Source: Stentor roeselii
Taxonomy: Eukaryota > Ciliophora > Heterotrichea > Heterotrichida > Stentoridae
Assembly: GCA_006503475.1 (NCBI GenBank)
Contig: RSEH01000096.1
Coordinates: forward strand, 92,754-156,753
Direction of reading: 5' to 3'
Length of the DNA: 64,000 bases
Of the stretch, positions 1-64,000 are shown piece after piece (within the stretch, counting starts at the first letter, position 1; the number at the start of each line of letters is the position of its first letter). The notes beneath the pieces are model-generated. The model had not been told where the DNA came from and made no database searches. It saw only the letters and a list, made by a program, of their open reading frames with translations. A program made the position numbers and the translations under genes.

Positions 1-510
1 ATCATCAGAAAATCCTCTATCATAAGCAAGTTGGTAATAAGGTGAAGGATCGAAGTCAGGTGAATTTGCATAGAGTTCAATATAATCTTTTTTGGTCTCG
101 CCGTCATCTGATGTGCAATAGTAATTAACAAAGTAAGTTTCTTGATCGGTATCAATCATCACTCCTTCAACATCCCCTTCCTCATGAATTTCGGTAAATC
201 TACCCCAGTTGCCTTCATGAATGTGGTGGTCAACGCTGAAGTAGTCAATAAAATAAACCCTGCCGGGGATTCCACTATACTTCGCAGCATCTAAGTAGTG
301 ATTGCTTTGTGATTTGAATTCAATCCTTACGCATTCTCCATAGCCATTAGGTCCATAATCTGATCTATAGATTTGGTAAAAGGGTTGATTCAAAAAGTCA
401 ATATTCAAGCCAGGGAGCTTTTGTTCTGAAGGACAGTTTCCAGGACGACCTAGATTGACCCATTCCCAAGCAAGAGAGAGAGAAATAAAACTCAGGAGAA
501 GCGATTTCAT
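1..510 (-). CDS. Lipocalin-like secreted protein, copy 1 (3' end cut by window edge)
   Basis: Reads leftwards from an ATG at 510 and is still open at base 1, so about 170 residues are visible and the C-terminus is missing. It begins with a hydrophobic signal peptide (MKSLLLSFISLSLA) followed by a Trp-rich mature start. Like the next two genes it has an early Cys, a Y-x-I-x-R motif, a second Cys, and the lipocalin-type block DTDQETYFVNYYC about 130 residues in, corresponding to the family's TDYxxY signature, followed by a conserved YDRGF region. Lipocalins are small secreted beta-barrels that bind hydrophobic ligands; the ligand here is unknown. It is a divergent tandem paralogue of the genes at 1189 and 2465. 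The family call rests on motif spacing only. Confidence 0.75.
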   Translation of the reverse strand, partial: MKSLLLSFISLSLAWEWVNLGRPGNCPSEQKLPGLNIDFLNQPFYQIYRSDYGPNGYGECVRIEFKSQSNHYLDAAKYSGIPGRVYFIDYFSVDHHIHEGNWGRFTEIHEEGDVEGVMIDTDQETYFVNYYCTSDDGETKKDYIELYANSPDFDPSPYYQLAYDRGFSDD

Positions 511-1188
511 ATTTATGGACGAAATTTTTTGGGAAATGGAAACTTTGGCTTGATTTATGTATGAGTGAATCGAAAATTTATGAAGAAGTGATAGCTAAAT
601 TCTGTAGTTTCTAGATATTAAGTGATTAGGATTTTTATTATTAGTCTTAAAGTAAGATTTTACTCTGAGAAAAAAGGGTAAGGATTGCATTTTAGAAATT
701 TTAAAACAATTTTTGGTGGTTTATATAAAGGAAAGAATGAATTGATTCTCTACTCATATTGAAAAAAAAACTTTGTGTTAAATTATGCTGAAAGAAAAAT
801 TTAAAAATATTAGGAACTTTGTTCCTACTATCCGTTTTGAATAGATTACAATAGAGTATGGAGTTTTTGAACTATTTTTGCTTAAACACCCATCTCGATC
901 CCACCTATTAATGAATATATTACAGTAAGTAGCCCTTTGATTAATTTAAACTTTCGACTAAACTGAATATCAATATCCACAAAGAAAATAATCCTTCAAA
1001 ACATTATGATTACTCTGAAACTCAAGAAACCTTATTATTTTGATGGATTATTCATCTAGGTGAGAATTTTTGATATAACCCAGTTAGATAAGTATTCTTA
1101 ACCCTTAACTATACTGAATTTAAAAATTTATCAGTATTTAGGTTAATTTCAAATAATCGTATATTAAAAGCTTAAGAGTATGCATTAT
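511..1188. other. Intergenic spacer
   Basis: AT-rich spacer between lipocalin-like copies 1 and 2. Apart from the conserved element near 810-842 and a 20-bp block directly upstream of the ATG (sense AAAATTTCGTCCATAAAT) I see no gene. Confidence 0.6.
810..842 (-). promoter_or_regulatory. Conserved upstream element, copy 1
   Basis: The plus strand reads TAGGAACTTT, then 10 bases, then TCCGTTTT. The same core and nearly the same spacing recur upstream of the two neighbouring paralogues. In this copy the first half is a perfect palindrome, TAGGAAC-TTT-GTTCCTA. It lies about 300 bp upstream of the start codon at 510. Conservation inside otherwise diverged AT-rich spacer suggests a regulatory site or remnant of the duplicated unit. 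Confidence 0.5.
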
Positions 1189-1773
1189 CTAGTAATTAGT
1201 CCTAATGGTAGCCTCACCACAGTACTCAACATTTTGATTAAGTCTTGTTAATTCTTCATCCTTGTAGCCCCTGTCATAAGCATATTGGTAATATTTTGAA
1301 TCATCAAAATCTCGGTAAATAGAATAAGTCTCAAAATATTTCCAAGTTTTTGTATTATTGTCACTAGGAACACAATATATAATCACATAATAAGTTTCAT
1401 AATCAGTATCAAGCACTTCAAAAGGTAAAGAAAACCCAAATGTGATATCAGCCATGCCTCCTTTTCCCCAAAAGCCTGGCTTTGTATCCCAAGTCATAAT
1501 GAAATCATTCACATAGTAAAATCCGTCTTGAAGCTTTGTATAAAAGGTATAATTTTGAACATTTCCTACTGGCTCATCCCAAATGAAATAGTTGCATTGA
1601 CCATAATCAAATATATCATCACTGGACCTTGTGATAATGTAAAATATTTTGTTTGGAATACCTGTTGAAAACTTATCCATCCCTCCAGTTTTTTCACAGA
1701 CTCCGTCATCCAAATTCGCTTCCCAATCCCAGGCAAGAGTGAGGCAGATAAAGCTCAGAAGCAGCGATTTCAT
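1189..1773 (-). CDS. Lipocalin-like secreted protein, copy 2
   Basis: 194 residues. The frame is open to 1821, but I choose the ATG at 1773 because MKSLLLSFICLTLAWDW then aligns with the signal peptide of both paralogues and the conserved leader CCATAAAT lies directly before it. Visible lipocalin features are an early Cys after a Gly/Val, F-Y-I-I-T-R followed by a second Cys (the strand A/B Cys pair), and VLDTDYETYYVIIYC, a strong match to the TDYxxY lipocalin motif, followed by an Arg-containing YSIYRDF segment and a C-terminal Cys. Likely secreted or vacuolar. Exact ligand and role cannot be told from sequence. Confidence 0.8.
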   Translation of the reverse strand: MKSLLLSFICLTLAWDWEANLDDGVCEKTGGMDKFSTGIPNKIFYIITRSSDDIFDYGQCNYFIWDEPVGNVQNYTFYTKLQDGFYYVNDFIMTWDTKPGFWGKGGMADITFGFSLPFEVLDTDYETYYVIIYCVPSDNNTKTWKYFETYSIYRDFDDSKYYQYAYDRGYKDEELTRLNQNVEYCGEATIRTNY

Positions 1774-2464
1774 ATTTATGGACGAAATTTTATGGAAATA
1801 TGAGAACTTATTAGATTTCATTTGAATGAATCAAAAGATAATAATTAGAGAAGAGTTTTATGAGATTGTAATAGAAAATAATTGAATATTTGAAAAATAA
1901 TTTGTTTTTTATAGAAAATTATCAGATGATAAGGAAGGAGTATTAAATAAAGAATAGTTTCAGAGTATTGTAGAGATAGGTGTGGTTTTTTTAAATGTAA
2001 AGAAGAAATAGTAGGAACTCTTGTATACGCTATTCGTTTTTAATGGAAAATATGTTTGAGTTTAAAGTTATTTTCGATATAAAATGGTAGAGTTCTTTGA
2101 ATTACGTTTACGAAGTATAAAATTGTTGTGTAATTCAGGTTAGTTGAAGAAGTGATATTCAAGTAAGAAATTTTGATTAAAATCATTAAATATTTAGAAA
2201 AATATAGCTTCTAGTAAGAAATTTAGAAAATTTAAGTTTAGGGTAAATGCTTAACTCTTAACGTATCCTCATAACTTATAAAGTATTTTTTGTATCGAAA
2301 AAAAAAATTTAAACATCCAAGTGAAGAAAAATTTCAATAATAAGCTAAAATATTCGATAGAATGTAAAGGATTAAAGTTTAAAATTATGATAAAAGGTAA
2401 ATGGAAACTACCATCTTCAATCTCAAATCTCTCTGATCAATATCTTAATTAAGCTATGCATAAA
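1774..2464. other. Intergenic spacer
   Basis: AT-rich spacer between copies 2 and 3. It carries the conserved element at 2012-2042; nothing else coding or structural recognised. Confidence 0.6.
2012..2042 (-). promoter_or_regulatory. Conserved upstream element, copy 2
   Basis: Plus strand TAGGAACTCT, 11 bases, TTCGTTTT, about 240 bp upstream of the ATG at 1773. It matches copies at 810 and 3281 in both half-sites and spacing. Confidence 0.5.
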
Positions 2465-3043
2465 CTAATTAGTTCTGATTGTATATTCCCCACAATATTC
2501 AACGTCTAAAAGCGTGTTTTCAAGTTGTTCATCAGTAAATCCCCTATCATACGCATAATGGAAATAAATGGAACTATCAAAATCACGAGTGGTTGCATAA
2601 ACCGCAAAATAGTCTCTTTTATAATTTTCATCAGCCTGAGTGCAACTATAATAAACATAATAAGTTTCAAAGTCAGTCTCAAGTACTTCAAAAGGTAAAT
2701 GACTTCCATGAGTATATTCAGTGATATTTCCCTTTCCCCAGTGACCCTGCTGAGTATACCATTCAATAGTAAATTCATTTTCGTAATACTTCCCATCCTG
2801 GAACATGACATAAAAAGTATAATTTTGGAATTCATTATCTGTCTCATGAAACTCTGCCCATGAACATGCACCGTAATTCATATCACCGTAACTTGATCTT
2901 GTGATCTGGTAAAATTTTGTATCGATTACAGCAGTTGAATAAGCATTTAGTCCAGATGTACTGTTGCATACTCCTTCGCGAAGTGTATAAATCCAGTCCC
3001 AAGAATAAGAGAGAGACAGAATACTCAAAAGCAGCAAATTCAT
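2465..3043 (-). CDS. Lipocalin-like secreted protein, copy 3
   Basis: 192 residues with signal peptide MNLLLLSILSLSYS and the same layout as copies 1 and 2: early Cys, F-Y-Q-I-T-R, second Cys, then VLETDFETYYVYYSC (TDYxxY-like; the Tyr is Phe here), YATTRDF and YDRGF near the C-terminus, ending CGEYTIRTN. Copies 2 and 3 are clearly closer to each other than to copy 1. It lies in the same orientation as both paralogues with spacers of about 680-690 bp, which indicates tandem duplication. Function beyond a small ligand-binding beta-barrel is inference. Confidence 0.8.
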   Translation of the reverse strand: MNLLLLSILSLSYSWDWIYTLREGVCNSTSGLNAYSTAVIDTKFYQITRSSYGDMNYGACSWAEFHETDNEFQNYTFYVMFQDGKYYENEFTIEWYTQQGHWGKGNITEYTHGSHLPFEVLETDFETYYVYYSCTQADENYKRDYFAVYATTRDFDSSIYFHYAYDRGFTDEQLENTLLDVEYCGEYTIRTN

Positions 3044-3748
3044 ATTTATGGTCGAAGATTTTTAGGGAAATGGATTCTTTACAAATATTTGATCATAGAG
3101 TGGATTGGTTTAGAAACGGATGAATTAAAGGATTGGGAAATTGTTTTAAGTTTTTAAAAAAGGTGTATTTGATTTTGGGATTCAAGATAGGGATACAAAT
3201 GAAAATTGATTTCAAGTTTGGTTTGGAATTAATCTTAAAAGTTTCTGAATGATTTTAGTTAGGGTATGGAAAAGTAATAGTAGGAACTTTTATAGGTGAT
3301 ATTCGTTTTAAAATGGTGAGGACCCTATATTTTTTTGTTAGAAACTGATTATTAAAGGTTTATAAAGAATGAAACTGGTTATTATATGATATCTTAAAGA
3401 AAATTGAATTACTTAAAAATAATTCTTACTGTTTTCTTTAAAATTATTTAAACAACCTTGGTTTTCAGTTCAGAAACTGCGAGTATCAATCTGCTTACAA
3501 CCTAAAAATCTTTTTGAAGTTTGGATCGCATTTAATACGAAACAGTATTATTTAGTTCTTTATATATTTACTCAAGGAGATTTCAATGAAAAGTTTCGAA
3601 ATGAAAAAGTTATTGGCTCATGTAAAATCTTTAACTCATGAAAAACATGCTTGCTCATGAAAAATGTTTTATTATACGTTAATTCTAATCAAAAAGTACC
3701 TTGTTCTGCTAATCGACGTCTTCAGTTGACAAGTAATAACTAATAAAT
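3044..3748. other. Intergenic region between divergent genes
   Basis: Separates lipocalin copy 3 from SEC23. It holds the conserved element at 3281-3315. A short imperfect repetition of CTCATG-A-AAA units occurs near 3615-3670. No gene seen. Confidence 0.6.
3281..3315 (-). promoter_or_regulatory. Conserved upstream element, copy 3
   Basis: Plus strand TAGGAACTTT, 11 bases, TTCGTTTT, about 240 bp upstream of the ATG at 3043. Third occurrence of the element shared by the lipocalin-like genes. Confidence 0.5.
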
Positions 3749-5989
3749 ATGAGTGAGGCGGTGTACGCTCTAGAATCTCGAGACGGCATTCGTTGTACCT
3801 GGCAATACTGGCCAAATAGCAAAGTTTCAGCAACAAGGAACGTCATCCCAGTTTCGCTTGTATACAATCCTCGAAAAGAAGGCGAAAATCTTGCATTAGT
3901 TGAATACGACCCAGTACTTTGCAGCAAGTGCAAACTCGTGTTGAATCCTCACTGCAACGTTGACTTTACCTCTAAGGCATGGGTATGTCCAGTTTGCCTT
4001 AATCGAAACCAATTTCCAAGTCATTACCGGTCTCATATATCAGAGTCGACACTACCCACAGAGTTGTCACCGTCTTCAACTACAATGGAGTACATCTTAC
4101 CTCCAAACACTCAATATCCTCCAGTATTCGTCTTCGTTGTAGACACAAGTTCAACTCCCGAAGAACTAACCTATCTAAAGTCCTCCTTACAACAAAGTCT
4201 AAACTTACTCCCAAGTGAAAGTCTCGTAGGTTTTATTTCCTTCGGCAAGAACAGTTACGTCTATAACCTAAGCTGGACCGAAAACATCAGATGCGTTGCG
4301 TTCCGAGGAGACAAGAACTACGAACTTCAAACCATAAAAGACCAATTAGGCCTTATCGGAAACGACCCTCGAGGTATCCAAGCCGGAGCGCGTAAATATT
4401 TAATGCCAGCAGGAGAATGCGAGTTCAACCTAAACAGCATAATCGAAGAACTAACCAAAGACTCCTGGCCTGTCTCACAAGGCAAGCGTCCTTTAAGATG
4501 CATTGGGACTGCGCTGAATCTCGCAGTTTCTCTTCTTGAAGTAGCTTTTCCAAGACACGGCGCAAGAATCATGCTCTTCGCAGGGGGTGCCGCGAGTTTC
4601 GGCCCAGGAATGATCGTCTCTGAAGACCTTTTAGACTGCATTCGAACTCAGGACATGATAAAAAAAGATAACGCGACTTTCACTAAAGCAGCGACGAGTT
4701 ATTACTCAAGTCTTGCAGTGAGAGCGAGTAACAACGGCCATTCTATTGATATCTTTTGTTGCGCTATTGACCAGATCGGCTTACTTGAAATGAGAAGTCT
4801 TAGTGAAAAGACGGGCGGGTACTTGGTACTTACTGATACCTTCAAAAGTGACGTTTTTAACTTTTCTTTGAGAAGGATCTTTTCTAGAGACGACACCGGC
4901 GCCTTGCAGATGGGCTTCAATGCGACGATTATGTTACTCACTTCAAATGACATAAAAATCAACGGCGCAATCGGCCCTGGAGTGTCATTGAAGAAGAAGT
5001 CAACTTTTGTTAGTGACACTGAAATTGGAATGGGCGGAACCAACATCTGGCACGTTGGGAACATCGACAGTCAGACTTCTATTGCGTTTTACCTCGACGT
5101 CACTGCAAATGAAAATGAAGCAAGAAGACAATTTGCGTATTGTCAGTTCCAGACCCGTTATCAACATTCTTCAGGCAGGATGCGTCTCCGAGTGACCACT
5201 GTGAAGTACCCTTACGCTGAACAGGGAAATATCGCCAAGGTCATCTCTGGCTTTGACCAAGAAACTGCTGCTGTCATCATGGCCAGGTGGGCAGTGAGCA
5301 AGTCTGAAAATGAAGAAACCATCGACGTCATCAGGTGGCTTGATCGCACTCTTATTAGACTTGTCAAAAAATTCGGAGAGTACCAGTCAGACCTGCCTCA
5401 TACTTTTCGCTTGTGTCGGGAACTCTCGCTTTACCCTCAGTTCATGTTTCATATGAGACGGTCTCAGTTTTTACAGACTTTTAATGTGAGTCCTGATGAA
5501 AGTGCTTATTATCGTACTTTACTTGTTAGGGAAAATGTCACGAATTCACTTTTGATGATACAACCTGCACTTTTACAGTACTCTTTTGAAAGTCCTCAAC
5601 CAACTCCAGTGCTTTTGGATATTGTTTCTTTGAAAAATAATGTGATCTTGCTTTTAGATACGTTTTTTAATGTGCTTATCTGGCATGGAGATATGATTTC
5701 GAAATGGGTGAAGCTGGGGTATCAGGAAAAGGAAGAATATGAACATTTCAGGACTTTGCTGCAATTGCCGAGAGATGATGCTCAGATTATTTTAACTCAG
5801 AGGTTCCCGGTTCCGAAGTTGCAAGAAACTGAATTTGGAAAAGGACCTGAAAGACTTTTGAAAGCTAAAGTCAACCCTTCTAATGTTAATGCTGGAAACT
5901 CTACAGTGGAAAGTGGAAATTATTTCACTGAAGATGTGTCTTTGAAGGTGTTCATGGATAGTTTGATCCAATATGCTGTTAAATCTTAG
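3749..5989 (+). CDS. SEC23: COPII coat subunit SEC23
   Basis: 746 residues, full length for the family. SEC23 with SEC24 forms the inner COPII coat at ER exit sites, and SEC23 is the GTPase-activating protein for SAR1. The N-terminus ([12 protein letters not shown], then [14 protein letters not shown]) is diagnostic of SEC23 rather than SEC24. The zinc finger is C58-x2-C61 and C80-x2-C83. A vWA-like trunk follows (VFVFVVDTS near 125), then beta-sandwich and helical domains, and the C-terminal gelsolin domain ends [20 protein letters not shown] and [12 protein letters not shown], matching the region that carries the catalytic arginine in known SEC23s. Single exon. The ATG follows AATAAAT. The gene converges on the cyclin gene 70 bp downstream. 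Confidence 0.97.
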
Positions 5990-6059
5990 GTCATTAGAAT
6001 AATAATCAGGATTTTCTGAGGGATTTTGAAGATTTTTATAAAGGAAGGGTTTAGATTAA

Positions 6060-7382
6060 TTAGATTGATTTCGCTAAGTTTTCCATTTGGTTGTTTACTT
6101 CTTCTTGTTTCTTGTCACTGTTATGCTGGAGTTTTAAGACCACGTCCACTGCCAGAGCTTTCAATGGAAAAGACCGGTCTTTATCTTGTGCGTAGGTTCT
6201 CAATAAAAAATAAGCTTGGGCATATTCACTACTCGTAACTTTCAACTGATAGTCAATCAAAGTCAAAAAAGCCGCTTCAAGTCTATTAATCTCCTGAATA
6301 GTATGATTAGAAAAAGCAAGAGCAAAAGAGTTATTTTCAAAAGACTCATCATCCCAGACCTTAGAAGCTTCAACAAAAACAATAAAAATAATTTTCTTCC
6401 AGTTGTAATGATTGAGTCTAATTCCAGACTTCCCAACAAGTCTCTCCAAATAAATCAAGCTAACAATAGGTACCTCATATTCAAGTTGTCCCCTCACAAC
6501 AAGATTTTTGACATAATTATAAACTCCGACCTCATCAGGCAGCGCGATTTCTTCATTGAACATCTCAGCCATTCGATGTCTTAATCCCAACAAGCGAGAA
6601 CCAAGAACAGGCTGATTTTGAATATGGTTCATCACAGCGCGCGACAGACACCTGCAGACCTCTTCCAAGTCCAAATTGACTAAAGTCGACCTCATCTGCA
6701 TGGAGTCAAGAGACTTTCCCAGATGACTGTCGTGGAGCTTCGGGTTTGAACACTCTTCAAATGCCAAGGGCGTCTCGAAAAAACTGTCTCGGCTCATTTC
6801 GACTGGCAGTTTTTTTAATAGTTGAATCGGCTGATTTTTTCTTCGGTAAAGCTCGAGTTCGAGTTCTTCGATTTTTTGGCGGGCGAGTTCTAGTTCTTTT
6901 TCTAATTTCTTTTTGGTTTCGACTTTTTCTTGCTTTTCTAAGGAAATTGAAGCAGGCCCGGTACTGTTTTTTCGGAGACTTGTCGATGTTGCGGAGGTTA
7001 TGTTGGAGGCTGTTCGGCAGTTGATCCGGTCTGCATCTAGTGCTGAGTAGGACTGGAGGTAGTCCAGCATTTTACGAAATTTGTCTATTTCATGAATGTC
7101 TGCCGAAAGCGAACGCATTAGCTGAGAAAACTCTGATGGTGACAAGTCCAGCAGGTGCTGCGCATTAAACGACTTCAAATCAATAAGTCTCTACGTAAGG
7201 ATTACTTTTGTGAATTTTGAAAGACCGAATTCTGATATCGTCTTCATCAGTTCGTTTCCCTGAGGAGCTGATATTGGCCGAGGTGATATCGGATGCTTTA
7301 GACTTTTACGGATTGTCCCTTTCGCGTTTTGAAGCTTCTTGTTGTGGATTTTTTGAGAGTTTTCTGCTTCCCATTTTTTCAT
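6060..7382 (-). CDS. Cyclin Y-like (PHO80-type) cyclin
   Basis: 435 residues after removing one 15-nt intron. Residues about 235-345 form a cyclin box of the cyclin Y / PHO80 class: YLERLVGKSGIRLN, WKKIIFIVFVEASKVWDDES, then INRLEAAFLTLIDYQLKV. The tail SSEYAQAYFLLRTYAQ with SFPL also aligns with human cyclin Y. In animals cyclin Y recruits CDK14/16 kinases to membranes; the partner here is unknown. The N-terminal 60 residues are basic and Ser/Pro-rich and come from the first exon. Without splicing the frame hits a TAG, and the second part lacks any ATG near its start, so the intron decides the model. The start ATG at 7382 lies in AATCAAATG. Confidence 0.9.
7191..7205 (-). other. 15-nt spliceosomal intron (cyclin Y-like gene)
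   Basis: Sense GTAATCCTTACGTAG. It contains the in-frame TAG; removal joins ...FTK to RLID... and restores one frame through to the cyclin box. It has GTAA at the 5' end and TA five bases before the end, like other introns here. Confidence 0.9.
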
Positions 7383-7521
7383 TTGATTATATCTGAATTT
7401 CTTAAATGTAATCTCTAATAAATTGAATGCTCATCACTAAACCCCTAAAATTTTCCACAAAAAAAATAAACAATAAACCAATGACCCTAATAAAAAATCC
7501 TAAATTTTTAAAAATAAACAA

Positions 7522-9699
7522 ATGAAAGTCTTCTTCTGCGACAACTCATTCAATCTGAGCAGTCTAGTGACAACAACAGAATTCTACATAAAGTCAATAT
7601 CAAGTACAGAGAAGATAACCTACATCCTTGAGTCATCAGGAGAAGTCTCAGCATTCAGCAAGACATTCAAGTTATATTCGCTAAGCCTTCCATTCAAAGT
7701 ATCAACCTTAAGCTGTGGCCGTGAACACGTCGGAGTCTTAACAGAAGACCTGTCAGTTTACACTTGGGGAAGCGGCGAGAGTGGAGCCTTAGGTTTGAGT
7801 TCAGCGGAAAGCAGTTCAATTCCATGCAAAATTGCTCTTTCCAGCGACTTCTGCATTAATGGACTGGTTTGCGGAGGTTGGCATACTTTGATATTAGCCA
7901 GGTACTCGGCAGGAAAGAACTTCTTGCTGGTCACTGGACGCAACTCTGAAGGACAGCTTGGAACTGGCAAGCTCAACCGAGAACTGTTTCCTGTCAAAGT
8001 TGAGATCTCTGAAGAGATCGTTGAAATTCGCGCTGGGAATAACTTTTCAATGGTCTTGAGCGAGTCTAGAAGTGTTTATATGACTGGAGATAATCGATTT
8101 GGTCAACTGGGAATTGGACATAAACGAAATGTGTTTTCGTTTGAAAGGGTTCCTATTGATAATGTCCAGGACATCGCCTGTGGTAATCATTCTGCAGCCG
8201 TTGCCAACGGAAAGGTTTATGTCTGGGGAACCTGCAGCTTCGGAGAGTTTTTAAGACCGACTCTAATGTCCGGAATCTCAAACCCTGAGCAAGTCTTCAT
8301 CGGTGACTCAGTCGGAGCCGCTATAGATATCGAACACAACCTATGGACTTGGGGAGGTAAAAACATTGAAGGAAAAGCAAGAAAAACAGAAATAAAAGCA
8401 GACACTCTTAGTCTCAACAGCGGTTCTCATGTCTTTGCCGTGAGTGTCGGTAAAGACTTCGTAAGAAAAAAAGAAAGAAGCAATACGAATTCCTTCCAAT
8501 TCAACAAAAATGAACTTTTAAGTCCAGCAGCCCAGAAAAAAAGAATCTTTTTCGCTGAAGTCACAAGCGAAACTCCGAAATACAACCCGGGTTATAAAGG
8601 GTTTCGAGATGGCAGTTCTGAGAAAAAAGAGGAAAATCGTGAAGTTCAAGGAAAAATCAATTTTTTCAAAGAAGAAAATGAGAAACTCTTGAATAGTTCT
8701 CAGGGACTCACTAGTCGACTTAATGAAAAACTCCAGGAAAATCATGAATTGCATGAAAATATCTCAGCTTTAAAAGAACTTCTACAGCAAAAAGATGAAA
8801 ACATGAAAAAACTAGTTCAAAAAGTGGAATTGATGAAAGAAGAAAAACAAGCTCTTGAAGAGAACTCAGCATCTCTAAAAGACCAGATAAGAAAGCTTTC
8901 AATCGACCGTGAAAGACTTTTAAAGTCATTCCAAAGTGATTCCGAGGTAAAAACTTACTACGAAAAATGTCTAAACGAATTAGAAGAACTTCGCCATCAA
9001 GAAAAAGCGAGATTTTCAAATGAACTTGAGAAACTTCAACAAGAAAACGAGTCGATTCAAGGACTTCTAGCAAGTCTTCGAGAAGAAAACAACCATCTTC
9101 GAGGTTCTCAAGAATTATCAGCTCGTCGCCTCGAGTGTTGCGAGGATGAACTGACCCACGCCTCGACCCTCAGATCTCAACTAGAAGAAAAAATAATAAC
9201 TCTTCAATCACGGTTAAACGACCTGACCTCAGCAAACAACAACCTTTACATCAACCTAGAAAAAGAACTTTCTCACAAGTCCGACTTAGTCTCTCTTTCT
9301 CAGTTAAGCCGTCATCTTGAAGAAAACACTGGAAGTCAAGACCAACAAGAATTTCAAGAAAATGAAAACCTTGCAAATCTTTCAAAAAAATCGATCACAA
9401 TCACTCGTGCACCTCATTTAAATGAAGACAATCCTGAAATTCTAACGAATCGAAAAGGTCTTTCTCAACAACATCAAGAGCGACTCATGCGAGTCGCTGC
9501 TGAAAAGTTGCAAATTGAAGATCTTGACAATGAACTTCATAGTCTTTCTTCAAGTTCTCCAGTGCACGCGATTTACTCTCCGATCAGGGTGCATAAGAAG
9601 AGCTTTGAAGACGTGCGCAACCAAATCATCAACTTGAAGAAAAAAAGGTCTTTTCTGCATAAGGACTCGAAGTTCGCCTCGAGTAGCTTTCGAAAGTAA
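7522..9699 (+). CDS. RCC1-repeat protein with C-terminal coiled coil
   Basis: 725 residues. Residues about 55-310 contain five to six RCC1-type blades, visible as repeated CGREHVGVL, CGGWHTLIL, AGNNFSMVL and CGNHSAAV cores followed by W/T-G-xx-xxGQLG turns. From about 365 to 620 the protein is a long heptad-rich coiled coil (LQENHELHENISALKELLQQ region), followed by a Ser/Lys-rich tail. RCC1 propellers serve as Ran exchange factors but also as ligand-binding scaffolds, and the long coiled coil argues for a scaffold rather than a true RCC1. Single exon. It is separated from ARP6 by only 9 bp. The specific role is not recognised. Confidence 0.85.
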   Translation: MKVFFCDNSFNLSSLVTTTEFYIKSISSTEKITYILESSGEVSAFSKTFKLYSLSLPFKVSTLSCGREHVGVLTEDLSVYTWGSGESGALGLSSAESSSIPCKIALSSDFCINGLVCGGWHTLILARYSAGKNFLLVTGRNSEGQLGTGKLNRELFPVKVEISEEIVEIRAGNNFSMVLSESRSVYMTGDNRFGQLGIGHKRNVFSFERVPIDNVQDIACGNHSAAVANGKVYVWGTCSFGEFLRPTLMSGISNPEQVFIGDSVGAAIDIEHNLWTWGGKNIEGKARKTEIKADTLSLNSGSHVFAVSVGKDFVRKKERSNTNSFQFNKNELLSPAAQKKRIFFAEVTSETPKYNPGYKGFRDGSSEKKEENREVQGKINFFKEENEKLLNSSQGLTSRLNEKLQENHELHENISALKELLQQKDENMKKLVQKVELMKEEKQALEENSASLKDQIRKLSIDRERLLKSFQSDSEVKTYYEKCLNELEELRHQEKARFSNELEKLQQENESIQGLLASLREENNHLRGSQELSARRLECCEDELTHASTLRSQLEEKIITLQSRLNDLTSANNNLYINLEKELSHKSDLVSLSQLSRHLEENTGSQDQQEFQENENLANLSKKSITITRAPHLNEDNPEILTNRKGLSQQHQERLMRVAAEKLQIEDLDNELHSLSSSSPVHAIYSPIRVHKKSFEDVRNQIINLKKKRSFLHKDSKFASSSFRK

Positions 9700-9708
9700 T
9701 TAAATCTA

Positions 9709-10800
9709 ATGAAGTTCTTTATTGACAATGGAGCTTATTGCTTGAAGATTGGACAAGAAGGGCAGGAGCCTGCATCTGTTTTTAATTGTATTTCGAGTTG
9801 TAAGAAGGATCTGGTGGTTGCTCCTAAGAGTTTGCAGAATACTACGGAAGTTTTAAGACCTTTTGAAAGAGGAGTTTTAGTTGACCCTGAGCTGCAGTTG
9901 AAGATATGGAAAGGATGCTTGCCGATCGGAATTAGTCAGCTCGTTGTTACTTCGCCTTTGTATTGTCCGCCTACTGCTAGACATGCTCTTGATGAACTTG
10001 CTTTTGAGGACTTGCAAATACCTTCTCTTGCTAGAGTTAGCACTGGGGTAAACGAGCAATGTTTACTCCTAGTAGACCTCGGTTTTTCATGCATAACAGT
10101 GACTCCAATAGTATCAGGTCTTCCCGTAAACTACGCAGTAGTGCGTTGCAACGTGGGAGGGAAGCTGATAACAAATTACATGAAAGAGCAAATTTCCTAC
10201 CGATTCTTCGACATGACTGAAGAAACCTGGTTAGTAAGTCACATCCGCGAGCAAGCCTGCCACGTTTCTCTTGACTTCCTCAAAGAGCTGCGAGACATTC
10301 AGTAACAACTACGAAGACACAAACGTTGCAAAGACAAAATTTACGCCTTGCCCGACAATTACGACATGGGCTTCCTCGTCTCTTCATCTGAAAATCAAGA
10401 CTTTTCCACTCGGCAATTGATGAATCTTTCAAATCTCGTCATCACTGTTCCTGAATTACTCTTCAAACCAAGTGACGCCGGAATTGACTGTGGAGGTGTT
10501 CATGAAGGAATCATTGAAAGTATTTCTAAACTTCCTGCTGAAACTGCCAGAGATTTGTTGAAAAATGTTTGGATTTGTGGAGGACTTGCAAAAACTCCTG
10601 GATTGCTGGAAAGACTTAGAATTGAATTGAGGATGATGGTTGATTATGATGTCAGGGTGTTTAAAGTCAATGAGTAATGTTTAGGAAGTGAAATTTATGA
10701 TTGCTGGGAAAATTTGAAGAATGTTCAGGGATTTGTGAGTAAGAAGGAGTATGAAGAGATGGGCAGCTGGTATTTAGATACTTTATTCCACTATGCTTAA
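9709..10800 (+). CDS. ARP6: Actin-related protein 6 (SWR1/SRCAP subunit)
   Basis: 353 residues after removal of two 15-nt introns. ARP6 is a subunit of the SWR1 chromatin remodeller that deposits histone H2A.Z. The start FIDNGAYCLKIG is the actin-fold phosphate loop. LRPFERGVLVDPE, VDLGFSCITVTP, NVGGKLITNYMKEQISYR and FKPSDAGIDCGGVHEGI are ARP6-like, and the C-terminal KKEYEEMGSWYLD matches the family end. Splicing the first intron yields the expected YALPDNYDMGF segment in frame, and the second yields the last 36 residues. The protein is somewhat shorter than animal and yeast ARP6 (about 400). The TAA at 10798 lies 8 bp from the convergent neighbour. Confidence 0.92.
10302..10316 (+). other. 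15-nt intron 1 of ARP6
   Basis: GTAACAACTACGAAG. It carries an in-frame TAA; its removal joins DIQ to HKRCKDKIYALPD, as expected from ARP6 homologues. Confidence 0.92.
10674..10688 (+). other. 15-nt intron 2 of ARP6
   Basis: GTAATGTTTAGGAAG. It carries an in-frame TAA; its removal extends the protein by 36 residues that match the ARP6 C-terminus. Confidence 0.92.
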
Positions 10801-10808
10801 TTAACTTA

Positions 10809-11612
10809 TCAGATTAGCAGTAGTGAAACGAGCGAAAGAAAACAATTAAGAATCGCCGATGAATGATAAAGAGTTGGATGTATTTCATTAAGTTTTCGTG
10901 AATTGTTATTCTCAAACAGGTATTTTATAACTTCGACTTGCCAATCAGCAGCTTCTTTCACGTCTTTTATAATAAACCACAGAATATTTTCTTGGCAACG
11001 CAAGTCTGGATGAGTTGCTGTTCCAACATAATGCCAGTATGAGTCTGTGTTTTCAACAATTTCGCGCAAGTTCACGTTTGAAGTATTGGATGTCAAGTAA
11101 TTTGACTTCGCTTGTTTTAATTCACGTTTCCATTCACTGATACCTGTCGAGTTCAAAAAATAACTTTCTTTTCCTTTCTGGATTATCACTGACACTATCG
11201 CCATGTTCGGCTTGTCTAGTTCCCAGTATTTGTCTTCAATGTTGCAGATTATCTGCATTTCTATTGGAAAAAAAGTACCGCCTATCTTGTGCTCTGAGGG
11301 AGTGTGAAACTCGATGAACTTGACATTGAAATTTCTTCTTCCATTAATATCCCCGACTTCAATATATCCAAGATTGCTTTGTATCCGTATCATATTCCCG
11401 GTATTCTGTATCGTTTGCGCTCCTGTATATCCCCAAAACACCATCTTCATCTGCTTTGAAGAGCTGATCTTTTTCGCACTGGAAGGATCTATAATAGCAG
11501 GTGATCGATCCGACACATAACACCCTTCATATCCCCAGTTGTCTTGTTTGTTGTAAGACCATTCGATGCTCATAGTGTAGAGAAAGCAACTAATAAATAC
11601 AAAAGTTTTCAT
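10809..11612 (-). CDS. Carbonic-anhydrase-related protein (alpha class, zinc ligands lost)
   Basis: 267 residues: a signal peptide (MKTFVFISCFLYTMS), an alpha-carbonic-anhydrase fold, then a hydrophobic C-terminus (LNCFLSLVSLLLI) that looks like a GPI-anchor signal. The core KFIEFHTPSEHKIGGTFFPIEMQ aligns with the family's FHFHTPSEHxxNGxxYPxEMH. Of the three zinc-binding His, the first is Glu (E101), the second is kept (H103) and the third is Gln (Q120). The GSLTTPP loop reads GTATHPD, so the gatekeeper Thr is also changed. It is therefore predicted not to hydrate CO2 and more likely acts as a surface binding protein, as known for animal CA-related proteins. Single exon; 47 bp from the divergent neighbour. 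Confidence 0.85.
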   Translation of the reverse strand: MKTFVFISCFLYTMSIEWSYNKQDNWGYEGCYVSDRSPAIIDPSSAKKISSSKQMKMVFWGYTGAQTIQNTGNMIRIQSNLGYIEVGDINGRRNFNVKFIEFHTPSEHKIGGTFFPIEMQIICNIEDKYWELDKPNMAIVSVIIQKGKESYFLNSTGISEWKRELKQAKSNYLTSNTSNVNLREIVENTDSYWHYVGTATHPDLRCQENILWFIIKDVKEAADWQVEVIKYLFENNNSRKLNEIHPTLYHSSAILNCFLSLVSLLLI

Positions 11613-11659
11613 TATAAGTTACTTCGATAAGTTAATAATATTCTATTCATCATAAATCA

Positions 11660-11962
11660 ATGGGAAGACAATGCTTTGAATGCTATTCTAAAGACATTAA
11701 TTTTTACTGCTGCTGCCAACAAGTATTTCTCTGTATCAACTGCTTGCTTCCTCATCAAAATCACCTAATCCTAGAAGAAGACTTGAATTTCAATAGAATA
11801 GACGACATCAGCATCCTTCTCAGCTATCTTAAAGAGTTTTCTTTACTTGAATTAGAAGCCAAACAACTGATTCACTCATCAAATCCTGAAAATGACTTAA
11901 AAAAAATCGATCAAAATATCAACTCACTTGAAAAACACATAAAAAACGTGAAGGATAGTTAA
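11660..11962 (+). CDS. Small B-box-like zinc-finger protein
   Basis: 100 residues. The N-terminal 40 residues have closely spaced Cys and His (CFECYSKDINFYCCCQQ, CINCLLPHQNH) like a B-box, followed by a Leu/Glu/Lys-rich helix that may be a short coiled coil. The beginning MGRQC could be N-myristoylated and palmitoylated. The same type of Cys/His module starts the MORN/kelch protein at 33110. Function not recognised. Confidence 0.6.
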   Translation: MGRQCFECYSKDINFYCCCQQVFLCINCLLPHQNHLILEEDLNFNRIDDISILLSYLKEFSLLELEAKQLIHSSNPENDLKKIDQNINSLEKHIKNVKDS

Positions 11963-12000
11963 AAAAATTACTATTTTCTTTAAGTATTTTTATTAGTTTA

Positions 12001-12423
12001 ATGGATTTCTTTGAAGGAGTTTTCGATCCGCAATTCCAAGTCAGTTCAGTTCATAGAAAAAAATTCATCCTTCCTTCAACAAAGCTTCGAAAATTCAAAG
12101 AGTGTCTTTCAAAAAACATTCATTTTTCCCCTCGTGTGCGAAAATACTTAAAAGCAGTTCATTTGATTGACCAGGAGAAAAACACAAAAAAACTCGAACA
12201 AACTTACAAACTTCATGAAAAAGAACACCCTGGGTGTTCAATTTTACCGAATATTAGAAATGAAATCACCAGAAGAATCAAAGGGTTTAGTAACGAGCAG
12301 AGTTTCAGTATGTCTAAACCTTTAAAAATAAGATCAATCACCTCGAAAACCCCTGATCCCAGAGTCACACTGATGAATACTCTGAATGTATCGAGAGTTC
12401 AAGTCGGTATCTCAAAACTGTAA
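12001..12423 (+). CDS. Hypothetical basic protein
   Basis: 140 residues, Lys/Arg-rich, no recognised domain. It starts MDFFEGVFDPQF at an ATG in TTTAATG context, 38 bp after the previous stop. No 15-nt intron joins it to the B-box gene, so I treat them as separate genes. Confidence 0.6.
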   Translation: MDFFEGVFDPQFQVSSVHRKKFILPSTKLRKFKECLSKNIHFSPRVRKYLKAVHLIDQEKNTKKLEQTYKLHEKEHPGCSILPNIRNEITRRIKGFSNEQSFSMSKPLKIRSITSKTPDPRVTLMNTLNVSRVQVGISKL

Positions 12424-12741
12424 AAATTTGAGTAATTTAAATAAACTTCGCTGAATTAGACTTAAAATCAGGGATGATATCTTAAATTATCTTGAATAAT
12501 TAAAATTTATAGCTTTTATAATCGGTTATATTTTAAGTAAAGCCGCGGTAAGAGTTAGCATCAGTCTGAAATATTTTTTATAATAATTCCATTTAGATAA
12601 TAACTTGTTTTAATACGCAACTTAAATTTCAACTAAATTATAGTTTAACTAAACAAAATTAAACCGATCCCTAATATCTCATAAAAATAATAACTCCCAT
12701 TAAAAATCTCATCGCCCTTAAATGAAATCTAACAAATATAC
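12424..12741. other. Intergenic region between convergent genes
   Basis: 318 bp, AT-rich, nothing recognised. Confidence 0.6.
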
Positions 12742-13407
12742 TTAAAGATTTATACTCCTGACCCAAAACCCATTCACATAAAATATATTCTGCAAGTCAT
12801 ACGGATACAACCGTCTCAAATCCACCCCTTTATAAAACTCAGGGAAATCCTTGTTAAACCTGAGATCCCCACATTTCTTACAAGAGCAGATATCAAGACA
12901 CACAGGACAATTATCAAGATTTTTATAAAATTGTTCATTGCAAGAGTTGCAAAGATAATTTTTGCACTTCTCACAATAAGATAGCTTTGCAAGTTGTGTT
13001 TTTTTCTCACATTGATGACAATTGTGCAGTTCATTCGCAGCTAAATCAGTCACTTTCTTACTTTTTTGAGTAGCTTTTTTCCTGCAAGACTTACAAGAGC
13101 AAGTTTTCAAACAAACAAAACATTCCCAAAAGGAAGGAATTTGTGAAGAGTCGTATTTATATCGGTACTTCAGACATTTCATGCAGAATAACTCGTTGCA
13201 TTCAGTGTTACTGCATTCAACTTTCTTGTCTAAGGAGTTTGACTGGCAGCGGTGGCAGGAGTTGTGTGTTTTTAGCTTTAGTGACGTTAGACAACATTGA
13301 TGTGATGCCTTGTTTTGAGACGCGCAGATCACATGAAAAGATCTTTTGCATGTTGAACATCTTTCGATTCTTCGCCCGGCTGTCCTGCAAATTGAACATT
13401 TGACCAT
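12742..13407 (-). CDS. CDCA7-type (4CXXC_R1-like) zinc-finger protein
   Basis: 221 residues, almost wholly Cys-rich. The N-terminus is PHD/RING-like (CSIC...CSTCKRSFHVIC). Two repeats follow, each resembling the zf-4CXXC_R1 domain of CDCA7 and of some JmjC demethylases: CHRCQS...C..C..LFCMKCLKYRY...WECFVCLKTCSCKSC and CHQCEK...C..CKNYLCNSC...CPVCLDICSCKKC. CDCA7 proteins bind DNA or chromatin and partner with the HELLS remodeller. Duplication of the module in such a small protein is unusual. A nuclear chromatin role is inference. Its ATG lies in AATTAAATGG. Confidence 0.75.
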   Translation of the reverse strand: MVKCSICRTAGRRIERCSTCKRSFHVICASQNKASHQCCLTSLKLKTHNSCHRCQSNSLDKKVECSNTECNELFCMKCLKYRYKYDSSQIPSFWECFVCLKTCSCKSCRKKATQKSKKVTDLAANELHNCHQCEKKTQLAKLSYCEKCKNYLCNSCNEQFYKNLDNCPVCLDICSCKKCGDLRFNKDFPEFYKGVDLRRLYPYDLQNIFYVNGFWVRSINL

Positions 13408-15775
13408 TTAATTTATTTCGCCAGTTTTTGATTTAGATACTCAGCATTTTTCTTGTTGGGTTTTAGATGAGGAAATGGTTTATTAATATGGGATTTTGGA
13501 TTGAAAGTGATGAGATTTTAGCAATTTTTTTAGGGGAAAAGAAATGAAGGGGGAGATTTAGGATTTAGGATTTTTTTTTATTTTTATTTGAAGAGGGTTT
13601 TTTGGAAGGATTTGAAATTGTGATGGGTTTTATTATTTGGATTAGTTTTGGGTAGGATTGGATATCTGGATCATGTTTATATTAAATTGATTATTATTAG
13701 ATAAGGAACACTTTTATATTTCTAATCATCTTTGTTTACGGCAGGTTTTTGTTTTCTTTGGTTTAGATATATTTTAGGTGAGATGATTGAAAGATTCTTG
13801 TTTAAAGTTTTTTAAATGTTTTTTCTGTGCTAAGGGTGCTTTTTTATCTTTTTATTAACTTAAGCTTAAGACATTTTTGGATTATTTATGCAAAACTTTA
13901 AGATAAATCTAAATTATTATGTTTAAATGGATTATTTATGCAAAATTTAAGATAAGTCTAAATTGTTATGTTTAAATGTCTTATTAATGATGAAAATGAT
14001 GCTCAACTATTAACGACTGAACAAAACTTGACTAGCAAGTATTTAAGATGATAGGATTATCAAATTCAATCATTAAGTCATTATTTCGCATAATAAGTAT
14101 ATCTTAAGTTCATAACTTAGTAAGATTAATAATCTCTGTTAATCTCATCCTTTATAAGATTTATAAACTTCATCAGAGTTAAAATAAAGCAGCCGATCAA
14201 GTTCATCAAATTCAAAATTTGAATTCTCTAAAATTTGCCAAATTATATATATATCCTTTAAGATTAAGGCATCTATTTCTCTTAAGTCTCTATAAAGAAT
14301 TCTATCAAATACTTGTCCAGTTACTCTTTATCTGATTTACAGTTATTGTGACATAACAGTATGATTACGACCAAACATAAATCATTTTAAGTCAAACTCT
14401 CTTATCTGATTATAACTAATAACTAGGTCCCTTTATTTTTATACTTCTGAGCCAAACAAAATTATTCTATAACTTTATAATTTAGACAAAGACCTTATTA
14501 GCATCATATTTACACCACTCATAAAGAAGTGTTAGTCGAAGGTTTTCTAAATTTGTTCTAAAAATAATATAAAAAAAACAAATAGTTATGAACAATTTGA
14601 ATGAATATCATAAATCAAATTAGGAATAGCTAGTTCACTTAGTAAAGGAATCAATTTTTATTCATTAAATAGTAAAAAAATTACTTAAATATCTAAAAGG
14701 ATCAATTTTAATTAAATTTTGATCTTTACTGCTATCAGATGAAAATATAAAAAAGTTTAATTACTATTGTCATATACTTCATCAATATCTTTATTTTTAA
14801 AAAAACAGTAAATACGTTGGAGTTACTTTTGAGTCTGTTAAAGTCAATAGGGTATGGCACGAAATTTTAAAATGTTTTATTGACTTTCAAGTTTAGAGAC
14901 TTTGAAGTCTTAATATAAATAAACATAATAGCAAAACCCTATAGGGTATTGGATTATTAAAGTTCATATCAGTCAAATTAATCAAATTACTATACAAAAT
15001 GATGTTCAAATATTAAACAATATAAGCCAGCTAATAATTCACAAAAAGTAATATTATTAGAGAGATATCTAAAAATTTGTATCTTTTAAGCTCCAATTTA
15101 ATTCAAATTATAGCAAACAAAACAAATTGTATCAAATATATTATACTGTCTGAAAGAAAAAAGATAAATGAAAAATAAATGCTTTCTAAATTTTTTGAAT
15201 CTTTCATCAAAATAAAGTATTATCTTTTCAATAAAACAGATTCTATCGACTTGATTTTTTTATGGTATATAAAATTAAACTTTTCAACTTGAAGTTTATC
15301 TAATATCCTTATCATTCTGCTAAATATTGAAATTAATTGTGCTTCCAAGTGATTCTATTCCCATATCTTCAAAAGTTTGTTTTTTCTAATATTTTAAAAG
15401 TTTTTCTCTACCTGAGCCTAAAGTACCTTTTTCCAACAATGCATTTCTTAATCAAATCAGTAAATCACTTTTGAATAAAGAGTCTAAATTTTAAAAATCT
15501 TACTTTATAGGCCTTTTGATTCCATTTTTCCATAATAATTTATTAAATATTCCTCACTTCAATAAAACTCTTCTCAAGATCACCTTGAGTTAAAAAGTCT
15601 TATCAAATTCATCAATAAACGAATTTTTCCAATTAGTCCTCTTTTCCATTTAAAGTGTTTTTAAATCATGAAAAAATAATGAAAATTTTATGATGCTCAA
15701 TCTTTAAATACCTGGAAAGCTTTGTATGAATTAAAATTCACACGATCACTCAAGTCATATTATCCATAAATATAA
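13408..15775. other. Large AT-rich gene-free region
   Basis: About 2.4 kb without a supportable gene. The first 230 bp upstream of the zinc-finger gene are G/T-rich on the plus strand, and the rest is very AT-rich. It contains an inverted-repeat-flanked tandem duplication (13867-13983) and a 12-bp palindrome ACCCTATAGGGT at 14936-14947. No tRNA-like B box was found on reading. Confidence 0.6.
13867..13983. repeat. Two-copy tandem repeat flanked by 10-bp inverted repeats
   Basis: TAAGACATTT at 13867-13876 is the exact inverse complement of AAATGTCTTA at 13974-13983. Between them are two near-identical copies of a 50/49-bp unit (13879-13928 and 13929-13977, beginning GGATTATTTATGCAAAA). It resembles a minute inverted-repeat element; origin unknown. 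Confidence 0.7.
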
Positions 15776-16339
15776 ATGCTTGATTCACCTAAAGACGAAG
15801 CACCTCTGTCATACTGGCAGGCTCGCCATGTAAAAGCTTTGGAAGACACTTTGAGATACGGTTATAGTGATTTTTGGGGCTCTTTCCCATTCATTGGCTC
15901 AACTTATGACAGGTATAAGCGAGCAATGACTTACGAAGCTCTTGCATACTTTATCAAAAGTGGAGATATCGTTCTGGATGGCAAGATGGAAAATGCAGCT
16001 ATGATCCGAGATAGTGAAATGAAAACTGGTGTTTTAAGCGGTCTGGCTGCAGGACTAGCCTTCAGCATGTTACCAGCCTTAAAAGGTTTCAACCTCTACA
16101 CGCGTTTATTTTACTTCTTAGTGCCCTTCACCCTAAGCACATACCGTGGTTTCCGACGAGGTTACGACCAAATAAACTACGTCGGTGAGACCTACGTCGA
16201 GCTTCTACTAAAGCAAAAAGTCTTCTTAAACTTCCTGGGCGAGACCCAAGACTACCTAGCTGAACTAAAAGAATTAGCAATGAAAGACCCAGAAGTAGTT
16301 CGAAAGATGAAGTTGTATGGAGTGAAGCCTTATTATTAG
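15776..16339 (+). CDS. Hypothetical membrane-associated protein
   Basis: 187 residues, not recognised. A central hydrophobic region (about 85-125: GVLSGLAAGLAFSMLPAL, then LYTRLFYFLVPFTL) could span the membrane once or twice. It is flanked by an acidic/aromatic N-terminus and a helical C-terminus ending MKLYGVKPYY. A mitochondrial or organelle membrane protein is possible but unproven. The start has the strong local context CATAAATATAAATG. It is tandem with BUB3, 25 bp away. Confidence 0.7.
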   Translation: MLDSPKDEAPLSYWQARHVKALEDTLRYGYSDFWGSFPFIGSTYDRYKRAMTYEALAYFIKSGDIVLDGKMENAAMIRDSEMKTGVLSGLAAGLAFSMLPALKGFNLYTRLFYFLVPFTLSTYRGFRRGYDQINYVGETYVELLLKQKVFLNFLGETQDYLAELKELAMKDPEVVRKMKLYGVKPYY

Positions 16340-16364
16340 CCTAGCTAGTTAACCATCCGGATAA

Positions 16365-17327
16365 ATGGACTTCATCAAACAAGACAGAGAAATTTTAGAA
16401 GCACCTTCAGACGGAATCACCCGAGTAGCCTTCACTTCAACAGGCGACTTCTTCCTCGCCACAAGCTGGGATTCAACAGTTTCTCTTTATAACACAAATT
16501 CAGCCACCCTGTCAAATCGAGTCACTTTAAACGCGGCATTGTTGGACTGTGCAGTGACAGGCGACGACACTTGTGTCGTCGGAGGACTTGACCGGCATGT
16601 GTCTTTAATAAACGTTGTGAAGGGTGAGGTGAAAAGTTTAGGTGACCATGACGACGCGGTTCGATGTTTGAGGTTTTACTCAAGAGCCAACTTGGTTGTC
16701 TCTGGGTCTTGGGACCGCACTGTCAGGACTTGGGACTTGAGGAGCGCCTCGCATTGGACTGGAACTGTTTCAGTCGGGGGAAAGGTTTACGCGATGGGGT
16801 TGAGTGAAAGTTTGAATTGTTTGGTGCTGTCGACTGACAGGACTGATTTGGTCTTGTATGACTTGAGGAACATGTCAGAAGCTATTGAAAGGAAAGAGTC
16901 GCCTTTGAAGTACCAGACTCGTTGTATTGAAGTCAACCCTGACGGCCTTAGTTATGCTGTCGGGTCTATTGAAGGAAGAGTCGGAATTCAGTATTTCAAC
17001 CCGGCCCCTGAGGTCCAGGCAAAAACTTATGCATTTAAATGTCATCGAAAAGAAGATATGGGAAATGTTGTCGTTTATCCTGTTAACTGTATTTCGTATA
17101 ATACTGTCAATGGATTCTTTGTCACTGGAGGTAGTGACAGCTTTGTGAACCTTTGGGATGGGGAAAATAAGAAAAGGATCTGGAAACTTAAACAGTACCC
17201 AAGTGCTATCTCGTCTATTGCCTTTAGTCAAAGTGGAAAACAACTGGCTATTGCATGTTCGTATATGTATGAAGAAGGGGATATTCCTAATCAGCCTCCT
17301 GTTAAGTTGTTTATTAAGGATATGTGA
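16365..17327 (+). CDS. BUB3: Spindle checkpoint WD40 protein BUB3
   Basis: 320 residues, single exon, seven-bladed WD40 propeller. BUB3 carries BUB1 and BUBR1/MAD3 to phosphorylated KNL1 on kinetochores. Family-specific blocks include SGSWDRTVRTWDLR, LKYQTRCIEVNPDGLSYAVG, SIEGRVGIQYF, KTYAFKCHRKE, VYPVNCISYNTVNGFFVTGG and IACSYMYEEGDIP; the SSIEGRVAVEY-type and FKCHR segments separate BUB3 from most other WD40 proteins (RAE1 is the nearest alternative). The start at ATAAATGG fits the local start context. Confidence 0.95.
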   Translation: MDFIKQDREILEAPSDGITRVAFTSTGDFFLATSWDSTVSLYNTNSATLSNRVTLNAALLDCAVTGDDTCVVGGLDRHVSLINVVKGEVKSLGDHDDAVRCLRFYSRANLVVSGSWDRTVRTWDLRSASHWTGTVSVGGKVYAMGLSESLNCLVLSTDRTDLVLYDLRNMSEAIERKESPLKYQTRCIEVNPDGLSYAVGSIEGRVGIQYFNPAPEVQAKTYAFKCHRKEDMGNVVVYPVNCISYNTVNGFFVTGGSDSFVNLWDGENKKRIWKLKQYPSAISSIAFSQSGKQLAIACSYMYEEGDIPNQPPVKLFIKDM

Positions 17328-17346
17328 GTTGAGGTATTATTTTAGT

Positions 17347-17691
17347 ATGGATTTCAAGGATAGGGTCATTTGGACTCGACAGGTCATGTCACCCAAACTC
17401 AACTCGTATCCTGCTTCAGAGAAAAATTGGCAGAATTGCTTGAGGGTCAAGAAGAAAAAAGTGGAATACTCGGATTATTATTTGAATAAGGCTAATTCGG
17501 GCACTGTTGCTTTAGCGAATAGAATTATTGCAAAACGTGCTAGTTTGGATGGAAGAGATCTCACTGGAATAACAAGGGATTTCATGGGTCAGGATTTTAT
17601 TATGAAAAAAATTGAATCTTTGGCAACTGCTTCTTCTATTAGGAAAGATCGGGGAAATAGAACATGCAGTGTGAAAGTTAGACGGAAGTAA
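17347..17691 (+). CDS. Hypothetical small basic protein
   Basis: 114 residues. I use the ATG at 17347 because it lies 19 bp after the BUB3 stop and has the usual AT-rich context; the frame is open further upstream only as overlap with BUB3. The composition is Lys/Arg-rich with a basic C-terminus (CSVKVRRK). No domain recognised. Confidence 0.6.
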   Translation: MDFKDRVIWTRQVMSPKLNSYPASEKNWQNCLRVKKKKVEYSDYYLNKANSGTVALANRIIAKRASLDGRDLTGITRDFMGQDFIMKKIESLATASSIRKDRGNRTCSVKVRRK

Positions 17692-18157
17692 AAGCTTTTG
17701 TTTTGTGTTTAATATTTTGGAATTAGGTTGGTTTAGGACTTTGAAAGGTATAGGCTTAAGTTAGAGATATTATGTTTAATATCAGGAATTGAATTTTCTT
17801 AGTATCGATTTTTAGAGAGAGTTAGAAGACCGAAATAATTTAGATGTAGTGCTATGATCTGGAATTTCCCAATTGGCCAATCTCAAAACAATCCCTAACA
17901 ATCACCAAGATATAAAATACCCTAAAAATCTTACTCTCATTGCTCAACACAATAACTATTCGATTGATAACAGCCTGAAATCAATAAAAATCCTAATATT
18001 TAAAACCCCATAAAATCCCAAAAAAATCCCATAAAACTAAAATTTCCCACAAATCACTCAATCTCCAAAAAAACCCCATAATCCCAATATTTCACAAACC
18101 ACTCCCTGCAATATCCTATTCATCTGAAATCTCACCTATCTCCAACATGGTTAATAA
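17692..18157. other. Intergenic region
   Basis: 466 bp. The first half is G/T-rich on the plus strand and from about 17,870 it turns A/C-rich up to the next start codon, illustrating the strand-composition switches noted in the findings. No gene seen. Confidence 0.6.
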
Positions 18158-20779
18158 ATGGCTGATCACGGTGAACTCTACAGACTGACCCAGCAAGAAG
18201 CTCAACTGCGGGGTTCAATCGTATCAAACGTGAAGTACGACTTACGACAGACCCTAAGTAAATCCGAGTCATACGCAGGGCACCTGCTTGTTTCTTTCAC
18301 CTCTTCAGACGACTGCTCTTCTCTCTGGCTGGACTTCAAAGGTTCAAAAGTGGACTCACTGACAGTGAACTCAACAGTAATCGAAGTAGTCCACAAGAAC
18401 AACCAGATAAGACTAGGCCAAGTGCGCAAAGGTGAAAACCTCGTCGAAATCGTTTTTCACAACAAATACTCAAGAGACGGTCTCGGACTTCACTATTTCA
18501 AAGACCCAGAAGACCAAGAGGTTTATCTTTACACCCAATTCGAACCTTTTTCAGCAAATCGCATGTTTCCCTGCTTTGACCAACCTGACCTCAAGGCTTT
18601 ATTCGACTTTGTCGTAAAGGCTCCAGCTTCTTGGAAAGTGATTTCAAATGAAAATGCAGTTAAAGTAGCAAAAGAATATGAAAGACCGATGCCTGTTGTT
18701 GAAGGGTATTCAAGTGATGAAGAAGAACTTGTTCATGTCTTTCCTGGGAAGTTTAGACTTAGCACTTATCTTTATGCGCTTTGTGCTGGGGCTTATGTCG
18801 AACACCGACATGATCAGAATGAGGTTGGACTGCCTTTGGGACTTTATTGTCGCAAATCGATGGATAAGTATTTGGTTCCTGAAAGGTATTTTCATTGGAC
18901 TGTTGAAGGGCAGAAGTTTTATAAAGAGTTTTTTGATTTTCCTTATCCTTTTAGTAAGTATGACCAGGTTTTTGTTCCTGAGTTCAATATGGGAGCTATG
19001 GAAAATGTTGGATGTGTCACTTATAGGGATCAGTATATTTTTAAAGACCCTCCATCTGATGTGCAGCTTCATCGGGTTTGTAATACCTTTCTTCATGAAA
19101 TGGCTCACATGTGGTTCGGTAACCTAGTAACAATGAAGTGGTGGGACGATCTCTGGCTAAACGAGAGTTTCGCGACATTCATGTCATCCCTAGCAATAGA
19201 CACTCAATTATCCAGTCAATTCCCAGCAGCATGGCGAGAGTTCCTAGGTTCCAAAGGCTGGGGTTACGCGACGGACCAGCTAAGCACGACCCATCCAATA
19301 AGCACCCCAGTGGGTTCAACAACAGAGACAGAAACGAACTTCGACGGCATTTCTTACTCAAAAGGCTCGGCAGTGCTAAAACAACTTTACTTCTTAGTCG
19401 GAGGCAATGTCTTCCAAAGGGCCATGGGGAGGTACATGAAAAGGTTCCAGTTCAACAATGCGGAATTCGGAGACCTCATCAAATTCATCGGCGCTGCTGC
19501 TTTTGAAGACGGAAACAGTCTTGATATTCAAGCATGGGCGGCTAGCTGGATTCTCACTGCTGGACTTAATGAACTTAGACCTTGTGTCAGTTATAATGAT
19601 GGAAAAATCGAACAACTTGTCATTGAACAGACTCCGGCTTTGTCAGCACATGCGACTTTAAGGAACCATACGATTATTGTAGAAGCTTTTGATCATGAAC
19701 TTAGAAGTGTTAAAAAAGTCAAGGTTTTAGTCAAGGCTCAGTCACAGACAACTGTTGAAGAACTTGCAGGTGTTCAGGCTTCTGTCGTTATTCTTAATGT
19801 GGAGGACTGGGGATATTGCAAGATTAGAATTGATGAAGCGTCGTTGACTCACTTGAAGAAAAACTTGATTAAAATCGAGGATCCTTTAACACGTCAATTG
19901 GTGTATCGAGCACTGTGGGACATGGTACGTGATATAAAACTCTCAGCAGTTGAATTCGTTGAATTCGTGATTCAACAGTTCCCACATGAGACAGATTCAG
20001 GAATCGCGAACTATTCCCTTGAAATCACGAATGCAGCACTTTACAACTACATCCCTTCATGCATCTACAAAGAGACACTTGCCCATCAAGTCTTTTCAAT
20101 GATCTTATCACGGATTCAAGGCCCTTTAAGCAAAGAGTCTTCAATGATTTACCAAAAAGCTTTGAAACTTTTCATCTATCATCCTGACGACATTAAACTT
20201 GCCCTTAACTGGGTAGAGCAGAAGTCAACAAACATTGAAAACTTTACATTAGGCCAACTAGACCGTTGGTCAATTATCAAGAAATTTTCAGGGATTTCAT
20301 CAGAAGCTGCAAAATACGTCGCTGCTGAAGTTGAACACGATTTATCTGACACTGGAAGACTTTCTAAACTTTACTGTGAGTCAGCTTATCCTGACAAGGC
20401 GAACAAGGAACGTGTTTGGACTGAAATCATGGAAAATGGGGAAAAACTCAGCAGATATGAACGAGAAAGCATCATGTCTGGGTTCAATGTCGAAAGGCAG
20501 AGGGAAGTACTTGAAGAATTCGGGCAGAAGTTCTTTGATATTGTGTTAAACGTCGTCGCTGAAAGAGATAAAGAGTTTTATATTGATTTCACCAGTCATT
20601 TAATCCCCACCTTCATGGAGGACGTCTGGGTCATTGAGAAAATGGAAGAAATCATACCAAAGTTCCCTGAAGATAAATTCGAAGTCGTCAGGGAAATGAA
20701 GGAAGCAGCGGAGTATTTGAGGAAGTTCAAAAATGGAAAAGAACTCTCTAGAAGTTATATCAATGCTAATGGGTATTAA
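18158..20779 (+). CDS. M1-family zinc aminopeptidase (puromycin-sensitive type)
   Basis: 873 residues, full length for cytosolic puromycin-sensitive aminopeptidases. M1 enzymes remove N-terminal residues from peptides. The exopeptidase motif GAMEN is at 279-283 (GAMENVG), and the zinc site HEMAH starts at 313 with the third ligand Glu in WLNESFA 19 residues on, giving HExxHx18E. The downstream region is the helical C-terminal ERAP1-like domain. No signal peptide, so cytosolic action downstream of the proteasome is expected. Single exon. The ATG lies in TTAATAAATGG. Codon usage switches sharply at about 19,100, inside the catalytic region. Confidence 0.95.
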   Translation: MADHGELYRLTQQEAQLRGSIVSNVKYDLRQTLSKSESYAGHLLVSFTSSDDCSSLWLDFKGSKVDSLTVNSTVIEVVHKNNQIRLGQVRKGENLVEIVFHNKYSRDGLGLHYFKDPEDQEVYLYTQFEPFSANRMFPCFDQPDLKALFDFVVKAPASWKVISNENAVKVAKEYERPMPVVEGYSSDEEELVHVFPGKFRLSTYLYALCAGAYVEHRHDQNEVGLPLGLYCRKSMDKYLVPERYFHWTVEGQKFYKEFFDFPYPFSKYDQVFVPEFNMGAMENVGCVTYRDQYIFKDPPSDVQLHRVCNTFLHEMAHMWFGNLVTMKWWDDLWLNESFATFMSSLAIDTQLSSQFPAAWREFLGSKGWGYATDQLSTTHPISTPVGSTTETETNFDGISYSKGSAVLKQLYFLVGGNVFQRAMGRYMKRFQFNNAEFGDLIKFIGAAAFEDGNSLDIQAWAASWILTAGLNELRPCVSYNDGKIEQLVIEQTPALSAHATLRNHTIIVEAFDHELRSVKKVKVLVKAQSQTTVEELAGVQASVVILNVEDWGYCKIRIDEASLTHLKKNLIKIEDPLTRQLVYRALWDMVRDIKLSAVEFVEFVIQQFPHETDSGIANYSLEITNAALYNYIPSCIYKETLAHQVFSMILSRIQGPLSKESSMIYQKALKLFIYHPDDIKLALNWVEQKSTNIENFTLGQLDRWSIIKKFSGISSEAAKYVAAEVEHDLSDTGRLSKLYCESAYPDKANKERVWTEIMENGEKLSRYERESIMSGFNVERQREVLEEFGQKFFDIVLNVVAERDKEFYIDFTSHLIPTFMEDVWVIEKMEEIIPKFPEDKFEVVREMKEAAEYLRKFKNGKELSRSYINANGY

Positions 20780-20821
20780 TCATTAAGTTAGGATAGTTCG
20801 CAAAATCATATTTAGATATAA

Positions 20822-23800
20822 ATGTTCTGGCTTTTATTCAAGTTTACCTTTGCGGTTGCTACTTGTTGTTTTCAATGCACCGGATTTGGGAATGATGGAA
20901 AAGATTGTCTTCTGTGTAACTCGGGATATGTCGTTCAGGGAAATTATTGTGCATTGCAGTGTGCTTCTGGGTTTTCAGAAAGTTCTGGTATATGTGAACT
21001 TACAGGAAATGATGAGTTGGTTAATACTTTCTTTGCCTCGGACTGGACATATACAGAAAGCACAATTGGTGAATTTCAAGCTCCAGTAAGTGATTTCTAC
21101 GAGGACTCCAGTTTCATTCCAACATCAGATCGCGGGTTCTACACAAGTGCATCTTCATCCCTTTCCTCAACCAATACCTATTCCCTATCAGGGACCTTTT
21201 CCTTGAAACTTCAGTTTCTAGTCTTATCAGACGGTACAATCCTATCATTCCAATCATTTTTCGAAATTACCTTCGATTCAGGTTCATTAAAAATCAATCT
21301 AAAACTTTATTCACAATCATCAGACACTTCAGAAACCCACTTAATAACAATTCAATCAACTTACGACGAGTGGATCACCCTCTACCTGGAAGTAAAACAA
21401 CCTTCAGGCGAATCCACCGAATTAACCTGGTCCTCAGGTTCAATAAGCGACAGTCTTTCTATTTCCAATTCAGAGCCATTAAAAACCTCTCCAGAAGTCC
21501 TTTATTTAGGAGACCCTTCTCACTCTTCATCTTTTCAAGGATTTATCTGGAGGGTTAAATTAAGCAATTTTTTTGACTCTTCAGTTTTGCCTGATGTTAA
21601 TTCAAATACTTGTGGATTTCTGCAGTACTTTGATGGAGACGTCTGTGGTAATTGTAAAGACTCCTGTGGAGTCAGGGTCAACTGTTGGAATGGCGAAACC
21701 TGCAGTGCCTGTCCTTTTGAACAGTGCTATCCTTGCTCGGGGTTTGAGTTGGAGGACTGTTTGGGGTGCTCTAATGGAGAAACTTCTCCTTATTGTTGTG
21801 ATGTTTTTTGTGTTAGTTGCTCGACTTTGGATAGTTGTAGTGTCTGTCAAGAGGGGAAGGTCTTGATTGATGGATTTTGCTTGATTGGGGTTCCTTATGG
21901 ACTTACTGACTACAGTGTTGGTAATTGTGTTGAAGTCTTCTCGATTGTGTTTGATTTGATGGACTTCGGACAGTATGAGGGATTTGTAACTGGAGAGTCG
22001 GAAGAGACGTTTTTTTACTTTCGTGATGCTGAGTCGGATGATCCTGTACCTGTGAGAGGTCGAGGAATTTACTTTGATGGTGTAGGGTACTTGAAGTTTG
22101 ATGAGTCTGTCATTATTGCTCATGTCTTTACATTGATTATGCTTCTTAGACCCGACTCAGTCTCTCAAACAACAATTTTTTCAATTCCAGACTATCTAAC
22201 AATCAGCACTTCAGATCCAATAGTGAAGCTTTTTCTTACATGTTTCAATGGGTCCTCATCAACACAAGAATTAAATTGGGGTGGTCTATATATTCCGAAT
22301 TCATGGCATTACTTGACTGTGAGCACATCAGTCTCCTACAAAGAAACCTGGGTGTCTGTTTATATTGATTCAGTCCTTTATTCAAAGTCTGCAGTTGGAG
22401 TCCTTCGAATGAACCCTGCTTCTCTTTTTGTAGGTTCTGGACCTGGTGAAAACTTTCAAGGATTTTTGTACTCTTTTCAACTGTTTCAAGGATCCGCGGC
22501 AGATCAGAGGCCTCAAAGTATTTCGTTTTGCACTGGAGGTGATGATAGTGCAGGATCTTGTGTTGTTAATTGTGAAATTGGACGTTTTTTGAATGGCGGA
22601 GGTAACTGTGAAGAATGTAGTCAAGACTGCTCTTTGATTTGTTTTAAGAATGAATGCCAGCCTTGCAACCAAACAAGCTGCGGTAATTGTTCAGGTTTTG
22701 GGTCAGGGAAATGCAGCAGCTGTAATTCCGGAACCTATTTAAACGAAGGAATTTGTTCCAACTGTCCAGCCCATTGTTCAAAATGTGAAAGCGATTCAAA
22801 ATGCACAATATGCGATTCAGGTTTTGACTTAAAAAACCATCTCTGTATCTGTTCAAACGGCGGTAATATAGACCAATCAACAGGTATCTGCACAGTGACC
22901 TGCAGAACTTCATGTTTTTCGCCATGCGAATCATGCGACATATGCCAATTCGTCGGTTGCAGTTCATGTCCAGCAGGTTTATTCATTCTTTCCTCAACAT
23001 GCACTGAATGTCCATTAGGCTACATAATAAAAGGAAAAGACTGCATATTACAATACGAGCTTGTTTTTGACATGAAATTCGACACATTATCAGGTATCGT
23101 CTACGACAGCAAGAGCAACATTCCAGGAATCACAGGAAATTCTTCAAAGTTTTACCCAGACTTCGAACCAAACGACCCTATCCCCAGTCGAAACCGCGGT
23201 TTTTACTTTGACGGGGAAAATGACATGATTCGTCTCCCTGAGCATGAAAAGTCTTCAGAAACTCTGACATTTTCGCCGGAGTTCACAATTGAAATCTGGT
23301 TTTTTCCTCAAAGTTTAGAAGGTTCTTTATTCTGCAAACAGTCACTCTCAACCCTCTCAGTGATTCTCGAGGTGTATATCTCTTCAGGGTCTTTGTTTTT
23401 CCAGGCGATGATGTCGAATAACAGTCTTTCTCTCTCTGAAATCGCAGAACTATCAAAAAACGAGTGGAACTATTTCAGCTTGACCTTTAAACTTTCCTCT
23501 CCAGGTAACTTTGAAGTTTGGTTTAACCTGAACTCTTGGATATCAAGTCTTCCTACGACAGACCACGTTGTCGACCAGTTCTCGTCAACATCTGCGACAA
23601 TAGCCTCTAAGTTGAGTACTTCTGAATCATACAACAGTTTTTTTCATGGCTTCATCTACCAGGTCAAGGTTTTCAACAAGGCTCAGACTTACCCTGTCAA
23701 ATATAATGAAAAATGTGGAAAAACTTGCTCAGTCTGTGCGGCTTCAGGACTCTGCCTTGTGCCCTGCAAGTTTCAGGAGTACCTGGACGGGTCTTGCAAA

Positions 23801-25930
23801 AGTTGTGGAAGTTGCACTTTTGGGTGCTCGAGTAATATGGACAACTGCAGCTTCTGTCTTGACTCGCTTTGCTTGAAGTGTGCAGAACTTGATAGATGTG
23901 AAACTTGTATTGAAAATGCTGAGTTAAATCGAACTTGCAAATGTAAAACAGGATTTTTTTCTAAGGATTTTCAATGTTTTGAATGTGGAAAAACTTTTTT
24001 TAACTGTTTGGAATGTGATGTGGATTATTGTACTCGGTGTGATAAAGGATTTTCGTTGATTCAGGAAAAATGCTTCAGATGTCCTGAGAGGTGCTTGGAG
24101 TGCAATGAAAGTTCATGTCTTCAATGTGAAAATTTCAGTTATTTAAAGGAAGGTTCGTGTTTTTGCTTTCAGGGATATGAAGGGATTTACTGTGATTATG
24201 TCGGGTTTTATTTAACCATTTTCAATAAAAGTGACTTAGAGTTTTCCTTGGTTTTTTCAGAAGACTTGGAAAATAACTTAACAAGTTCTCAACTTGAACT
24301 GAAAATCAAGAAAAAAAAAATCGACTTCAAATTAGAAAAGTGGACTAGCAATGAATACACCTTACAAGTCCTTCCTGATTTTTCTATCACTGAAGGCTCG
24401 ATCTTAGAAATAAAAATATTAACAGAAGTTATTTCAGTGAATGGAACCATTTTAAACTCAACAACATACGAAGTCTCTTTATCTAGCTACCGAAAATCAG
24501 GGTCTGACGAAGGTTACAAGGAAATAAAACTCATTTACGAGTACATCTGCTACGCTTTGGTCCCTTTTATTATTCTTTCAGTCGCTCACCTGAAGAATAT
24601 CCCCGCACTTTGGAACTTCCTGAACTACCTTCAACTTACCAGCTACATCTACCTCCTCAACCTTCCCTTCTCTAAATACACCAAAGGACTCTTGTTAGGT
24701 CTACGAAAATATTCAGCTTTTCCAAGCATTTTCTTTGAAATCCCTGGAAATTCTCATTCATTTTCAAGACTTTCTGATTTCGGCTTCGAAAGTAACTCTT
24801 TCCTGAAAAATGTTGGAAGTTTTTTAACGATTTTCTTGATTTTTCTGTTGTTTTTTAGTTTTTTGAAAGTTTTGAACGTCTTTTTAATGAAACAAAAAAT
24901 GTATGACTATTCAAGCAAGGTTCTGCGAGTTTTAACGTCTTTTAAATACAATTTTTTTATCAGGTTCATCATTCAGACCTATCTTGAATTTCTTTGTGCG
25001 GGGCTTGTTGGCCTTTTTACTTCAGGATTTCAGGAAGGCTCTCAAATTCTTAATTTCTTGGTTTCTTTTGTGATGATGGTGAGAAATAATCAGGCTGCTT
25101 ATATTTTAATCCTTCCAGGGCTGTTTTTGTTGACGCTTTACAAGAGAAAACAGATTTTTGATGGCGATTTGTTGTTTTTAGAGAAGTTTGGATCTTTTTT
25201 CACTGAATTTCGCAGAGAAGCTGGAGAGATCAAGTTGTTGTTTTATGTGATTTTCATGATTCGTCGACTTGCTTTTTTGGTTTTGGTTCTGTTTTTTGAT
25301 GAGGAGCCTTTGGCCCAGTTGATAATTTTCGTTTGTTTCAATATTGGAGTAATTTTTATTCAGTTTTTTTTAGTACTTGTTTTGAAAAAACCTTTTCAAG
25401 TTACAGCTTTAAACAACTTTGGAATAATATCTGAGACTATCTTGGTACTTGTGCCTGTTGTTTTAATCAGTTATTGCTTTGAAATTTCATCTTCTGTCAA
25501 ACACGCTATTGATATCTTTGTTTTCACTCTTTTAAACATTTTGATACTGGGAGTTATTATCCCGAGTTTATACGGCACTTTCAAAAAGTTTACAGATAAA
25601 AAGCAAGCCGCAGTCATTAAAATTCATGCTGCTTTCGATGACAGGTCAAGCGTCATTATTCATGAAGAGCGGAAGTCAAATGCAAGTATTTCTGACTTTC
25701 CTATGCTCAATTCTCCTGATATGTCATTTACAAGTCATAAAGAAATCGACTTGACACCGAACATGGACTTTTCTTTTATGAATAAACAAAGAGATATTCC
25801 GAGGAATAGTTTAGTTTCTCCTGATATGTCATTCACTAGTCATCAAGAAATGGAAAGGATGGGTGATGTGGAGTTTTCTTTTATGAATAAACCGAAAAGT
25901 GTTTCGAGAAATAGTTTTATTCAAGATTAA
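20822..25930 (+). CDS. Giant Cys-rich/LamG-like polytopic surface protein
   Basis: 1,702 residues. A signal peptide leads into three alternating modules of furin-like Cys-rich repeats (about 15-60, 265-360, 580-745, 950-1170) and laminin-G/concanavalin-like beta-sandwich segments (about 60-260, 395-575, 755-945; each ends in a FQGFIWRVKL/FQGFLYSFQL/FHGFIYQVKV-type strand). A membrane-proximal beta domain and about nine transmembrane helices (about 1285-1600) follow, then a short cytoplasmic tail. The tail contains two 35-residue copies of SPDMSFTSH...FSFMNK (25712-25816 and 25817-25921). Similar large receptor-like proteins are common in ciliates; ligand and signalling are unknown. It converges on the ArfGAP gene 12 bp away. 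Confidence 0.85.
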   Translation: MFWLLFKFTFAVATCCFQCTGFGNDGKDCLLCNSGYVVQGNYCALQCASGFSESSGICELTGNDELVNTFFASDWTYTESTIGEFQAPVSDFYEDSSFIPTSDRGFYTSASSSLSSTNTYSLSGTFSLKLQFLVLSDGTILSFQSFFEITFDSGSLKINLKLYSQSSDTSETHLITIQSTYDEWITLYLEVKQPSGESTELTWSSGSISDSLSISNSEPLKTSPEVLYLGDPSHSSSFQGFIWRVKLSNFFDSSVLPDVNSNTCGFLQYFDGDVCGNCKDSCGVRVNCWNGETCSACPFEQCYPCSGFELEDCLGCSNGETSPYCCDVFCVSCSTLDSCSVCQEGKVLIDGFCLIGVPYGLTDYSVGNCVEVFSIVFDLMDFGQYEGFVTGESEETFFYFRDAESDDPVPVRGRGIYFDGVGYLKFDESVIIAHVFTLIMLLRPDSVSQTTIFSIPDYLTISTSDPIVKLFLTCFNGSSSTQELNWGGLYIPNSWHYLTVSTSVSYKETWVSVYIDSVLYSKSAVGVLRMNPASLFVGSGPGENFQGFLYSFQLFQGSAADQRPQSISFCTGGDDSAGSCVVNCEIGRFLNGGGNCEECSQDCSLICFKNECQPCNQTSCGNCSGFGSGKCSSCNSGTYLNEGICSNCPAHCSKCESDSKCTICDSGFDLKNHLCICSNGGNIDQSTGICTVTCRTSCFSPCESCDICQFVGCSSCPAGLFILSSTCTECPLGYIIKGKDCILQYELVFDMKFDTLSGIVYDSKSNIPGITGNSSKFYPDFEPNDPIPSRNRGFYFDGENDMIRLPEHEKSSETLTFSPEFTIEIWFFPQSLEGSLFCKQSLSTLSVILEVYISSGSLFFQAMMSNNSLSLSEIAELSKNEWNYFSLTFKLSSPGNFEVWFNLNSWISSLPTTDHVVDQFSSTSATIASKLSTSESYNSFFHGFIYQVKVFNKAQTYPVKYNEKCGKTCSVCAASGLCLVPCKFQEYLDGSCKSCGSCTFGCSSNMDNCSFCLDSLCLKCAELDRCETCIENAELNRTCKCKTGFFSKDFQCFECGKTFFNCLECDVDYCTRCDKGFSLIQEKCFRCPERCLECNESSCLQCENFSYLKEGSCFCFQGYEGIYCDYVGFYLTIFNKSDLEFSLVFSEDLENNLTSSQLELKIKKKKIDFKLEKWTSNEYTLQVLPDFSITEGSILEIKILTEVISVNGTILNSTTYEVSLSSYRKSGSDEGYKEIKLIYEYICYALVPFIILSVAHLKNIPALWNFLNYLQLTSYIYLLNLPFSKYTKGLLLGLRKYSAFPSIFFEIPGNSHSFSRLSDFGFESNSFLKNVGSFLTIFLIFLLFFSFLKVLNVFLMKQKMYDYSSKVLRVLTSFKYNFFIRFIIQTYLEFLCAGLVGLFTSGFQEGSQILNFLVSFVMMVRNNQAAYILILPGLFLLTLYKRKQIFDGDLLFLEKFGSFFTEFRREAGEIKLLFYVIFMIRRLAFLVLVLFFDEEPLAQLIIFVCFNIGVIFIQFFLVLVLKKPFQVTALNNFGIISETILVLVPVVLISYCFEISSSVKHAIDIFVFTLLNILILGVIIPSLYGTFKKFTDKKQAAVIKIHAAFDDRSSVIIHEERKSNASISDFPMLNSPDMSFTSHKEIDLTPNMDFSFMNKQRDIPRNSLVSPDMSFTSHQEMERMGDVEFSFMNKPKSVSRNSFIQD
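25712..25921 (+). repeat. In-frame 105-bp tandem duplication in cytoplasmic tail
   Basis: Two copies, each 105 bp (35 residues), beginning TCTCCTGATATGTCATT. Residues 1631-1665 and 1666-1700 share SPDMSFTSH, D-FSFMN and RNS; third-codon changes show it is not a recent duplicate. Confidence 0.85.
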
Positions 25931-25942
25931 CTAGTTTAATAA

Positions 25943-26797
25943 CTACTTTCCTGGATTTGAAGTGAAACTGTTTTTTAGGTCTTTCAACATGTTCATTGTA
26001 TCTTGTTTTAGTTTCTGCACAGATGGGTTTGAGTTGATTTTGACGTAATTTAGTTTCACTTCATTTGCGAAGCTTTCAGTGGCATGGTTGATCTGTCCAA
26101 TAGTATTCTGAACTTCAGGTTTGGAATAAACCTTATTAACAACAGAATTAATTCCAGTTTCAACCTTCCCAGCGATTTCAAGTGTTTTATTTTCAACTTT
26201 TTTAACAGCCGGTTTTTCCGAGATTTTATTCAATTTTTCACTGACTTTATCAACAGCTTTATTTCCAGCATCAACAGTTTTACTATAAGCTTTTTTCGCC
26301 CAAGACCAGACTCCAGAGGTACTCTTTTCATCTCTGACTTCCACTTTGACTTCTTCAGGCTGAGGCAGTTGTCCGAGGTCAGGATATGCGACGATTAGAA
26401 TGCCTTCTTCAATAGAAGGACAAGAGTGTTCATATTCCCTATCTTGCGACACGACATTCAACATATCACGATAAAAGAAAGAAGCTTGAGTCAAATACTT
26501 AAAGTTCGCAGGAGTATTCGAAATATTATAATGATTAAAAAACTCTTTCAACGACGAGTTCCCACCAGCGATCATTAATTTCAAATCATTTTCCTGCCAG
26601 TCTGAGTCAATCGGCTTGACCCTGGAGACCTCAGAGCCCAAAGCTGAATGAGAAGACACGCAAGACTCACAGATGAAGCAGCCGTTGTTCACTGATGTGA
26701 ACCGAGGGTTTTCACTGGAACACTCGAAACATCGGTTGTTTTCGGGATCCGCTTTCAAGTTGTTGAAGAGGTCTGAAGAGTTTGTTCTTGTTACCAT
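25943..26797 (-). CDS. ArfGAP-domain protein lacking the catalytic arginine
   Basis: 284 residues. Residues 23-46 form the ArfGAP zinc finger C-x2-C-x16-C-x2-C (C23, C26, C43, C46) followed by ALGSEVSRVKPIDSDW, typical of the family. ArfGAPs stimulate GTP hydrolysis by ARF GTPases on Golgi and endosomes using an Arg just after the finger (C-S-G-x-H-R); here the sequence is CVSSHS, so that Arg is Ser51. The C-terminal half is a Lys/Val/Asn-rich helical repeat (about 165-260) resembling the tails of ArfGAP1-type proteins. Probably impaired as a GAP or acting as an ARF-binding adaptor. It starts 13 bp after the FAN1 stop, in TTATAAATGG. Confidence 0.85.
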   Translation of the reverse strand: MVTRTNSSDLFNNLKADPENNRCFECSSENPRFTSVNNGCFICESCVSSHSALGSEVSRVKPIDSDWQENDLKLMIAGGNSSLKEFFNHYNISNTPANFKYLTQASFFYRDMLNVVSQDREYEHSCPSIEEGILIVAYPDLGQLPQPEEVKVEVRDEKSTSGVWSWAKKAYSKTVDAGNKAVDKVSEKLNKISEKPAVKKVENKTLEIAGKVETGINSVVNKVYSKPEVQNTIGQINHATESFANEVKLNYVKINSNPSVQKLKQDTMNMLKDLKNSFTSNPGK

Positions 26798-26810
26798 TTA
26801 TAAGACTTAA

Positions 26811-28946
26811 TTATTTCGAATTTAAAACATGGACTACTTCTACAGTGATGCAAGAAGTGTTTAAAAGTTTTATCCACATCTTTTGTTGGTCGCTTAGACG
26901 GTCGTTTTGAGATTTTACCTCGACTAGCTTTACTTTGTTTTCTTTTAATAGAAGAAGGTCAGGCATTCCTGAAGAGTGGTGACGATAGTCTTTAGATAAG
27001 GATTTTAATACTGGAAAAAGACTTGGGCCTAGAGTTTTCACTACTTTTAGAAGAAAATCTAAACCCCATAGTTCTAGAATGTTCCAATTCACGAAGAGGC
27101 TTCCTTGATTTCTGTACTTTTCGAAGTTTTTTAGAAATATTTCACTGAGCTCTGAGGTTTTTTGATGGTTTTTAAGTTTTTTGAAGATTTCTTTTCTTTT
27201 TTTGTAGAAGTCTTCTGATCTGTAGTCGAGAGGAGCTTTTTGGACTGATGTTTGGAAGACAAAAGGAAGGTCGTGATAAAGGTATTCCCACATCAATACC
27301 CCGAAAATACTAGTTAAAATCGTGTTTTCGCTGTGAAAACCTGTCCACCCTGCAGACTTGTAATGTTCAAGAACGAATTCTTCAACTGTAACCGGGTTGC
27401 AATTATGCAAATACCTGAGTTTTCCATCAATCGTAACCGCCTGGCCCTCTATTTTCACTTCTTGGAACAAAGGGTGGGAATAATTAAAAAGTTGTTGTTT
27501 TTTTGATCGAGTCCTTCCGAATTCCAAAGTTTCTCGTCTTGATTCAAGTTTCAGTCGCTTTCCAGTCTTCAGATATGGGTCTGTCAATCCGAGCTTCACA
27601 ACAGCCAAGGCTTGTTTTCCTTGTTTTAAATGAGAAGAAGTAATAATCGCAAGTCTTTCCCACCAATGTCCTCGTTTTATGTAATAATAAGGATGACTGA
27701 GCAGAGATGTTAAAATTTTAATACAGGTTTCCCAGTCTTTCGACTTTTGAATTTGTTGAAGTGCCAAATGTAAGACCCTTGCCCACCTTTCTTGACTTGA
27801 ATATTCGATTTTCCAGTCAATTTCATGGAAATTTTGGTAGGAATTTAAAAAGTCTTCAAAAGAAAGACTGAAATTTCGCAGGTAGATCTCAGAAAGTGTC
27901 TGACTGATCAATAGCAAGTTCTCAAAATTCGCTTTATAAAGAGAAAGGTTCTCGATCAGCAGCTGAAAACAAAAAACTGAGTCCATCGCTATCGAGTCTT
28001 CGTAACTATTAAAAATTTTATAACTTTCTATTGAAACTTGAAAGTCCACCAGGGTTAAATGATTAGAAAAGTCATTCGCGTAGTCTGAAATCGCACTTTC
28101 ACTTGAAAAAAAACAATAAATTCTATTAATTCTTGAAAATAACGCCATCGGCGAATCAGCAAGTTTCAGAAATCCAGGAAAATCAAAAGGAATCAATTCA
28201 GGAATTTTATCAACCTGATTATTTTTCTCGAAAAGACTTTTCAAAAAAACAAGGATTTCAGCATTCAAACCAATCAATCGACTTTTCCTTGAATTTGATT
28301 CAGGCTGTTTTAAAACGTTGAACAAATGTAGAAGATCTTTCTTAAAACAGCTGAATTTTGTATATTCTTTAAAAACTCTTAAGACTGGCTTCTCGATTTC
28401 CAGGTCTACTGCATCGTCTCCTGTTGTTTTAATCAGCAAGGCCCTGAGATGAGTTTCAAGATATTGAAGCTGCTCAAGTTTCAAACTGAATAAAAAGTCG
28501 TAGATCGAGTCTAAGTCTTGGAAAATTTCGCAAGCTTGAGAACCTCGAAGAAAAGAAGAAGAAAGTAAAATATTTGCGGATTTTAAAAGATTTGGAACTT
28601 CTGGATAGTTTATTGAGTTTATGTCAAGCCACTTGTGTTTTCGCATGAATAGACGAATGAATAAGGACTGGCATTCATCATCTAGGTTTGTGAATGAGTT
28701 GAGTAGGAGAAGTTCGGATTCGCAGAAAACGGAGGTTCCATATATTTTTACCTCTTTTATCATTTTTCGGAAGAAGCTTAAATAGTCTGGGCTACGAAGC
28801 TCTTCTGGTTTGAGGTCATCGGCAGATTCTTTGATTTCTTTATTGTTGACAGCATCTTTCGGGCTATAATACCAAGTAATAAGTTTCGAAGTATCCCTAA
28901 TCCTCTTCCTAACCCCAATACCTCCCTCCCAATTCCTTTTAGCCAT
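26811..28946 (-). CDS. FAN1: FAN1-like structure-specific nuclease
   Basis: 711 residues, single exon. The C-terminus carries the VRR-NUC PD-(D/E)xK nuclease core: GMPDLLLL, then KLVEVKSQNDRLSDQQKMWI, with the catalytic Asp, Glu and Lys all present. Upstream there is a long helical/TPR-like part (LALQQIQKSKDWETCIKIL, VKLGLTDPYLKTGKRLKLESRR) and a SAP-like N-terminus, as in FAN1. FAN1 unhooks DNA interstrand crosslinks and acts on 5' flaps. The protein is about 300 residues shorter than human FAN1; I see no Cys/His UBZ finger at the N-terminus, so ubiquitin-dependent recruitment by FANCD2 is doubtful. Confidence 0.92.
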   Translation of the reverse strand: MAKRNWEGGIGVRKRIRDTSKLITWYYSPKDAVNNKEIKESADDLKPEELRSPDYLSFFRKMIKEVKIYGTSVFCESELLLLNSFTNLDDECQSLFIRLFMRKHKWLDINSINYPEVPNLLKSANILLSSSFLRGSQACEIFQDLDSIYDFLFSLKLEQLQYLETHLRALLIKTTGDDAVDLEIEKPVLRVFKEYTKFSCFKKDLLHLFNVLKQPESNSRKSRLIGLNAEILVFLKSLFEKNNQVDKIPELIPFDFPGFLKLADSPMALFSRINRIYCFFSSESAISDYANDFSNHLTLVDFQVSIESYKIFNSYEDSIAMDSVFCFQLLIENLSLYKANFENLLLISQTLSEIYLRNFSLSFEDFLNSYQNFHEIDWKIEYSSQERWARVLHLALQQIQKSKDWETCIKILTSLLSHPYYYIKRGHWWERLAIITSSHLKQGKQALAVVKLGLTDPYLKTGKRLKLESRRETLEFGRTRSKKQQLFNYSHPLFQEVKIEGQAVTIDGKLRYLHNCNPVTVEEFVLEHYKSAGWTGFHSENTILTSIFGVLMWEYLYHDLPFVFQTSVQKAPLDYRSEDFYKKRKEIFKKLKNHQKTSELSEIFLKNFEKYRNQGSLFVNWNILELWGLDFLLKVVKTLGPSLFPVLKSLSKDYRHHSSGMPDLLLLKENKVKLVEVKSQNDRLSDQQKMWIKLLNTSCITVEVVHVLNSK

Positions 28947-28988
28947 TATACACTCAACTATTCTAAACTATTAAGATAATACAAATCT

Positions 28989-29630
28989 TCATTTACTGCA
29001 ATCACAGCCCATCATTTTCCAGCTCCTAGTCAAGAAAAAGACATGATTGTCCTTTTCAACTGTAAATTCTTTCAAATCCCTATCAAACTTTTTGATCCTA
29101 AAGAAGTTTCCAGGTTCATTCACCTGATGCATGAAGATATCAAGTATAACAGAGTCTTCAAGCGCAAGTATTGAGTGAACGTTTCTGTATTTCAAAGTAT
29201 TAAACATCACATCTCCAGGTTTCCCAGGAGCTTTTTTCGAGAGGCTCATTTTCGAAGGGTCTGAAGTTTTATCTAAAAGTAAATATTTGACATTTCCATA
29301 AAGAACAGCGGTCGCCACCAGTTCATTCGGATGATCATGAAGAGGGAAGTAAGTCCCTGATGACATAAAAAAACACTTGATGCCCAGAGAAGACGAGCCG
29401 TATAAGTCAATTTCGGTTATCGTCCCCGCCTGGAAGCATAAGGGAAGAACTTCGTCTATCATTCCGATTCCTGCAAGGTCAGTTTGTTTAAGACTTTTCT
29501 TTATCATTGATGTGATCACCTTGTCTGAAACTGAAGCTTCCACCTCAGCTTTTAGCTCTGAAAGGATTTGAGGGTCTGATGATATCGAGTTGCATAATCG
29601 GGTTAGCTTTACGAGAGGTGACTCTAGCAT
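28989..29630 (-). CDS. Cysteamine/N-terminal-cysteine dioxygenase (ADO/PCO family)
   Basis: 213 residues with the cupin core of the PCO/ADO family: FPLHDHP gives iron ligands H98 and H100, and YRNVHSI gives H152. GDVMFN and the LVATAVLYGNVKYLLLD strand are also typical. These Fe(II) enzymes oxidise N-terminal Cys of target proteins (or cysteamine) with O2 and so act as oxygen sensors feeding the N-degron pathway; free-Cys dioxygenase is less likely because the arrangement is ADO-like. Cytosolic, single exon, same strand as FAN1 with a 42-bp gap. All ligands are intact so it is probably active. Confidence 0.88.
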   Translation of the reverse strand: MLESPLVKLTRLCNSISSDPQILSELKAEVEASVSDKVITSMIKKSLKQTDLAGIGMIDEVLPLCFQAGTITEIDLYGSSSLGIKCFFMSSGTYFPLHDHPNELVATAVLYGNVKYLLLDKTSDPSKMSLSKKAPGKPGDVMFNTLKYRNVHSILALEDSVILDIFMHQVNEPGNFFRIKKFDRDLKEFTVEKDNHVFFLTRSWKMMGCDCSK

Positions 29631-30176
29631 GAGAATTATAAATGAATGTTAAGAGGTTTAGAACCACCATAAATATAAAGTGGCTTAGATTTGTACTTAA
29701 ATGTATTTTATTGAAGTTTTGTTTAAGGGTTGAAAGAGAATTTCAGGGATTTCTCTGGATTAAGGGAAGATTTTAATTGTGGTCTAGGTTTGTGTAGGTG
29801 TATATATGGAAATGAAGGGAATTCGGGAGGAAGAGTGAAAGAGTTTTATCACTTGGGGAGAACCTGAAAAATCTCAGGATGTTGAAATTGACATTTAAGG
29901 TTTCTTGTTGATTTAAATACGATTTTATTTAAAGACTTTGGAAAAATTTGGCCTTTTTAAGAAGAATGAAAGAACGACAACAACTTTTTATTCACTTAAA
30001 CCAATTCAACCTTTCAAAAACTGAGTAAATTTATAACAAACTTAATGAAAATATTCGTTTATCCATCTTATATTATTATCTAGATAATCATAAAACAATT
30101 AAAAATCCTTCTCAGATTTTTTTTTGAACTCAAACAATCCCTTCACAACAACCTCTTCATTTTCTACACTAATAAA
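29631..30176. other. Divergent intergenic region
   Basis: 546 bp between genes transcribed apart. Left part G/T-rich and right part A/C-rich on the plus strand, switching near 29,975. No RNA or protein gene recognised. Confidence 0.6.
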
Positions 30177-31492
30177 ATGGGAGGAGCTCTTTGTTGTGCA
30201 GGCACTGCCTGCTGCCAATGCATGTGTGGAGTCTGCATGCGCTGTTGCGGGACTTCACATCAACAGCACACTCGAATCGGTTACCTAAGCCTGACAATGG
30301 TTGCAATATTCTTCGGTCTAATCTTTCTTTATTTCGGTTCAGACATGATGTCTCCCTGGGAAAATTTCGGTTTCGGTAATTCTTACAAAGACTGTCACGG
30401 CGACAAAAAAAGTGTTTGTTTAGGAGTTTTCACTATCTACAGAGAAAGCTTCACATTAGTCATTTTTTACTTCTGTATGCTGCTCGGGTCACTTCCAGGC
30501 GGAAGTTTTTCCACAATATTCAACCGTAAGTTTAAACAGAAAGTTGCTGGACTCTAAGAATCCTTCTGATAATCGTTTTATTCATTCTGACCTTTTTCAT
30601 CCCAAACAGTTTTTTTGTAAATTCCAAAAAGGAAGTCTTTCGAGAGATCTGCAGATATGTCTCATTATTTTACCTGCTCGTTCAAATAATCGTCATCATC
30701 GATTTCGGCTATTCATGGAGTGAGGCCTGGACTGAAAGTTACGAGCAATCCGGGAATTCAAATCAAAAACTTTGCGGATTGTTTTTTTTTTCAGGGTTAT
30801 TCTGGGCGGTTTCCTTAGTAACGATAGTGATGTGTTATCTTTGGTTCACTGGTCCTGGTTGTGACACTGAAATCGCTTTGATTACTTTGACTCTTGTGTT
30901 TGGAATTGGATTTACTGTCTTGTCGATGACCAGCTTTGTAGAGCATGGGTGTAAGAATTAGGCAGCTTTGCTTACTAGCTCTGTGGTCAACGGGTATATC
31001 ACTTATTTGTGTTGGGATGGAATGACTAATAACACCCGGGAACAGTGCAATGACTGGAACAATGCGAAGGATACTGGAGTTAGTATCACTGTCGGTGTTG
31101 TTATTTTGTTAGCGACTTTGGCTTATATTTGCTTTCGGAAAAGGGAGAAGATTCAGGATCAGACTCCTTTGAGAAATGCTGCTGAACCTATTTTAGCTGA
31201 TGAGGATGATGAACAGGTACCTTATCAGGTGGAACCTGATGAAAGATATGGAAGGAAAATGATTGGATTTCATGCTTTTATGCTTTTGGCTAGCTTTTAC
31301 TTTAGCATGTTGCTTACTAATTGGGGAAGTGCGAATATTAAGAATAATGATAGCAAAACTTATGAGAAGTAAGAAGTTTTTAGTAATGAAGCAAGCTTGT
31401 GGATCAAGTTTAGTGCTTTGTGGACTACTGTCGCTCTTTATGTCTGGACTTTGATCGCTCCGAGGCTTTGCTCTGGAAGAGATTTCTCTTGA
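30177..31492 (+). CDS. SERINC: SERINC/TDE1 family membrane protein
   Basis: 423 residues after removing three tiny introns (14, 15 and 15 nt); the summed coding length is divisible by three and ends at a TGA. SERINC proteins are ten- to eleven-helix membrane proteins linked to serine-derived lipid distribution and scrambling. Family features are the Cys-rich N-terminus MGGALCCAGTACC, TRIGYLSL, the CWTLRILLII segment, FREICRYVSLFYLLVQIIVIIDFGYSW, HGSLLTSSVVNGYITYLCWDGM and the end LWTTVALYVWTLIAPRLCSGRDFS. Each junction restores a canonical SERINC segment, so the spliced model is well supported. Confidence 0.93.
30526..30539 (+). other. 14-nt intron 1 of SERINC
   Basis: GTAAGTTTAAACAG, the only 14-nt intron among twelve. 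Only a removal of length 2 modulo 3 joins STIFN to QSCWTLRIL in frame. It keeps GTAA, the TA five bases from the end, and AG. A one-base assembly deletion is the alternative. Confidence 0.75.
30951..30965 (+). other. 15-nt intron 2 of SERINC
   Basis: GTAAGAATTAGGCAG, containing the in-frame TAG; splicing yields HGSLLTSSVV, the expected SERINC sequence. Confidence 0.92.
31369..31383 (+). other. 15-nt intron 3 of SERINC
   Basis: GTAAGAAGTTTTTAG. It is the only intron of the set without an A at the usual branch position (T instead). Splicing joins KTYE to NNEASLWIKF and the canonical SERINC end. Confidence 0.88.
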
Positions 31493-31569
31493 ATTAGGTA
31501 GAATTAATTAAAAAATCGAAATTTTTAAATATTTTATTTCTAATATTATGTTTTACTATATTCTTCTAT

Positions 31570-32979
31570 TTAATGTCTTATTTTTCTTCGGCAAGCTGCA
31601 GCTAAACAAATGCAAGAAAAAACGAGAAGAATAGAAAAATAAATCATTATTCCAAACACAAGTTTACATATTTTGTTTTTCTGGTTTCCTGAGCATTTCC
31701 AAGTGCCAAAGAACAGGAAGCCGATCATTATCAGAGCGTAAGGAAGGATTATTATTGATAAGGCCAGCATTATACGATTTTTTTTCGAGAAGATGCAGAA
31801 GAAAAGAATTGGGAGAAGGACTGAGTTCATCACTATCCAAGTTATGAGCCATTCTCGCATATCTTGGCTTCCTTGCTTGCTGTTGATCAGGTATATTCCG
31901 TAGAGGTTCTAGTTGAAAAGTACTGTTGTTTCAAAAATCGCTATATGCAGGACCATTATGATGAACCATGCTTTTAAGTTGTTTCGATTCAGCACGAGAA
32001 GAGAGTGCTGAAGGCAGAGCTGGAAAAGTAACTTCATCAGAAAGATGAAGATTAGGAACATCCAGATTATGCTTAGAATCAGAACTGTTGATTTTGTTTT
32101 ATTGTTGTCTGAATGGCCATTACTTTGACTACAACTAGAGCTCTCTGTATATAAAGCGATTCCAGCAACAACAACTAAATTAAAAATAATAAAAAACCCA
32201 ATCCACAGTCCCCTAAGCACTTTCTCTAGTAAAGTTAAAACTTGAACCCTGAATCTAAAAGTAGCAGAATTCAAAACAGTAAAAATCAAAACAACCAAAA
32301 AAGATAAACAAAAATTAATCATCCAAATTCTTCATACCCCTTACCCGAGCCTTTCACAGTCCTGATCAGTTCCCTTTCGTTTCTCAGGGAAATAAACCAC
32401 AACAGGAATAACCTAAATAAAAACTACAAAAGCAGCAAATATAAAAAAACTGAAAACACTAGAAATAACTAAAGACCTCTTCGAATACCTAAGCAAGCAC
32501 TTAAAAGACTGAACCTCTTGATTAGCAACTGCTCTGTTCACCCCATTAGAAGACTGGTTCTGCACAACAGTTCTATCAAGATTGTCTTCAGAAGGAAATA
32601 TCAAGTTATTCATCTGACTTCTAAAACAACCCACCCGGTTGTTCACTTCTTCAGCGTCCCCTGTGTGAAGACTGGCCATTGAGTAAATATTGTTGCAGCA
32701 GGACTTGGAGTACTTTTTAATCTCTTGAAATAATTCAGGGTTTACTGGAATTTGTGATGGGTTCTCACTTATCTGACCACGGCACAGAGGACAGGTTTGA
32801 TGTTCCAGGTAAGATTGTGATAAACAACTGCCACAAAAAGAATGACTACAAACGAGGGTTTTAGGGTAGTTCATTAAACATAAACAGATACTGCAGATGT
32901 ATTGGTCTATCATCAGTGGATTCACTTTAGGGATGCTTTCTTGTTGTGGATTTGGGAAGTGCTGAGGATTGGTTTGCAT
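31570..32979 (-). CDS. RING-finger E3 ligase with multi-span membrane domain
   Basis: 454 residues after removing three 15-nt introns. Residues 29-66 are a C3HC4 RING: C29-x2-C32, C44-x-H46, C49-x2-C52, C63-x2-C66. A linker follows, then about seven hydrophobic segments from residue 170 on (SVFSFFIFAAFVIPVVVY, CLSFLVVLIFTVL, LWIGFFIIFNLVVV, STVLILSIIWMFLIF, FIIMVLHIAIF, LLPILFFCIF, ILLVFSCICLA). Membrane-anchored RING proteins ubiquitinate substrates in the ER or endosomes. Unspliced it breaks into three frames. Spliced length is a multiple of three. The specific family was not recognised. Confidence 0.85.
31909..31923 (-). other. 15-nt intron 3 of RING membrane protein gene
   Basis: Sense GTACTTTTCAACTAG; holds the in-frame TAG; splicing joins FETT to NLYGIYLI. 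The 5' end is GTAC rather than GTAA. Confidence 0.85.
32330..32344 (-). other. 15-nt intron 2 of RING membrane protein gene
   Basis: Sense GTAAGGGGTATGAAG. Splicing joins CERLG to IWMINFC in frame. Confidence 0.85.
32413..32427 (-). other. 15-nt intron 1 of RING membrane protein gene
   Basis: Sense GTAGTTTTTATTTAG; holds the in-frame TAG; splicing continues FAAF into VIPVVVYFPEK. Confidence 0.88.
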
Positions 32980-33109
32980 TTTAGTTTAATTAATTTGGAA
33001 CCTTATTTTAATAAATTGATTAAAGATTGAAAATATTTCTTTAATAAAATTTAATCCTTTTGGCCTTATCAATCTTCATAATTTCTTTAACCTCTCCACT
33101 GAAAGATAA

Positions 33110-34699
33110 ATGGAAAAAAACTGCGTATTTCCTTCATGCCACTCAAAGACAGCCTTTCTCTGCAAGTGCAAATCTCCAGCAGTCTTCATCTGCGACAGTC
33201 ACTTTTCCGCACACATAAAGCAAAAAGGTCTAAACCACCAATACGAGTTCATCTCTCTTCCCTCCCAAAGCGAAAATGCAGGAATCCGGTTTAAAAGTCC
33301 CTCAAAAAACGAAGAAATAAAAAAAATTCTAGAAAATCTTCCAGATTCCTTAAAAAAATCAATGTTTCCTTCAATGTCAGTCCAAAGTCCGAAATCTTCT
33401 TTAATATCAAGTCTTCCAAAGACTTCTGGAAAACTTGAGTTAAATGAGAAAATTTTCCATTCTTCAGAAGAGTTCTACGAAGGCGAGCTGGAGAACGGCA
33501 GAGAGCACGGACAAGGAAAGTACTTTGGCCTTTGGAAAGGTGAAAAACTTGAATACAACGGCGAGTGGCGACATGGTCTTCCTCATGGCAAAGGCGAACT
33601 TGTTTGGAATAACTTGAGACTCAACGGGTCCTGGTATCAAGGAAGTCTCACTGGCGACGGAGAACTCGAACTTTTAGGAGGTGATAAATTTGTTGGAGAG
33701 TTTTTTGAAGGGAAGTTTAATGGAAACGGAATTTATACTTTTGCTGATGGAACAGAAGTAAAAACTTACTTTAAAGACCACTTTTTTTATGATGAAAATG
33801 GATTCACCTGTGTCAATCGTGAACTTCTTAAAAGTTTTGAAGGACTCAAGGAAAAAGACCCAGGAATAGTTAGAAGGTTTCAAGTGATCTGTGAAATTTT
33901 CACTAATCCTCTAAAAAAATACCAGGATCAGGCCACTACGATCCAAAACTGTTTTTTCTTTAAAAATAACTCATTACAAGTGATAAAAATAGACACTGAA
34001 TCTCTAGAAAAATCTGAAATTTCCATTGAAACTTCTCAAAGATTCCCTAATTTAGGAGGAATCTGTGAAATCGACTCACTTTTATTCCAAGCAGGAGGGC
34101 TCATCGGGGAAAAATACACAGGCCTTACTTTTGTTTTCAATCCTGAGACCTTGGAAATGCGGTGGCTTGAGTCGTGTTACAAGAGATCCGCGCCTTGTGC
34201 CTTGCCCTTGCACCAAAAAGTTTATCTTTTCGGAGGTGCTGATGCTTTTTTGAACTTTATTAAAGATAATCAGGTCTTTTCCTTTGAAACACTCGCCTGG
34301 AGTAGTCTTCCTCCTCTTCCAACTGCCTCGGATGGCATGGCTGGAGGAGTCGTTGGCAAGTTCTTGGTCATTAGCGGGTATTTATTGGTTAAGGTCCTTG
34401 TTTTTGATGTTGATTTGCAGGTTTTTGCTGATTGCTTTGAACTTCCTGATTTTAAAGATAAGGTCTTTTGTGTTGATCATGGATGTGCTTTTTTAATGTG
34501 CAATAAAAAATTGTATGAGAGTAAAGTTGGAAATCCTTTTGAGTGGAAAGTTGTTAGGGATGTCGTTTTTCATTCTGGGTGGCCTGTTGGAATGCCTGTT
34601 AGGAGGAATGGGTGCTTTTTTTGGTATACTAGTGATAAAGAAGTTTGGAAGTTTGATAGAAGTACAAAGGGGCTTTTTTTGTTGAAGAAGTTTAAGTGA
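33110..34699 (+). CDS. B-box-like / MORN / kelch protein
   Basis: 529 residues in three parts. Residues 5-45 are a Cys/His-rich B-box-like finger (CVFPSCHSKTAFLCKCK, CDSHFSAH). Residues about 120-225 carry MORN repeats (EFYEGELENGREHGQGKYF, YNGEWRHGLPHGKGEL, FVGEFFEGKFNGNGIYTF). The C-terminal half is a kelch-like propeller (LFGGADAFLN, FSFETLAWSSLPPLP, GGVVGKFLVISG). MORN repeats bind membrane or cortical structures and kelch propellers bind proteins, so a cortical scaffold is plausible. The combination is typical of ciliate proteins rather than of animals. Single exon. Confidence 0.85.
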   Translation: MEKNCVFPSCHSKTAFLCKCKSPAVFICDSHFSAHIKQKGLNHQYEFISLPSQSENAGIRFKSPSKNEEIKKILENLPDSLKKSMFPSMSVQSPKSSLISSLPKTSGKLELNEKIFHSSEEFYEGELENGREHGQGKYFGLWKGEKLEYNGEWRHGLPHGKGELVWNNLRLNGSWYQGSLTGDGELELLGGDKFVGEFFEGKFNGNGIYTFADGTEVKTYFKDHFFYDENGFTCVNRELLKSFEGLKEKDPGIVRRFQVICEIFTNPLKKYQDQATTIQNCFFFKNNSLQVIKIDTESLEKSEISIETSQRFPNLGGICEIDSLLFQAGGLIGEKYTGLTFVFNPETLEMRWLESCYKRSAPCALPLHQKVYLFGGADAFLNFIKDNQVFSFETLAWSSLPPLPTASDGMAGGVVGKFLVISGYLLVKVLVFDVDLQVFADCFELPDFKDKVFCVDHGCAFLMCNKKLYESKVGNPFEWKVVRDVVFHSGWPVGMPVRRNGCFFWYTSDKEVWKFDRSTKGLFLLKKFK

Positions 34700-34897
34700 G
34701 AAGTGAATGCTAAGGTTGAGATTAAAATTAAAATAACTTTAATAATCCCATTCTAATAAAACTCATTTAATTCCACTCAAATAAACTTTAAAAATATCAA
34801 GCTTTCTTCAAAATCAACATATCTATATTCAGCTTTAAAATGAAACCAAATTCATATTCAATGATTTCACCCAATTTAAATCCTACCAACTCTTAAA

Positions 34898-35230
34898 TTA
34901 TAAATCCTGCCTATATTTTGAAATCAACGCTTGAAACTCATCCCTACTTAAAGGGTTTAGCCTATTTCTCCTAGAATCAATAGGTGGTAAAGACTTGGTG
35001 GTATGAGAATGTTTGATATTAGGAAACTTTGTTATATAAGGCTGAGGAAGGATTTGTTTCTTTTTCTTGCTGAGTTTCTCTGATTTGGTTTTGCCGTTTT
35101 TTAGTATAAGGTTGTCCTTCACTGCGAAGAACCCGGCCAGGTAGAGATCCTTTTTGCTTTCATAAGGCCTGAGTTTGGAATTTTGTGAGTTGCAACAGTC
35201 AAGTACGAATTCCTTTTTTTTCTTATTCAT
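34898..35230 (-). CDS. Hypothetical small basic protein
   Basis: 110 residues, start chosen at the ATG at 35230 (sense TTATAATG, matching the local start context) although the frame is open further upstream, where it would overlap the NT-C2 gene. It is Lys/Arg-rich with KKKK runs and HSHTTKSLPPIDSRRNRL. No domain recognised. It follows the upstream gene on the same strand after 13 bp. Confidence 0.65.
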   Translation of the reverse strand: MNKKKKEFVLDCCNSQNSKLRPYESKKDLYLAGFFAVKDNLILKNGKTKSEKLSKKKKQILPQPYITKFPNIKHSHTTKSLPPIDSRRNRLNPLSRDEFQALISKYRQDL

Positions 35231-35243
35231 TATAATAAAATTA

Positions 35244-37554
35244 CTACTTTTTCCTCCTGCGCCTCTGCAGGTTAAAAATCTGCATCTTGAGAAACTCAAC
35301 TTCATTGATCAAATCATTATTTTCATTCAAAACCTTTGCCAGTTTTTCGTTAGCCCTGAAGAACTCGATTTCCATAGTAGTATAATTATTTGAGTACTCA
35401 GCAATCTGGTCCTGAATCTCCCTATACTTGAAGTTCACACTTTCTTTCTCAAGGTCGAAATTAGCAAGAGAAACCTTCAAGTCCATATACTTCCTTTCAC
35501 TATCCTTCAACTCATCTTGAAGTTTCATGGCCAGTCCTTTAAGTTCTTTAATTTCAATTTTATTCATTTCAAGAGCTTGTTTATAGTTTTCTTCCTCAAG
35601 ACTTGAAACAAACTCTGCAGTGGTTTTAGGAACTTTAGAAGACTCTTCAAGAGAAATCGCCCTGACCTTCAGCGCCATTATTTCACTTTCATAGGACTTT
35701 TGCAGGTCTTTTATCTGTTCTTCAAGAAGAAGATTTTCTTGTTTAAGCAGTGAAACCTTGTCCTCAAGTTCACTTTTTTCTTTCAAGAAAATTTTAGAAG
35801 AACTTTCCAGTTTTTGCGATAAAACTGCGAGTTCTGATGAACCATCTGGAGAAATTTCCTGGATTTTCGAGAGTTCTACTTGGAGGTCGTTGTTTTTCCT
35901 TCTGAGGTCTTGGTTTTCTACATCGGCTGAAGCGACTTGTTGTCGAAGTTTGCTGATTTCTGAAAGGTGGACTTGTATAGCTTTTTGCAACTTTTCATAA
36001 GAATTAGTTTCAGTCTCACTTCGATTTCTAGCGAGTTTTCTCTCGTTGTCTCGAAGAGTCTTGGCAAGAACGTCGTTATTTTCGATGGCTTGGTAGTAGT
36101 TTTTATTGATTTTCGTGATTTGATCGTGGACTTCTTGCTTTTCAGTTAAAGTTTTACGTTCAAAAGTTTTGTTTTTGGTGATTTCTTCATTGAGTCTCTC
36201 GCTTATTTCTTGACTTTCGCTTGTTTTTTCTTGTAGTTCGAATTCGAGTTGTCTTATTTTTTGATTGAGTTTTTCAGTATTCTCGATTTGTTTGTTTTTT
36301 AGTTTTTGGTTCTCGATTAACAGGTCAGTGTTTTTTCCGAAGACTTCATCACGGTCGATTTGGACTTTTTCAAGTTCTTTTTTTATTTCACTAAGAACGC
36401 TTTCAACTTTTTTCTTGTTTCCTGAGACCTCAGAAGCACCCATGACGAAATTTTCCTGAAATTCCAAGATTTTCACTTTAAGCGAGGAAATTTCTGCTAA
36501 GTACTTCAAGTTTAAAGATTGTAGTTGGTCTTTCGCATTTTCAGTCATTTCTCTTTCACTTTCATGGATCTCGGTGACTGATTTCAACTGAAGCATTTCT
36601 TGTTTCAGGTCGAAAACTTCTTTTTTCAAGGTTTTTATCAAATCAAGCAGTTTAACTTTTTCAGATTCAGGGAATTTTGACTTTAAGACTTCATTTTCTT
36701 CTAAAGTCTCTTGAAGGTCATTACTAGTCTTTTTGTATTTTTCTCGATATTTGTTGACTTTTCGATCAAGTCTCTTATTTTTATGTTTAAGTTCTTCAAT
36801 GTCACCATCAAGTTTCAAAGAATGTTCACAAAATTTTTCCCTTTCTTTTAAAGAATTTTCAACTGCAAGTGTGAGCTGAAGTTTAACATCATCTTTTTCA
36901 CTTCGAATCTGTTGATTTTCTTTTTCCAGAAGAGAAACTTTTGCAGTTAAGTTAACAATTCTTTGTTTTTCTTCAGGAGAAGTTTCAGCTAAAGGTCGAA
37001 AAACCGGAGGTTTTTTGATGATTTTTTCAGAAGACTGGTCATGTTCAGACCCTTCTTCTGAGAACTGCTCAGATCCTGAAGCGTCGCTTAAAGTTTCAGT
37101 CAATTGCTCTCCAAGAGGCACTGCTTTGACCGATAAAACAATTCTAGCTTTTTTATCAGCACAGCCAGTGAGAAAAAAGACTTTATTATTGACTGGCTGT
37201 GTTAAAAACTCGATAAGATTCAATTTTAACTCAGCGATTTTTTGACTTTTTTTTGATTCTGTTTGTGCCTCGACTCTAAGTTGAGCGTTTTTTGCAAGAA
37301 AATTTCCTGATTTTTCTTGGTATAAAGTATTTTGCATTGAAAGGGTCTCGTTTATGTCAGTTGTTCCGATGGAAGGGGAAACTGGGTACTTGTTCTTCGT
37401 TTCTGCTTTTTTTTTATCTGAGTAAATGATTACGTCTTTTCCAGATGATGAAAACTCGCACTGGAATGTTGACTGAGATTGAAATTGAGTGAATGAAAAT
37501 ATCGAAGTTGTAGCTTAGCTTTTTTGTGCCGATTCTTTTTAGGAATTTTGACAT
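35244..37554 (-). CDS. NT-C2 domain coiled-coil protein
   Basis: 764 residues after removing one 16-nt intron. The start is an ATG at 37554 in TTATAAATG. Residues 1-140 resemble the NT-C2 domain (EEIG1/EHBP1/plant PMI1 type): KKLSYNFDIFIHSISISVNIPVRVFIIWKR, PSIGTTDIN, LNLIEFLTQPVN and KKARIVLSVKAV. The remaining 600 residues are an almost unbroken coiled coil ending in basic RRRRKK. NT-C2 proteins link membranes to actin or organelle movement. Without the upstream exon the C2 fold would lack its first strands, so the longer model is favoured. Its start codon lies only 5 bp from that of the divergent synaptojanin-like gene. Confidence 0.83.
37418..37433 (-). other. 16-nt intron (NT-C2 protein gene)
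   Basis: Sense GTAATCATTTACTCAG. Removal joins FIIWKR to HKKKAETK in frame and gives a complete N-terminal domain. The conserved TA is again placed so that five bases follow the A. Confidence 0.85.
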
Positions 37555-37562
37555 TTATAATG
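37552..37562. promoter_or_regulatory. Head-to-head start codons with 5 bp between them
   Basis: Plus strand CATTTATAATG: the left CAT is the minus-strand ATG of the NT-C2 gene and the right ATG starts the phosphatase. Both genes have the TATAA-type start context within this single 11-bp block. Confidence 0.8.
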
Positions 37563-40046
37563 AGAATTCCTGCACTTCCTACTCTTAAACTTTACTTTAC
37601 ACCTTTGCATTTTATTTTACAGTCACCTGATATTGGACCTGAGGCTCAGCTTATCATGGAAAGAACTACTGGGAGATGTTATTGTGGTGAAAATTTTAAC
37701 CCGCTGGAAAACGGGGGGAAAGATACGGAATTGTATTATTTAGATGTTTTTTCTATTGTTGGAATCATTGTTATTGAAAGTGTTTTGTATCTTTGTGTTG
37801 TTACTGATGCGGATGTTATTGGGACTTTAGCCAAAGCAAACATCTACGAAATCCGAGGAATCAAGCTACTAACTTTTATCCACAACTCCTGGGAGCCAGA
37901 CAGTTCAATTCTAGACAAAGAAGAGCTAGAGCGTCTATTCACAACAGGTTTCTACTTCTCCTACTACTACGACCTGACACGTAGCCTTCAACGTTCAAAG
38001 ATGGACGAGAACCTTCACACAAGAGCAGACAAGAGTTTTTATTGGAACCTTGAGTTATACTCTGACCTTCTGATGCAAAACATCGACACCCAGTGGTTAG
38101 TTCCAATAATCCAAGGTTTCGTTTCAATAGAAACAACAGAGATAGACGGCCACGAAGGCACCTTAGGACTGATTTCAAGAAGAAGCTGTGAACGGACGGG
38201 TACTCGTTACAACTGTCGAGGAGTTGACGAAGAAGGCAACGTGGCGAATTTCGTGGAGACTGAGCAGTTATTTGTATATGGAGGAAAAATGTACTCTTAT
38301 GTTCAGATCAGAGGCTCGGTGCCTGTTTACTGGGAACAAACTGGAATCACTGCCCAACTTTCTCTTACCCAGCCTCAAGAACTGAGCAGTGTCGCTTTTA
38401 AACATCATATCAACAACATGCTTCACAAGTTTCACCACATGACTATCATCAACCTCCTGCAGGACAGCAAGGCTCATGAAAAATTGTTGACTAGTGAAAT
38501 GGAAGCCATATTTAAAGAAACTCGACATAACTACAACTCGAAACTAGTTTATCAGTATTTTGATTTTCATCATAATTGTCGAGGTGCGAAGTACAGCTCG
38601 TTGCTTGACTTGATTAAAGGTCTTCAGGAGTTTTTCTCGTTTTACAAGTTTTACTGTCAGAGCTCCAGTCGTGTTGAGTGCACACAAAGAGGAGTCATGA
38701 GGACTAATTGTTTAGATTGTTTAGACAGGACCAACGTCGTTCAATGCTACGTCTCTTGGGCTGTCCTTAGCAGTATCTTGGGCCTCAAGGCCAATATGGA
38801 ACTGGAAACTGAACGCATTGTCAAAGTCTTCAAAAACATCTGGGCTGACAACGGCGATATGCTCAGTCTTCAGTACACAGGCACAAGTTCTACGATTTCT
38901 GCAATTACGAGAGGTGAAAAACAAGGCCTAAGAACTCTTATTAGTCAAAGCTTGAAATCGATAGGACGCTTTTATAATGCAAATTTAAATGATAAGGCAA
39001 AGCAAAAAAGTATTGATGCGGTTTTGAGAAGGAGGAAAGATTCTACTCAACTTTCTAGAATTGAAGCTGATGGATGGGCTAGGGACTCGGATTGTTATCG
39101 GTTTTATACTCATCGTGTTAGATGTGTCACTTGGAATCTTGCAGGGGAAAAACTGCCTGATGAACTTGTGAAAGTCATTGGAAATAAAGAACAGGTTGAC
39201 TTGTTTTTTGTTACTGTTCAGGAAATGGTCAAGTTGAATGCTGGAAATATTTTAAGGGAAAATAATAATGCGAAAAGGTTTCAATATATCAAAAATAGAT
39301 TGGCTTTGTATTTGGAGGACTCGTTTTTTTGTGTCTCTGAACATTCGTTGGTTGGAATTGCACTTATTGTCTTTGCAAGAAATGCACTTAATGGCATTAT
39401 TGGACAAGTTTGCTCGGAACAGATTAGGCTTGGACTTGGGGGGAAAACTGGTAACAAAGGCGCTGTAGTTACCAGATTCAACTTGCAAAGTACTTCCATT
39501 TGCATAGTATCAGCTCATTTAGCCAGTGGGTGTAGTCAATGCGATTTAAGAATATCCCAAATCAGAGACATCCAGTCAGATGTATTCGTAAAAGACCAAA
39601 CCGACCGAAGACAAATGCAAATTTTCGAGCACGATTACAAGTTCCTAATGGGTGACTTGAATTTCCGAATAGAAGGAAGTTCAAATTCAATCCAAGGCCT
39701 GATCTCCGAGCGAAACTACGAAAAGCTTTTAAAATCAGACCAGCTTTCAAAAGCCTTATCAGAAGGTTCCCTTCCAGGTTACCAAGAAGGCTGCATCGAC
39801 TTCGCTCCTACCTACAAACTAAGCAAGTCCTCCGGTCAATACACTTCAAGTCGAAGCCCAGCCTGGTGCGACCGAGTCTTATTCAGCGGAAATCAAGAAG
39901 TGGTCAGTTATCACACAGTTGACGTGAAAGGCTCAGACCACAGACCAGTAGTCGCTAATTTTCTGTTGAAATCAAAAGAAGTGGATTCAAATCGTCGACA
40001 ACAACTGAGAGACGAGTTGTTTAAAGAACTGGGCGAAAATGATTGA
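37560..40046 (+). CDS. Synaptojanin-like inositol phosphatase (SAC plus 5-phosphatase)
   Basis: 828 residues; start at 37560 (MRIPALPTLKLYFTP). Residues about 60-480 form a SAC phosphoinositide phosphatase with the catalytic CX5R loop CLDCLDR at 384-390. Residues about 530-815 form an inositol 5-phosphatase: VTWNLAGE, FVTVQEM, GDLNFRIEG, PAWCDRVLF and GSDHRPVVANF. The combination is that of synaptojanin/INP51-53 enzymes, which strip phosphates from PI(4,5)P2 on endocytic vesicles and plasma membrane. The Pro-rich tail of animal synaptojanins is absent. Strand composition switches abruptly at about 37,830. Single exon; converges on the GNAT gene 29 bp away. Confidence 0.95.
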   Translation: MRIPALPTLKLYFTPLHFILQSPDIGPEAQLIMERTTGRCYCGENFNPLENGGKDTELYYLDVFSIVGIIVIESVLYLCVVTDADVIGTLAKANIYEIRGIKLLTFIHNSWEPDSSILDKEELERLFTTGFYFSYYYDLTRSLQRSKMDENLHTRADKSFYWNLELYSDLLMQNIDTQWLVPIIQGFVSIETTEIDGHEGTLGLISRRSCERTGTRYNCRGVDEEGNVANFVETEQLFVYGGKMYSYVQIRGSVPVYWEQTGITAQLSLTQPQELSSVAFKHHINNMLHKFHHMTIINLLQDSKAHEKLLTSEMEAIFKETRHNYNSKLVYQYFDFHHNCRGAKYSSLLDLIKGLQEFFSFYKFYCQSSSRVECTQRGVMRTNCLDCLDRTNVVQCYVSWAVLSSILGLKANMELETERIVKVFKNIWADNGDMLSLQYTGTSSTISAITRGEKQGLRTLISQSLKSIGRFYNANLNDKAKQKSIDAVLRRRKDSTQLSRIEADGWARDSDCYRFYTHRVRCVTWNLAGEKLPDELVKVIGNKEQVDLFFVTVQEMVKLNAGNILRENNNAKRFQYIKNRLALYLEDSFFCVSEHSLVGIALIVFARNALNGIIGQVCSEQIRLGLGGKTGNKGAVVTRFNLQSTSICIVSAHLASGCSQCDLRISQIRDIQSDVFVKDQTDRRQMQIFEHDYKFLMGDLNFRIEGSSNSIQGLISERNYEKLLKSDQLSKALSEGSLPGYQEGCIDFAPTYKLSKSSGQYTSSRSPAWCDRVLFSGNQEVVSYHTVDVKGSDHRPVVANFLLKSKEVDSNRRQQLRDELFKELGEND

Positions 40047-40075
40047 GTGTATTTTAGATATTCTATTTTAAGTCT

Positions 40076-41260
40076 TTATTCTCGAGGGTCCACGAAATGA
40101 CGCTTGTTCCAGTTGAAGATAAGAGAGTTCTTTAGAGATTTCTGAAGATAGGCCTTCCGGAAGGAGTAGTCGGGGAAGATCTGGTCGTAGATGTCGTTTT
40201 CGTGGAATTCGAATGATGTGTATTCGTTTTCGAGTGAGGAGGACATGAATTGGAAGAGATTTTTTAGAGAGGGTCGTTTTCGGTCGATTGAGTTGTTGTA
40301 GCAGACTCCGAAGATCTTTAGACGAGGCTTTTCTTTTCTACGAGCTTGTTTGAAGTACTTGTATATGACACTCACCCATTGGAATAAAAAGATTGAGAGG
40401 AGAAAAAAAACTGAAAAAAAAGTGATTTGATAAGCTTTTTCAGTAAAGTAGTAATAAATCGCTTTGCTTATGTAGAAATACCCTGCTATTACCAGCAAAA
40501 GTAAAGAAACTACTCGGGCATAGAGTTTGTTGTCAACTAAAAAACGCTTGTCGATTAATACTTGACTCACTTCCAACTCACTATAATAAGAAGAGTTCCA
40601 CAAAGAAGCTGAAATCCACTCATTTTCATTTGAAATCAGAAAAGTCCCTAAATAAGCTCCAGATGTGAAAATTTTTTCAAAATCATCAGGAAAATAATCT
40701 TTTCCACAAAAAAACTCCTGAGTTCTTCTCAGTCCTTCTTCCTTCGACAATAGTTTCACATCCTTATTCCCTACTTTTTCCTGTTTTTGGAAAGTGACCA
40801 TCTTCACAGAACTAACTTCACGAAACAAAAACTTTTTAACAAACAATTCACCAGCTGCTATATTTCCATGATTTATCTTCGCGACAAGACTCGTAACTCC
40901 CATTTTAATCGCTTTTTTCTCAGCGAATTTCAAAAGAGCCGTCGCGACTCCAGACCTACGAACTTCAGGATGAACTTTAACAGCAGTGATTTGCATGGTT
41001 TTCAAAGAAACTCCTCCAACTTCAAATGTTTTAGCAGCCAAGATTAAAGTTGCCAGGACTTCCTGTGTGACTTTATCGACTCCTAGAAATATTTCAAAGT
41101 TTTTATAACATTCGCCTTTTGACGAGAACCTGAAGTTGAACTTGGTTGAGGATTTGATGTAACAAAGAGGAAAGTCTTCTCCGATTTCAGTTGCCGAGCT
41201 GTATTCAAATTCTTTTAAAATCGCATCGAAGTCTTCTTCATATCTGACAATATTAATCAT
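40076..41260 (-). CDS. GNAT acetyltransferase with membrane-spanning C-terminal half
   Basis: 394 residues. Residues about 60-160 form a GNAT fold with the acetyl-CoA loop VHPEVRRSGVATALL (R/Q-x-x-G-x-G/A motif) and a following NHGNIAAGELFVKKFLF segment. Around 250-305 are two strong hydrophobic helices (VVSLLLLVIAGYFYI and ITFFSVFFLLSIFLFQWV), with a further soluble tail. Soluble GNAT enzymes are common; fusion to a two-helix membrane segment suggests an enzyme tethered to an internal membrane. Substrate unknown. The start lies in CTTATAATG. Confidence 0.8.
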   Translation of the reverse strand: MINIVRYEEDFDAILKEFEYSSATEIGEDFPLCYIKSSTKFNFRFSSKGECYKNFEIFLGVDKVTQEVLATLILAAKTFEVGGVSLKTMQITAVKVHPEVRRSGVATALLKFAEKKAIKMGVTSLVAKINHGNIAAGELFVKKFLFREVSSVKMVTFQKQEKVGNKDVKLLSKEEGLRRTQEFFCGKDYFPDDFEKIFTSGAYLGTFLISNENEWISASLWNSSYYSELEVSQVLIDKRFLVDNKLYARVVSLLLLVIAGYFYISKAIYYYFTEKAYQITFFSVFFLLSIFLFQWVSVIYKYFKQARRKEKPRLKIFGVCYNNSIDRKRPSLKNLFQFMSSSLENEYTSFEFHENDIYDQIFPDYSFRKAYLQKSLKNSLIFNWNKRHFVDPRE

Positions 41261-41325
41261 TATAAGTCTAATTCATTACTTTAAAACAAAGTTCAACATA
41301 TTTTCCAGTCAATAAATCTCCTAAC

Positions 41326-41991
41326 ATGACAGGAATAATCTACACGCTTATCTCAAGTGAAACCTCTGCGACCCCTTTAGGCGAGGTGGCTTTGGCCTCA
41401 GGAAACTTCCACATGATGGCTTTGAAGATCCTGGAAAAGATAAAACACGACACGAACTCGTCGAAATCCTTTTCCTATGAAAAAGACTACATTTTTCATT
41501 TCCACAACAAGTCAGGCCTCGTGATCCTTTGCATGACCAGTTCAAGTTTTTCGAATCGACAAGCTTATCAGTTCATGTTTGACTTGAGGGACAAACTCTT
41601 TGAAAACTACGGAGAACAACTCACCCAGGCCATTGGCTTCGCGATCAAAAAGCATATGATTGAGGAGATCAAGCAGATGATGATTGATTACAGCTCCAAT
41701 GAGGATAAAATCGCTGTTGTTAATAGAAATATCAATGAGGTCAAGGATATCATGGTTCAGAATATTGAGAAAATCATTGCAAGAGGGGAAAAAATTGAAA
41801 TATTAGTCAGTAAAAGTGAAGAACTTGAAGTAAATGCCAGGGTTTTCAAGAAAAAAGCTAATAGTGTGAAACTTCACTTTTGTTGCAAAAATATCAAGAT
41901 TACGTTAATTGTGATTTTCATCCTCATCACTATCATCGGACTCGTCGTTGTCCTTTCATGTGGAGGGTTCGACTTTGAGAAATGCAGATAA
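41326..41991 (+). CDS. VAMP7-type longin R-SNARE
   Basis: 221 residues. The N-terminal 120 residues form a longin domain (IIYTLISSETS, YIFHFHNKSGLVILCMTSSSF). The SNARE motif follows at about 125-185 with the central Arg in IIARGEKIEIL (zero layer), then a transmembrane anchor (ITLIVIFILITIIGLVVVL) and a short luminal tail. Such R-SNAREs drive fusion at endosomes, lysosomes or plasma membrane. All family parts are in order and the length is normal. Divergent from the GNAT gene with 65 bp between starts. Confidence 0.93.
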   Translation: MTGIIYTLISSETSATPLGEVALASGNFHMMALKILEKIKHDTNSSKSFSYEKDYIFHFHNKSGLVILCMTSSSFSNRQAYQFMFDLRDKLFENYGEQLTQAIGFAIKKHMIEEIKQMMIDYSSNEDKIAVVNRNINEVKDIMVQNIEKIIARGEKIEILVSKSEELEVNARVFKKKANSVKLHFCCKNIKITLIVIFILITIIGLVVVLSCGGFDFEKCR

Positions 41992-42085
41992 GTTAATAGA
42001 TTTGTTAAAAATTCAGGCAATTTTAAATTTCTTCATCTCTGTGAATAAATCTTCTTGAAAGGATTCATAACTGCCATAATAAACT

Positions 42086-42544
42086 ATGAGCTTCTCTCAG
42101 ACCCCTCATAAACCAGACCTTCAGAACCTCTTCAGCAGTGCCTTCCGAAGAGAAGACATTCGGAACAAACTAAACTCAACAAGTCACAGCCGGTCATCAA
42201 GTTACACATTTTCCCGAAAGCACGAGGACCGAGAAGTCCTTCTGAAAGAATCCAAAGAAATCCCAGAAGAACTTCAAAAAACAAGCGAATCTTTTGAAGT
42301 CTATAGACCGAGTTTAACCTTTTCAGAGCAGTTCTCGAAATTCCATGCAAAAGACGACTTCGAGTACAACAACGACATGAAGTACCAAGACATGGCGAAG
42401 CGGTACGAAAGAATGCAAGATTTCTACAAAACTCAAGTATCTCGATTAACAGAAGAAGTAAATCACTACAAAACCTTGTATCATAAACTTCTCATCCAGT
42501 ACTCCTCAGAGCGGAAGACTTTGAAGTTCAAAAATAATAACTAA
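42086..42544 (+). CDS. Hypothetical protein with short coiled coil
   Basis: 152 residues. The N-terminal 90 are Ser-rich and probably disordered, with many possible phosphosites; the C-terminal 50 form a coiled coil (RYERMQDFYKTQVSRLTEEVNHYKTLYHKLL). No family recognised. Start in ATAATAAACTATG. The next gene begins 7 bp downstream on the same strand. Confidence 0.65.
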   Translation: MSFSQTPHKPDLQNLFSSAFRREDIRNKLNSTSHSRSSSYTFSRKHEDREVLLKESKEIPEELQKTSESFEVYRPSLTFSEQFSKFHAKDDFEYNNDMKYQDMAKRYERMQDFYKTQVSRLTEEVNHYKTLYHKLLIQYSSERKTLKFKNNN

Positions 42545-42551
42545 TCTTAAT

Positions 42552-42983
42552 ATGCAAGGCTTCAAACCCGTCACTTCTCGTTTCTACATCTTCTGCAAAT
42601 TCTTCATTTTACCCGCCGGGGTCTTCCAGGTGATAAGTCGATGTGAGGAGTTCGAAGAAGAGGCCTTTGTAGCATTAGGAGAACTAGTCCTTGCACAGAT
42701 AAAAAAAGAACTTGCCCAGCCACATGTAGTCCAAGCTGGGTACAGAAGTCTTCAGTCCACATTGTTCAAAAGTCTTTACCACTCGCCGAGCATGACGACT
42801 TCAGTGTCCAATTACATCTCGCGACTTCTCAATCATCAAGACGTGAAGAACTTCGGAAAGGCGACGGCCAAAAACCTGCTCAACAAGCCATGGCTGAAGA
42901 AATTAGTACTCGACACAATAGACGGGTATAAAAAGAAGTACCGGATAAAAGAAATTAGTCCTAACAGCTTAAGTTCCAAGTAG
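42552..42983 (+). CDS. Hypothetical helical protein
   Basis: 143 residues, not recognised. The N-terminus has a short hydrophobic stretch (FYIFCKFFILPAGVFQVI) that could be a signal anchor or organelle-targeting segment; the rest is amphipathic helical. Located between small genes and HOOK with gaps of 7 and 17 bp. Confidence 0.6.
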   Translation: MQGFKPVTSRFYIFCKFFILPAGVFQVISRCEEFEEEAFVALGELVLAQIKKELAQPHVVQAGYRSLQSTLFKSLYHSPSMTTSVSNYISRLLNHQDVKNFGKATAKNLLNKPWLKKLVLDTIDGYKKKYRIKEISPNSLSSK

Positions 42984-43000
42984 TTTCTTCAATAATTTAA

Positions 43001-45292
43001 ATGGCAGAACTTGAAAAAAGCTTGGTCGCTTGGGTAAGGTCCACGTAGGTTAACGAAAACAATCTTTCATTCAAATGCAAGGCCTTGAGTGAGTTGAACG
43101 ACGGGATCTTGTTACTTGAGTTGATGAACCAGATGTAATCGCTACTCAGTCAGCCGGACATCTTTAATATCGCAGGACTTCCTCGGGAAACCCGCGACAA
43201 CTTCGCAGCTCGCTTCAGTAACTTGAAGAGACTAGAGAAAGGCCTGGAAAAGTACTTCAACGAGGTGCTGGGCATGTCCTCGACTCTCATCGTCGAGCAT
43301 ATTGAGATCTCGGCAATCGCCCGCAGTGCTGATAAAACCAACTTAGCCCATCTTATGGAACTCGTCATGGCAGCCATTGTTAAGAGTCCTGCAAAAGAAG
43401 CTTATATTTCTAGGATTCTCGCTTTGGATGAAAACCATCAGGCGGAACTCATGGTATTTATTCAGAAGATCTTGAAAAAGATTGAAAAGAAAAGCACTGG
43501 ATATGATGAAGAAGAATCTCGAATTGATTTAAGTCTTCTGCAGAAGGAAAATCGTTCTTTGAAACATCAGATTGAAGAGTTGCAGTATTCTTTAGATGAT
43601 ATTGCTAAAACTCATGCCGATGTCATTGCTGATAGAAATGCGTTGCAGAAACAATTGAAGGATTTGGAAACTGAAATGGATAAAAGGCCGAAGAAGACTG
43701 GAGAGATTAGTACTACGATTTTAGAGAATCAACTTAGTCAGAAGGATCAGACTATTCAGGACTTGAGGTCGGAAATTGGAGAGATTAAGAAAAAACATAG
43801 TGCGGAGATTAGTAGTTTGAGGGATGAGATTGATGTTGCTAGTGACAAGATTTTAAACCTAAGCAAAGTCGAGAGTACCCTAGAAATGTACAAAAAGCGT
43901 GTAGAAGACATAAACGTCCTCAAAAACAAAATAAAAGACCTAGAAAAGTCAAACAAGGACCTAAAAGACGAGCTAAAGATGTACAAAGGCGACATCGAAG
44001 AGGTAGAAAACCTAAAACAAACCCTAAACTACTTCAAAGAGCAGCACACGAAAGAAAAAGAAAAAGTTGCTGAGCTCAGTTACAAACTCGAAGAAAAGGA
44101 AAGAGACCTAAAAGACCTCCAAAAGCACAAAGACGAAGTAAGCCAGAAAAAAACTTTCCTCGAAAACAAAATCCGAGAACTTCAATACGAAAACGAAGGA
44201 CTTAAATACCGGCAAGACAGCGGAAGAGGCGACGAAGAATTCTCTCTTCAAAGAAACATGATCCAAGAATATGAAGAACAAATCGCACGTCTCGAGCAAG
44301 ACAATCGAAAACTTCGAAGCCAGGCAGGAAGCGAGTCGATCATCAACGAGATCAACAGTCAGTTAGACAGAGTTATTATCGAAAAGAGAGGATATGAAGA
44401 AAAGTTCAACTCAGAAAAACGTGAAAATCTGGAAATTAAAAGAGAATTAGAAACCTTGAAAAAAGAATATAATAACTTCAAAGAAGACTCTAACAATAAA
44501 ATCGCTGAACTCACTTCAGATATCAATATGAATTCAGAACATTCACATAAACTTAAAAATAGAATTGAAGAACTGGAAAAGAAAAAAGCTGAACTTGAAG
44601 CAGTTGCTACTGATCATGAAAGACTCAAAAAGGAGAAGGAAGGGTATTTAGCTGAAATGAAAGGACTTTTCAAGGAAAAAGACGAAGTTCATCAGAAGGT
44701 CCTTGAGTCCAATGAAAAAATTTCTACTCTTTCAAATCAACTTTATGAAAAAGACTTCATGTTGAAGGCTCTTGAACTGGAAAAGGAAAAACTTGAAAAC
44801 AGACTTAAAGAAATGGTTGAAAGTGAAAAACTTTCAGCCAAATTGAAAGCTGTTGAAAATAAAGCTGACATTGGCGAGTCCAACGTTGACAAGATCAGAT
44901 TTATTGAGTTAGAAAGAGATGTGATGAAGGCCAACTGCGACATCACTAATTTAAAACTTGAGTTAAGGGAAAAAGACGACCAACTTCTGGTGATTAAGAA
45001 GGAGAAAGAAGACAAGGAAAAAGAACATCATTTGATGGTTGTAAAGACTGAAGAGGAGCTCAAGTGCAAGTATGATGAAATAGTTGATGAGAAGAATAAA
45101 GAACTACAGCAAAAAATTTCACATATCACGGTTTTAGAGAAGAATCGCGAGGATATCACGAATAGTTGGAATAAGGAAATGAAATTGATGAGCATCATCG
45201 TTCATGAAGTCGGAATGGAAATCATGAGAGCCAATAGGACCTTAAAGGAAGATAAGACCTGGTTAAGCACCAAGAGAACAAGTAAAAATTAG
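43001..45292 (+). CDS. HOOK: HOOK-family microtubule adaptor
   Basis: 753 residues after two 15-nt introns. Residues 1-155 form a HOOK domain: SLVAWVNENNLS, LNDGILLLELMNQIQPDIFN, NFAARFSNLKRLEKGLEKYFNEVLG and the IAR...LMELVMAAIV segment with YISRILALDENHQAELM. The remaining 590 residues are coiled coil. HOOK proteins link endosomal cargo to dynein/dynactin. Both introns carry in-frame stops (TAG and TAA), so the first 75 residues are only visible after splicing. Codon usage changes abruptly at about 43,857 inside the coiled coil. Confidence 0.9.
43034..43048 (+). other. 15-nt intron 1 of HOOK gene
   Basis: GTAAGGTCCACGTAG with an in-frame TAG; splicing gives LVAWVNENN, the expected HOOK start. 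Confidence 0.9.
43135..43149 (+). other. 15-nt intron 2 of HOOK gene
   Basis: GTAATCGCTACTCAG with an in-frame TAA; splicing gives LMNQIQPDIF, matching the conserved ...qI.P..F of HOOK domains. Confidence 0.92.
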
Positions 45293-45357
45293 GTATAGGA
45301 TATGAAAGTAGTTAATATTCGTTATATGCAAGATCTTCTCTTAGACCTGCTTATAAA

Positions 45358-48300
45358 ATGCAAAAAAACAAAATAACTAAACTCATGCTCAGTCCGAAAA
45401 CTCCTTCAAAGTCTTTCAAACCTTCGAAACATTCACTTTCTTCACCCAAGGCTCAGACTGACAGAGCAGAAAACTTAAGAGAAACTATCGAGTTACTCAC
45501 AGAAGAAAAAAACTTGCTTTATGAATACAAAATCGCCACTGTTCCTAAAATAAAAAAACTCATTGAAAACCTTGATAAAAGTGAACTTGAACTGCAGAAA
45601 AAAGAAGGAGAAATCAAGAAACTTAAGAGTTTTTATGAAAGTGAAATTTCTTGCATGCAGGACTATATCAATATCTTGAAAAGCTCTGGAAATACTAAAA
45701 TCGAAGAACAACTTAAAAGTGAAAAGGCTCGATCTATGACTTTTTATAGAGCTTTGACAAAGAAACAACAGGAATGCGATGCTAGCAAAGAAAGTCTTTT
45801 GAAAGTTAAGGAACTTGAATCTCAGGTCAATTCACTTGAAGAACAACTGAAAAAAATTAGAAAGGGGGAAGCTGAAAGATTGAAAGAAAATGAAAAAATT
45901 TCTCAGAATTTCAATCATCTGGCGAAAGATTCTCTTAGTTTAAACAGATCATCAAACGACCTGAGTGAAATGATCCGAAACTTGAAAGAAGAAATAAAAG
46001 AAAGAATGAATGAAAACATCACCCAAGTCATCAACAATTTCAGCCTTTTCACATCAAAGATAAAAAAAATGAACGAAAAACTAGATATTCTCGAAGATAA
46101 TCAAAAAGAACTATCTAGCAATCTATCATCAAGTAAAGTCTTAAAAGATGAAATAATGAACTTAAAAAAAGAAAAGCTCGACCTTCAAAAGACTTTAGAA
46201 AAAAACTACAAGGAAAACATCAACGATATCAAAAGTTACGAAGAAGAAATCGAAAGACTCAAAAGAAAAATAAAGGTTTTTAGTCAAGACTCAGTGGAAA
46301 ACAAACTCATGAACGAAGAAAAACTACGGAAAAAGTCACTCGAAATTCAAGAAGTTAGAGAAAAATGTAGAATAGCTGAAGAGGAAAAGAAAAACATTGA
46401 AAAAAATCTGGAAAATCTCGAACAAAACGATTTAATCATCGAGCAACTCAACCAAGAAAACCAAAAACTAACCGAAACTCAAAAAAACCTGGAAAAACAA
46501 TTAAGAGACTTGAAAACTTCATTTTCGTCACTTATCCAAGAAAAAACTTCGATATTGAAAGAAAATTCTTTGCACCAAGTAATGATAAAAGATCTAAAAG
46601 ACTCCTACATCAAAGTCCAGTCAGAACTTTCAAAAGCCCAACTAGAAATCACTAAACTTCAAGAAGACCTCGGAAAAGCTCAGTCAGATCTAACAAAATC
46701 TCAGTCAAATCTTTGCAAATCTCAATCAGACCTATCAAAAACCCAATCAGAACTAATAAAAGTCCAAATCGAAAACGCGAATTTTCAAGAGCTTTCATTA
46801 AAAACCCGATCATCAGAGTCTTCCTCTGAAAAGCCGAAATCCTTTGCATTGGACAAGCAAACCAACATTTTTTGCAGTTCTTCCTTAATAACATCAAAAG
46901 CTTCCTCATCAAATTCAAGTGAAAAGCTGTTAAAAAAATCAGAAAAGCTAAAAAAAATCAAACAAGAGCTTCAATCTTTAAAAGACAGTCAAAAACAAGA
47001 CTCCCAACTTTCAGACTCACTGATCGTAACCTCCACTCAGGAAGAAAACAACATAATCCGTCAAGAAATCGACAGTCTTCGAGAAGAAAAAAGGTTTTTC
47101 CAGTTAGAAAACGAAGCTTTAACCTCAGAAAAAAAATCCTTAGCCGCGCTGCTGAAAACCCTTCAAAACCAAGTCGAAAAAATGACTGAGGACCGAGCGT
47201 CTTTAGAAGAAGACCGTTCAAGAGTCTTCAAAGAACTGACCATCGCAAATGACGTGATTTTCCATAACAAAAAAATCCTTGACTCAAGTCTCGTGGTGAC
47301 TGAATCCGAACACCCTGAAACTTTAAAACTTCAGAGAAAAGTCGAAGAACTCAATGAAGAACTGGTCATTGAAAAGAAGCAACATGAAGAAACTGTCATC
47401 AATTTGATAGAAGCTGATAGAAGAATAGAAAGTCTCATCATTCAACTTAAACACTCGAAAGATCTTATTGGTCAGAGAGAAGCTGAACTTGAAGAGTTCC
47501 AAGAAAGTGTCTTGGCTGTCACGACCACCATGCAAGAACTTCGCATCAAGTACCAGGTCAGCCTTGAAAGATATCAGGAACTCTTGAATGAATCTGCTGA
47601 AAAAGAAAAAAAATATTTGAATAACTTGGAACTTGTTCAGAAGTACGACAAAGAAATCGCTGGTCTTGAAGAACAACTTGAAAAAAGAAGGGTCTTGGTT
47701 GAAGAGTTACAGGAAGTCATTGAGGACTATAAAGAAGAAACTACGAAAAGTCAGGAAAAAATAAAAAAACTTGAAAAAGATTTGGAAAGAATTGGAAAAA
47801 ATGTTAATGAAAATTTGGAATTGAGGAAAAAAATTATGGATTTGAATACTCCTGCGAAAGAGTACAGCTTGGATAAGACCATCTCTGAAGAGTCAAGCAA
47901 AGAATTTGAAGATCTTGACAAAATAAACTCGAAACACCTCGCATTTGAATCACTTTTTTTCCAGCTTTTCAATGAAGAACTCACCACCTTTCTCAGTGAA
48001 AAGCAAAAAGTTCTCTTAGAAAAACTGAAAAAAGATTTAAAATCAATAAAAAGCCAAAACTTCCAAGAAATCCAAGGAAAAGTCAAGAAACTACAGAGAA
48101 AAATCAAAGACCTTCGAAAAAAATACCAAATTCTCATTTTAAACCTGGAATCGACCCAAGAAGAGAACTTAATCCTCATCGAAAAGTTAAAAAACCTGAG
48201 CAAAATCCAAGAAAATGAAGATTTTCAAAAATTTCCCGAAATTGCTGAATTAGACTCCTTAAGTCTCGACTGCAAACAGTTGAGCAGCATCGAATCCGAA

Positions 48301-48648
48301 GAAAGTCTTGAAAAAATCCAAGAGCTCAGAGCAGAAAACGAGAAAATCAACGAAGAACTCGAGAAATTCAAAGAAAGCACTTTAGGTTACAGTGTAAGTG
48401 AAGGAGAAACAATGAGAAAACCCGATGACGAGCTTTCAGCGAACTGGACTGACGGAGAAATCGAGAAGATGAACCCGAAACTAATGCCGAAAGCTCCGGA
48501 AAAGGTGAAAAGTGGAAAAGACGACATGTTGATCATCGACCCGAGTTATTCAAGCAGCAGGTCAGGAGTTTTTTCTCCAAACAACAGGTCAGGAATATCG
48601 TCTCCCGACATCGACATCAGTGACGACGTGATTTTTGAGTCAACTTAG
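45358..48648 (+). CDS. Long coiled-coil protein
   Basis: 1,096 residues, coiled coil from about 35 to 1050 with few breaks. Residues about 420-475 contain a short Ser-Gln-Ser heptad repetition (SELSKAQLEI, KAQSDLTKSQ, KSQSDLSKTQ). A Ser-rich insert lies at about 480-520, and the acidic tail ends with SSSRSGVFSPNN/RSGISSPD repeats. Likely a structural component of basal bodies, cortex or Golgi, but no family is assignable from heptads alone. Start in TTATAAAATG. Single exon. Confidence 0.8.
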   Translation: MQKNKITKLMLSPKTPSKSFKPSKHSLSSPKAQTDRAENLRETIELLTEEKNLLYEYKIATVPKIKKLIENLDKSELELQKKEGEIKKLKSFYESEISCMQDYINILKSSGNTKIEEQLKSEKARSMTFYRALTKKQQECDASKESLLKVKELESQVNSLEEQLKKIRKGEAERLKENEKISQNFNHLAKDSLSLNRSSNDLSEMIRNLKEEIKERMNENITQVINNFSLFTSKIKKMNEKLDILEDNQKELSSNLSSSKVLKDEIMNLKKEKLDLQKTLEKNYKENINDIKSYEEEIERLKRKIKVFSQDSVENKLMNEEKLRKKSLEIQEVREKCRIAEEEKKNIEKNLENLEQNDLIIEQLNQENQKLTETQKNLEKQLRDLKTSFSSLIQEKTSILKENSLHQVMIKDLKDSYIKVQSELSKAQLEITKLQEDLGKAQSDLTKSQSNLCKSQSDLSKTQSELIKVQIENANFQELSLKTRSSESSSEKPKSFALDKQTNIFCSSSLITSKASSSNSSEKLLKKSEKLKKIKQELQSLKDSQKQDSQLSDSLIVTSTQEENNIIRQEIDSLREEKRFFQLENEALTSEKKSLAALLKTLQNQVEKMTEDRASLEEDRSRVFKELTIANDVIFHNKKILDSSLVVTESEHPETLKLQRKVEELNEELVIEKKQHEETVINLIEADRRIESLIIQLKHSKDLIGQREAELEEFQESVLAVTTTMQELRIKYQVSLERYQELLNESAEKEKKYLNNLELVQKYDKEIAGLEEQLEKRRVLVEELQEVIEDYKEETTKSQEKIKKLEKDLERIGKNVNENLELRKKIMDLNTPAKEYSLDKTISEESSKEFEDLDKINSKHLAFESLFFQLFNEELTTFLSEKQKVLLEKLKKDLKSIKSQNFQEIQGKVKKLQRKIKDLRKKYQILILNLESTQEENLILIEKLKNLSKIQENEDFQKFPEIAELDSLSLDCKQLSSIESEESLEKIQELRAENEKINEELEKFKESTLGYSVSEGETMRKPDDELSANWTDGEIEKMNPKLMPKAPEKVKSGKDDMLIIDPSYSSSRSGVFSPNNRSGISSPDIDISDDVIFEST

Positions 48649-48718
48649 CGAATTATAAATAAAATTAAAACGGCTAAACAAATCTTCTCTTTATCCCCGG
48701 ATTCTGTCAATAAAAGAA

Positions 48719-49915
48719 ATGGGACCTTGCTCTTCCACATCAAAGCACCATAATAATCCTAGTGAGTTGAAAGAAGTGATTCCAGATTTGACTTATATCT
48801 CCCGTTCTCGCAAACTGCTGATTATTTGCCATAACGGGCAGTCGGAATGTGTGGAACTTGAAGGACAGTTGGAGATTTACCCTGACTCTTTGATTGCTTA
48901 TATCAAGTCGACTTATATCATCGTTTTGGGAGGGACTAAAGCTTCTGGTGAACTGAGCTGCAAGGCTTATGCGATTAATTCAGTGCATATCACCATTCAC
49001 AATTTACCTGATTTTCCACAGGGCATCAACCAAGGAAATATTTTTTTCGATGACAGTCAAATTCTCGCCATTGACAGTTCTTGCTTTAAAGTCTTTTCTT
49101 ATCAACTGGAGGCACCGGCTTGGAACACCCTTGAACTGACTTTCGAGCATTCAAAGTACAAAAGATTTAAAGATTTCGGAAGTTTTCTGCAGGGAAATCA
49201 GGTGTTTTTAATTAACCCTTCTTACAGGAATGAAATCAAGGAATCGATTTATTTTTTTTCGCTTGAAGAGAGAAAAGTAACCAAAAGTGACCAGGTCTGT
49301 AGTTTTAAGTTGATACGGCCTTTGTGTCTTGTAACTCAAGACTCGGTAGTTGTTGGAGGAGGTCTAAATGAAGAGAAAAAGCCGAATATTCGCTTGTTTT
49401 GTAAGAAAAAAAATGAAGACTGGCAAGAAATGAAAGGACCTCGAGTTTCTTACTATGAAAGTCACCCTTTTCTTTTAGTTGAAAACAACCCAATTTTTTT
49501 CAGTGATACTCAAGTCATTGTGAAGTTCGCGAAAAAGTTCTCAGTTTTTAACTTGCGTTTGCCGGAAAACCTGAAAATTAGCAACTTTCTTTCAAATAAA
49601 GAAACTAACGGCTCGGAAATCAACCTGGCTCAGTCATCACTCAGTGAACGAAGCTTTCCTGATGAATTCAAAGAGTCTGTTGAGACTCGGCCTCAAGAAG
49701 TCAAACCTATTCAAATCCCTCAGGATGTCACATCTGAAGAAAATAAGTCTTTGGTTAATGAAAGAAGCTTCAAACAAGGCAGTCGAAGCCCGATACGAGG
49801 AATTGAAATTGAAGTGAAAAGACTTAATAAACCAGCGCCTTTTTTGCCCAGTAACGTGCGGAAAGATACTCATTTGGAAAGTGAGAGCAGTTTCACGGAA
49901 TGGGATGATGAGTAA
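48719..49915 (+). CDS. Kelch-like propeller with N-terminal acylation motif
   Basis: 398 residues. MGPCSSTSK fits dual N-myristoylation (Gly2) and palmitoylation (Cys4), so membrane attachment is likely. Residues about 25-300 form weak kelch-like blades (YIIVLGGTKASGELSCKAYAI, SVVVGGGLNEEKKP, WQEMKGPRVSYYESHPF). The C-terminal 100 residues are charged and disordered. No enzyme motif seen. Role unknown. It converges on the MYB gene 18 bp away. Confidence 0.7.
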   Translation: MGPCSSTSKHHNNPSELKEVIPDLTYISRSRKLLIICHNGQSECVELEGQLEIYPDSLIAYIKSTYIIVLGGTKASGELSCKAYAINSVHITIHNLPDFPQGINQGNIFFDDSQILAIDSSCFKVFSYQLEAPAWNTLELTFEHSKYKRFKDFGSFLQGNQVFLINPSYRNEIKESIYFFSLEERKVTKSDQVCSFKLIRPLCLVTQDSVVVGGGLNEEKKPNIRLFCKKKNEDWQEMKGPRVSYYESHPFLLVENNPIFFSDTQVIVKFAKKFSVFNLRLPENLKISNFLSNKETNGSEINLAQSSLSERSFPDEFKESVETRPQEVKPIQIPQDVTSEENKSLVNERSFKQGSRSPIRGIEIEVKRLNKPAPFLPSNVRKDTHLESESSFTEWDDE

Positions 49916-49933
49916 CTAGATTGGTAGGATAAT

Positions 49934-50737
49934 TCAATATGAATTACTAATTAAGGCTGCCTGCTCAACAATACTCTGAATAATTCCAGAAGCTGAAACT
50001 TTTCTGTCTATATCTAAATAAATATAGTCAGGTTTCACATAGTACAAGGTATGAGAAACTAGCTTCTGAGGAGTTGAGGTCTCTGAAGAGACTTCAGAGC
50101 ATGCAGTGTTGTCCATGCAAACCATATTTTTTGTTGGTGAATGAAACTGACTTTCTTCTGGATCACATTTTTTCATCTGTTCACGGATAAAATTAGCAAC
50201 CGGGTCACTCGTTAAACTTTTTCCAGAGTCAATTTCTCTTTTAACCATTTTGATTTTCCTTTTCAAAGTCGAGTTCCAATGATTTTTGATGGAATTGTCA
50301 GTCCTTCCAGGTAGCATTTTCGCTATTTCAGCCCATCGGTTTCCAAGTTTAAGATGAGCTTTGATGATTTCAATATCTTCATCTTGAGTCCAAGAGTGAT
50401 GTTTGATCTCAGGATTCAAGTGGTTATGCCATCTTTCCCTGCACTGTTTGCCGATGCGTCCAGGCAAGTAGCTTGCAATCATGCTCCAGTGCTTAGGTCC
50501 GAGTTTCTTGACGAGACTTATTACGATCTCGTCTTCCTCTTCACTCCAGGCGCCTTTGGTTATTTCTGTGTACTGCTTTCTCGATGATGCCTTGTCGTTT
50601 ACTACCTTTTTGTTTGTTGTGCGTCGTGCACTGTCTGAAGCACCAGGATCTAGGTTTCTCTGACGCTTCGAAGCGCTTTTGAACTGAGGAGACGATTCGG
50701 TGCCTGTTTGGAGGTCTTCTGATAGATCCATATTCAT
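49934..50737 (-). CDS. R2R3-type MYB transcription factor
   Basis: 267 residues. Two MYB repeats lie at about 60-165: [47 protein letters not shown] and [45 protein letters not shown]. The tryptophan spacing and recognition helices match c-MYB repeats R2 and R3, so binding to AACNG-type sites is expected. A basic, Lys/Arg-rich N-terminus is a likely nuclear localisation signal. No first repeat is present. A CDC5-like protein is excluded by the c-MYB-like recognition helices. Upstream lies a long purine/pyrimidine-biased stretch. Confidence 0.92.
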
Positions 50738-51340
50738 CGTTTAACGTTTATTTCTCTTGTGCTTGGATATGGATGTTGGAAATTTTCGATAGTGTTCAAG
50801 GGGAAGAGAAGGGTGAATCGATTGATTTGAGGGATGGGAATAGCATGGAATGGGAAGAGAAGAGAAGATGAGAGGGATGGTGAAGGTCAAGAGATATTAA
50901 GGAGGTAGTTGAAATAGAGGAGATTTTAGTGGAGTGATTGAATGAAGGATGATCTTTTGGGTGGATCATTGAGTGATTTGAGGAGGGTTTTTTATAGAGA
51001 ATAATATAGTATGGATTATAAAGACTTGAATATGCTTGTGGGAATTGAGACCTGATTCATTGAATAGGTTTTGTTGGAACTGGGAAGTTTTTATGAAGTT
51101 TGTTTTTGCCTGAATCTGAAAATTCGCAAGTTTTGATGAGTACTGGGCTTAGAAAGCTATGGAATTATTCTATAATTTAGTTAATATTAGATTGGTTACA
51201 TTTTTTATAGTATTGACTTTTATTATTTAGAATTCAAAATATGTCTTTTTCTCATTGCGAAAATTTTACAAAAAGTTTTATCTCTTCATCATCAAAGTAT
51301 CTTAAAAGAACAAAGCCCAATCAACATTTAATTAATTAAT
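50738..51340. other. Intergenic region with polypurine stretch
   Basis: About 600 bp upstream of MYB. Between about 50,798 and 50,910 the plus strand is strongly purine-biased (runs such as GGGAAGAGAAGAGAAGATGAG). Beyond 51,150 it is AT-rich. No gene seen. Confidence 0.6.
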
Positions 51341-52396
51341 CTATGAGTATAAAACTTTAGAGTCATAGTTCTTGCTTATAATCTGGTCAGTATAGGGTTC
51401 CAAAGGTGGTAAATTCACATGATTGTGGCCAACTCTATAAGCCGCATCATATTCAAGTTTAATTTTATCAACACCCTTCACAAAAAAATCTTCATCCTCA
51501 GCGAAGCCAAAGACTTCCTCAGTAAACTTTTCGAACTTTTTAAGTTTTTCTTGAAAATACTGAGTATTTTTCAATTTATTCTTATTCTCCGGTCTAGGAG
51601 AGTGCATCAAAATCTTATTAAAATCTTTTTTCAGCTTCAAGCTATTCTTAAGCTCCAAAGATCCTTTTTTAAAAAACTTCTGTTCTTCCATTTCATTCCT
51701 CAACGAGTTTTTCCAATATCCTGCTTCAGAGATTTCATTGATTTTATTAAACTTTTCAATGACATCCATTTCCATTCTTTTCGCGATAAAAGCTTTTCCC
51801 GAGTTAAGTCTCAGATCTTCAGGGTTCTTTTCCAGGAAATCAGCGAAATTCTGTTCAAGTCTTTCCCAGTACTGAGTTCTTTTCGAGTAATTTTCAAGAG
51901 ACTTTGTTTGTTTTAAAAGTTTTTCATAAGGTGCAGTGTTTTTTTCAGTGATTTTCTGATCTAGACTAGTTCTGAAGATCTTTTCTCGTTCCGTGAGTCT
52001 TTCCTCAAGACTCGGAGACGATGTTGTTTTGAATGGCTTTGAAAAGTTTAAATGGAGCTTTTTGGAAGGTTTTTTGATAACTTGCATAAACTTGTGATAA
52101 TTCATTCGCTTGAAAGGGCCGATTACATCAGTGGGCGAAAGCGAGCGAGTCTTCATTAGGACTTCATATTTTTCATGCTCTGGGGCGTGTTTTAAGAACA
52201 TTTCTGGAGATTCTTGGAATTCTAATCGATAATCTTCTCTGAAGTCTTGAAGATTCAGTGATTGAGGACCAGTTGTTGTGAGTTTTCGAGCCACTTTTAA
52301 AGACTTTTGCTTTGGAGAGTCGGGTACTTCAGGTGAATTGACTTTGACCAGTCTTTTAATTTTGATGGTTTTGAAGTTTTTGCTGCTGGAAGACAT
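51341..52396 (-). CDS. Hypothetical Lys/Glu-rich protein
   Basis: 351 residues, not recognised. A basic Ser/Lys-rich N-terminus is followed by charged helical segments. SLSPTDVIGPFKRMNYHKFMQVIKK and the C-terminal AYRVGHNHVNLPPLEPYTDQI look like conserved anchors of a ciliate-specific protein, possibly axonemal, but that is a guess. Start in ATCAATAAATG. It diverges from EB1 with 42 bp between start codons. Confidence 0.7.
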   Translation of the reverse strand: MSSSSKNFKTIKIKRLVKVNSPEVPDSPKQKSLKVARKLTTTGPQSLNLQDFREDYRLEFQESPEMFLKHAPEHEKYEVLMKTRSLSPTDVIGPFKRMNYHKFMQVIKKPSKKLHLNFSKPFKTTSSPSLEERLTEREKIFRTSLDQKITEKNTAPYEKLLKQTKSLENYSKRTQYWERLEQNFADFLEKNPEDLRLNSGKAFIAKRMEMDVIEKFNKINEISEAGYWKNSLRNEMEEQKFFKKGSLELKNSLKLKKDFNKILMHSPRPENKNKLKNTQYFQEKLKKFEKFTEEVFGFAEDEDFFVKGVDKIKLEYDAAYRVGHNHVNLPPLEPYTDQIISKNYDSKVLYS

Positions 52397-52438
52397 TTAT
52401 TGATAGTTTCCAGGCTTTCATCCGTTAATTATTTAAAA

Positions 52439-53140
52439 ATGCACTCGGATTCCTTCGGGACTATGGATGGAACTTACTTTGTTTCTAGAGGTGAGCTGAT
52501 ACACTGGGTGAACTCTTCTTTTGGTCAGAATATTTCGAAGATTGAAGAACTTTCAACCGGCGCGGTTTTTTGCCAGATTTTCCATGAGTGCATGCCAGGA
52601 ACTCTAAAATTTTCCAAAGTGAACTGGTCAGCGAAGCACGACTACGAGTATATCAACAACTTCAAACTTCTACAAGAAGCATTAACCAAAGCGAACGTTA
52701 ATAAAAACGTTGAAATCGGAAAACTAGTGAGAGGTAAATGTCAAGACAACCTAGAACTTCTGCAGTGGATTCGAAGATTTTTCGACTGTAACTCAAAATC
52801 AATCGAAAAGCGTAAAGCGACGCCGAACCCCAGGTCCAAGATATTGACAGAGCGAAACGGAGGCGACAGGTCAAGAAACACGGAAAAATCAGTTGACTCT
52901 GTCAGAACAAAGAAAGAGACTTTCGGGGACTCTTGTCTTCAAGACTTGAGAAAATCAAGGCTCAAGACTACGAAAGTCGAGGTGAGTGAAACTTCCAAGA
53001 TCTTGATGGACAACCTGCAAAAAGAACGAGATTTTTACTTCGAGAAGTTAAGAGAAATCGAACTTCAAGTCTCAGAATTCGCTGAGGAGGACCATCCTCT
53101 AGTAAAAAAGCTTCAGTCAATTTTGTATTTAGAAGAATAA
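52439..53140 (+). CDS. Microtubule plus-end protein EB1
   Basis: 233 residues. Start at ATG 52439 (MHSDSFGTM); the upstream open frame has no ATG. The N-terminal 115 residues form a calponin-homology domain of EB type: ELIHWVNSSFGQNISKIEELSTGAVFCQIFHECMPG, NNFKLLQEALTKANVNKNVEIGKLVRGKCQDNLELLQWIRRFF. A basic linker follows, and residues about 190-233 form the EB homology domain (LQKERDFYFEKLREIELQ). EB proteins track growing microtubule ends and recruit SxIP partners. No C-terminal EEY-type motif is present; it ends LEE. Converges on its neighbour after 12 bp. Confidence 0.95.
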   Translation: MHSDSFGTMDGTYFVSRGELIHWVNSSFGQNISKIEELSTGAVFCQIFHECMPGTLKFSKVNWSAKHDYEYINNFKLLQEALTKANVNKNVEIGKLVRGKCQDNLELLQWIRRFFDCNSKSIEKRKATPNPRSKILTERNGGDRSRNTEKSVDSVRTKKETFGDSCLQDLRKSRLKTTKVEVSETSKILMDNLQKERDFYFEKLREIELQVSEFAEEDHPLVKKLQSILYLEE

Positions 53141-53152
53141 CACTTACTAACA

Positions 53153-53668
53153 TCAATTCCCAGGTAAACTTCTCAACTTCCACCTTCCCAAGCCAAGTAG
53201 TTTCAACACGTCACTTTCTTTAATAGACCCAGGATTTTCACAGACTTTTCTCTGGTTATGAATGATTTCTTTATTAGACCTTTTGAGTTCTTCTTTGGGG
53301 ACATTGGAGTTGACAAGAAGGTTATCAGGGAACCTGCTTTGCAATGAGTTGACTTTTTCAAATATGCGACTGTAGAACTCTTTCAAAGCAGACTCCATGA
53401 TTTCCTGTATTGCGCCTCGTCTTTCAAGTTCGTATTCAGCGCAGATCTTGTCGATGGTGGTTGTCACGTTTTTATCAAGAAGAGTTGATTTGTTGCCTTC
53501 CGTGCTGAGGTCTCTCCTCATCCCCGACCTGACTTCGAAGAGTCTGGGAATCTCATCTCCCAAGTTGACGATGTTGTCCAAGTTGAACTCTTCAGGGATC
53601 TCTTCAACTGGCTCTTTTTTCGCTTTTTTGCGGGGCTGCTCCTGGGGGTACTGCTCGCGATTTGCCAT
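53153..53668 (-). CDS. Nuclear-type protein, possibly TAF4-like histone fold
   Basis: 171 residues. A basic KKAKKEP motif near the start suggests nuclear import. Residues about 82-130 (LLDKNVTTTIDKICAEYELERRGAIQEIMESALKEFYSRIFEKV) have the helix pattern of the TAF4 histone fold, followed by a charged segment. TAF4 is a TFIID subunit that pairs with TAF12. The match is weak and the protein lacks the long N-terminal part of TAF4, so this remains a suggestion. Confidence 0.45.
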   Translation of the reverse strand: MANREQYPQEQPRKKAKKEPVEEIPEEFNLDNIVNLGDEIPRLFEVRSGMRRDLSTEGNKSTLLDKNVTTTIDKICAEYELERRGAIQEIMESALKEFYSRIFEKVNSLQSRFPDNLLVNSNVPKEELKRSNKEIIHNQRKVCENPGSIKESDVLKLLGLGRWKLRSLPGN

Positions 53669-53697
53669 TATTTAACACCTTGCAGATTAAATTAATA

Positions 53698-56019
53698 TTA
53701 CGGCTCCAACAGGAGTTTCAGCAGGGAATGCACCAGGTCTCTCAGTTTCGTGTTTTTTGATTTTACACTTACTGAGACTGTCGAGTTTTGTAATAAGCAA
53801 ATCGCCAGGACTACACCTTCCGAGCTTTTACTTCCGATTATCACTCCGTTTCCTTCGATGTAGGCGTATTCGAAGTTTCGACTTAATAAAATCCTTCGAG
53901 CGAGTTTTTTGATGCTGTTGAAAGAAGTGATTGAGGAAAAGTCTCTTGTTTCATCGATTGCTTCCCATTCTTCCACGAAGTCGATTTTTTCTTTTGTGCA
54001 GAACAGGGTGTAAGAAACAGGTAAAGATAAAAGAGCTTCTTGCTTCTGAGATTGGAGTGAATAGCAAAGCTTTAGCAGAGGAAAACCTTTGAACACTGAG
54101 TTGACTTCGAACTTTAGAACTTTTAGGATTTCTGAATTGGATTCAAGGAATTCTTGGATTTCTGAATTGATTCGGATTGTTAGTCCGTTTGAAGGGTCTG
54201 AAAAAAGTTTGGTTTTCAGGTTTTTTAAAATGTGAGTTGTTTTATTTTTTATTAACACCTTGCAAATGCCTTGATTTTTTAGAGTTTTAACGAAGAATGA
54301 AACTTGAATTGAAGGGTTTTCATATAATAGACCTTGACGCTTTTTCATTAGAATCTTCAGGTTTTTTAAGTTGCTTATTGATGGAGTTTCGGGCAATGGC
54401 TTCCTTGCACTGATAAACCCTCCGGCTGTCATTAGTTTGAAATCCTCGCCTTCTGAGAATGGACTTTCTATTTCTTCCACTGAGGCAAGTGGTTCGATTG
54501 CTTCGATTAAAGAAAATCTTATGGATTTTGCTGGACGGTCTTCACATTGACTGAATAAACAATTTTCTTGAGTTTTCAGATCTTTTAGATCTTTTAATTC
54601 TTTCAGTTCTTTTAGTTCCTTTTTTAGCATTTTTTCAGACTGTCTGCTGCTTTCCAGCTGATTTTCCAGAGACTTGCAAACACTTTCAAGAGTTTTATTG
54701 CTTACCTCAAATTTTTCAAAGACACTTTGTTTAGTTTCAAGGTCTTTTTTCAGGTTTTTCAGCCTGATTTCAAGATTTTTAATACTTGCTTCTAAATTCC
54801 TGGAGTACTCTCGTGAGTCTCTCAATTCCGAAGCAGTTTTCGAGAGGTTTTCACTTAAAACAAAAACATCTTCTTCTTTCAACTCAAGATTTTCAATTAA
54901 AATTTCGTTTTCCCTTTCAAGTCGTTCACTTTTTTGCTTTTCATCATCGTAAAGTTCTGTGAGTACTTGAAGATCATGCTGATAGCTGTTCATGTTTCTC
55001 TCAGTGATGCCGAGTTGGTCTTTCAACCTGCAGTAGTCAGCTCCAAGTCCCTTCCACTCAACTGAAACCAGATCTCGTTCATTTTCCAAGTCTTTTTCAT
55101 TAAGAAAAGTTTCATAAAAGGAATCCTCAAGGCTCATTTCTTGAATTGACTTCGATAAACTATCACCTTCCGGCAGTACTTTCGGGCAAATATCTGGTAA
55201 AAACAAGCAAGAAGGAGGAAGTACGAAAGAAGGTTGATCTAAAATAGAAATTCTTTTATTTTCTGATTTCCAGAGCTTGTAAATATTTTTACTGTTGTTG
55301 AGCATTTCAAGAGTTTCATTGAGTTGTTTGATGACTTCGTGGTCTTCCATGTCCATGTACTTATCGATCTGACTAATCAAGACCGCTTGATAAACTTTGA
55401 TGTTTTTTCCTATTCTCTTTACTTTTTCAATGTCCTTCTTCTCAATAATCCCTGTCGTCAAGAGCTTCATGCTTTTTTTGATACCCTTCAGTTTTTTTTT
55501 CAGTTCTTCTTTTTCTTTATCAAATTTCATCTCAAGAAAAGGAACTCCTCGAGTGTTTAAATAATCGAAAAGTTTCTTGTACCCTGAAACTTTTCCATTT
55601 GTGTCGAAGGGATGAAGACGCGCCCAGAGCTTGATGCAAAAATGAAGAAGAGATAAAAACTCTTCTGAAGCTAGCTGCTCGTAAAGAGTCTCTGCTTGGA
55701 ATAAGGACTTCCCTCGATGATCGTCTTTTGAGTCTTTTTTGAACTCTGCAAAAATTTTGAAACGATTGTAGAACTTTTTAGAACAATATTCGAGAATATG
55801 AGGATTTTTTGACTCCATTAAAGATTTTAGGAGTTTCAAGGCTTGTAACTTGACAGTTGGAGCTACTTTTTTGTTTTTCATTAGCTTTTTTAGGTATTTT
55901 AAGATATTTCTTGAATATTTCTGGTTGTAACTCGAAAATTGGGAACGGAGTGAGGATATTAGGTTTAGTCTATCGTCTTCAAAGAGGACTGATCGGAAAG
56001 TCTTTGCGATTAAATCCAT
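53698..56019 (-). CDS. VHS-like solenoid / coiled coil / alpha-adaptin-type ear protein
   Basis: 773 residues; ATG at 56019 (sense AATATAAAATGG) preferred over an upstream in-frame codon. Residues 1-165 form an alpha-solenoid resembling VHS/ENTH domains (VAPTVKLQALKLLKSLMESKNP, LLHFCIKLWARLHPF). Residues about 300-480 are coiled coil. The C-terminal 230 residues resemble the two-part appendage of AP-2 alpha: a sandwich (YENPSIQVSFFVKTLKNQGICKVLIKNKT) followed by a platform (LPVSYTLFCTKEKIDFVEEWEAI, NGVIIGSKSSEGVVLAICLL) that keeps the platform Trp. GGAs join VHS to a gamma-type ear; the alpha-type ear here is different. Likely a clathrin-linked adaptor. Confidence 0.72.
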   Translation of the reverse strand: MDLIAKTFRSVLFEDDRLNLISSLRSQFSSYNQKYSRNILKYLKKLMKNKKVAPTVKLQALKLLKSLMESKNPHILEYCSKKFYNRFKIFAEFKKDSKDDHRGKSLFQAETLYEQLASEEFLSLLHFCIKLWARLHPFDTNGKVSGYKKLFDYLNTRGVPFLEMKFDKEKEELKKKLKGIKKSMKLLTTGIIEKKDIEKVKRIGKNIKVYQAVLISQIDKYMDMEDHEVIKQLNETLEMLNNSKNIYKLWKSENKRISILDQPSFVLPPSCLFLPDICPKVLPEGDSLSKSIQEMSLEDSFYETFLNEKDLENERDLVSVEWKGLGADYCRLKDQLGITERNMNSYQHDLQVLTELYDDEKQKSERLERENEILIENLELKEEDVFVLSENLSKTASELRDSREYSRNLEASIKNLEIRLKNLKKDLETKQSVFEKFEVSNKTLESVCKSLENQLESSRQSEKMLKKELKELKELKDLKDLKTQENCLFSQCEDRPAKSIRFSLIEAIEPLASVEEIESPFSEGEDFKLMTAGGFISARKPLPETPSISNLKNLKILMKKRQGLLYENPSIQVSFFVKTLKNQGICKVLIKNKTTHILKNLKTKLFSDPSNGLTIRINSEIQEFLESNSEILKVLKFEVNSVFKGFPLLKLCYSLQSQKQEALLSLPVSYTLFCTKEKIDFVEEWEAIDETRDFSSITSFNSIKKLARRILLSRNFEYAYIEGNGVIIGSKSSEGVVLAICLLQNSTVSVSVKSKNTKLRDLVHSLLKLLLEP

Positions 56020-56554
56020 TTTATATTTTTGCAATTATTTAGTTTTAACAGTTTATTGATAAAATTTTGATTATTTTAGGGCTTCTTCTGGAATGTTAGA
56101 GATTGATGGATTCTTTTGTTTAGATAAGTTTTAGATGTTTGGAAGTAATTGGAAGGATTTAGTGAGAAAGGATTTTTTTAATTTTTGGATTGATTTGGAT
56201 ATAGAGATTAGAATTTGATATGTTTTGGTAGGGCCATAATCTTGAAGTTGTTTATCTACTGTTTAGAAGTAGACATATATTTTATCGTTAAATATAGAAT
56301 TTATTTTTCATAGCTTAGTTGCTTGAATGCAAGTGCTTTTCTTTATAGGCATTCTTTCTAAGGACTTAAACTTCGATATCTCCATTCAAAGACCCTTGGA
56401 TCAATTCCTAAATCCTTCAATATCCAAAAAATATTCCATTTCAAAGTAAAACCCTAATAATAAAATATATCATTAATCAAAGAGACCTTAATTCTTCATT
56501 CAAGAATTAAAATTTATCTTTTGAGTCATCAGCCATATTATAAATCTTTCACTA
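56020..56554. other. Divergent intergenic region
   Basis: 535 bp AT-rich spacer between the adaptor-like gene and PDAP1. No gene or structured element recognised. Confidence 0.6.
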
Positions 56555-57031
56555 ATGCCGAAAGACGCGAAGAAGAAGGACAAGAAATGGTCCAAACACG
56601 TGGATAAGGACTTCGGCTTCGATCGAATGGCAGAACTGGAAGAAAAAGCAGCAAGAATGGGTGTTGAGGTCTGGCAGCTGAAAAACGAGTCGGATGAGGA
56701 AAGCGAAGGCAACGAAGAAATCAAAGAAGCTGCCAGGGAAGAGTCTGGGGAAGAAGAAGACTCAGTTATTAGAGGACATCAAGGACTTATCAACATAAAA
56801 AACCCGAATCGCCTCAAACCACTTACGAAGAACGACTTTCGCACTGAAGAGGAAATGGCTGAGTCGAAGAAAGCTCTGAAACAAAAAGCCAACTCACAGG
56901 CCGGAGATATGCAAAGGCTTCAGGAAGTCAGAGCTCGACGGGAGGCTGCAGCCAAGCAAAGAGAAGAAGAAAAGACCAAAAGAGACACTTTGAAGGAAGA
57001 GGCGAAAAAAGGGATTAAAAGGAAAAATTAA
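56555..57031 (+). CDS. PDAP1/PP28-family phosphoprotein
   Basis: 158 residues, highly charged. The conserved family block GLINIKNPNRLKPLTKNDF is followed by the Lys/Arg/Glu helix QRLQEVRARREAAAKQREEEKTKRD, matching human PDAP1 (28-kDa heat- and acid-stable phosphoprotein, a casein kinase II substrate). An acidic Ser-rich tract (SDEESEGNEE, SGEEEDS) supplies CK2-type sites. The molecular role of the family is poorly known. Start ATG at 56555. Confidence 0.85.
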   Translation: MPKDAKKKDKKWSKHVDKDFGFDRMAELEEKAARMGVEVWQLKNESDEESEGNEEIKEAAREESGEEEDSVIRGHQGLINIKNPNRLKPLTKNDFRTEEEMAESKKALKQKANSQAGDMQRLQEVRARREAAAKQREEEKTKRDTLKEEAKKGIKRKN

Positions 57032-57112
57032 CCTTTTTAAGTATTAAGCTTTGAAGAGTATGTTTTTAGAGTTTTAAAAATTAAATCATTTTACAATTAG
57101 AAAAGATTATCT

Positions 57113-58036
57113 TCAGCCCAGTTCAAGACTTTTCTCATCAGAAGTGTCTTTAACGAGTTTTCCATTTTCCCATCGTCCTTGAAACTTTTTCCCATTTCTA
57201 CAAGTAAGAGTTCCAAAACCATGTTTCAAATCATTTCGATACTCACCATCATAAACTTTTCCAGAAGGCCAAGAAAAGCATCCTTTTCCGTTCATTTGAT
57301 TTTCTTTCCACTGTCCTCGATAGACTTTTCCATTCGGCCAGGTGTAAACTCCAAATCCATGAAAGCGATTTTTCAGAAATTCTCCTTGATAAGAACTTCC
57401 ATCAGGCCAAACGAATCGTCCTTCGCCTTCTTTGATTCCTTTTTCAAACGACCCTTCAAAATAAGACCCGTCTTTCCAGTCCTCTCGTCCTTTTCCATGT
57501 TGTTTATTAGCTGAAAACTGTCCTTCATAGGAAAATCCTTCAGCCGTGACTAGTTTTCCTCTGCCTTCAAACATTCCATGAAGAAAGTCTCCTTGGTAGT
57601 AGCCTCCTGAAGCGAAAATCAAACGTCCTGCTCCGTGTTTTTTATTTGAAAAGAAATGCCCGATGTACTTGTTTCCTGAATGAACCTCAATCCCTTCACC
57701 GGATTTTTGGTTGTTTTCATCAAGACGGCCTTGGAAAAATGAACCGTCTTCAAGAAGGTAAACTGGGAAATCGCTTATGGTTAAATGGTAGTCTTCTAAT
57801 AATGACTCGGTTTTAACCACCTGGGATGGAAGGACTGACATCAGGTCTAATTTCAACTCGCGAGGCTTTGATTTCTGGGTTTCGGATTTCGTTGGGGTTT
57901 CTGAAATGCTTTCTAGACTTTCTTCTTTTATTATTTCAAGGGAGGCTGGAGCGTATTTGAGGCTTAGGTCTATGTCTTGAAGTTTTTTTTGGTTTATGGG
58001 AACTCCGCGAAGACATGATGTGCAGTTTTGGCCCAT
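57113..58036 (-). CDS. Acylated MORN-repeat protein
   Basis: 307 residues, starting at ATG 58036 (sense AAATAAAATGGG). This start is chosen over an upstream in-frame ATG at 58135 because MGQNCTSC is a classic myristoylation/palmitoylation signal and fits the local start context. Residues about 100-300 consist of nine MORN repeats of 23 residues (for example YYQGDFLHGMFEGRGK, YRGQWKENQMNGKG). MORN proteins organise cortex and membranes in ciliates and apicomplexans. Binding partner unknown. Single exon. Confidence 0.87.
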   Translation of the reverse strand: MGQNCTSCLRGVPINQKKLQDIDLSLKYAPASLEIIKEESLESISETPTKSETQKSKPRELKLDLMSVLPSQVVKTESLLEDYHLTISDFPVYLLEDGSFFQGRLDENNQKSGEGIEVHSGNKYIGHFFSNKKHGAGRLIFASGGYYQGDFLHGMFEGRGKLVTAEGFSYEGQFSANKQHGKGREDWKDGSYFEGSFEKGIKEGEGRFVWPDGSSYQGEFLKNRFHGFGVYTWPNGKVYRGQWKENQMNGKGCFSWPSGKVYDGEYRNDLKHGFGTLTCRNGKKFQGRWENGKLVKDTSDEKSLELG

Positions 58037-59328
58037 TTTATTTGAATTTAAATGAGAAGATAGAAAGAAATAAGATATCTGAGGGTTTGATACAGAACAA
58101 TTATGGAAATTTATTTGATTAATAGTAGCTATCATGATTTATTGGTAGCCATTATAATTTTAGAAATTTTCCTAATGAAGGAGGATTTCTGAAAAGCTCT
58201 ATTATTAAAGTTAATGAAGATATGTATTTCTTCTTGATCTCTAAATGCTAGTCTGATATTTGAAATAAAAAAAATTCAATTTCAAAAACATAAATTTACT
58301 ATCACAATAAATAATCAATCAGATACAATCTAACAAAAATCAATGATTATAAATTGATTTATCATTATATAAAAAACAGTAGAAATGATATGAAAATTTA
58401 TGAAATCAGTAAAAAAAATGCCCAATAAATCGATCAATTAATTCAGCATGTATACATAATAGTTATCTACATATATAAAATTTACTGATTACTTAGTATT
58501 TGCTATAAAATCTAAAGTTTAAGAATGGAAGCGAACCTTAATTAGACCACAGCTATTAGAGAAAGAAAAGGATTTTTCTGAAATTTCAGCTTTAAAATAA
58601 TATTATCTTCTAAATAGCATATACTTTAGAACTAAACTAAAAATTGATAATGTTTTTATAACTTAACGCAAGATCTTTGGCTTAGTTGTATTTTGAAATT
58701 TACTTTAAATATTTAATAGGGTTATAGAGTATACCTTAGCAAACCTTCACTGCTTAATAATGGCGATATATCGTCTTAAAAAAATAACTTTATAATTTTG
58801 AAATTGATATTCCTTACTAAATAAATTGTAATATGAATATGAACTCTAAAAATTAAAAAAAATTATGGTAATTAAGTTTGGATGATGTAAAAGCAGAAAC
58901 TAATAAGTGTACGCGTTTCATACTGGCCTAATAGAACATATTCAATCTTTCAAATTTTAAATTAGATATATAATGAACATATTCATCTGTTTAATGCAAC
59001 TTCTATATCTACTTTCTCAATAGAAATCCGAAGTATGATTATCATACTGCTTTGAGTGAGATGTGAAATTTTTTAAGAATATAGATTACTCTTGAATAAT
59101 ATTTCATACCGTAGATTGACTCTTATTCAAAAACTATGCCAAGGTAATAGATAAAGTTAAATCACCCCTTAGCACATATGCAGATATCTTGATATACAAA
59201 TTGTTTTGATAAGCCTTAAATTTTGTATGAATCGTATTGATTAAAAGATAAATATTATTTATTCTTTGCATGCAAGTATGAAACCTGGTTATGAAGGATT
59301 TCAGCATATTTATTTTTACTTTAATTAG
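58037..59328. other. AT-rich gene-free region
   Basis: About 1.3 kb, very AT-rich, no reading frame of note on either strand. It marks the start of an AT-rich island that continues to the window end. Confidence 0.6.
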
Positions 59329-62300
59329 TTAAAAAATTATATAATTAATAACTACTAACCAAAGAATACCAAAGGAACTAGTTGATTGTTTCAAGTTTAT
59401 ATACTTATCTATGGGCTCTGAACATGAAGGATATCCTGGATATTTATCGCAAATGATACAGCCTATCTTATAATTATTTAATAGAGCATCTGATCCAATA
59501 TTCGTAAAATTGATATATATTGAATCTGCTTCATGTTCATAAACTGAAAAATACAAACTTCCAATCGTATAATTATTATGTTCAATTTCTTCCCAAAAAA
59601 TTGTATCAGTTGTGATTTTAATATCTGTTTTATCTATAACTATGCATTTAATAATTCCATCTGAATCAGATGTAAAGTTAAAGATTAGCACATCATCTTG
59701 CAAATCCCATGCATAATCAATAAATCTTGCTTGATAAATATTTCTTTGAATAGATGAGATATCAGCTGTATAACCAGTAATTCTTTCTATTGAATATTTA
59801 TTTTCAGAAAGCAATTCAAAACAATCTTCAACTTTTGTAGGATCAGCCAAAAAAAGTAAATCAATTCCACTTTGAATGTGTCTTCTATCTAATTCTGTGA
59901 TTGAAATAAGTTCCTTTTTCCAATTAATAATGTTTGCTACTTGTTCTATGAGTATGTTTATATTAATGTTTGAGTCTTCATCTGAATATTGTTGACGAAA
60001 AGTTATTAATGCATGATTTTTTAGAGATTTCGTTGTAATTTTTTCTAGAGTTTTTTGTAAAATATTTCCGGATAAGTTATCAATGTATGAAATTATGACG
60101 TATTTTGTTTATAAATTTAAATATTGAAACTGGAATAATTTTTTTGAAAATAAAAAATTTTTGTGGTTTATTTTAGCTATATTATTACTCTCAAATATAT
60201 CTTTTATTTATTTTGTTTCAGGAACCAAAAAATCAACACTCATTATAGAATTTTCACCTTTATTTACCAAACTTTGTCCAGGGATCATAATAAAACGTCC
60301 TTGATACATAAGACCTTTAAATATATATTCTTCATAGTAACTCGTGAATATTTCCTGATATTTTTGTTTAATTTCCTTTATATGCTCCTCAATGCTCAAA
60401 TTCGAATCCTCAGAAGTAATACTATGAACCTTTCTGAGAATTTTTATATATTCGAAGTCATTATCATTAAAAATATTATCTGAAACAATAGCCCAAGTTA
60501 ATATTCCTTTTGAATCAGAGTTGATGTTGAAATCAAATCCAACTGACGTAGGTTTACTTAATGAATATGTAATTTTTCCTGTTTTCGAATATTCTGCTTT
60601 ACTAATAAATAAAATTTTTTCTGTTATTTGAAAAGTTTTAGCATCTTTTCCATCGACTCTCGCATTTACTATATAATCTTTTACTTCAGTGCAATCATCG
60701 CAACTGATAATAAATTTATTTTTAGGGAAACTAGGACTTAATATCACAGGATTTGGCTCTATGACTATATTCTTTGATGAATCTTCAGGTGTTAATACAA
60801 TAAAAAGATCATTATATGGATAGATAGTTTGCGTTTCTGAAAAAATATTTATTAAAATTGGAAGGCTATGAGTTTTAGGATTCACATAAATGTCTTCTTC
60901 TGGCAAAATAATCTTGTAAATTTTATTATTAGAAACCTCTATAAATGTAGGTCTTGGCTTGATATATTTTGAATATTTTCTTTCATTTACATTATCCTGA
61001 ATTAAATCCCAATAAATATAATAAAGTCCATATTTTGATGTAGAATCTGCTCCAATATATATATCGACATATTTTGTGTTTTGATCAAGACTGAAATGTC
61101 CATCATTACTTATTGAAATTCCTGCATTTGAACCGAAACCAGAAAAAGAAACGGTTCCCACTAATTCAAGTAGACTATCAGAAGTATCATGTTCATCCAA
61201 TCCAATAGTAAAAGGTCCACAAAAGGTTCCAGCTGTTATTAAAATATGACTATCAAGGTGGTTAGTTAAACTTAATTTTCCATAATCATTATAAAATCCA
61301 GTAAATGCAGCATTAAGGTTATCAAAAGAAGATTTTCTTACGATATTAGAAGAGTCTTGCGCGAAAATTGAAAACTTTCTACTTAGATAATCAAAATCAT
61401 TAGGTTCAAATTTCAAATCTTCACTTGGAAACCCGTAACCAGGATATCCAAATTGCTCAAAATTTAAAATTGTCCAGAAATTTTCACTATCAAAGCGCAA
61501 ATCATCATCAATATTAATTTTTAAAAAGTTCGCATCGATAGTAAAGTCTAAGTATGCATACCGATTATAATAATAATTATATATTGAACATTCTTTTTTT
61601 TTATATATAGCCAATAGATCACTATATGGCTCTGGAAATATAATCGTTAGGCTTAAACCATTTTCAAATTGTTTATTAATATTAACCCAAAGAGATAGTG
61701 ATTCACTATCTTTTTCAATTTCTACAAAATATAAGTTTATAGAGTCTTTAATTTTAGTGTTAAAAAACATTTTTTGTTTGTCTTTTGCATAGTAAGGCTG
61801 AAATAATAAATTATCATATTGATCTTTAATATAAACATTGAACCAGCCAGAACTTTGAGGAGTTGTAAGTTTCATTTTTATTGTAAAAGCTCTCATAGCC
61901 ATTATTTTTTTATTATAATTGCATGAAACAATCCAATGATTTGCAGAGCAAATTAAACTTTTTCCTAATTCATCAAAGGCTTCAATATATTTAAGGTCGT
62001 TTAATCTCGAGAATTGATTCGAAGGGCCAGGGATTGAGTTATAATTACCACAGGCATCGAAATCAATTGAAAAAAAATTAGGAGTCTCAGTGTCTAGAGT
62101 CAATTCAAAGGTATGCCATGAGATATATCCAGGGCTCATTATTTCTGAATAAAATTCGAGATTAATTATATAACTGGTCAGTCTCGGAAGAATTTTCAAT
62201 TTTTTTTCTTTTTCTTTAATACTATCATCAATTACTTTAGTTGATAATGCATCATCGCAAATAACCTTAACAAAAAAATCGCTTGATTCCAGAGTATTGA

Positions 62301-62568
62301 GATCAAAAGCATAGTCAAGAATAATTTCAAAAAAACTATTTGCTTTGATAGGAACTTCTGTGACTATAAAGAGTGTATTTAAATATACTTTTGCTGATTT
62401 ATATGAATGGCTGCACCATAAATCTTGTTCTATATCAAGGTGATCAGAAAATTGGCCAGATATTGAAACAGTTGCATCTTGAAGAATTTCATAATCGACA
62501 AAAAATTTAATCCAAAAAAAACCTTTTGAGATCCAAGAATGTTGGGATACACCCTTTGTAATAACATA
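59329..62568 (-). pseudogene. AT-rich surface-protein-like reading frame interrupted by an IES-like insert
   Basis: An open frame runs from 62568 to a TAA at 60208, then, in the same frame, from 60108 to 59329. The interruption has two TAA stops and is bounded by a perfect 10-bp direct repeat; removing 108 bp joins FLVPETK to YVIISYIDNLSG and gives 1,043 residues. There is no ATG near the 5' end, only a TAA at 62571, so the first exon is missing or the gene is decayed. The product is Asn/Asp/Tyr/Ile-rich and beta-like, with repeated SDSxGI motifs and a hydrophobic C-terminus (FGILWLVVINYIIF) resembling a GPI signal. Codon choice is far more AT-rich than in the rest of the window. Family not recognised. 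Confidence 0.6.
60101..60218. mobile_element. IES-like insert flanked by 10-bp direct repeats
   Basis: TATTTTGTTT occurs at 60101-60110 and 60209-60218. The repeat period is 108 bp (36 codons). Deleting one repeat plus the intervening sequence removes both in-frame TAA codons and leaves a continuous frame. The segment is extremely AT-rich and has no GT-AG ends compatible with the frame, so it is not an ordinary intron. Confidence 0.6.
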
Positions 62569-62978
62569 TTAAGCTATTTCTGTGTATGGATAGAGTTATT
62601 AGATAATTTGCGGATATTAATGCTTTTTATTATCGAATGATTTAAGTGATTATTTTAAAAATTATTTATTACCAAAATGAGATGAATAAAAATAGGATAG
62701 ATATTAATGTCAATCGCCTAATCTAACGGTTGACTTAGATTGAAATTCAGAAAAAATAAAATTTTATTTTATAATGACTAGTTTAATTTATTCAATCCAT
62801 CTAAAAGAATTTTAAAATAATCCTTAAAAATATTAAAGAAATATCTATACAATTATACAAATTTTATTTTATGTTTACAGAATAAAAAAAGGGAATCTAA
62901 TAATAATAATAATAATAAGAAAATATATTATCTAATCAATATTTAATGAAAGATATTCTATTTATGAATTATGAAAAA
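62569..62978. other. AT-rich gap between broken frames
   Basis: About 410 bp with stops in all frames and a (TAA)7 microsatellite at 62898-62918. Nothing else recognised. Confidence 0.6.
62898..62918 (+). repeat. (TAA)7 microsatellite
   Basis: Seven perfect TAA units in AT-rich spacer. Confidence 0.9.
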
Positions 62979-63809
62979 TTATGAAAATTTTATGAGATTA
63001 AATTTTTTGTACACCCATATCTCTGAATTTGAGCTTTGTTGAATTGGGATAAATTCTGGATCACTTGGTATTGTAGTAGTTTCCGATCCTGAATTCTCCC
63101 AAATGAAATAATTATTATTGTCTTTTTCAATCATAATCGATTTGAACCCTTCGAAAGGATTAATAGTTCCAATATCAGGAAGTTCAGCATTTGATATTAT
63201 TATATTGAAAAGTGTACCACTAGATATTACTTTATCTATTGAGAGTGATATTAAATTATTATCATTTATCCTGCAGCCAATTCTTATTGATTCCACTTTT
63301 ATAATACAATCTAGACTATCATATATTTTCCAGTAATCAAGTGTAATTTTAATAATGGAACCAGGGTCTAGATTCAATTTTAGCTTAAAATTTAATCTAA
63401 CTTGAGTTGTTCTTGAATTATACCATGAGTTGGTGATAGTTGAAGGGTAATAATCAGATATTAAAATTTTCCCTGGACCTGTAGTTATTTTCCCTTGTAG
63501 AAAAACGCAGTTTTTATTCGAAAACTCAGAGTCGTAAACATAAGTCAAGTAATATTGAACATGATCAGTTTCAGTTATAATAATCGAGCTTGGAATAATC
63601 GATAAATAGAAAAAATATTCAACTCCTTCAATTTCAGAAACACTTCCAAATGATTCTTTAAAGTAAATATTGAATTTGAAGTTATGATTAGATGAGGTAA
63701 TTGAATTTGTTATAAAATTTTCATAAATAGTTTTAAATCCTTGAGGTAAAATAAGGAATGACGAGTAAGTAACAGCATCATTTATTATCCCATTTGAATC
63801 AAGATCTGC
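62979..63809 (-). pseudogene. Second AT-rich surface-protein-like frame, no start codon
   Basis: Open for 277 codons from just after a TAA at 63812-63810 to a TAA at 62979. No ATG lies near the 5' end and no 15-nt intron rescues it. The composition (Asn, Ile, Ser, Asp-rich) and motifs (ADLDSNGIINDA near the start, beta-strand-like ILPQGFKTIYENF, PGSIIKITLDYWKIYD) resemble the frame at 59329-62568, suggesting an upstream part of the same gene or a paralogue. It lies in a different phase from that frame. It may be a decayed gene or a set of fragments interrupted by uneliminated DNA. Confidence 0.5.
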
Positions 63810-63812
63810 TTA

Positions 63813-64000
63813 CCTAGTTTTATTTTCATTATCCTTTAATTTATTGTAATTATCTTATAGATTGTTGTTTTTGTGGATTTAAAGATTTAAAAATCGTGTT
63901 TAGTAAAGGGATCTATTGTAAGTCACTCAGAGATAAGAATTTGTATAATTAATTAGGTTTAATTCATATTAAAGTCTTATTATGGGAAGCTTACTTTTCT
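63813..64000. other. Window-end AT-rich sequence
   Basis: Stops in all frames; no gene seen. The upstream part of the broken frame may lie beyond the window. Confidence 0.5.

Follow-up and report, generated by a model that had tools for sequence, protein, structure and literature searches.

Why are two long open reading frames, which seem to belong together, kept apart by a short AT-rich segment with the same ten letters at both its ends? The two frames, of 786 and 259 codons, lie on the minus strand near the right end of the window, i.e., the whole stretch of 64,000 nucleotides that was analysed, and the segment that parts them occupies 60101–60218. The original prediction described it as an internal eliminated sequence (IES) that was left in a macronuclear assembly. 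Our answer is a tentative one: the 108-bp unit may be an IES-like segment, unexcised in this assembly, and we give this reading slightly less than an even chance. A gene that was recently broken by insertions explains the sequence almost equally well, with the IES slightly favoured. The features that are discussed are listed in Table 1.

Table 1. Location of the features discussed in the text; positions are those of the window.
Feature	Position	Strand	Description
ARP6-like actin-related protein gene	9709–10829	+	two 15-nt introns: 10302–10316, 10674–10688
Carbonic anhydrase gene, eukaryotic-type	10809–11618	-	Pfam E 9.7e-22
Downstream frame	59329–60108	-	259 codons, no Met; hydrophobic C-terminal tail (by eye)
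Direct repeat, copy 1	60101–60110	+	TATTTTGTTT; on the coding strand AAACAAAATA; contains TA
Insert between the repeats	60111–60208	n/a	98 bp, 14% GC, non-coding by codon score
Direct repeat, copy 2	60209–60218	+	TATTTTGTTT; 108 bp from copy 1
Upstream frame	60208–62568	-	786 codons; terminates in ETK-TAA at the insert; residue 144 is the first Met
Second AT-rich interruption	62569–62978	n/a	410 bp with 18% GC; separates the 276- and 786-codon frames
Further frame	62979–63809	-	276 codons; codon-position composition similar to the other two; first Met is residue 226

The host genome

The window behaves like heterotrich-like ciliate DNA, with 15-nt introns and the standard genetic code. Introns of 15 nt in its genes start with GTA, carry an A at position 10 and end with AG. 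This pattern is found 36 times, compared to 23.8 expected, and one of 100 shuffles reaches that number. Stentor introns are described as 15–16 nt long, usually with the branch A in position 10 or 11, in a genome with the standard code (excerpts of PMC9505925). Besides the ARP6-like gene, of which the protein matches Pfam Actin (E 1.1e-37) and has Actin-related protein 6 as its best PDB match (E 4.5e-41), there is a RING protein gene with pieces joined by three 15-nt introns, and a SERINC gene with one such intron between two exons of which the matches follow each other along the Pfam model. When TGA is read as Trp, the long frames in the window gain little.

Pfam matches were obtained for six of the ten window proteins tested. 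The genes with matches each consist of one open frame, or are interrupted only by gaps short enough for tiny introns, and they read through without any TAA. The original prediction had suggested, as an alternative, that the region derives from micronuclear DNA. As genes are not IES-interrupted throughout and the conserved genes elsewhere look intact, this does not hold for the window as a whole, which is not germline-type DNA; it could hold for the last 5–6 kb.

Two other regions of the window stand out on inspection. At 1–3061, on the minus strand, three tandem genes that look similar by eye encode small secreted-looking proteins of about 200 amino acids; the single one tested, at 1192–1821, has no Pfam match. 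In addition, a 2.4-kb island at 13408–15775, with a GC content of 24%, lacks long frames and includes a 49-bp tandem repeat at 13878–13989; it is possibly another decayed or interrupted gene.

The split gene

The arrangement that was originally described is confirmed by the letters. The 10-bp direct repeats are perfect, both copies are exact and in place at a spacing of 108 bp, and of the two in-frame TAA codons one (60210–60208) is the stop of the 786-codon frame, while the other (60111–60109) is the codon preceding the 259-codon frame. Removal in silico of one repeat copy together with the 98-bp insert, 108 bp in total, fuses the frames in phase into 1,043 codons without a stop, with the junction reading ...VPETK-YVIISY...; this is the minimal interval that restores the frame. 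The fused frame still lacks a start. As 259 codons contain no Met, the downstream frame is very likely the continuation of another frame, probably of the 786-codon one, which probably lacks its own start as well. Altogether, it is strongly suggested that both were one former reading frame.

The original prediction missed the second interruption and the lack of a start. Beyond this interruption, the 276-codon frame probably belongs to the same gene as well, or else to a neighbouring one. The 276- and 786-codon frames would be fused, at the minimal interval, if 413 bp were deleted at an ATA repeat. At the tight edges of this break there is only that 3-bp repeat, which proves nothing, and the longest in-phase repeat found is 6 bp. 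Within the gap, a 14-bp direct repeat occurs at 62759 and 62859, spaced 100 bp. No start codon for the gene is in view (62569–62978 and 63810–64000); the single ATG in the 410-bp gap has no route to the 786-codon frame via 15- or 16-nt introns.

The three frames share an unusual composition. Their GC content at the third codon position (GC3) is 0.16–0.21, compared to 0.28–0.43 in 22 genes or ORFs measured in frame elsewhere in the window (a comparison that leaves out 57116–58035 and 30178–30554, of which the coordinates are out of frame), and resembles the GC content of the local non-coding DNA (0.14–0.24). Codon selection is thus not visible, as would be expected equally of a silent gene, of a dead gene and of germline-limited DNA. 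Positions 1 and 2 have a GC content of 0.29–0.36, above that of position 3, which indicates that the three frames did encode protein.

The nature of this protein was sought in several collections. Pfam has no match for any of the three frames. There is no homologue of the 786-codon frame among PDB sequences, where the best match of the fused 258-residue piece has an E of 1.2, and none of that frame in plasmids or prokaryote genomes. The three frames, each searched singly, have no match in viral contigs. PHROGs gives only an unnamed family, for the 259-codon frame (E 0.045), and the window has no Rfam match at gathering scores. These searches covered collections other than eukaryote genomes, so that the absence of relatives means little. 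An Fn3-like motif seen by eye across the junction (LVPETK-YVIISY) was rejected, as an internal repeat test gives p 0.34 and 0.80 and Pfam nothing.

A possibly broken gene

The absence of a start and the composition of the frames can also be understood without any excision. It is possible, though somewhat doubtful, that a gene in ordinary macronuclear DNA was truncated and split by insertions, i.e., by a small element that duplicated 10 bp of its target, or by filler DNA, between the two repeats, and by the 410 bp of the second interruption. What is left would be a recent pseudogene or a set of fragments. An early Met is lacking in all three frames, two large breaks occur within 4.5 kb, GC3 resembles that of local non-coding DNA, suggesting codon use without selection, and for the 410-bp gap no in-phase repeat longer than the 6 bp mentioned above was found.

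The number and kind of the breaks plead against such a history. In a gene that is no longer constrained, small lesions should outnumber insertions of at least 100 bp. However, the 1,321 codons of the three frames are parted by just two large AT-rich blocks; neither break is a single stop or a small frameshift, and further small lesions are not seen. This counterargument is based on the number of breaks and not on the absence of stops, as the frames are open by definition. Moreover, the higher GC content at positions 1 and 2 has been kept. Inverted repeats of at least 9 nt are present inside the insert, none of them pairing its two ends, and no convincing relative or second copy was found within the window (best blastn match E 0.006 over 31 bp).

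The significance of the repeat

Is the repeat more than a coincidence? Breaks were simulated by drawing coding flanks at random and placing between them local non-coding DNA, likewise random and with TAA at its borders. A repeat of at least 10 bp that is in phase and free of stops was found at 2, 6 and 22 of 6000 breaks when the cut-points lay within 12, 15 and 30 nt of the edges, respectively, i.e., at 0.03–0.4% of given breaks. In addition, 176 frame pairs of the window were scanned for repeats of at least 8 bp, a length below which repeats would escape. Only the case at the insert and one spurious match were found, the latter being a 9-bp match (31677/31110) that spans the SERINC and RING genes, both of them ordinary. 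For 176 pairs at the 30-nt rate, about 0.65 chance matches are expected; the repeat is therefore notable for this break and not for the whole window.

An improbable alternative is that the frames are real and that the repeat arose by accident in DNA of 25% GC, or that the contig end joins unrelated molecules. Direct repeats of 10 bp in AT-rich islands occur at background level (34 observed, 35.0 expected), the decamer TATTTTGTTT is over-represented in the window (6 copies, both repeats included, compared to 1.01 expected in shuffles), and another frame pair has a match of nearly the same length across ordinary genes. On the other hand, a match at a given break is as rare as the simulation indicates, and here the phase is right as well. 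The match is thus good but not overwhelming evidence beyond chance. Repeats spaced 95–110 bp number 4, compared to 1.04 expected (p 0.05), a post hoc count on which no claim is made.

Possible translation or splicing of the segment

The segment could also be kept in the protein, with TAA as a sense codon, or be cut from the RNA as an unusual intron. The interior of the insert is open in frame between the two TAA codons, as it is in 3.9% of 5000 Markov simulations, which is weak evidence for translation, and reading TAA as an amino acid gives a frame of 1,191 codons. However, the genes with Pfam matches contain no TAA that is read through, and the codon usage of the insert is that of non-coding DNA. 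The codon log-odds of the insert are -0.176 per codon (32 sense codons). In 246 windows from neighbouring coding frames, each scored leaving itself out, the mean is +0.107 and the lowest value -0.129. Among 1266 non-coding windows 71% score at least as high, an approximate share, as most of these windows have DNA in common with the non-coding model. As the score is below that of all coding windows and within the non-coding distribution, translation of the insert is unlikely. There is no ATG on its coding strand. For the C-terminal piece read through with TAA as Q, the predicted structure has a mean pLDDT of 33.5, too low to use.

With regard to splicing, the statement that no GT–AG pair fits was essentially right. 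In a search in which up to 120 nt of coding sequence could be lost on the left and up to 150 nt on the right, 195 nt is the length of the shortest GT–AG solution, which costs coding sequence on both sides, whereas the introns supported here are 15 nt. None of the chains of 15/16-nt or 13–25-nt introns crosses the segment, and no GT–AG intron of a supported length joins the frames. One AT–AC pair, 105 nt apart, does fit the phase. Taken together, readthrough and unusual splicing are both very unlikely.

A possible retained IES

We return to the reading that is slightly favoured. According to this reading, a non-coding unit of 108 bp lies inside a single gene, between direct repeats containing TA, and its precise removal, together with one repeat copy, would recreate the gene. 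It would be present in the assembly because some macronuclear copies retain the segment, or because germline or incompletely processed molecules went into the assembly of the contig end. An excisase of the PiggyMac type, the candidate excisase in Blepharisma, may remove it; insert-free molecules should then exist, and the 410-bp break upstream may be the same kind of thing. The part of the original prediction that can be read from the DNA stands: the genome is of the heterotrich type, TA-containing repeats bound an insert that is non-coding by its codon log-odds, the frame is restored and no supported splice accounts for the segment. That the segment is absent from other DNA molecules or from the RNA is what the reading would predict.

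Several points speak against a retained IES. The repeat of 10 bp is longer than the commonest ones in Blepharisma, the 410-bp break has a 3-bp repeat and a start is lacking; given the last two of these, the gene may simply be dead. Conserved genes elsewhere in the window also look uninterrupted, and 10-bp direct repeats are no commoner than background in DNA of this kind. The IES is nevertheless favoured slightly over a broken gene, because the long open frames are parted by few blocks, large and AT-rich, and repeats bound one of these blocks just where the frame needs them. In a still stronger version, retained IESs would keep the gene of a standard-code, Stentor-like heterotrich switched off in the macronucleus, and the 108-bp and 413-bp segments, alternatively retained or excised, would form an on/off switch at the DNA level; this seems highly improbable. 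Should the segment be an IES retained in a Stentor-like genome, it would offer a concrete coordinate and an exact length where existing long reads could show excision without mating. A dead gene, by contrast, would be ordinary.

Comparison with known systems

Among the matches listed in our literature search, the scope of which lies outside bioRxiv and most subscription journals, there is detailed work on IESs in Blepharisma, and no title or abstract start deals with IESs in Stentor. The known system closest at hand is that of Blepharisma stoltei. Published excerpts mention about 40,000 IESs in Blepharisma. Of these, 10,778 have a length of about 65–115 bp, with 72 and 110 bp as the most abundant peaks, about 70% are intragenic, and in some three quarters the terminal repeats contain TA, with TA, TAT/ATA and TATA as the commonest forms (excerpts of PMC9942856). 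The segment described here resembles the periodic IESs of this species: it is intragenic, has TA-containing terminal direct repeats, must be removed precisely for the reading frame and is found in a host with 15-nt introns. Its length of 108 bp falls within the periodic class (65–115 bp, with peaks every 10–11 bp, one of them at 110 bp), although one length cannot show periodicity.

There are differences as well. The repeat is 10 bp, in contrast to the short repeats of B. stoltei, and excision is putative here. The original prediction invoked the AT-richness of ciliate IESs. The insert is indeed AT-rich, far more so than its surroundings, but this is not a mark of the Blepharisma IESs, of which the GC content equals that of the somatic genome (33.3% compared to 33.5%; excerpts of PMC9942856). 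The host, moreover, appears to use the standard code, whereas UGA encodes Trp in B. stoltei (excerpts of PMC9942806). Terminal inverted repeats longer than expected by chance are described as common but heterogeneous in the short periodic IESs of heterotrichs.

Two further systems can be compared. The TA-bound IESs of Paramecium are likewise short and intragenic, with TA at the boundary. However, they share the end motif TAYNR (excerpts of PMC9942856), which by eye is present at neither end here when read inwards from the TA of the repeat. Lastly, a MITE-like non-autonomous DNA element with a target-site duplication would also appear as a short non-coding insert between direct repeats, but the segment differs from such an element in its unpaired ends and in the lack of a convincing second copy in the window.
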